A DNA stretch of 37,202 bases from NCBI GenBank assembly GCA_002840675.1, contig PHBR01000009.1, positions 1 through 37,202 on the forward strand. Reading direction: 5' to 3'. How positions within the stretch are numbered: position 1 is the first letter of the stretch; each line of letters opens with the position of its first letter. This DNA comes from Chloroflexi bacterium HGW-Chloroflexi-9 (GTDB taxonomy: Bacteria; Chloroflexota; Dehalococcoidia; UBA2979). This document shows, one piece after another, positions 1-37,202 of the stretch. Below the pieces are notes generated by a model. It had not been told where the DNA came from. It saw nothing but the letters and a program-made list of their open reading frames with translations, and made no database searches. Both the position numbers and the translations under genes were made by a program.

Positions 1-144
1 GAGCGCTTCGGCTCCGGTGGTGGCTACGGCGGCGGTGGCGCTGCGCCCCGCTCCGACGCCCCGCGCCCGGACGCTGCTCCTCGTGACGGTGGTGGCGAGC
101 GGCCCCCGCGCCCGCAGGGCGAGGGCAGCGGACGCCGCTGGTAG
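1..144 (+). CDS. C-terminal tail (5' truncated) of a Gly/Pro/Arg-rich protein, possibly an RNA/ssDNA-binding protein such as polynucleotide phosphorylase or SSB
   Basis: Frame 1 is open from base 1 to TAG at 142-144 (ERFGSGGGYGGGGAAPRSDAPRPDAAPRDGGGERPPRPQGEGSGRRW*) and is followed by a terminator hairpin. Identity is only inferred from composition. Confidence 0.5.
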   Translation, partial: ERFGSGGGYGGGGAAPRSDAPRPDAAPRDGGGERPPRPQGEGSGRRW

Positions 145-176
145 GCGATCGCGCCTCCTACAGGCTCAACCCAGTG

Positions 177-200
177 ACGGCCCGGCATTCGCCGGGCCGT
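177..200 (+). terminator. Rho-independent-like terminator hairpin
   Basis: ACGGCCCGGC-ATTC-GCCGGGCCGT, perfect 10-bp stem with 4-nt loop, followed by cctgttgtct. Confidence 0.75.
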
Positions 201-256
201 CCTGTTGTCTGCACGATCTTCGATGCAGCCCGCGCGACGAGTATCCTGCTCATCCC

Positions 257-931
257 GTGAACGAAGACCCGCTCTTCCCCTACCGCACCACCCCGCGCCG
301 CATCGCCCTCGACGTGATCGAGGCGCTTGCGAGCTGCCCGGCCGTGTCCCGGGTCGCGATCTTCGGCTCGCTGTCGGCCGAGGACCACGACGGCTGGGCG
401 GACGTGGACGCCTTCTGCGCGGTGGAAGGCCCGGACGGCGCCTGGCAGGCCGCCGCCGCGCTCCGTCGCGCGATGCCGATCCGCTGGCACGGCCTGTTCA
501 GCGACCTGCCCGCGCCCTCCGGCCGCCACTGGCTCCTCGGCGAGTCCGTGTTCCACTCGCTCGACCTCTCCTTCGACACGCCCGAGGGCTTCGACCGGCG
601 GCTCCGCGAGGGCATCCGCGGCATCCCCATCGCCACCACGCTCCACATCGAGCGGCCCGGGGTTGCGTCGACGGGGCGGCCCGTGGTGGACGCGGTCACG
701 GAGGAGTACGACTTCACCCACGCGCTCTACGCGCTGACCAAGGGGATGAAGGACTACCTGCGCGGCGCGGAGGCGTGGGACGCGCTGCCGGAGCGGATGG
801 CCGCGCTCGATGCGGCCTTCAAGGCGCTGCGGCACCGCCCGCCCGGCACCGAGGCGGATGATGTGATGAACGAGGCGCGTACGCTCTACTACTCGCTCTT
901 CATGGAGCGGTCGCGGTACGGAGGCGAATGA
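257..931 (+). CDS. Nucleotidyltransferase-domain protein (pol beta-like fold)
   Basis: GTG start at 257 inside ORF 17..931. IFGSLSAEDHDGWADVDAF matches the GS-x10-DxD nucleotidyltransferase motif. The end overlaps the dapB start. Confidence 0.7.
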   Translation: MNEDPLFPYRTTPRRIALDVIEALASCPAVSRVAIFGSLSAEDHDGWADVDAFCAVEGPDGAWQAAAALRRAMPIRWHGLFSDLPAPSGRHWLLGESVFHSLDLSFDTPEGFDRRLREGIRGIPIATTLHIERPGVASTGRPVVDAVTEEYDFTHALYALTKGMKDYLRGAEAWDALPERMAALDAAFKALRHRPPGTEADDVMNEARTLYYSLFMERSRYGGE

Positions 932-1722
932 TGATCCGGGTAGCCGTCAGTGGCGCCGGCCAGATGGGCCGGCTGGTGCTGGACACCGTGGAGGCGCAGG
1001 CGGACATGCAGGCCGTGGGCGTGCTGGAGCCGATGGGCGCCGCCGACCCGGAGCACCGCCTGACCAGCGGCACCGTGCTCGGCGTCCACGCCGACCCCGG
1101 CACGCTGTTCGAGGTCGCCCGTCCGGACGTGGTCGTCGACTTCACGAACGCCGCCTTCACGCCCGCCCTCGTGGATGCCGCGCTCGAACACGGCGTGCGC
1201 CTGGTGATCGGCACCTCCGGTGTGGGTGCCGAGGTGATCGAGCGGCTGCGTCGCGGCTGCGCGGAGGCCGGCCGCGGCTCCGTCTACGCCGCGAACTTCG
1301 CCATCGGCTCCGTGCTGCAGATGTACATGGCGACGATCGCCGCGCGCTACTTCGACAGCGCGGAGATCATCGAACTCCACCATGACCGGAAGGTGGACTC
1401 GCCCTCCGGCACCTCGCTCGCCACCGCCCGGCTGATGCGCGACGCGCGCGGCTCCGACTTCGTCACGAACACCCCCAGCCTCGAACACCTCGAGGGCGCG
1501 CGCGGCGCCTCCTGGGGCGGTGTCCCGATCCACTCGGTCCGCCTCCCCGGCTTCGTCGCCTCGCAGGAGGTGATCTTCGGCGGGACGGGCCAGACGCTGA
1601 CGCTCCGTCACGACTCCACCGGGCGTGACTCCTTCATGCCCGGTGTCGTCCTCGCGATCCGCGAGGTGATGCAGCGCGACCACCTGGTCGTTGGCCTGGA
1701 GGGGCTGGTCGGGCTGGGGTAG
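928..1722 (+). CDS. dapB: 4-hydroxy-tetrahydrodipicolinate reductase
   Basis: MMIRVAVSGAGQMGRLV N-terminal nucleotide-binding motif and ELHHDRKVDSPSGTSL active-site motif. Adjacent to asd and dapA. Confidence 0.95.
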   Translation: MMIRVAVSGAGQMGRLVLDTVEAQADMQAVGVLEPMGAADPEHRLTSGTVLGVHADPGTLFEVARPDVVVDFTNAAFTPALVDAALEHGVRLVIGTSGVGAEVIERLRRGCAEAGRGSVYAANFAIGSVLQMYMATIAARYFDSAEIIELHHDRKVDSPSGTSLATARLMRDARGSDFVTNTPSLEHLEGARGASWGGVPIHSVRLPGFVASQEVIFGGTGQTLTLRHDSTGRDSFMPGVVLAIREVMQRDHLVVGLEGLVGLG

Positions 1723-2121
1723 CGACAGGCGCACGAAACACGGCCGAAGGGTGAGTGCGGAGCCGCCCCCGGGGGTGACTTCGTCTGTTCCCCCTCCGGA
1801 GTACCCCCTGTAAGGACACGAGCGGGCACGCGGGCGTGTGCCGGGCCCGGCTAGCCGAGGCTGCTCACGGCACCGCGACAGACCGTGTTGCCGCGGCCTC
1901 CGCATTCATGTACTCATAGATGTGTTGACCGGGAAAAAGATCCGCTAAGGCGTATAACCCGGTCAGCCCGTTCTGGCGCGCAGCGGTGTCCCGTGTTACT
2001 CTCGCCGAGTACCACAAACGCCACCCTGCGGCGGCGTTTTGCGGCTAGGGGAAGAATCTCCCCCGTGCGAACTTACTTGGTGTGGTAACGAAAAGTATGT
2101 ACGCACGGATTGAGAAAGTCA

Positions 2122-2139
2122 ACCCCCGCCGCCGGGGGT
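2122..2139 (+). other. Hairpin in the dapB-asd intergenic region
   Basis: ACCCCC-gccgcc-GGGGGT, followed by a T-rich stretch (atgtttgtgcctttttc). Confidence 0.45.
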
Positions 2140-2221
2140 ATGTTTGTGCCTTTTTCTGGCGGAGGTTGCCGCCTGATCTGGATCGCTCCGCATGCGAATG
2201 CATGCATGGAGGAGAAGTGTT

Positions 2222-2267
2222 GCGCTGGCGGGCCGTGAGTTCTCGAGGCCCGTGGTCCCGCCAGCGC
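2222..2267 (+). other. Strong structured element in a putative 5' leader
   Basis: GCGCTGGCGGG (2222-2232) pairs perfectly with CCCGCCAGCGC (2257-2267). No T-run follows; an AGGAGG comes just after. Confidence 0.6.
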
Positions 2268-2409
2268 CCCAACCGTTAGGAGGAAGACCCCCATGCGGTA
2301 CGCCGTCGCATGTACAACAATGTGATTGGCTGCTCACCGTTTGTCATTGTCACGCTGCGGCTGCGCTCGAATGTACGGGCGTGGCTGTCCAGACTCAAGG
2401 AGTCTTTCT

Positions 2410-2568
2410 TTGGCCAAGGTCGCACCTTTCCATTCCATCCACCCGGCTGCACGCGTCTACCACGACGAGGGCCGGTGTACGGAAGGCAACAACATCGAGG
2501 CCGATTACCGCCGATCGGGTACCGCGGGGCGCCCGAAGTGCCAGGGCTGCCGCGACATCAGCGGCTAG
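2410..2568 (+). CDS. Small Cys/His-rich (CxxC) protein, 52 aa, possible zinc-binding
   Basis: TTG start at 2410 with AAGGAG at 2397-2402 (7-nt spacer). Product (M)AKVAPFHSIHPAARVYHDEGRCTEGNNIEADYRRSGTAGRPKCQGCRDISG. Lies inside the listed 80-aa ORF 2326..2568, but start and SD support the shorter form. Confidence 0.75.
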   Translation: MAKVAPFHSIHPAARVYHDEGRCTEGNNIEADYRRSGTAGRPKCQGCRDISG

Positions 2569-2645
2569 TCCAGTGGCTGTGGGATGACCAACCTGGCACA
2601 GTTCCCCCGTCTCCCCCTAAACCCGCCCCCGCCGTACACTCGATG

Positions 2646-2669
2646 GACGCCGCCCGACCGGGCGGCGTC
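2646..2669 (+). terminator. Terminator-like hairpin before asd
   Basis: GACGCCGCCC-gacc-GGGCGGCGTC, perfect 10-bp stem with 4-nt loop, followed by gtcatc. Confidence 0.65.
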
Positions 2670-2721
2670 GTCATCACCGGGGGGCGTCGAGGGTGGCGCC
2701 ACCGCATCGAGGAGTCTGATC

Positions 2722-3729
2722 GTGGAGCCGACCGTAGCCGTCATCGGGGCGACGGGCGCCGTGGGGGACGTGTTCCTCCGGGTCGCCGCTGAGCGCGAGT
2801 TCCCGATGAAGAAGCTGAAGCTCCTCGCCTCCTCCCGCTCCGCCGGCACCGTCCTGCACTACCGCGGCCAGCCGATCACCGTCGAAGAGACCACCGAGGC
2901 CTCCCTGGAGGACGCCGACCTGGTCTTCTGCTCCGCCTCCTCCGAGGTCTCGAAGCGCTGGGGCCCGTGGTTGCGCGAGCGCGGCAAGGTCATGATCGAC
3001 GACGGCTCCGCCTTCCGGATGGACCCCACGGTCCCCCTCGTGATTCCCGAGGTGAACGGCGACGACCTGGAATGGCACCAGGGGATCATCTCGATCCCGA
3101 ACTGCACGACGACGCCGCTGGCGATGGCGCTGAACGCGATGCGCCAGGTGGCGCCGCTGTACCGCGTGACCGCGGCGACCTACCAGGCCGTCTCCGGCAC
3201 CGGCGCCGCCGCCGTGCGCGAACTGAACGCGCAGGTCGCCGCCATCGGCCGCGGCGAGCCGGTCCCGCCGCCGACCGTGTACCCCGTCCAGATCGCGATG
3301 AACGTCCTCCCGCAGGTGGATGACTTCGACGAGGACGACTACACCAAGGAAGAGCTGAAGATGCGGAACGAGACCCGCAAGATCCTGCACGAGCAGGACC
3401 TGCGGTTCGCCGCGACCTGCGTCCGCGTGCCGGTGGCCATCACCCACGCGGAGGTGGTGCATGTGGAGTTCACCCGCGAGGCCCCCATGGCCCAGCTGCA
3501 CCAGGCGCTGAAGAACCACCCGGGCATCGTCCTCATCGAAGACCCGAAGCAGTATGTGACCCCCCTTCAGGTGGAGGGCGACGACCGCACGTACGTGTGC
3601 CGGCTGCGCCCGGACCGCACGGTGGACCACGGCGTGACCTTCTGGTGCCTGACGGACAACCTGCGCAAGGGCGCGGCGACCAACGCGATCCAGATCGCGG
3701 AGGAGTTGCTCAAGCGCGGCAAGATCTAG
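2722..3729 (+). CDS. asd: Aspartate-semialdehyde dehydrogenase
   Basis: GTG start at 2722 with GAGGAG SD upstream. VAVIGATGAVGDVFLRV, IISIPNCTTTPLAMALN and YQAVSGTGAAAV motifs. Confidence 0.93.
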   Translation: MEPTVAVIGATGAVGDVFLRVAAEREFPMKKLKLLASSRSAGTVLHYRGQPITVEETTEASLEDADLVFCSASSEVSKRWGPWLRERGKVMIDDGSAFRMDPTVPLVIPEVNGDDLEWHQGIISIPNCTTTPLAMALNAMRQVAPLYRVTAATYQAVSGTGAAAVRELNAQVAAIGRGEPVPPPTVYPVQIAMNVLPQVDDFDEDDYTKEELKMRNETRKILHEQDLRFAATCVRVPVAITHAEVVHVEFTREAPMAQLHQALKNHPGIVLIEDPKQYVTPLQVEGDDRTYVCRLRPDRTVDHGVTFWCLTDNLRKGAATNAIQIAEELLKRGKI

Positions 3730-3831
3730 GGGACGCGCCCGCCAGCGGGACGCGCCCCCTACACTGCCGTCGAGCACTCCCGGCCGCGCGACCCTGATCC
3801 GGGCGCGGCCTCGCCCCGAAGGATCGCTCCC

Positions 3832-4740
3832 ATGCCCGCCGAGTTCGGCCGTCTCCTGACCGCGATGATCACGCCCATGTCCCCGGACGGGAGCGTGGAC
3901 CTGGTCGCCGCGCAGTTGCTCGCGCGCGCCCTCGTCGCCTCCGGGACGGAGGGCATCGTCGCCACCGGCTCCACCGGCGAGGCTCCGACGCTCTCCGAGG
4001 AGGAGACGGTGGCGGTGTGGGCGGCGGTGAAGCGCGCGGTCGGCCCCTCGGTCCCCGTCATCGCCGGGGCCACGAACAACGACACGAGGAAGTCTGTGCG
4101 TATGACGGAAGCGGCGGAGGCGGCCGGGCTGGACGGCGTGCTCCTGACCACGCCCGCCTACAACAAGCCGCCGCAGGCCGGCCTGATCGCGCACTTCCAG
4201 ACGATCGCCAACGCCACCTCGCTGCCGTGCCTGCTCTACAACATCCCGGGCCGCAGCGCCGTGAACATGACCGCCGCCACCATGCTGACGCTGGCGGAGG
4301 TGCCGAACATCGTCGGTGTGAAGGAATCGAGCGAGGACTTCGGCCAGATCGGCCAGGTGATCGCGCACGCGCCGGAGGGCTTCCGGGTCTGGTCCGGCAA
4401 CGACACTGACACGCCGATGGTCATGGCGCTCGGCGGCTACGGCGTGGTGTCGGTCGCCTCGCACCTGGTCGGGACGCAGATCCGGCAGATGCTGGACGCG
4501 TTCCTCGAAGGGCGCGTCGCGGACGCCGCCGCGATCCACCACCGGCTCGCGCCGCTGGTGGGCGCGCTGTTCGTCGAGTCCAACCCGATCCCGGTGAAGT
4601 ACGCCGTGAACCGCGCCGGCCTCGCCGTCGGCGCGTGCCGCCTCCCGCTCGTGCCGCCCTCGCCCGCCGCGCGCGAGCGCATCGATGCGGAGATGGCGCG
4701 CCAGCAGATCGACCTCCGCGCCGCCGTGGCGACGCTGTAG
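3832..4740 (+). CDS. dapA: 4-hydroxy-tetrahydrodipicolinate synthase
   Basis: GTEGIVATGSTGEAPTLSEEE, YNIPGRSAVNMT and VGVKESSEDF motifs of the DapA/NAL family. Confidence 0.94.
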   Translation: MPAEFGRLLTAMITPMSPDGSVDLVAAQLLARALVASGTEGIVATGSTGEAPTLSEEETVAVWAAVKRAVGPSVPVIAGATNNDTRKSVRMTEAAEAAGLDGVLLTTPAYNKPPQAGLIAHFQTIANATSLPCLLYNIPGRSAVNMTAATMLTLAEVPNIVGVKESSEDFGQIGQVIAHAPEGFRVWSGNDTDTPMVMALGGYGVVSVASHLVGTQIRQMLDAFLEGRVADAAAIHHRLAPLVGALFVESNPIPVKYAVNRAGLAVGACRLPLVPPSPAARERIDAEMARQQIDLRAAVATL

Positions 4741-4775
4741 GGGCGCGACCGGGCTCGACTGTCCTCGTGAAAGAA

Positions 4776-4805
4776 ACAGGCCCCCGGCGCGAGCCGGGGG
4801 CCTGT
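4776..4805. terminator. Bidirectional terminator between convergent genes
   Basis: ACAGGCCCCCGGC-gcga-GCCGGGGGCCTGT, perfect 13-bp stem between dapA (+) and the lipoprotein (-). Confidence 0.85.
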
Positions 4806-4835
4806 CCGTCTGTCGACGGTCGGACGCGTCGAGGG

Positions 4836-5768
4836 TTACTCGACGGTCAGCTGGCCGACCATGCCAAGCGCGAAGTGCGGCACGCCCTCCGCGTTCGCGA
4901 AGAAGCAGAGCAGCCCGTACGAGCCGGCCTCCAGGTCAACGACCCAGGACTGGGTCGCGCCCGGGACAATGCCCTGGACGCCGCCGACGAACACGCCCGG
5001 CGGCGGGCCGGTGGGCGTCTCCGCCGTGATGGCGCCGAGGTAGTCCTCCACCGTCGCGCCATCGTTCAGGCGGACGACGGCCATCTCGTGGGCCTCTTCA
5101 CCGTCGTTCGTGAAGGCGACCACGGCCTCACCCGCGGGCACCGTCTCCGGCGCCTCGAACAGGTAGTCGCCGCCGGCGACCTGCACGGTCCCGGCCGGCA
5201 GGGCGACCGTGTTCACCGGCTCGGCCGCGACCTCGAAGGAGGTAACCATGCCCTTTGCGACGTGCGGGACGCCATCCGCGATGTCCGGGATGAAGCACAG
5301 CAGGACGTAGGCGCCGGCTTCGAGCTCGGCGGCGAGCGTCGTGCTCTGTCCGGGGTCGACGGCGCTCGGGCCGCCGGCGTACACGGCCCACTCCGGCAGC
5401 GTCTCTTCGCCGGCGGCGATCAGCGCGGCGAGGTCAGCGGCCGTCTTGCCCTCGGACAGCGCGATGAGCTGGCCGTGGTGCGTCTGCTGGCCGTTGTTGG
5501 TCAGGGTGATGAGGTTCGAGCCGGCAGCGAACGTGCCGTTGAGGGTGAACGCGAAGTCGGTGGCGGTCACGCCCACGGCGTTTGGCTCGGTCGGTGCAGC
5601 CGGGGTGGGCTCCGCCGTCGCCGCGGTGGCCGCGATCGTGGGGGCGGCTTCCGTGGGGGTGGGCTCGGGCTCGTCCTCAGACGAACAGGCGACGGTCAGG
5701 GCCATCGCCGTGGTGACTGCGGCAGCGCCCAGGAGGGCGCGACGCAGCCGGGATCGGCTGGACAACAT
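4836..5768 (-). CDS. Lipoprotein with two tandem cupredoxin-like domains
   Basis: N-terminal signal with lipobox-like MALTVACSSEDEPEPTP. Two repeats each with His, then LLCF...PH...GM (LLCFIPDIADGVPHVAKGM; LLCFFANAEGVPHFALGM). Confidence 0.8.
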   Translation of the reverse strand: MLSSRSRLRRALLGAAAVTTAMALTVACSSEDEPEPTPTEAAPTIAATAATAEPTPAAPTEPNAVGVTATDFAFTLNGTFAAGSNLITLTNNGQQTHHGQLIALSEGKTAADLAALIAAGEETLPEWAVYAGGPSAVDPGQSTTLAAELEAGAYVLLCFIPDIADGVPHVAKGMVTSFEVAAEPVNTVALPAGTVQVAGGDYLFEAPETVPAGEAVVAFTNDGEEAHEMAVVRLNDGATVEDYLGAITAETPTGPPPGVFVGGVQGIVPGATQSWVVDLEAGSYGLLCFFANAEGVPHFALGMVGQLTVE

Positions 5769-5795
5769 GCGTGGGGTCCTTTCAACGCACCGGGC

Positions 5796-5818
5796 GCCCT
5801 CCGCGACGCCCGGAGGGC
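5796..5818 (-). terminator. Hairpin downstream of the 5884..6420 gene
   Basis: GCCCTCCG-cgacgcc-CGGAGGGC. Confidence 0.5.
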
Positions 5819-5883
5819 GGAGTTTGCCGTGCGGAGGAGATACACGGAAGAGCGAGGATGATGCGGATGCGGATGCGGCGCGG

Positions 5884-6420
5884 TCAGGCGGTGGGCGTCG
5901 CGTCGCGCGCGGCGACCCAGCGTTCCCACGTCGCGATCGTCTCGCGGCGCGCGCGCTCGAAGCCGATGCGGTCGCCGTAGTACCCGCCGAGGACGCCCGC
6001 GAGCACCCGCCCGCCGACGAGCAGGAGCAGGCCGTAGGCGATCGTCGCGTAGATCAGCCGGTCCTTGAAGAACGGCACGGCCAGCACCAGCGCGATCCCG
6101 CCGACCATCGCGATCAGCAGGCCCAGGTAGGCGAAGCCGTTCACCCACTTCGCCTCGATCTTGCGCTGCTTGATCAGCGCCTCGGCGATCTCGCGCGGCA
6201 CGGCGTCCACGTTCTTGCGTCCGCTCCGCGCATCCTGGCCGCAGTGGGCGCAGATGGTCGTGTCGCGGGAGACGGGGGTGTAGCAGTTCCCACAGAACTG
6301 CCCGCGGTTGGGCGCCTGTCCCTTCTGCACCGCGACCAGATGCTCCTCCAGCCGCTCGCTGAACAGCGGACATCCATCGTCCGGGCGGAAGCGCTGGTCG
6401 GCCGGGTCGTCGAAACTCAC
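5884..6420 (-). CDS. Zinc-ribbon membrane protein
   Basis: GTG start at 6420 overlapping the stop of the upstream gene (GTGA). FCGNCYTPVSRDTTICAHCGQD zinc ribbon, then two hydrophobic segments. Confidence 0.7.
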   Translation of the reverse strand: MSFDDPADQRFRPDDGCPLFSERLEEHLVAVQKGQAPNRGQFCGNCYTPVSRDTTICAHCGQDARSGRKNVDAVPREIAEALIKQRKIEAKWVNGFAYLGLLIAMVGGIALVLAVPFFKDRLIYATIAYGLLLLVGGRVLAGVLGGYYGDRIGFERARRETIATWERWVAARDATPTA

Positions 6421-6992
6421 GCAGCGCCTCGTCTCGCGTTGGTCCGGCCGAGGTCGGCGGCCAGCGCCGCCAGCACGGTGTCGATGTCGCGGTGGTAGGC
6501 GGCGGCGCGGCCGGACGGCGAGGGCATCACCCACACCTGCGCGCCCTCCAGCGGCGGCACGTCCTGCCGTCCCCATCCGCGCGCCCGCCAGGCACCCGGG
6601 TAGAGCGCGGCGAACGGGCGGACGGCGGTGAAGCAGACCGCGCGAGGCGTGGCCGGGGCGAGGCGTGCGCGGAACGCCGGGATCGCTTCGCGCAGTTCGT
6701 CGTCGGTCACCAGGCTGCTGTCCGTGATCACGCGCTTCACGAGGTCCGTGAAGCCGATGCCGTCCTGCGCGAGCGCGGCGTCGTCCTCGGGCGTCAGTTC
6801 GCGCGAGGCGAGCGGCGAGCGGGAAATGCAGCGCCAGAAGGCGTTGCCGGGGTGGCCGTAGTAGTGGCCTCGTTCCGCGGAACGCTCCCCGGGGTTGATG
6901 CCGACGAAGACGAGGTCGAGCCCGGGCGTCAGCAGGTCGGGCAGCGTGGGGAGTTCCCCCGCGCTATGCGACCGCGACATACGAGTACTCAT
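6417..6992 (-). CDS. mug: Mismatch-specific (G:T/U) uracil-DNA glycosylase, Mug/TDG family
   Basis: LVFVGINPGERSAERGHYYGHPGNAFW and WVMPSPSGRAAAYHRD are Mug/TDG motifs. Start chosen as ATG 6992 (MSTRMSRSHS...); 6980 is also possible. Confidence 0.85.
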   Translation of the reverse strand: MSTRMSRSHSAGELPTLPDLLTPGLDLVFVGINPGERSAERGHYYGHPGNAFWRCISRSPLASRELTPEDDAALAQDGIGFTDLVKRVITDSSLVTDDELREAIPAFRARLAPATPRAVCFTAVRPFAALYPGAWRARGWGRQDVPPLEGAQVWVMPSPSGRAAAYHRDIDTVLAALAADLGRTNARRGAA

Positions 6993-7482
6993 GGTGGCCC
7001 AGCATGACACCCAGCCAGAGCACGCCCATCGAGACCATGATCAGGAGCACGGTGAACAGGAGCGACTTCATCCGCGTCCGCTCCAGTAGCCCCGCGTCGC
7101 CGGTGCCGGCCAGCACGGCGTCGGAGAGCGCTCGGATGCGGCGACTGAAGACGAAGGTGTGGGCGAGGATCAGCCCCAGCAGCAGCGTGAACAGCGTCAT
7201 CTTGGTGATGAAGATCTGCCCGTATCGGTAGGCCGTCATGTCGTCCTGGATGTGCTGCGGCGTGACCGTGTAGAACTGGTTCAGCCCGGTCGCCAGCAAC
7301 ACCACGAGCGAGAGTCCCGCGAGCAGCCCGAAGCGGCGCGATACCACCTGGATGACGTCTCGCCGGAGCCGCTCGTCGCTGATCAGCCACGTGGACGGGA
7401 TGACGGCGTAGAACATCAACACCTGCGGGCCGATCAGGATCGCGGCCGCGGTCAGGTGGATCATCAACGAGACCATGTCCAA
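6964..7482 (-). CDS. Integral membrane protein (DUF2269/CopD-like)
   Basis: About four hydrophobic segments with N-terminal MDMVSLMIHLTAAAILIGPQVLMFY. 3' end overlaps the start of mug. Confidence 0.65.
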   Translation of the reverse strand: MDMVSLMIHLTAAAILIGPQVLMFYAVIPSTWLISDERLRRDVIQVVSRRFGLLAGLSLVVLLATGLNQFYTVTPQHIQDDMTAYRYGQIFITKMTLFTLLLGLILAHTFVFSRRIRALSDAVLAGTGDAGLLERTRMKSLLFTVLLIMVSMGVLWLGVMLGHHEYSYVAVA

Positions 7483-7511
7483 GGGTGCTCCTCCCGAAGG
7501 CTACCCAGCCG

Positions 7512-9651
<2,140 letters not shown>

Positions 9652-9665
9652 CGCCAGCGCGATCG

Positions 9666-10565
9666 CTAGCCGGCGCGCTCCCGCGCCTCGATCGCGGCGA
9701 TCTGTTCGAGCAGCGCGCGGGCGCGACGCACGGAGCGCCGGTCGACGGCGCGGTCGGTCGCGGGCGCCTCGATCACCTCGCCGGCGACGACGCCCGCCCA
9801 TTTCCCGCGGGCGCGCACCGCCTCCCACTCCACGAGGATGGCGCGGGCGATCGCGACTTCGGTCGGGTCGGGCGTGAAGAGCGAGTTCATTCCTCGCGCC
9901 GTGCCCTCGTGGTGCACGGTGACGCCGGCTGCACCGAAGTCGTGCGCCCTCGCCGGCATCGCGGTGAGTTCCGGGCGGTGGTGTTCCACGTTCAGCGCCC
10001 ACGGGAGGCGCACGGTGTGCGCGGCGATCGCCACGTCCGCCATCGCGTGCTCATAGACCGCACTCGCTCGCGCGCCCAGTCGCAGGTCCTCGCGTAGCCC
10101 GGTCAGGCTGAGCATGACCGCGCCGAAGCGGTCGACCGACCGCAGGATGCCGGGCAGCACGGCCAGCGCCTCCGCCGACTCGATCTCGGGGATGAGGCGA
10201 ATGCCGCCCGGCGTCAGGCGTGAGCGCATCTCGCGCTTGCGGATCTGCACGTCCGCGTCGCGGGCGTCCTGCGGCTGCTCCGTGTCGGAGAGGATGACCG
10301 CGGTCAGCCACGCGCCGACCACCGCGTCCAGGTCCGCCTCCATCTCGCCGGTGACGGTGGAGGAGACGCGCGCGAACACGGGCCGCCCGGCCTTCGCGAT
10401 CGCCTGCGCGGCGCGGCGGGCCTGCGAGCGGGCCTCGTCGCGCCGGCCCTGCACGCTCGGGAGTGCGAGGTCAATCAGGACGGCGTCGGCGGCGGTGGTG
10501 CGCGCCGCGGCGAGTGCGGGCGCGTCCAGCGCGTCGACGACCAGGGTGCTGCGCAGCGCGAGCAT
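9666..10565 (-). CDS. HpcH/HpaI aldolase / citrate lyase beta-subunit-like (CitE-like) protein
   Basis: RSTLVVDALDAPAL...AVLIDLALPSV, GIRLIPEIESAEAL and LSLTGLREDLRLG, typical of CitE-like TIM barrels. Confidence 0.8.
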   Translation of the reverse strand: MLALRSTLVVDALDAPALAAARTTAADAVLIDLALPSVQGRRDEARSQARRAAQAIAKAGRPVFARVSSTVTGEMEADLDAVVGAWLTAVILSDTEQPQDARDADVQIRKREMRSRLTPGGIRLIPEIESAEALAVLPGILRSVDRFGAVMLSLTGLREDLRLGARASAVYEHAMADVAIAAHTVRLPWALNVEHHRPELTAMPARAHDFGAAGVTVHHEGTARGMNSLFTPDPTEVAIARAILVEWEAVRARGKWAGVVAGEVIEAPATDRAVDRRSVRRARALLEQIAAIEARERAG

Positions 10566-10596
10566 GGCGAATCCCGTCTGTTGAGGTGGGCGCAGC

Positions 10597-11319
10597 CTAG
10601 ACGATCTCGTCCTCGCCGAGGGGTGCGCCCGCCTCGACGTCTCGAAGGAAGCGGAGCACCTGCTGGTTCCAGTCGCGCGGTCGCTGGCTGCTGGTGCCGT
10701 GATAGCACCCGTCCAGCCGCACCGTGCGCGAGCGAGGCAGCCCGTCCAGCCGGCGCAGACCGGGCAGGATCATCTCGTCCAGCGTGCCGACGATCACCAG
10801 CGTGGGGACCTGGAGGTCCTTGATCGCCTCGGTCAGGTCGGGGCGGGTCTGCATCGCGTGGCGGCAGCCCTCCAGCCCGGGGTCACCGGCCCAGTCCCAC
10901 ACCTCGCCGGTGCGCGGCGTGGGCGGCGGCTGGGCGCCGCGCGTGGTGCTGTCGCTCAGCACGAGCGCGTGCACGTCCGCGGCATGGTCCACGGTGTACT
11001 GCAGCGCGATCTGCCCGCCGAACGACATGCCGCCGATGATCGCGCCATCCGCCGCGTCCAGCGCTTCGAGCAGCCCGCGCAGGTCGGCCGCCAGCGCGGG
11101 CATGGTGTAGTCCTCCACGATGCCGGGCGCCGAGGAGCCGCCGTGGCCGCGCGCGTCCCAGGCGATGAAGCGGTAGTCCTGCGCCAGCACGTGCATCTGC
11201 GGGTACCACATCTCCAGGCCGACCCCGAAGCCGTGCGCCAGCACCAGCGGGCGGGCGTCGCGCGGACCGCGTTCGTCGTAGCGGATGCGGATGCCGGTGG
11301 GCAGTTCGACGTGAGGCAT
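10597..11319 (-). CDS. Alpha/beta hydrolase
   Basis: RPLVLAHGFGVGLEMW, FIAWDARGHGGS and GGMSFGGQIAL nucleophile elbow. Confidence 0.88.
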   Translation of the reverse strand: MPHVELPTGIRIRYDERGPRDARPLVLAHGFGVGLEMWYPQMHVLAQDYRFIAWDARGHGGSSAPGIVEDYTMPALAADLRGLLEALDAADGAIIGGMSFGGQIALQYTVDHAADVHALVLSDSTTRGAQPPPTPRTGEVWDWAGDPGLEGCRHAMQTRPDLTEAIKDLQVPTLVIVGTLDEMILPGLRRLDGLPRSRTVRLDGCYHGTSSQRPRDWNQQVLRFLRDVEAGAPLGEDEIV

Positions 11320-12323
11320 CAGGCGTCACTCCTGCGTGCCGCGGCGAGCGGCAGCGTATGTGCGAGGAAGTCCAGCGCGTATTGTCGCCGCACCGCATCG
11401 TCCGCGCGGGCCGACTTCTCCACCTTCTGCAGCGCGAGTGCGACCGCCAGCTGCTGCGCTTCCACCAGCCGGATCTCGCGCATGATCCGGTTGCTCGCGT
11501 AGCCCTCGATCAGCGCGTCCGTCAGCAGCCATCCCTGGAAGTACGCGAACGAGGCGATATCGAACGCGGGCGGCAGGATCGCGGCGTCGCCGAAGTCGAT
11601 GAGGCCGGAGAGCCGCCCCTCACGCAGCAGGAAGTGGCTCGCGTTCAGGTCCGTGTGGCAGGCCGCGACGGCGCTCGGCGCCTCCGCGTACCGCAGCAGC
11701 GGCTCGCGCATCGCCGACAGCCCGGCGATCAGCGACGGCGCGAGGCGTGCGACCGGGTGGGAGAGCAGCGGGCGGCCATCGAACGGCCAGAAGCCGGCGG
11801 GCCAGCGCGCGAGCATCCCTGCGCCCCGGTCGGCGGCCACGCCGCGCACCAGGTCGATGCGGTCTTCCAGCAGCCCGTAGCCCTCCGCCGGGATTGCGTG
11901 CAGCGCCGCGAGTACCGCACCGAGGTCGCGCGCGGCCGCCTCTGGGACACCCTCGGGGCCGGGCCGCTCGCCTTCCAGGAGCGACGTGACCGCCCACGCC
12001 CAGCGGCCGGCGACCGGGTCGCTCTGCTCCGGGTCCACCGAGGTCGCGATGGGGCGAGGGACGAGCGGGGTCGCCTCGCACAGCGCGGTGAGCAGCGCGT
12101 GCCGCGCGCCGAACTGCGCGGGCTCGTCGCGTCCCTGCTGCGCCTGCACGTCACGAGGGATCGCGATGAGCACGCAGTACGGGCCACCTCGCGCGTCCAC
12201 GCGCCAGCCGACGGCGGTCACGCCCTGGCCGAGGATGCGCAGGTCGTCCGGCGATTCGCCGGTGGCGACCGTGACGATGCGCGCGACGGTCGCCGCGTCC
12301 GGGAGCGTGGTGAGGCCGGCCAT
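11319..12323 (-). CDS. Aminoglycoside/macrolide phosphotransferase-family kinase
   Basis: ACHTDLNASHFLL catalytic loop and SGLIDFGDA. ATG at 12323; stop overlaps the start of the alpha/beta hydrolase. Confidence 0.82.
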   Translation of the reverse strand: MAGLTTLPDAATVARIVTVATGESPDDLRILGQGVTAVGWRVDARGGPYCVLIAIPRDVQAQQGRDEPAQFGARHALLTALCEATPLVPRPIATSVDPEQSDPVAGRWAWAVTSLLEGERPGPEGVPEAAARDLGAVLAALHAIPAEGYGLLEDRIDLVRGVAADRGAGMLARWPAGFWPFDGRPLLSHPVARLAPSLIAGLSAMREPLLRYAEAPSAVAACHTDLNASHFLLREGRLSGLIDFGDAAILPPAFDIASFAYFQGWLLTDALIEGYASNRIMREIRLVEAQQLAVALALQKVEKSARADDAVRRQYALDFLAHTLPLAAARRSDA

Positions 12324-12345
12324 GCGCGTCGCCCCTCGACGTCCG

Positions 12346-13623
12346 CTAGCCGCCGTGGAGGATCGAGTCGAGGCGGTCGGTGGAGGCGGACGGGCCGACG
12401 ACGGCGAGCGAGAAGCGCGCGCCATCGAACAGCCGCTTCGCGACGCGCTGGATGTCGTCCTGCGTCACCGCGCGGAGCCGGGCCACGGTCACGTCCGCCG
12501 GCTCGATCTCGCCCTCGTTCAGCAGTTGCCCGCCGTGGCGCTGCGCGAACGACATCGGCGTCTCCAGGGAGAGCCGGAAGGAGCCGCACGCGTAGTCCTT
12601 CGTGCGCTGCAGCTCCTCCTCCGGCATCGGCTCGTCGATCAGCCGGCGCAACTCTCCGATGATCACCAGCAGCGCCTCCTCCTGGTGCTCGCGCGTCACG
12701 CCCGCGCTCACCGACACGGAGCCGATGTCGGCGTAGCGCGTGGAGCCGGAGGAGACGGAATACGCCAGGCCTCGGCGCTCACGCACCTCCTTGAACAGCC
12801 GCGACGACATGCCCCGGCCGAGCGCGGTGTTCATGATGTCCGCCGCGTACCGGTCCGGGTCGCGCCGCCCGAAGCCGAGCACGGACAGCACGAGGTTGGT
12901 CTGCTCGATCGGGCGCTCCTCGAGCTGGATGTAGCCCTCCGGCCGCTGGTCGGTCGCGGCGGGCCGGGGCGGACGCACCCCGCGCGGCAGCGAGTCGAAC
13001 TCGCGCGCAGCCATCTCCACGACGCGGTCGACCTCCAGGTTGCCGGCGATCGAGAGGACGGAGTTCTCCGCGGTGTAGAAGCGGCCCATGTGCGCCATGA
13101 AGTCGTCGCGGTGCATCTCGCCCACGGTCTCCAGCGTCCCGGCGATCGGCCAGCCGACCGGCTGGTCGCCGTACGTGGCGACTGAGGACAGTTCGCCGAC
13201 GTAGGAGCCCGGCGCGTCGTGGGAGCGCCGGATCTCCTGCTGCACGACCGTCCGCTCCCGTTCGACCTCGACCGGCTCGATGAGCGAGCGCTGGATCATG
13301 TCCGCCAGCACCTCGAGCCCCGTCGCGGCGCGCTCGAACGGGAGGTTGTTCCAGTAGCAGGTGACTTCCTTCGTGGTGAAGGCGTTCAGGCTCCCGCCCG
13401 CGCCCTCGATCGCCTCGGAGATCTCCGGGGCGGTGGGTCGGCGGGTGGTGCCCTTGAAGAGCATGTGCTCGATGTAGTGGGAAAGGCCGTTCGTCGCCGG
13501 CGTCTCGTCGCGCGAGCCGACCCCGGTCCAGAACGACATTGCCGCCGCCTGTGCCGCCGGCACCGGGGTCACCACCACCCGCAGCCCGTTTGCCAGGGTC
13601 GTGATCGTCGGCTCGCCGCTCAT
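12346..13623 (-). CDS. M16-family (insulinase/processing-peptidase-like) zinc peptidase
   Basis: Inverted zinc motif HxxEH in LSHYIEHMLFKGT, plus GGSLNAFTTKEVTCYW. Listed 958-aa ORF is an over-extended frame. Confidence 0.93.
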   Translation of the reverse strand: MSGEPTITTLANGLRVVVTPVPAAQAAAMSFWTGVGSRDETPATNGLSHYIEHMLFKGTTRRPTAPEISEAIEGAGGSLNAFTTKEVTCYWNNLPFERAATGLEVLADMIQRSLIEPVEVERERTVVQQEIRRSHDAPGSYVGELSSVATYGDQPVGWPIAGTLETVGEMHRDDFMAHMGRFYTAENSVLSIAGNLEVDRVVEMAAREFDSLPRGVRPPRPAATDQRPEGYIQLEERPIEQTNLVLSVLGFGRRDPDRYAADIMNTALGRGMSSRLFKEVRERRGLAYSVSSGSTRYADIGSVSVSAGVTREHQEEALLVIIGELRRLIDEPMPEEELQRTKDYACGSFRLSLETPMSFAQRHGGQLLNEGEIEPADVTVARLRAVTQDDIQRVAKRLFDGARFSLAVVGPSASTDRLDSILHGG

Positions 13624-13725
13624 CCTGGCCTCCATCAACTGCGGGTGTGGGGACGCCCAGCGTACCCGATCGACCGGGCGTAGAATCCCGCCGTCCCGCC
13701 CCCCATTCGTTCCCGGAGCCGTCCG

Positions 13726-14889
13726 ATGTCCCTCGACGCCATCACCGATCCCCTGGCCGCCGCGCAGGCGGTGGTGCCGCGCATCCGCGCCGCCGGCGAC
13801 GCGATCGAGGCGGGACGGCGGCTCCCACCGGACCTGGTGGAGGAGATGCGCGCCGCGGGCATGTTCCACCTCGTCGTGCCCCGCTCCTACGGGGGCGTGG
13901 AGGCCGACCCCGTCACCGCTTCCCGCGTGATCGAGGAGGCCTCGGCCGCGGACGGCTCGGCGGGGTGGTGCGTGATGCTCGCCGCGCAGGCGGGGATCTA
14001 CGGCGGCTTCGTCGCGCCTGAGGTCGGGCGGACGCTGTTCCAGGACGGCGGCATCATGGCCGGCGTCGCACGGCCGATCGGGCGGGCCGTCCCCGCCTCG
14101 GACGGCAGCGGGTACACGGTGAGCGGGCGCTGGCCGTTCGCCTCCGGCTCCTCGCACGCCGACTGGTTCACCGGCGAGGCGCTGATCTACGAGGGCGGCG
14201 GCGACGTCCCGACGAAGAACGACGACGGCACCGACCGGGTCCTCGCCTTCTTCGTGCCGCGCGCGCAGGTCACCATCCACGATACCTGGGACACCACCCG
14301 CCTGCGTGGCACCGCCAGCAACGACTTCGAGATCCGCGAGGCGGCCGTCCCGGCGGCGCACACCTTCGATTTCACCTCGCATCAGCATGACTGGCCGCTG
14401 TTCCGCTGCGGCGGGCTGGTGTTCATGAACCACGGCGCGCAGGCGCTTGGCCTTGCGCGGGCGGCGCTGGCGACGGCGCGCGAGGTGTTCACGACCAAGC
14501 GCGGCTGGGGTGGCGTGCCGCTGCAGGAGGTGGGGCGCGTCCAGGAGACGTTCGCGATCGCGCAGGCCCGCTTCGATGCGGCGAAGACCTATTACTACGC
14601 CTCGGCCGAGGCGCTCTGGGCGGACGTTCAGGCCTCCGACGGGGAAGGCGACGTGACGCTCCGCGCGAAGGTGCGGCTGGCGGCGAGCCACGCAGCCACG
14701 GAGAGCCTGGGCGTGGTGGACCTGCTGCACCGCGCCTGCGCCACCAGCGCGATCCAGCGCACGAACCCGCTCGACCGGATCTTCCGCGACATCCACACCG
14801 CCGGCGCCCACGTCATGATCGGCCCGCTGGTCTACGAGGCGGCCGGCCGCGTCCTCCTCGGCCGGCCCGCCGACTTCCCGCTCTTCTAA
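13726..14889 (+). CDS. Acyl-CoA dehydrogenase-fold flavoprotein (group D monooxygenase/HsaA-like)
   Basis: RLPPDLVEEMRAAGMFHLVVPRSYGG, SAGWCVMLAAQ, GYTVSGRWPFASGSSHADWFTG. Confidence 0.83.
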   Translation: MSLDAITDPLAAAQAVVPRIRAAGDAIEAGRRLPPDLVEEMRAAGMFHLVVPRSYGGVEADPVTASRVIEEASAADGSAGWCVMLAAQAGIYGGFVAPEVGRTLFQDGGIMAGVARPIGRAVPASDGSGYTVSGRWPFASGSSHADWFTGEALIYEGGGDVPTKNDDGTDRVLAFFVPRAQVTIHDTWDTTRLRGTASNDFEIREAAVPAAHTFDFTSHQHDWPLFRCGGLVFMNHGAQALGLARAALATAREVFTTKRGWGGVPLQEVGRVQETFAIAQARFDAAKTYYYASAEALWADVQASDGEGDVTLRAKVRLAASHAATESLGVVDLLHRACATSAIQRTNPLDRIFRDIHTAGAHVMIGPLVYEAAGRVLLGRPADFPLF

Positions 14890-14911
14890 CTCGCTCGGCA
14901 CGAGGGCCAGG

Positions 14912-15191
14912 GGTCGCTCGCCGCGACGGGCGGGGGCTGCCGCCGGTGAGCGAATGGACGCAGCGGGCGTTCCCAGCCATCCCCCCGGAGTCCGTTCGCA
15001 CTGTGCGTGTCGAAGTGCGAGCGTCCGGGCACCTCTCGATGAGGCCTCGGGCATTCGCACTCGGACCCCCCACGCGGCTGGAGGCGCATCGGACCGGGGT
15101 TGGGCTCCGGTGGCGGTTCGACAGGCTCGCCGCGAACGGAGCCGGAACGCGAGGGGCGACGCCCAGTCGGGGCCCGTCGCGGCGAGCGACC
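14912..15191. repeat. Nested palindromic element (MITE/REPIN-like) with 20-bp terminal inverted repeats
   Basis: GGTCGCTCGCCGCGACGGGC (14912-14931) is the exact reverse complement of 15172-15191. Inner inverted pair CCGGagTCCGTTCGC...TGTCGAA (14985-15014) and TTCGACA...GCGAACGGAgCCGG (15117-15145). Confidence 0.7.
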
Positions 15192-15203
15192 GGGGTGAAG
15201 CCT

Positions 15204-15224
15204 CGATGGGGTGGAACCCCATCG
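15204..15224. terminator. Hairpin between convergent genes
   Basis: CGATGGGGT-GGA-ACCCCATCG, perfect 9-bp stem. A second CCCCTCCCC/GGGGAGGGG inverted repeat follows. Confidence 0.45.
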
Positions 15225-15300
15225 AATCTCATCCCCCTCCCCGCGCAGGCAGGGGGTAGGGGGAGGGGCATCCCCCGCTGATCCCTCGACGTCACGTCCC

Positions 15301-16104
15301 TTAGCGGCCGGTGAACTCGGGCGGGCGCTTCTCGGCGAAGGCCCGAGGGCCCTCCTTCGCATCCTCCGTCTGGCCGATGGCCCATCGCATCGCGCCGCCC
15401 CAGCGGAGCGCCTGCGGCAGCGGCATCTCCAGCCCCTGCATCACCACCTCGCGCAGGCCGCGCACCGCGAGCGGGGCGTGCGAGGCGATCCGCGTGGCGA
15501 TGCGTTGCGCCTCAGGCAGGAGTTCCTCCGGCTGGAGGACGCGGTTCACCAGGCCGTACTCGCGCGCCGTCTGCGCGTCGATGCGGTCGCCGGTCAGCAG
15601 GATCTCCATTGCCGCGCCGAGTGGGATCGCCCGCGGAAGGCGCAGCGGCGCCCCGCCGCCGGGGAAGAAGCCGAGCGTGATCTCCGGCATCCCGAATGTG
15701 GCAAGCGTGGAGGCGAGCCGGAAGTCGCAGGTCAGCGCCAGTTCCAGGCCCGCGCCCAGGCAGTGGCCGTTCACCGCCGCGATCATCGGCTTCTGCGCGT
15801 CGGACGAGTGGTAGAGCGGGGGCGGCGTGACCGGGAACGGCGTCGGGCCGCGGCCCTCGGACTGGTTCGCCGCCCGCCGGCGGAGGTCCGCACCCGCGCA
15901 GAACGCGCGGCCGGCGCCGGTGATGACAGCGCACCGGATCGCCTCGTCGTCCCGGACGCGCTCCAGCGCCGCCATCAGGCGCGCCGTCAGGTCCTCGTCC
16001 ATCGCGTTCAGCGCGTCCGGACGGTTGAGGGTGATCGTCGCCACCCCGTCCAGCACCTCCACCAGCACGCTCGCGGTCGCATCCTCAGGGCTCGCATCAG
16101 GCAT
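15301..16104 (-). CDS. Enoyl-CoA hydratase/isomerase family protein
   Basis: VATITLNRPDALNAMDEDL, ITGAGRAFCAGADL, FGMPEITLGFFPGGGAPLRLPR. Confidence 0.92.
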   Translation of the reverse strand: MPDASPEDATASVLVEVLDGVATITLNRPDALNAMDEDLTARLMAALERVRDDEAIRCAVITGAGRAFCAGADLRRRAANQSEGRGPTPFPVTPPPLYHSSDAQKPMIAAVNGHCLGAGLELALTCDFRLASTLATFGMPEITLGFFPGGGAPLRLPRAIPLGAAMEILLTGDRIDAQTAREYGLVNRVLQPEELLPEAQRIATRIASHAPLAVRGLREVVMQGLEMPLPQALRWGGAMRWAIGQTEDAKEGPRAFAEKRPPEFTGR

Positions 16105-16252
16105 CGGGTGCCTCCTCGCCGCCCACGGTGGCGAAGGGGCACCCGCGCGTCAACGGCTGAGATCACCGTACGGGCACCCCCGGTTCGACACCCCTGCGGA
16201 TGCGTCGGTAAGATGACGGAAACCGGCTCCCCCTGCCGCGAGTGCTCCCACC

Positions 16253-17902
16253 ATGGCCAGCTACGTGTTCGTCACCGGCGGTGTCGTCTCTTCCGTGGGG
16301 AAGGGCATCGTCGCCGCCTCCCTCGGCCGCATCCTGAAGGCACGAGGGCTCCAGGTTTCAGTGCTCAAACTGGACCCGTACATCAACGTGGATCCCGGCA
16401 CCATGTCCCCGTACCAGCACGGCGAGGTCTTCGTGACCGACGACGGCGCGGAGACGGACCTGGACCTGGGGCACTATGAGCGCTTCGTCGATATTGAACT
16501 CGGGAAGCTGAACTCTTCCTCTTCTGGCCAGATCTACGAAGAGGTGATCCGGAAGGAGCGCCGGGGCGACTACCTCGGCGGCACCATCCAGGCGATCCCG
16601 CACGTCACCAACGAGATCAAGCGCCGCATCCGCCTGGCGGGCACCTCCGCGAAGGCGGACGTGGTGATCGTGGAGGTCGGCGGCACCGTCGGCGACATCG
16701 AGGGCCAGGTGTTCCTGGAGGCGATCTCGCAGATGCGGTACGCCGCGCCGGGCGAGGCGATGTTCATCCACGTCACGCTGCTGCCGTACATCGGCTCCAC
16801 GCACGAACTCAAGACCAAGCCGACCCAGCACTCCGTGCGCGAACTGCGCGCCTTCGGCATCCAGCCGGACGTCATCGTCGCGCGGTCCGACTTCCCGGTG
16901 CCGGAGGCGCTGCGCGAGAAGATCGCGCTGTTCTGCTCCGTGCAGCGCGAGGCCGTGATCCCGCTGCAGACGGCCGACTCCATCTACGAGGTGCCGCTGA
17001 TCCTGGAAGGTTCCGGGCTCGGCCAGATCGTGATGAAGGGCCTGGGGCTGGGCGACGTCAAGCCGGACCTGGAGGACTGGGCGCGGTTCGTGGAGCGGCT
17101 GCACGCCCCGAAGCGCCGCGCCCGCATCGCCATCGTTGGCAAGTACGTCGAACTGCACGACGCGTACCTCTCGATCAAGGAGGCGCTGGTGCACGCCGGC
17201 GTCCACCACGACGGCGCGCTGGACTTCGACTGGGTCCACTCCGAGGACCTTGAGAGCGACTCCGCGGAGCGCGTGATCGGCGACGTGGACGGCATCCTGC
17301 TGTGCCCCGGCTTCGGTGACCGTGGCCTGGAGGGGAAGATCGCGGCCGTGCGCTACGCGCGCGAGCGCCAGATCCCGTACCTCGGGGACTGCCTCGGGCT
17401 GCAGATGCTGGTCGTCGAGTTCGCCCGCCACGTGGCCGGGATGCCCGGCGCGAATACGACCGAGGCGGACCCGAAGACGCCGTTCCCGGTCATCTCCCTG
17501 CTCTCCGAGCAGCAGGAGGTGCACGAGATGGGTGGCACCATGCGCCTGGGCGGGTACGACTGCCGGCTCGTCCCCGGGACGAAGGCGGCCGCTGCCTACG
17601 GTGAGTCCGTGGTGCGCGAGCGGCACCGCCACCGCTACGAGGTGAACAACAGCCTGTTGCCGCAACTGGTGCAGGCCGGGCTGATCGTCGCAGGGCGAGA
17701 CACGGAGACGGGGCTGGTGGAGATCGTGGAGCTGCCAGACCATCCGTTCATGGTGGGTGCGCAGTTCCACCCGGAGTTCACCAGCCGTCCGAACCAGCCC
17801 AACGCACTGTTCCGCGACTTCGTGGGTGCGGCCTTCGTGCACGCCTCGCAGCGGGCTTCCGCCGCCGGGCAGGCCTCCGAGGCCCCCTCGGGCGTCGCGT
17901 GA
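16253..17902 (+). CDS. pyrG: CTP synthase
   Basis: YVFVTGGVVSSVGKGIVAASLGRILKARG, GGTVGDIEG and glutaminase GDCLGLQ motif. Confidence 0.97.
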   Translation: MASYVFVTGGVVSSVGKGIVAASLGRILKARGLQVSVLKLDPYINVDPGTMSPYQHGEVFVTDDGAETDLDLGHYERFVDIELGKLNSSSSGQIYEEVIRKERRGDYLGGTIQAIPHVTNEIKRRIRLAGTSAKADVVIVEVGGTVGDIEGQVFLEAISQMRYAAPGEAMFIHVTLLPYIGSTHELKTKPTQHSVRELRAFGIQPDVIVARSDFPVPEALREKIALFCSVQREAVIPLQTADSIYEVPLILEGSGLGQIVMKGLGLGDVKPDLEDWARFVERLHAPKRRARIAIVGKYVELHDAYLSIKEALVHAGVHHDGALDFDWVHSEDLESDSAERVIGDVDGILLCPGFGDRGLEGKIAAVRYARERQIPYLGDCLGLQMLVVEFARHVAGMPGANTTEADPKTPFPVISLLSEQQEVHEMGGTMRLGGYDCRLVPGTKAAAAYGESVVRERHRHRYEVNNSLLPQLVQAGLIVAGRDTETGLVEIVELPDHPFMVGAQFHPEFTSRPNQPNALFRDFVGAAFVHASQRASAAGQASEAPSGVA

Positions 17903-18366
17903 CGGCCTGGCGGTTCATCCACACGCTCTCGCTGTTCCTGATGATGGTCGGGATCGGCAGCGTGGTCGTCCCGGTCTGGAAGGCGTGGGCGACGCAGGTG
18001 GTCGAGGAGAAGGCGCTGCTCTTCACGGAGGCGCAGCGGAACGAGACCTACTTCCTGCTCCCCGGCTTCATCGCGACGCTGTTCTCCGGCTACGCCTGGG
18101 CGGCGGCGGCGGAACTGAACGTGATCACCACGGGCTGGCTGATGGCGCTGCAGACGCTGACGCTGGTGGACCTGTTCATCTTCGTGCCGCTGCTCGGGGT
18201 CGGGCTCCGGCGCGTGCGTATCCTCTCCCTCGCGGCGAAGAAGCACGGCGAGGTCACGGACGAGCTGCGTGACGCGCTGGCGGACAACGTCCCGCTGGTC
18301 TTCGGCACCGTGATCGTCCTGACCGTGCCGGTCATGGCCTGGCTGGCGATCTTCAAGCCGTTCTAG
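17899..18366 (+). CDS. DUF2269-like integral membrane protein
   Basis: Start overlaps the pyrG stop (GTGA). MTAWRFIHTLSLFLMMVGIGSVV, four hydrophobic segments. Confidence 0.7.
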   Translation: MTAWRFIHTLSLFLMMVGIGSVVVPVWKAWATQVVEEKALLFTEAQRNETYFLLPGFIATLFSGYAWAAAAELNVITTGWLMALQTLTLVDLFIFVPLLGVGLRRVRILSLAAKKHGEVTDELRDALADNVPLVFGTVIVLTVPVMAWLAIFKPF

Positions 18367-18413
18367 TCACGCCACCTGCGGCGTTTGCCGGCGGGTGGAG
18401 GTAGGAGCACCTC

Positions 18414-19061
18414 GTGCGCATCTTCCTGGACACCGCGAACATCGATGACATCCGTCGCGGTGCCGCGCTGGGCGTGGTGGACGGGGTCACGACCAACCCC
18501 ACGCTGGTCGCGCGCGAGGGCGTGGACTACAAGACCCGCGTCCTGGAGATCTGCGACGTCGTGGACGGCCCCATCTCCGCGGAATGCATCTCGATGGAAC
18601 TCGAGCAGCTGGTCGCGGAGGCGCGCCGCGTTGCCGCCTGGCATCCCAACGTGGTCGTCAAGATCCCGATGAGCGAGGTGGGCCTGCAGGCGACGAAGCG
18701 CCTGTCCGCCGAGGGCATCAAGATCAACACCACGCTGGTGTTCTCCGCGAACCAGGCGCTCCTGGCGGCGAAGGCCGGCACCACCTTCGTCTCGCCCTTT
18801 GTCGGCCGGCTGAACGACGCTGGCCACGACGGGACCGAGGTGATCCGCGAGATCGTCGCGACCTACGACGCCTTCAACCTGCCGGCGCAGGTGCTGGCCG
18901 CCAGCATCCGCAACCCTCGCGACGTCACGGAGGCGGCGCTGGCCGGTGCGCACATCGCCACCATCCCCGCGGCGGTTCTCTTCCAGATGATTCAGCACCC
19001 GCTCACAGACAGGGGAATCGAGATCTTCTTGAAGGATGCCCAGAAGTACGCGCCGGTCTAG
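18414..19061 (+). CDS. Transaldolase / fructose-6-phosphate aldolase-like protein
   Basis: MRIFLDTANIDDIRRG, DGVTTNPTLVAREG, VVVKIPMSEVGLQA, SPFVGRLND. Confidence 0.93.
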   Translation: MRIFLDTANIDDIRRGAALGVVDGVTTNPTLVAREGVDYKTRVLEICDVVDGPISAECISMELEQLVAEARRVAAWHPNVVVKIPMSEVGLQATKRLSAEGIKINTTLVFSANQALLAAKAGTTFVSPFVGRLNDAGHDGTEVIREIVATYDAFNLPAQVLAASIRNPRDVTEAALAGAHIATIPAAVLFQMIQHPLTDRGIEIFLKDAQKYAPV

Positions 19062-19112
19062 GCGCGCAGATTGCACCCGGCGCGGGCGTCAGGATGTGCC
19101 CTCGCCCGTCAC

Positions 19113-19142
19113 TTGTCGAATCGCGGTGCCGTCGTCTAGCAT
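19113..19142 (+). promoter_or_regulatory. Candidate sigma-70-like promoter for rho
   Basis: TTGTCG (19113-19118), 18-nt spacer, TAGCAT (19137-19142). Confidence 0.35.
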
Positions 19143-19234
19143 GAAGACGGCTCCACGTTCGTGGAAGCCCTCCCGTTAGTCCCCGTGCCACCCAATCGCG
19201 CACCGGACGCCCTCTCACAGAGCAGGCCCTATAT

Positions 19235-20695
<1,461 letters not shown>

Positions 20696-20726
20696 TCTTC
20701 GCCCGGACGCCTCGTCCCGGTCGACC

Positions 20727-20756
20727 GCGACGCCCGCCCTCACCGGCGGGCGTCGC
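20727..20756 (+). terminator. Terminator-like hairpin after rho
   Basis: GCGACGCCCGCC-ctcacc-GGCGGGCGTCGC, perfect 12-bp stem. Confidence 0.75.
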
Positions 20757-20812
20757 TGCGTCGGAGGGGGCGGGAACGTCGCGGGGAGCCCCGGAACCCC
20801 TGCTGATTGGCG

Positions 20813-20828
20813 TCGCACGATCGTGCGA
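20813..20828. promoter_or_regulatory. 16-bp perfect palindrome, candidate operator
   Basis: TCGCACGATCGTGCGA. It fills the 16-nt gap between TTGGCG (20807-20812) and TATTCA (20829-20834). Confidence 0.45.
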
Positions 20829-21115
20829 TATTCATAGGCTCCGATGGCGGATTGGAGTTGTTTGTGCTCCCGGGCACTAGTTAACCTTTCCCTTGTCCAG
20901 TCGGGGTGGGGAACTCCTGCCGCCTTGCTCAGCGGGTTGACGGCGGGCTGGAGTGCTAGGATTCGCGCGCGGGCGACGGCTCGTGGCGTGTCCTGCGCCG
21001 GTGTCCGTGACGTCAATCGGCACGGAAACTCAGGGAGCCGTCCATCAACGGGACCATCCAACCGCCCCGGCCTCAGCGTCGCAGTCGAACGCTGCTCCGC
21101 GCCCGCGCGGCTCGC

Positions 21116-22216
21116 GTGACGGTGACGCGCTCCCGCCACGCCGTGCACTTCGGTGTCCTCACCTCTCTCTTTCTGCTCATCGTCGGCATCGGTGCCTTCC
21201 CGGTCCCGACAACCGAGGCGGCTAGCACCCCGGTGCTGCGCGCCGACCGCTTCACCCTCCCCGGCCTCGCCGCCTCCGTCCCCACCGCCGGCGCCACCTC
21301 GCTCTCGGCCGGCCCCGTGCCGCTGACCGTCGTGGTCCCGCCATCCGTGGCGGATGCGCTGCTCCAGGGTGACAACCGTGCGCTGAACGCCCGCGCGCAA
21401 CTTGCCGCGCTACAGGAGAACTCGTCGCAGGCCTCGGGCGGCGTCGATAACGGCACCAGCAACGAGCGCATCCCGATCTTCTTTGAGTACGAGGTTCAGG
21501 CCGGCGACACGATCTCTGGCATCGCTTCCCGCTTCGGCGTGTCCCCGTCCTCCATCACCTGGAACAACGTGGACGTGCTGAGCGACACCGACCTCCTGCA
21601 GCTCGGGATGAAATTGCAGATCCCGAGCGTGGACGGCATCATCCACTCGGTCCGCGTCGGTGAGACGGTGACCGCAATCTCGGCGCGGTATGACGCCGAC
21701 TGGCAGGACGTGGTCGCCTTCCGCGCGAACGGCCTGGACGGTGACCCGAACAACATCCGCGAGGGCTCGCTGATCCTGGTGCCGGGTGGCCGCAAGGTGC
21801 CGCTGGCGCCCGCGCCCTCACTCCCGGTGGTGGCGCCGGTCGGGAACGGTGGCAGCGGCTGGATCTGGCCCTCGGGTGGTCTGTTGACCTCCGCCTTTGG
21901 CCCGTCGCACCCGCTCGGGATCGACCTTGCGATGTCGTCCGGGAGCGCCATCGCCGCCGCCAAGTCCGGCCAGGTTACGTTCGCGGGTGGCAACCCCTGC
22001 TGTTCGTATGGCTTCCACATCATCGTCGACCACGGCGATGGCTATGAGACCGTCTACGCGCACCTCTCCGACTTCGCGGTTGGCAACGGCCAGTTCGTGA
22101 ACGCCGGTGACATCATTGGCTTCAGCGGCAACTCCGGCCGCTCCACCGGCCCGCACCTGCACTTCGAGGTCAGGCGTAACGGCTCCTACTTGGATCCGCT
22201 CACCTTCTTGCCGTAG
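21116..22216 (+). CDS. Secreted M23 peptidase with two LysM domains
   Basis: GTG start and signal peptide. LysM repeats YEVQAGDTISGIASRFGVSPSSITWNN and HSVRVGETVTAISARYDADWQDVVAFRAN. M23 domain with GPHLHFEVR. Confidence 0.92.
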   Translation: MTVTRSRHAVHFGVLTSLFLLIVGIGAFPVPTTEAASTPVLRADRFTLPGLAASVPTAGATSLSAGPVPLTVVVPPSVADALLQGDNRALNARAQLAALQENSSQASGGVDNGTSNERIPIFFEYEVQAGDTISGIASRFGVSPSSITWNNVDVLSDTDLLQLGMKLQIPSVDGIIHSVRVGETVTAISARYDADWQDVVAFRANGLDGDPNNIREGSLILVPGGRKVPLAPAPSLPVVAPVGNGGSGWIWPSGGLLTSAFGPSHPLGIDLAMSSGSAIAAAKSGQVTFAGGNPCCSYGFHIIVDHGDGYETVYAHLSDFAVGNGQFVNAGDIIGFSGNSGRSTGPHLHFEVRRNGSYLDPLTFLP

Positions 22217-22240
22217 CCACGGCCGGTACCCACGACACGA

Positions 22241-22266
22241 AAGAGGCGCCCCGCAGGGCGCCTCTT
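22241..22266. terminator. Bidirectional terminator between convergent genes
   Basis: AAGAGGCGCCC-cgca-GGGCGCCTCTT, perfect 11-bp stem. Confidence 0.85.
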
Positions 22267-22297
22267 CGCTTCGGTCATCTCGCGTCGAAAGGGTCGG

Positions 22298-22936
22298 CTA
22301 GGCGCGCGCCTCCAGCAGGACGATGCGGCGCGTCTCACCATCGAAGGAGCGGGAGTTGATGGTGAAGCGGCTGACCGGTTCCTCCGGGGTGCCGCCCAGC
22401 GCGCGGACGAAGGTCTTCAGCGCCGCCTCGTCGGACGGCTCGTAGCCGACCGGGATCACGATCGAGGGCTCCATCGCGCGGACCGCCTTCGCGGCGTCCT
22501 CCGGCGCGAGCGTGTCCGGCAGGGCGATCGGCACGATCACGATGTCGGCGCGGGTCAACAGGTCGAGTTGCGCCGTGGTGAGCGGCGTCCCCAGTCCGCC
22601 CAGGTGCGCGACGCGCATCTGCTCGGCCTCGAAGAGCCAGAGAGTGCTGGCCAGAGCGGCCGGGTCGCCCTCGCCGCGGAGCCAGCCGCGGACGGACTCG
22701 ACCTGCACACCGCGGATCTCGTATTCGCCGGGGCCCACCAGGATCATCGGCTCGCCGTCCGCCGGCGCCACGCCGGCGGTGCCGTTCCGCATGGGGTCGT
22801 CGTGGCTGATGGTGATGATGTGGGCGTCCGGCCGGCCCATCGTCCCGCCGATGCTCTTGGTGTACGGGTCCATGACCACGGCGGCGGTGCGCGTGCGCAT
22901 GCGCGTTGCGGCGTACCCGAGCCAGGTCAAATCCAT
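22298..22936 (-). CDS. Beta-lactamase-fold (MBL/UPF0173-like) protein with degenerate metal motif
   Basis: MDLTWLGYAATRMRT...VVMDPYTKSIGG...DAHIITISHDDPMRNG; fold pattern kept, HxHxDH absent. Confidence 0.75.
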   Translation of the reverse strand: MDLTWLGYAATRMRTRTAAVVMDPYTKSIGGTMGRPDAHIITISHDDPMRNGTAGVAPADGEPMILVGPGEYEIRGVQVESVRGWLRGEGDPAALASTLWLFEAEQMRVAHLGGLGTPLTTAQLDLLTRADIVIVPIALPDTLAPEDAAKAVRAMEPSIVIPVGYEPSDEAALKTFVRALGGTPEEPVSRFTINSRSFDGETRRIVLLEARA

Positions 22937-23018
22937 GAAGCCTCCGGAGATGCAGGGGATTGAGGAATCGTACCGACGGCCCCGGACTCAGGCCACCGCG
23001 CGCCCTGAGCCGGAGCGG

Positions 23019-24053
23019 TCAGGCGCCCGCGGAGCGGGCGGCCGAGGCGGCGACGAGGCGACGAGAGCCAACGCCGGCCCACTCGATCACCATCGCGCCC
23101 CAGGAGAGGCCACCTCCGAACGAGGCGAAGAGCACGCGATCGCCGGGCTTCAGCCGGCCTTCCGCTTCCGCCTCGGCCAGTGCGATCGGGATCGTGGCGC
23201 TGGACGTATTCCCGTAGCGGTCTACGTTCACGTAGACCCGGTCCATCGGGAGCCCCAGGCGGTCGGACATGGCGGTGATGATGCGCATGTTGGCCTGGTG
23301 CGGCACGGCGAGGGCGATGTCGTCCACGGTGAGGCCCGCGCGGGCGATCACCTCGGTCGCGGAGTCGCACATCATGGTGACGGCCTGGCGGAAGACCGCG
23401 CGCCCGTCCATGATGATCTTCGCCTCCTGCTGCAGTCCGTCGACCAGTGGCGAGCACGGGCCGTGCGAGTACAGGAGCCCCGCCTGGCTGCCGTCCGAGC
23501 GCAGGAGGAGCGAGTCGATCGAGCCGGGCTCGCCGGGCACCGCACGCTCCAGGACCACTGCGCCGGCGCCGTCGCCGAAGAGCACGCAGGTGCCTCGGTC
23601 GGTCCAGTCCACGATCCGGGAGAGCGTCTCGGCGCCCACCACCAGCACGCGCTCCGCGCTGCCGGTGGCGATGAACTGCGCGCCGGTGGCGAGCCCGGAC
23701 AGGAATCCGACGCAGGCAGCGTTCACGTCAAAGGCGCCCGCGTGGGTGGCGCCGATGGCGTTCTGGATTGCGGAGGCGGTCGCCGGGAACAGCCCGTCCG
23801 GGGTGCATGTGCCGGTAATCACGAGGTCGATCTCCGCGCCGGTGATCCCGGCGGAGGCCAGGGCGCGTCGCGCCGCCTCCGTGCCCATGCTGCTGGTGGT
23901 CTCGTGGGGGGCGGCGATGCGCCGCTCGCGGATGCCGGTGCGCTCCACGATCCACTCGCTGGAGGTCTCGACCGTGGCCTCGAGCTCTTCGTTCGTCATG
24001 ACGCGTTCCGGCACATAGCGACCGACGCCAGAGATCCGTGCCGCCAGCGTCAT
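23019..24053 (-). CDS. fabH: Beta-ketoacyl-ACP synthase III (FabH-like)
   Basis: MTLAARISGVGRYVPERVMTNEELE, DVNAACVGFLSGL active-site Cys, VPHQANMRI and GNTSSATIPIAL. Confidence 0.93.
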   Translation of the reverse strand: MTLAARISGVGRYVPERVMTNEELEATVETSSEWIVERTGIRERRIAAPHETTSSMGTEAARRALASAGITGAEIDLVITGTCTPDGLFPATASAIQNAIGATHAGAFDVNAACVGFLSGLATGAQFIATGSAERVLVVGAETLSRIVDWTDRGTCVLFGDGAGAVVLERAVPGEPGSIDSLLLRSDGSQAGLLYSHGPCSPLVDGLQQEAKIIMDGRAVFRQAVTMMCDSATEVIARAGLTVDDIALAVPHQANMRIITAMSDRLGLPMDRVYVNVDRYGNTSSATIPIALAEAEAEGRLKPGDRVLFASFGGGLSWGAMVIEWAGVGSRRLVAASAARSAGA

Positions 24054-24733
24054 TGACGAGTCCTCTCGCGGCTCCCCGATCCGGCGCTGTCCTCTGCCAG
24101 GTCGGCGAGCAGCGCATGCAGTTCGCGGAGCGTGCGGTGGTGCAGTGCCTTCACTGCGCCCTCCGTCCGGCCCATCATACGTCCGATCTCGGCGTTCGTT
24201 CTTCCATCCACGTACTTGAGCGCGATCAGTTCCTGGCGCTCCGGGGGGAGCGAGGAAATGGCGGCGCGTACCTGCGCGATCACTTCGTTCTGCTCCAGGG
24301 AGGACTCCGGCCCGGGCACAGTGGAGGCCACCTCCATCGCCGCGTCCAGCGCGGCGGTGGCCGGCCGCCGGCCGCGGTCCCGGTACCAGTTCACCAGCAG
24401 GTTGTGGGCGATGCTCATCAGCCAGGAGGAGAACCCCGCCCCGCGGCCCCGGTACTGCTCCAGGCTGGCGAGGGCGTTCAGGAATACGCGCGAGGTCAGC
24501 TCCTCCGCCTCTGCCGGGTCGGACGTGCGGGCGAGGAGGTAGCGGTAGACGCGGGTCGCGTGGGCCTCGTAGAGCGCCGAGAAGGCGGAGCGGTCCTCCA
24601 GGGCGCGCTCCGCCAGGCGCTCGTCCTGCTCGTCGCGGGCACGAGGTGGTCGTTCGGCGGCCGGGCGGCCGGTGCGGCGGGGGCGAGGGGCGGGCTGGGA
24701 CGTCTTCGGCCTCCATCGTCGCGACCCTCCCAC
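24050..24733 (-). CDS. RNA polymerase sigma factor, sigma-70 family (ECF-type)
   Basis: FSALYEAHATRVYRYLLARTSDPAEAEELTSRVFLNAL region 2; LPPERQELIALKYVDGRTNAEIGRMMGRTEGAVKALHHRTLREL region 4. Stop overlaps the fabH start. Confidence 0.9.
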   Translation of the reverse strand: MGGSRRWRPKTSQPAPRPRRTGRPAAERPPRARDEQDERLAERALEDRSAFSALYEAHATRVYRYLLARTSDPAEAEELTSRVFLNALASLEQYRGRGAGFSSWLMSIAHNLLVNWYRDRGRRPATAALDAAMEVASTVPGPESSLEQNEVIAQVRAAISSLPPERQELIALKYVDGRTNAEIGRMMGRTEGAVKALHHRTLRELHALLADLAEDSAGSGSRERTRQ

Positions 24734-24789
24734 CGGGGAAGGTGGGGCCGCGCCCGCGCCCCCGAGTATAGGGAGTCGCCGGTCCAGGA

Positions 24790-24819
24790 TTGACCCCCGG
24801 AGGGGAGCCTGAATACAAT
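24790..24819 (+). promoter_or_regulatory. Promoter of the hrcA operon
   Basis: TTGACC (24790-24795), 18-nt spacer, TACAAT (24814-24819), immediately upstream of CIRCE. Confidence 0.75.
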
Positions 24820-24830
24820 CGAAAGGCGAT

Positions 24831-24857
24831 TTAGCACTCTCATGGCGAGAGTGCTAA
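24831..24857. promoter_or_regulatory. CIRCE element (HrcA operator)
   Basis: TTAGCACTC-TCATGGCGA-GAGTGCTAA, exact TTAGCACTC-N9-GAGTGCTAA, directly upstream of hrcA. Confidence 0.97.
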
Positions 24858-24869
24858 CGGAGGACAGAG

Positions 24870-25883
24870 GTGCTGACCGACCGTCAGTCCGCGATTCTGG
24901 GCATGGTGGTCGACGAGTACGTCGAGACCGCCGAACCGGTGTCGTCGCGCGCCCTCGTGGACCGGCATCGCTTGGAGATCTCCAGCGCGACGATCCGGAA
25001 CGAGATGGCCCGGCTGGAGCGGGAGGGGTACATCACCCACCCATACACCTCCGCCGGCCGCATCCCCTCTGACCTGGGCTATCGTTTCTACGTCGAAGCC
25101 CTCATGTCCGAGGCCCCGGTTGCCCTGGATGAGCGGCGCACCGTGGAGCACCAGCTCCACCAGGTGGCCGGCGGCCTGGACGAATGGCTCAGCCTGACGG
25201 CGACGATCCTCTCCTCGCTGGTCGGCAACGTCGCCGTCGTCACCCGCCCTCGTACCTCCACCGCGCGACTCCGGCACGCGCAGCTCGTAGAGCTGTCGCG
25301 GGACACCGCGCTGCTGGTGTCCGTGATGGACGACGGCCGGGTCCGCCAGCGCATCCTGCAGCAGCGCCAGCCGGTGACGCAGGACCAGTTGAACGCCCGC
25401 GCCACGCGCCTGAACGGGCTGCTGGCCGGCGCGGACGCCGCCAACGTGCGCGACCGCCTCGTGGGCCTCGAAGACCCGGATGAGGTGGCGACGGCACGGG
25501 CGGTGGCGGAATCGATCGAAGAACTGCGGATCGCCGAAGAGACGTTCCTGGACGGCCTCAACATGGCGCTCCGGCAGCCGGAGTTCTCGGACGTAGACCG
25601 GATGCTGGAGGCGGTGACGCAGCTCCAGGCGTACCGGCTGCGCGGACTGCTGGAGTCCACCGTGGATGACCACATGGGCAGCACCCGCGTGATCATCGGC
25701 CAGGAGAACCCGGACACCGGACTGCAGGATTGGAGCGTGGTGGTGTCCCGGTACGGGGACACGGACGCCGCAGGCGTGGTGGCCGTGATTGGCCCCACGC
25801 GCATGGCGTACCAGCGCACCATCCCGCGCGTCCGATACATCGCGTCGCTGATGGGGCAGATCCTCCGCGACGTAGGCCAGTAA
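24870..25883 (+). CDS. hrcA: Heat-inducible transcription repressor HrcA
   Basis: LTDRQSAILGMVVDEYVETAEPVSSRAL, ISSATIRNEMARLEREGYITHPYTSAGRIPSDLGYRFYV. CIRCE just upstream. Confidence 0.97.
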   Translation: MLTDRQSAILGMVVDEYVETAEPVSSRALVDRHRLEISSATIRNEMARLEREGYITHPYTSAGRIPSDLGYRFYVEALMSEAPVALDERRTVEHQLHQVAGGLDEWLSLTATILSSLVGNVAVVTRPRTSTARLRHAQLVELSRDTALLVSVMDDGRVRQRILQQRQPVTQDQLNARATRLNGLLAGADAANVRDRLVGLEDPDEVATARAVAESIEELRIAEETFLDGLNMALRQPEFSDVDRMLEAVTQLQAYRLRGLLESTVDDHMGSTRVIIGQENPDTGLQDWSVVVSRYGDTDAAGVVAVIGPTRMAYQRTIPRVRYIASLMGQILRDVGQ

Positions 25884-25948
25884 GAGACACCACCCGCACC
25901 GCGCGACTCCTTCGCCGGGCGGCGCGGGGGAGCCTGGTGAGGAACACG

Positions 25949-26476
25949 ATGACCGACGAACACACGGCCCCGGCCGCACCAGAGGAGCCGCTTCCCGCGG
26001 AATCCTCCGAGGCCGCCGCTTCCGGGCCCGATGACCTGGGCCGCGAACTGGAGGCGGCCCGCGCGCGCGAAGCGCGGGCGCTGGCGGACTACCAGAACCT
26101 GCTCCGCCGCGCCCGCGAGGAGCGCGCGGAGGTGGGCCGGGTCGCCGTGGCAGATGCCGTTTCCGGCTTCCTCCCCGCGATCGATGACCTCGAGCGGGCG
26201 GTGGAGTCCGCGCCGGAGGACGTGCGCGACCACCCCTGGGCGGAAGGCGTGCGGCTGGTGCTGCAGGGCTTCCGCCGGGCGCTGGAGCAGCGCGGCGTGG
26301 AGGAGATCCACGCGCTGCACCAGCCGTTCGACCCGAACAAGCACGAGGCCGTGGGCCAGGCGCCCGGGCCCGAGAACGAGGTGGTGCACCTGGTCCGCCG
26401 CGGCTACGCGGTGCAGGACCGGGTGATCCGCCCGGCGATGGTGATGGTAGGGAACGGCGAGGGCGCGACTACATAA
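25949..26476 (+). CDS. grpE: Nucleotide exchange factor GrpE
   Basis: [38 protein letters not shown]...[22 protein letters not shown]. Start ATG 25949 (GTG 25937 possible). Confidence 0.93.
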
Positions 26477-26540
26477 CGCGCATCCCGCTCCCTACCAGGA
26501 AGACAACGAACCGCCGCAGCGCGGGGAAAAGAAGGACAGC

Positions 26541-28436
26541 ATGGGTAAGGTGATTGGCATCGACCTCGGCACGACGAACTCGTGCGTGGCGGTGATGGAG
26601 GGCGGCGAGCCCCGCGTCATCGCGAACGCCGAGGGTGGCCGCACGACGCCGTCCATGGTGGCGATCGCCAAGAACGGCGAGCGCCTGGTCGGCACGGTCG
26701 CGAAGCGCCAGTCCGTGACCAACTCGGACAACACGGTCTATTCCGTGAAGCGCCTGATGGGCCGCCGTTTCGATGACGAAGAGGTCGTCCGCCTGAAGCG
26801 CGTGGCCGGCTTCGGCCTCATCCGCCGCGACAACGGCGATGCCGGCGTGGAGATGGGCGGCAAGCAGTACTCGCCCCCCGAGATCAGCGCCATGATCCTG
26901 CAGAAGCTGAAGGCGGACGCGGAAGCGTACCTGGGCGAAACCGTGACGGAGGCCGTGATCACGGTTCCCGCCTACTTCAACGACGCCCAGCGCCAGGCCA
27001 CCCGTGACTCCGGCCGCATCGCCGGCCTCGAGGTGCTGCGCATCATCAACGAGCCGACCGCCGCGGCGCTCGCGTACGGCCTGGACAAGAAGAACGACGA
27101 GCTGATCGCGGTCTACGACCTTGGCGGCGGCACGTTCGACATCTCGATCCTCGAGATCGGGGACGGCACCTTCCAGGTGAAGGCGACGAATGGCGACACC
27201 TTCCTGGGTGGCGACGACTTCGACAACGTCGTCATCGACCACCTCGTGTCGGAGTTCAAGCGCGACCAGGGGATCGACCTGTCGCAGGACCGGATGGCGC
27301 TACAGCGCCTGAAGGAAGCGGCGGAGAAGGCGAAGATCGAGCTCTCCTCCGCGCAGGCCACGGAGATCAACCTCCCGTTCATCACCGCGGACGCCAGCGG
27401 CCCGAAGCACCTGGTGCTGACGCTGACCCGCTCCCAGTTCGAGCAGCTCGTCATGCCGCTCGTGGAGCGCACGCTCGCCCCGGTGAAGCAGGCGCTGGAG
27501 GACGCTGGCGTCGCCGCCTCCGCGGTGGACGAGGTGGTCCTGGTGGGCGGCATGACCCGCATGCCCCTCGTGCAGAAGCGCGTGGAGGAGTTCTTCGGCA
27601 AGGAGCCGCACCGCGGCGTGAACCCGGACGAGGTCGTCGCCATCGGCGCGGCGATCCAGGCCGGCGTGCTCAAGGGCGAGGTCAAGGACGTCCTGCTGCT
27701 GGACGTGACCCCGCTCACGCTTGGCATCGAGACGCTCGGCGGCGTGATGACGCCGATCATCGAGCGCAACACGACGATCCCGACCAGCGCGTCGCAGGTG
27801 TTCTCCACGGCGAGCGACAACCAGCCCTCGGTGGAGATCCACGTCCTCCAGGGCGAGCGCACCATGGCGGGCGACAACAAGTCGCTGGCCCGGTTCATCC
27901 TGGACGGCATCCTCCCCGCGCCGCGAGGCGTCCCGCAGGTGGAGGTGACGTTCGATATCGACGCGAACGGCATGGTGAAGGTGTCCGCGGCGGACAAGGC
28001 CACGGGCAAGCAGCAGCACATCACCATCCAGGCCTCCAGCGGCCTGTCCGACGACGAGGTGCAGCGCCTGAAGCGCGACGCCGAGCAGCACGCGGACGAG
28101 GACGCGAAGAAGCGCACCCTCGCGGAGTCACGCAACAGCGCGGACTCGCTGGCGTACGCCGCGGAGAAGATGCTGCGTGATAACGCGGAGATCGTGACCG
28201 CGGAGCAGAAGCAGCAGGTGGAGACCGCGATCGCGGAGGTCCGCACCGCCCTCGGCGGCGAGGACGCGGACGAGATGAACGCGAAGACGGAGGCGCTGTC
28301 GGCGGCCATGCAGGCCGTGGGCGCCGCCATCTACTCCAAGCAGCAGGCCCAGAACGCCCCCGGCGCCGGCGGCGACGCGGGTCCGGACGCGCCCGAGGAG
28401 GCCAGCACGATCGAGGGCGAGTTCCGGGAGGTCTAG
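26541..28436 (+). CDS. dnaK: Chaperone DnaK (Hsp70)
   Basis: [48 protein letters not shown]. Confidence 0.98.
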
Positions 28437-28460
28437 CCTCCTGCCGGCAGTTGAACCCAA

Positions 28461-28499
28461 CGGACGCCTCGCTGATGTATACCGTCGGCGGGGCGTCCG
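28461..28499 (+). terminator. Hairpin between dnaK and the phosphatase gene
   Basis: CGGACGCC (28461-28468) pairs with GGCGTCCG (28492-28499). Confidence 0.45.
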
Positions 28500-28560
28500 G
28501 CTGCCGGCCAGCGTGCCGAGGGCAACGGGGGGCGCGCCGAGGGGCAATGGGGGAACGGCG

Positions 28561-29304
28561 ATGAGCCAGTACGAGCGGCACTTCGACTTCGAGCAGGTCT
28601 ACAACTTCCGTGACCTGGGCGGCTACGACACTGCCGACGGCCGCACCGTGCGCTGGCGGCGGCTCTTCCGCTCCGCCGAGCACCAGCGCATGCAGCCGCA
28701 CGAGGTCGAGCGGCTCCGCGCCGAGGTGCCGCTCCGCACCGTGATCGACTTTCGCAGCGAGGCGGAGGCCGGCGACCCGCGTGGCGTGGGCGCGCTCTGC
28801 ACCGTGGAGGTCACCCGCCACCATTTCCCCATGGGTAACGCGGACGCGAAATTCGCCGCCCGGTCGGAGGGCGCGTGGGACCCGGGCTACGTGGACATGC
28901 TGGAGCGGCACGGGCAGGCGTGGGCGACGGCCTTCGCGCTCCTCGGGCGGGACGAGACCTACCCGGCGGTCTTCCACTGCGTGACCGGCAAGGACCGCAC
29001 CGGGGTGTTCGCGGCGCTGCTGTTGGACGCCCTCGGCGTGGACGAGGCGACGATCCTGGAGGATTTCGCGCTGTCGCAGGTGGCCATGGACACGCTGGTC
29101 GCCCGGTTACGCGCCCGGGGCGTGATCAGGCCGGACGAGGCGCCGAACCCGGCGCTGGGCGTCCCACGGCCGGCGATGGCGGAGATGCTGGCGGCGCTGC
29201 GCGAGCGGCACGGGGGTGCTCGGGCGTTCCTGCGGGCGCAGGGCGTGAACGACGCCATATTCGACGCGGTCGCCGCCCAACTGCTGGAGGAGCGCCGCCG
29301 GTAA
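28561..29304 (+). CDS. Tyrosine/dual-specificity protein phosphatase-like protein
   Basis: [22 protein letters not shown] matches the HCx5R P-loop (HCxxGKDRTG). N-terminal [26 protein letters not shown]. Confidence 0.9.
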
Positions 29305-29332
29305 CGAGGCGTGGCGGTACGATGGATGTTCG

Positions 29333-30454
29333 ATGACGACCAACTCCACCGGCAACGCCGACCTGTACGGGGTCCTGGGTGTCCCGCGCGATGCGAGCGC
29401 GGACGACATTAAGAAGGCCTTCCGCCGCCTGGCGATGCAGTACCACCCGGACCGCAACAAAGAGGCCACCGCCGAGTCGAAGTTCAAGGAAGTCAACGCC
29501 GCCTACGAGGTGCTCTCCGACCCGGAGAAGCGCTCGCGGTACGACCGCTTCGGCGCCGCCGGCGTCGGTGGCGCTCAGGGCTTCCAGGGGCACGAGGGCT
29601 TCGGCGGCTTCGGCGATATCTTCGATGCGTTCTTCCGCGGCACGGGCACGCGCCGCGCCGGCCCGCAGCCGGGCTCCGATCTGCACGCGACGCTCACGAT
29701 CACCCTCGAAGAGGCGGTCGCCGGCACGGAGCACGAGCTGTCGTTCGAGCGCGTCGAGCGGTGCCCGGACTGCCGCGCGACGGGGCAGGCGGGCGCGACC
29801 GAGAAGCCGCAGTGCACCGAATGCCAGGGCGCGGGCGAGATCCGGCGCGTGCAGCAGTCGCTCTTCGGGCAGTTCGTGAACGTGGCCACGTGCAACCGCT
29901 GCCGCGGCGAGGGCACGATCGTGAGCGACCCGTGCAAGACCTGCCGGGGCCAGGGCATGCGCCGCGTGCCGGTGACCCGCTCCGTGAAGGTGCCCGCCGG
30001 CGTCGACACCGGCTCCCAGATGCGCATCGCCGGCGAAGGCGACCACGGCCCGCGCGGTGGCCCGCCCGGCCACCTCTACATCGAACTCAACGTCGCGCAG
30101 CACGAGGTATTCAAGCGCGTCGACGACGACCTGATCTACGACCTGGCGCTGAACATCGCCCAGGCCTCGCTCGGCACGGACGTCCAGGTCCCGACGATCG
30201 AGGGCGACCCGGTCGAACTCAAACTGAAGCCGGGCGTCCAGCACGGCGAGGTGCATGTGATCCGCGGCCGCGGCGTCCCGCACCTGCGCGGCTCCACTCG
30301 CGGCGACCTGCTGGTGCGCACCTACGTGGTGACGCCGACGAAACTGTCCGGCGACCAGAAGGAACTCCTGCGCCGCCTCGCGGAGTCGCTTGGCACGCCG
30401 GACGTGCCCGAAGACCCGTCCGTCTTCGAGCGCATCAAGAGCGCGTTCACCTAG
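29333..30454 (+). CDS. dnaJ: Chaperone DnaJ
   Basis: J-domain with HPD ([12 protein letters not shown]). Four CxxC zinc repeats ([32 protein letters not shown]). Confidence 0.97.
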
Positions 30455-30457
30455 CGC

Positions 30458-31393
30458 GTGGCCACCCCCGACGATCGCTGGTTCGAGGTCGTCGCACGCT
30501 GCGATCCCGCCGACACGGAAGCCGCCGCCGATGTCCTGCGCGAGGCGGGCGCGGTCGGCGTCTCGATCGAGCCGGCGCTCCTGATCTCCGACTCCGCCGA
30601 CTTCTCTTACGAGGAACTCACCGACCGCCCCTGGGTGGTGCGCGCCACCTTCCCGGCCGCGCTGTCCCAGCCCGCCCGCCGCGCGCTCCGTCGTCGCCTC
30701 GCGCAGGTCGCGGTCAGCGGGCCGCTCGCGCGTCTGCGGATGCGCGAGGTGGAGCCGGTGGACTGGGCGGAGGAGTGGAAGCAGTTCTACCGCATCCAGC
30801 ACATCGGCCAGCGCCTCGTCGTCCGTCCCTCGTGGGAGCCGTACGAGGCACAGCCGCACGAGGTGATCATCGACCTCGATCCCGGCGCGGCGTTCGGCAC
30901 CGGCGAGCACGAGACCACGCGTCTCTGCCTGCTCGCGATGGAGGGCGTGATCGCGCCGGGCATGGACGTGCTGGACGTGGGCGCGGGCTCCGGCATCCTC
31001 GCGATCGGCGCGGCGAAACTCGGCGCGCGCAGCGTGCGTGCCGTGGACATCGACGCGGCGACCGTGGCGGTGGCCGTGGAGAACGCGGAGCGCAACGGCG
31101 TGGACGGGATGGTCGAGTTCGGCGCGGGCAGCGTCGGCGACATCTGGCCGTGGCCGGCCGCCCCCGCGGAGGGCTCCGCGGACCTGGTGCTCGCGAACAT
31201 CTCCTCGGTCGTGCTCGGGCGGCTCATGCCGCTGCTCGTCGCCGCGCTCCGCCCCGGCGGCACGCTGGTCGCGAGCGGCTTCCTGCGCCGCGACGCGCAC
31301 GAGGTGCGCGCCGCCGCGGAACAGGCGGGCCTCGTGGTGCGACAGGACTTCGAGGAAGGCGACTGGGGCGCCCTCGTGGCTACTCGGGCCTGA
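30458..31393 (+). CDS. prmA: Ribosomal protein L11 methyltransferase
   Basis: DPGAAFGTGEHETTRLCL and VLDVGAGSGILAIGAAKLGA motifs. GTG start. Confidence 0.94.
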   Translation: MATPDDRWFEVVARCDPADTEAAADVLREAGAVGVSIEPALLISDSADFSYEELTDRPWVVRATFPAALSQPARRALRRRLAQVAVSGPLARLRMREVEPVDWAEEWKQFYRIQHIGQRLVVRPSWEPYEAQPHEVIIDLDPGAAFGTGEHETTRLCLLAMEGVIAPGMDVLDVGAGSGILAIGAAKLGARSVRAVDIDAATVAVAVENAERNGVDGMVEFGAGSVGDIWPWPAAPAEGSADLVLANISSVVLGRLMPLLVAALRPGGTLVASGFLRRDAHEVRAAAEQAGLVVRQDFEEGDWGALVATRA

Positions 31394-32408
31394 ACGGCCG
31401 CTCCGTCCACGTCACCGGGTCCACGTTCACGCCGTAGATCGTCATCTCCCAGTGGAGATGCGGCCCGGTCGACAGGCCGGTGGATCCCATCAGCGCGATC
31501 ACCTCGCCCGCCTCCACCCGCGCGCCGGCCTCGGTCGTGATCTCCAGCAGGTGGTGGTAGCCGGTCACGACGCCGGCCCCGTGGTCCACGAGCACGGTGT
31601 TGCCACGGATCGGCATGGGCGCTGCCCAGATCACCCGGCCCGGCGCGGCGGAGACGACCGGCGTCCCCTCCGCGTTCGCGATGTCGAGGCCGCTGTGCGC
31701 GCTGCCGATCGGGCCGCCATTGATCGAGCGGGCCTGGCCGAACTCCGTCGTCACGATGCCCTCGGTCGGTCGGATGAACAGGCCGTCCCAGCTGGCGCGG
31801 CCATCGAAGGCGTTGAACTGCTCGAACGCGCGTATGCGCGCCTCGGTCGCCAGCGCCTCCGGCGTCAGCACCGAGCCTTCTTCCTCGGTCAGTTCGAGGT
31901 AGTCGACGGGTCGGTCGACCTCCACCACCGTAAACGGCACCTCGGTGGTCTCCAGCGTCGCGCCGGCGGTGTCGCGCGTTGTGACGACGGCGACCTGCGG
32001 CCCGAGGGGCGCGACGAGGCCGGCGCCGAGCGGTGCCCAGAGCGTGTCGCCGTCACGTTCGAGGGGGTAGTGGTGCCCCAGGAAGACCACGGATCCGCTG
32101 GCCGCCCCGGGACGCCGGACGGCCAGCAGCGATGTCTCGCCTCGTCCTACCTCCGGCGGGGCGAATGTGATCGTGATTGGCACCGGCGTGGAGGCAACCA
32201 CTGCCGTCGCGACGGCGGACGCCTCGGCGGTTGGGATCGCGGTGGCGAGGCCTACCGTGGCGGCGCCGGGGTCGGGGGCGCCGTCACGGAGAAGCCCGGC
32301 GCCCCCCGCGATCAGGATCACGACGAGCACGGCACCGGCCGCCCGCGCAGGCAGGCGGCGGTACCACGGCCGGAGCGGTGGCGGTGGTTCGATCAGCGCT
32401 CCGCGCAC
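31380..32408 (-). CDS. M23-family metallopeptidase, membrane-anchored
   Basis: N-terminal TM, then HSGLDIANAEGTPVVSAAPGRVIWA and GPHLHWEMT. 3' end overlaps the prmA 3' end. Confidence 0.92.
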   Translation of the reverse strand: MRGALIEPPPPLRPWYRRLPARAAGAVLVVILIAGGAGLLRDGAPDPGAATVGLATAIPTAEASAVATAVVASTPVPITITFAPPEVGRGETSLLAVRRPGAASGSVVFLGHHYPLERDGDTLWAPLGAGLVAPLGPQVAVVTTRDTAGATLETTEVPFTVVEVDRPVDYLELTEEEGSVLTPEALATEARIRAFEQFNAFDGRASWDGLFIRPTEGIVTTEFGQARSINGGPIGSAHSGLDIANAEGTPVVSAAPGRVIWAAPMPIRGNTVLVDHGAGVVTGYHHLLEITTEAGARVEAGEVIALMGSTGLSTGPHLHWEMTIYGVNVDPVTWTERPFRPE

Positions 32409-32623
32409 GTCTACTCCGGTCGATCACAGACTTCACGCTTCGGTGGTGGGTTTGACGAGATCGTAACGTGAGGCGGCGGGAGAGGCCTTTCTCGCATCTG
32501 TATACTCAAACTGAATGCGGGTCGCGGCGTCCCGTTCCCCACCACACTGGCCAGCGATCGCAACCCTGAGGCCCGGTGCGCGCCCGACAGGCGTTCCGGG
32601 GGATCGTTCCACCCGGAGGTGTC

Positions 32624-33580
32624 ATGGAAGATCCCAGGATCGTCGCGGATCGGGTGCTCGATAACGTCGAGCGCGTGATCATCGGCAAGTCGGCGGAAGC
32701 GCGTCTCGCGCTCGTGACCCTGCTCTGCCGTGGCCATCTCCTCATCGAGGATGTGCCCGGGGTGGGGAAGACCATGCTGGCGCGGGCGCTGGCCGTCTCT
32801 ACGGGGTGCCGCTTCGCGCGCATCCAGTTCACGCCGGACCTGCTCCCGGCGGACGTCACCGGTGTCTCCATCTACCAGCAGGCCACCGGTGAGTTCAGCT
32901 TCCGCCCCGGCCCGATCATGGCGGAGATCGTCCTCGCGGACGAGGTCAACCGAGCCACGCCCAAGACCCAGTCCGCGCTCCTCGAGGCGATGGAGGAGCA
33001 CCAGGTCACGGTGGACGGCGTCACCCACCTGCTCCCGGCGCCGCACATGGTGATGGCGACACAGAACCCGATTGAGTACGAAGGCACGTTCCCGCTGCCG
33101 GAGGCGCAGTTGGACCGCTTCCTCATGCGCATCCGCCTCGGCTACCCGTCCCCCACGGACGAAGTGCTGATCATGGACGCGCAGCAGTCCCACCACCCGA
33201 TCGAGGCGCTGGCGCAGGTGGTGACCCCGCGCGAGGTGGTGGAGATGCAGGACGCGGTGGGCCGCATCTACGTCGACCCGCTGATCAAGCAGTACATCGT
33301 GACGCTGGTGAACGCGACGCGTGACCACCCCGCGGCCTACCTGGGCGCGTCGCCGCGCGGCTCGCTCGCGCTCATGCGGGCGACGCAGGCGCACGCCATG
33401 CTGGACGGTCGCGACTTCGTGACGCCGGACGACGTGAAGGCGCTGGCGCAGGCCACCCTCGGCCACCGCGTGATCGTCAGCCCGAGCGCCCGCGTGCGCG
33501 AGGTGGACAGCGCGCAGATCGTGGACGAGGCGCTGGAGCGCGTGGCAGTACCGGGCGTCCGCGCCCGAGGCGGCGTGTAG
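32624..33580 (+). CDS. MoxR-family AAA+ ATPase
   Basis: [18 protein letters not shown] Walker [50 protein letters not shown]. Confidence 0.95.
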
Positions 33581-33588
33581 GCGCGCCC

Positions 33589-34863
33589 GTGCCCTCGCTC
33601 GGCGGACCGATGGAAACGGTGCGCCGCCGTCAGAACGTGACGGTGGTGGTGGCGGTCGCCGTGATCTGCGTGGTCGTCGGTTTTGCGACCGGCTTCTGGC
33701 TCCTCTTCCGCCTCGCCTACGTCGTCGCGGTCGCCGTGCCGCTCGCCTACTTCTGGACGAAGTCGATGGCCGAGGGCCTCGAGGTGGAGGTGCAGCGCAC
33801 CTCGCAGCGAGTGACGCAGGGGCAGCCGCTGGAAGGGCGCATCGTCGTCCGCTCGCGCTCGCCGCTCCCGAAGATATGGCTGGAGATCGAAGACCCCTCC
33901 TCGATCCCGGGGCACGAGACGCGCCGCGTGCTCACGCTTGGCTGGAAGGGCATCGCCGCGTGGGGGTACCGCACGCGCACGCGCGTCCGCGGCGTCTACA
34001 CGCTGGGGCCGGTGCGCGTGACCGCGGGCGACCCCTTCGGCTTCTTCCGCGTCACCCGCACCTTCGGCGAGCCGACGACGATCCTCGTGTACCCGAACGC
34101 CCCCGACCTGCCGAACTTCTACATCCCGCCGGCGAACCTGCCGGGCGAGGGCCGCCTTCGTCGCCGCACGCACAACATCACGCCGAACGTCTCCGGCCTG
34201 CGCGAGTACGCCCCGGGTGATTCCTACAACCGCATTCACTGGCCGACGACCGCCCGCCTCGGCAAGCCGATGGTGAAGCAGTTCGAGCTCGATCCGGCAT
34301 CCGACATCTGGCTGGTGCTGGACCTGGACGCGCGCCACCATGTGGGCACCGGCGAGGACTCCACGGAGGAGTGGGCCGTCGCCGTCTGCGCCTCGATCGC
34401 ACGCTACTTCATCAACCAGCACCGCAGCGTCGGCATGATCACGTTCGGCGACGACCTGCGCGTCGATGAGCCGGACCGTGGCCAGAACCACTACACCCGC
34501 CTGCTGGAGTCGCTCGCCCTCGCGCGGTCCTCCGGCGACGCGCCGCTCTCCAACCTGCTGCTGGAGGAGTCCCGCCGCTTCGGACGGCACACGACCGTCG
34601 TGGTGGTGACGCCGTCCACCGACCCGGCGTGGGCGTTCACCCTCGTGGCCCTTGGCGCACGAGGCGTGAAGGTCGCGGCCGTGCTGCTGGAGGCGGACAC
34701 GTTCGGCCCGGCCCCCAGCCCGATCGAGGCGTACGGCACGCTCGCGGCGGGCGGCGTCTACACCTACACCGTGAAGTACCAGGACGACCTGAGCCGCGTG
34801 CTCTCGATCGGCGCCGACCCCGAGCGCGACGAGGCCGCGCGCGTCACGCGGGCGGAGGGCTAG
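33589..34863 (+). CDS. DUF58 domain-containing membrane protein
   Basis: LREYAPGDSYNRIHWPTTARLGKPMVKQFE motif and N-terminal TM segments. Directly after MoxR. Confidence 0.9.
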   Translation: MPSLGGPMETVRRRQNVTVVVAVAVICVVVGFATGFWLLFRLAYVVAVAVPLAYFWTKSMAEGLEVEVQRTSQRVTQGQPLEGRIVVRSRSPLPKIWLEIEDPSSIPGHETRRVLTLGWKGIAAWGYRTRTRVRGVYTLGPVRVTAGDPFGFFRVTRTFGEPTTILVYPNAPDLPNFYIPPANLPGEGRLRRRTHNITPNVSGLREYAPGDSYNRIHWPTTARLGKPMVKQFELDPASDIWLVLDLDARHHVGTGEDSTEEWAVAVCASIARYFINQHRSVGMITFGDDLRVDEPDRGQNHYTRLLESLALARSSGDAPLSNLLLEESRRFGRHTTVVVVTPSTDPAWAFTLVALGARGVKVAAVLLEADTFGPAPSPIEAYGTLAAGGVYTYTVKYQDDLSRVLSIGADPERDEAARVTRAEG

Positions 34864-34866
34864 CCG

Positions 34867-37202
34867 ATGGCCTCCGCACCCACCTTCGACGATGTCTTCA
34901 CCTCCCCGCACGCCACCCCTCGCCCATCGGAGACGCCGCAGCGCGGCTGGTGGTGGTCGTGGGAGGACTGGCTGACGCTCTGCCTGATCGCGCTGGCGCA
35001 GTTGCCGGTGGTGGGTTCGCTGCAGTCCTCTGACTGGGTGAACGAGATGCCCTCGCTGCTGGGCCCCGCCTCCGTCGGTCTCATGGCGGCGTGGCTGCTG
35101 GGCAAGTCGCGGCTGCCGGGCGCCATTGCGTGGGCCGTGGCCGGCGTCACCGGCGTCGCCAGCACGGTGCTGCTGGTGATGCAGACGATGGTGCTCGCAG
35201 ACCCGCTCGCCGGGGACGGCCCGCGGGCCTACTGGTCGGAGTTCTGGCTGCGGCTCCGCGACTGGGGCGGCGCGCTCCTCGACGGCGGCATCTCCACCGA
35301 CCCGCTGCCGTTCGTGGTGCTAATGGTGGGTCTGGTGTTCACCGTGGCGTTCGTCTCCACGTGGGCGGCGATCCGCTGGCTGAACCCGTGGGTCGCGCTG
35401 GTGCCGGGCGGATTCGTGCTGCTCACGAACATCTCCTACCTGCCGGGCCAGCCGTCGCTCTCGTTCATCATGTTCCTGCTCGCCGCGGTACTGCTCGTCT
35501 CTCGCGTGCAGTACCTGCGCGCGCGGGAGCGCTGGCACGAGAGCGGCTTCGAGCCCCCCGACTTCATGTCCGTGGAGGTGCTGACCGCGGGCGCCGTGGT
35601 CGCCGTGGTGCTGGTGATCGCGGCGTGGACGATCCCGACCGCCAACCACCTGGGCCCGCTCGCGGACGCCTGGGGCCGCCTCGTCGCGCCCGTCTCCAGC
35701 CGCATCGACCAGGTCGGCCAGCTGTTCATCGGCGTCGGGTCGAAGAAGGAGATCCCCGTCCACTCGCTGGGCGCGACGCTGCCGATCCAGGGCAAGATCA
35801 CGCTCGACACCGTGCCGCTGCTGGAGGTCACTACGCCCCGCGCCACAAACCTGCGCGGCGCCGTGTATGACGAGTACACCGGCGCCGGCTGGAAGGTCTC
35901 CACCGCCGCGCCGGTCGGCCTCGCCGAGACCACGATCGAGGCGGCCGAACTCGGTTCGCCGGAGACGCGCGCGCTGGTGCGTGAGGCGGTGAAGGTCACC
36001 GTGGCCGTGACCGCGGAGGGCGTCCCAGACCAGCGCCTGCTGGCCGCCGGCGATCCGCTGGCGGCGGACGTTCCCGCGCAGGTGCTCATCGACACGAACG
36101 GCGGCGCGGTGGCACTGGTGCCGGCGGACCGCACCCCCCCCGGTGGCACCTACACCACCGTCGGCGCGATCTCGGTCGCGTCCGTCTCCACCTTGCAGGC
36201 GTCCGGGGTGGTCTACCCGGCGGCGCTCTTCGATCGCTACACGCAGTTGCCGCCCAACCTGCCTCCCGAAGTCTTCGAACTGGCCGCGACCGTGACCGCC
36301 AGCGCGCAGACCCCGTACGAGGCGGCACGAATGATCGAGGCGTACCTGCGCCAGAACTACCGCTACGCGCTGGACGTGAGCGCGCCGCCGCCACGCACGG
36401 ACGCGGTCGCGGACTTCCTCTTCACGCAGCGCGCGGGGTACTTCGACCAGTTCTCGACCGCGATGACGGTCATGCTGCGCAGCATCGGCGTGCCCGCGCG
36501 CCTCGCCGCCGGCTTCACGCTCGACCCCGGGTCGTACGACGCAGCGAGCAAGACATACATCCTGACCGAGGCGGACTCGTGGTCCTGGCCGGAGGTCTAC
36601 TTCCCCGGCCTCGGGTGGGTGGAGTTCAACCCGACCCCCAGCCGGGACCTGGTGTCGCGGCCGGGCGACGACAGCGCCGCGCTCGCGGAACGCGATGCCG
36701 CGCTCACGCCCGACTTCGGTGACCTCCCTATCGACGACCTGCTGCTTTCTGACGCAGAGATCCCCGGCTTCGGCCCGATCGGTGACTTCGATGCCGCGGC
36801 ATTCGAGGGGGAGAGCGGCGCGGTTCATCTCGTTGCGCGCGTGCTCGGGTCGGTGATCGTCGCCGCGACCGGCGCGTTCATCCTGTTCCTGGCGCTGCGC
36901 TTCGCCTGGGAGCGGTCGTTCGGCGGACTCATCGGCGCAGAGCGGCGCTGGGCGAAGGTACAGCGGCTCGCCGGGTGGGCCGGTATCGCGCCGCCCGACG
37001 ACCGCACGCCCTCCGAGGCGGCACGGTTCCTCGAGGACTACATCGCCGAGCCGGCCGCCCTCGGTGCGCTCGCCCGTGCGTTCACGGTGGCGCGGTACGG
37101 GCACGCGCCGGACGAGCCGGCGGAGGCCGCCCGGGCGCTGGACGAGGACTACCGGCGGGTGAGCCGCCCGCTCTGGCGGCTGACGGTGGGCCGCGTGTTC
37201 CG
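34867..37202 (+). CDS. TgpA-like transglutaminase-fold membrane protein (3' truncated), catalytic triad not conserved
   Basis: ATG 34867, frame open to the window end, so absent from the ORF track. Multiple N-terminal TMs. Transglutaminase-like DAVADFLFTQRAGYFDQFSTAMTVMLRSIGVPARLAAGF...EADSWSWPEVYFPGLGWVEFNPTPS, then a TM and DUF4129-like tail. Confidence 0.9.
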   Translation, partial: MASAPTFDDVFTSPHATPRPSETPQRGWWWSWEDWLTLCLIALAQLPVVGSLQSSDWVNEMPSLLGPASVGLMAAWLLGKSRLPGAIAWAVAGVTGVASTVLLVMQTMVLADPLAGDGPRAYWSEFWLRLRDWGGALLDGGISTDPLPFVVLMVGLVFTVAFVSTWAAIRWLNPWVALVPGGFVLLTNISYLPGQPSLSFIMFLLAAVLLVSRVQYLRARERWHESGFEPPDFMSVEVLTAGAVVAVVLVIAAWTIPTANHLGPLADAWGRLVAPVSSRIDQVGQLFIGVGSKKEIPVHSLGATLPIQGKITLDTVPLLEVTTPRATNLRGAVYDEYTGAGWKVSTAAPVGLAETTIEAAELGSPETRALVREAVKVTVAVTAEGVPDQRLLAAGDPLAADVPAQVLIDTNGGAVALVPADRTPPGGTYTTVGAISVASVSTLQASGVVYPAALFDRYTQLPPNLPPEVFELAATVTASAQTPYEAARMIEAYLRQNYRYALDVSAPPPRTDAVADFLFTQRAGYFDQFSTAMTVMLRSIGVPARLAAGFTLDPGSYDAASKTYILTEADSWSWPEVYFPGLGWVEFNPTPSRDLVSRPGDDSAALAERDAALTPDFGDLPIDDLLLSDAEIPGFGPIGDFDAAAFEGESGAVHLVARVLGSVIVAATGAFILFLALRFAWERSFGGLIGAERRWAKVQRLAGWAGIAPPDDRTPSEAARFLEDYIAEPAALGALARAFTVARYGHAPDEPAEAARALDEDYRRVSRPLWRLTVGRVF

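Follow-up and report, generated by a model that had tools for sequence, protein, structure and literature searches.

A TgpA-like protein of Dehalococcoidia with Phe, Trp and Asn at the transglutaminase triad positions: a probable pseudo-enzyme of a MoxR-DUF58 operon

What can a TgpA-like membrane protein do when all three catalytic residues of its transglutaminase domain are replaced? The question is raised by the last gene of the window, i.e., the whole stretch of DNA analysed here, which is 37,202 bases long and represents an entire contig of a fragmented assembly (151 contigs, 2.50 Mb, about 82% complete). The answer preferred here, with a probability of about 0.6, is that the protein is a conserved pseudo-transglutaminase serving as a membrane receptor or scaffold in a MoxR-DUF58 complex. 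The final three genes of the contig lie on the plus strand in the order MoxR, DUF58, and TgpA, and they are listed below together with the parts of the third.

32576 to 33580, plus strand: MoxR AAA+ ATPase, first gene of the operon (Pfam AAA_3, 213.3 bits)
33589 to 34863, plus strand: DUF58 protein (VWA-like), second gene of the operon (Pfam DUF58, 79.2 bits)
34867 to 37202 (ORF 34867 to 37200), plus strand: TgpA-like membrane protein with degenerate transglutaminase domain, 778 aa, no stop codon, 3' end open at the contig end
34960 to 35727, plus strand: N-terminal membrane part, residues 32-287, TgpA_N-like, nine long helices in the AlphaFold2 model (pLDDT mostly 70-97)
35776 to 36174, plus strand: beta-rich extracytoplasmic domain, residues 304-436 (AlphaFold2 model)
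36280 to 36633, plus strand: transglutaminase core (Transglut_core), residues 472-589 (Pfam, 80.8 bits, cut-off 23)
36949 to 37143, plus strand: C-terminal DUF4129, residues 695-759 (Pfam, 27.7 bits, cut-off 24.8)

The TgpA ORF runs open to the contig end, and comparison with relatives 803-833 aa long puts the missing C-terminal stretch at about 25-45 residues. In MoxR, both Walker motifs, A (GVGKT) and B (ADEVNR), are intact when read by eye, and the metal-site motif of the DUF58 protein is degenerate (VLDLDARHH at 34315). An M23 peptidase gene (31380-32408, minus strand) is divergent from MoxR, and the same layout is found in most loci of the family. The layout of the third protein is that of a normal TgpA, with a helix bundle, a beta-domain and transglutaminase fold, a further membrane helix, and a DUF4129 tail. 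Transglut_core, the N-terminal membrane bundle, and the C-terminal DUF4129 that mark the TgpA family were all recognized, from Pfam matches and model helices; the Pfam TgpA_N match at residues 63-430 reached 26.9 bits, slightly short of the cut-off of 30. The AlphaFold2 model was built from 42 relatives and has a mean pLDDT of 85 overall and above 90 across nearly all of the transglutaminase domain. When the full model was compared with the PDB in Foldseek, TgpA of Pseudomonas aeruginosa (6g4h/6g49) was the best match, with E 1e-13 to 2e-13 and a target-normalised TM-score of 0.69. The transglutaminase domain modelled alone has a mean pLDDT of 93 and again TgpA 6g4h/6g49 as its top match, followed by weaker matches to animal transglutaminases and to the dead transglutaminase protein 4.2. 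Searching the PDB by sequence returned the periplasmic domain of Pseudomonas TgpA (6g49) with E 6.5e-13. The fold around the three sites is thus predicted to be intact with high confidence, in agreement with the original prediction made from the sequence of the window.

That prediction had also read the Cys-His-Asp triad as replaced by Phe-Trp-Asn. The three codons are exactly those it gave, and alignment to 6g49 places Phe opposite Cys, Trp opposite His, and Asn opposite Asp.

36442 to 36444, plus strand: TTC, F526 at the position of the Cys nucleophile (codon read and alignment to 6g49)
36580 to 36582, plus strand: TGG, W572 at the position of the catalytic His (codon read and alignment to 6g49)
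36628 to 36630, plus strand: AAC, N588 at the position of the catalytic Asp/Glu (codon read and alignment to 6g49)

The norm with which these residues had been compared, C-H-D with an FDPTP block, is right for Pseudomonas TgpA and not for Chloroflexota, where the usual acid is Glu (FEPTP); the change is therefore more aptly written CHE to FWN. With Phe, Trp, and Asn at the three sites, the Cys-His-(Asp/Glu/Asn/Gln) triad of an active enzyme is absent, and among the triads accepted for papain-like and transglutaminase folds (PMC10318531) Asn alone is tolerable, Phe and Trp are not. A displaced Cys nearby was searched for, but residues 300-600 are free of cysteine in all 34 family proteins. Neither does a second intact transglutaminase domain follow past the edge of the window, as the full-length relatives stop about 25-45 residues beyond the cut and are then followed by convergent Bat-type genes. 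Because Phe, Trp, and Asn occupy the sites and no cysteine is near, thiol chemistry is not possible, and judging from sequence the transglutaminase activity has very probably been lost.

An error of assembly or sequencing in a metagenome-assembled genome could produce such substitutions, and the assembly is indeed fragmented and incomplete, but 32 distinct sequences share these residues, as do separately assembled records such as L085-L088, and an intact C-H-D is read in two further transglutaminase-like proteins of this genome; this explanation can be regarded as already refuted. Another protein of this genome, L002 (G000:C106:4572-4862), lacks the TgpA membrane part and reads FSAWFEAY, with Ser at the expected His, while its tandem neighbour L004 reads an intact C-H-D.

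In the family of the window, the TgpA gene was found without internal stops in 33 of 35 related genomes. Thirty-two of the 34 distinct sequences are FWN and two are SWN, i.e., the positions of W572 and N588 are invariant (34/34) and that of F526 is Phe in 32 and Ser in two, at a median site entropy of 1.42 bits in the transglutaminase domain. In this alignment, the conservation of the three substituted residues is far beyond chance. The dN/dS ratio of the domain (Nei-Gojobori, six pairs) is 0.08-0.39, which indicates purifying selection. When the membrane part is 30-40% identical, the domain has a mean identity of 0.45-0.49 in His-less groups versus 0.545 in CHE/CHD proteins, so the constraint on the domain appears eased but not gone. 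A decaying gene, whose activity is gone and whose domain drifts before deletion, would fit this somewhat lower identity, and it would fit G016 and G030, two family members with genomes of 1.1-1.2 Mb that keep MurG and have no TgpA match. It is largely refuted, and now very improbable, by the frames without internal stops in 33 of 35 relatives, the low dN/dS, the invariant Trp and Asn, and the spread of the His-less form over more than ten families.

A stronger competitor, and the main one, is that function resides in the membrane helices and the DUF4129 tail, with the transglutaminase domain acting only as a passive structural spacer. Invariant residues of the family are indeed scattered over the membrane part as well as the transglutaminase domain. 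In most identity bins, however, conservation is higher in the domain than in the membrane part or the beta-domain, His-less groups included, and a spacer would have no need of conserved residues at the substituted positions. The spacer is therefore considered unlikely, although clearly less so than decay. Two records of these collections should be mentioned separately. Family member G010 (L034 and L053) has a second TgpA, of the SHE type, which groups with family f14 and lies on a contig of 6974 bases, so horizontal transfer or contamination comes into question. The TgpA of L089 (CAMDBZ010000062.1), a record titled Thermoflexus hugenholtzii JAD2, matches that of G019 (L020) in triad motifs, ORF length, and score, and the title looks wrong.

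The substitution is not confined to one family. Among 200 distinct TgpA proteins collected mostly from the same class (Dehalococcoidia, judging from named records), plus other Chloroflexota, the triads are CHE in 64, SHE in 34, FWN in 32, FYN in 28, CHD in nine, FFN in seven, FFS in six, and YYD in six, with rarer others. In the main tree, which was built without the three triad columns, a single clade (SH 100) holds 89 of the 90 His-less proteins, all of Dehalococcoidia and of the types FWN, FYN, FFN, FFS, YYD, and others; the lone His-less protein outside is ALN. The main loss of His thus seems to have happened once, with the ALN outlier as a second change, and two His changes in total were also obtained when the tree was built on just the N-terminal part, which leaves out the transglutaminase domain, and when a mixture-model tree of 73 sequences was used. 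Cys was lost several times (four to seven changes, depending on the tree), and the residue at its site varies across the His-less clade (F, S, Y, P, A). The clade carries its own mark in the loop before the His strand:

36517 to 36522, plus strand: two extra residues (T551 and L552 as aligned), present in 85 of 89 members of the His-less clade and in three of 73 CHE/CHD proteins

Among 61 further Chloroflexota loci from outside Dehalococcoidia, CHE was read in 56, SHE in two, and AHE in three, with no loss of His in this sample. Scattered Cys losses in these other classes (L295, L301, L314, L317, and L319; SHE or AHE) keep His and Glu. A 2175 aa open frame with a CHE transglutaminase domain, L054 (G040:C60), is distant from the other TgpA proteins on the tree. 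Trp and Asn are invariant in the family, and elsewhere in the clade FYN, FFN, and other forms are found, with CHE as the norm in the phylum. What the original prediction had missed is that, on these trees, the triad loss is a class-level feature with one main and ancient loss of His, and also that it is accompanied by a Bat-type VWA operon. The His-less form persists across more than ten Dehalococcoidia families.

Three proteins of families f23 and f46 are AHN, with His kept, Ala in place of Cys, and Asn in place of the acid. Two independent origins of the dead state, one in AHN and one in the His-less clade, were considered and not upheld, as a tree in which AHN is constrained together with the His-less clade scores a higher likelihood than the unconstrained one (p-AU 0.77). 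AHN may accordingly be an intermediate, and an order in which Cys and the acid were lost first and His later is compatible with this result.

The clade-wide comparison also bears on the idea that the protein is still an enzyme by means of other residues, such as D527, tyrosines 450, 458, and 484, E491, or D512, or by means of a nucleophile of a partner. Several polar residues are indeed highly conserved in the domain (D512, R538, R545, D527, E491, and W574), and some papain-like enzymes, e.g., GP42, have moved the catalytic His (PMC10318531). Most of these residues, however, are similarly conserved in Cys-His members, so the fold explains them; besides, no Cys is available, no domain His reaches 90% conservation within the family, and the residue at the Cys site is variable across the clade. 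Different chemistry is thus hardly more probable than decay of the gene.

Why the chemistry was lost has an apparent answer in the cell wall. Many Dehalococcoidia lack peptidoglycan, so the chemistry could be expected to have gone along with it. This explanation was rejected, because MurG is present in 76 of 79 genomes with His-less TgpA. The group mostly without MurG is the SHE group, and when Cys-less TgpA proteins that keep His are pooled, MurG is present in four and absent in 23. The pattern fits the published history, in which peptidoglycan synthesis was lost once, in the later-branching orders 10-25 of the class, and was retained in order Tepidiformales (GTDB UBA2991) (PMC10284905). The large SHE group of Dehalococcoidia that mostly lacks MurG (L040, L048, L093, L189, L195, L210-L211, L219-L221, L226, L228-L230, L239-L244, and others) may use a serine nucleophile or may represent another type of dead enzyme, in bacteria that lack peptidoglycan. 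Family f33 is FYN and includes record UBA2991; by the taxonomy of PMC10284905 it belongs to the order of the cultured genus Tepidiforma, so that the FYN form is to be expected in cultured Tepidiforma.

Linkage of TgpA to MoxR and DUF58, which the original prediction had assumed for a membrane complex, was confirmed in the window and in every testable His-less locus, i.e., one with enough upstream sequence: 70 of 70 have MoxR and DUF58 immediately before TgpA (19 of the family, 47 of the class, and four unclassified). The genes after TgpA in the family are on the opposite strand, tail-to-tail, and Bat-type in 16 of 18 loci, and encode a VWA-TPR protein (DVSRSM), a BatA-like VWA protein (DVSSSM), and a DUF4381-like protein. 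A BatA-like VWA and a VWA-TPR protein near the MoxR operon, as in Bat/MoxR-VWA systems, are accordingly found in the relatives, and the contig of the window ends before that point. In genome G002 of the same genus, a TgpA end (91% identical) and a BatA-like gene are on one contig (C252). By coordinate comparison, the tail-to-tail order also occurs in families f20, f50, f66, and f68 and in the AHN families f23 and f46, and the Bat genes do not lie beside TgpA in families f33, f16, and f25. A BatA-like protein (E below 1e-30) is encoded in 59 of 79 His-less and three of three AHN genomes versus none of 14 CHE/CHD and none of 22 SHE genomes; a looser search of 16 CHE/CHD/SHE genomes gave much weaker VWA matches only (one of 93 bits, others under 46). 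The Fisher p of 3e-16 counts related genomes as independent and overstates the association, because the lineages share ancestry and independent events are few. A loss of the DUF58 metal site together with the TgpA triad was also considered and rejected, as DUF58 proteins have a degenerate motif whether their TgpA partner is CHE, SHE, or His-less. The DUF58 partners of TgpA in this group lack the DxSxS metal-site motif whatever the triad, and the Bat-type VWA proteins (downstream of L246) have DVSRSM and DVSSSM.

The original claim of a pseudo-enzyme is well supported when these results are taken together, namely the clade-wide change, purifying selection, an extracytoplasmic part without Cys, a fold predicted with high confidence, and no second domain. 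That the protein has a function dependent on the fold is supported by its persistence across families, selection on the domain, and the constant operon context. The more specific proposal that this function is that of a receptor or scaffold in the MoxR-DUF58 complex is somewhat better than an even bet. An ancestral Dehalococcoidia lineage would have lost the triad, and the positions would then have settled on lineage-specific residues, usually Phe, an aromatic residue, and Asn or Ser. The transglutaminase fold would have become a non-catalytic binding surface outside the cell, which, within a MoxR-DUF58-TgpA membrane complex, may hold or sense a peptide or protein of the envelope, and TgpA would pass this envelope signal on to the MoxR ATPase. 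Bat-type VWA and VWA-TPR proteins probably take part in the complex as well in most of these lineages. An envelope ligand is plausible because peptidoglycan synthesis is retained. A bolder and only tentative version, which we rate below the receptor or scaffold role itself, is that the peptidoglycan-making clade of Dehalococcoidia turned TgpA stepwise, by way of an AHN-like form and then an aromatic residue in place of His, into a dedicated binding subunit, in which the former active site, lined by Phe and by Trp, Tyr, or Phe, would form a new ligand or peptide pocket controlling a MoxR-DUF58-Bat envelope machine.

The job of MoxR-DUF58-TgpA operons is poorly known, and the many relatives with a dead enzyme and a kept operon suggest that an important part of it needs no transglutaminase chemistry. 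The graded series CHE, SHE, AHN, FYN, and FWN represents natural variants that could separate the structural from the catalytic role, and the link to cultured Tepidiforma could open the question to tests in a living organism. Searches of open-access papers gave no description of a dead TgpA from Chloroflexota; inactive membrane transglutaminases as such are already known from RloB.

Among known systems, the closest is TgpA of P. aeruginosa (PA2873), the best match in the PDB by both sequence and structure (6g49, 6g4h), which shares the TgpA family, the transglutaminase fold, and the extracytoplasmic domain with the protein of the window. In PA2873 the Cys-His-Asp triad is conserved, and the protein has transglutaminase activity in vitro and is critical for viability (PMC3507681), whereas the protein of the window has Phe-Trp-Asn and no cysteine in its extracytoplasmic part. 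Inactive membrane transglutaminases are represented by RloB of the P. aeruginosa rlo operon (PMC12239564) and by HM2192, whose loss changes vesicle production (PMC12096838), and both cases indicate that proteins of this kind can play a part in envelope biology (PMC12239564, PMC12096838). RloB, however, has a retropepsin-like protease and an ATP-grasp protein as partners, whereas MoxR and DUF58 are the partners here; the two RloB-type operon genes were not found, the convergent genes of the relatives being Bat-type, and the Pfam families of inactive membrane transglutaminases gave no match up to E 10, in a search that did recover Transglut_core and DUF4129 and in which HMMER filters may discard very weak matches. 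A review (PMC10318531) lists transglutaminase and papain-like folds that are dead and have been retained as scaffolds. One of them is EPB42 (erythrocyte protein 4.2; inactive according to PMC10318531), which likewise is a dead transglutaminase fold in a membrane complex and is seen among the fold matches (8cs9, 8csw, and 7uzs). It is an animal protein of unrelated architecture and a distant match, and so a parallel case and not a functional relative. Bat (aerotolerance) and other MoxR-VWA systems resemble the locus in combining a MoxR ATPase with BatA-like VWA and VWA-TPR membrane proteins, and MoxR has been postulated to load metal into Bat MIDAS sites (PMC3557215). Unlike in those systems, the Bat genes of this family form a separate, tail-to-tail operon, and it is the MoxR operon that carries the dead TgpA.
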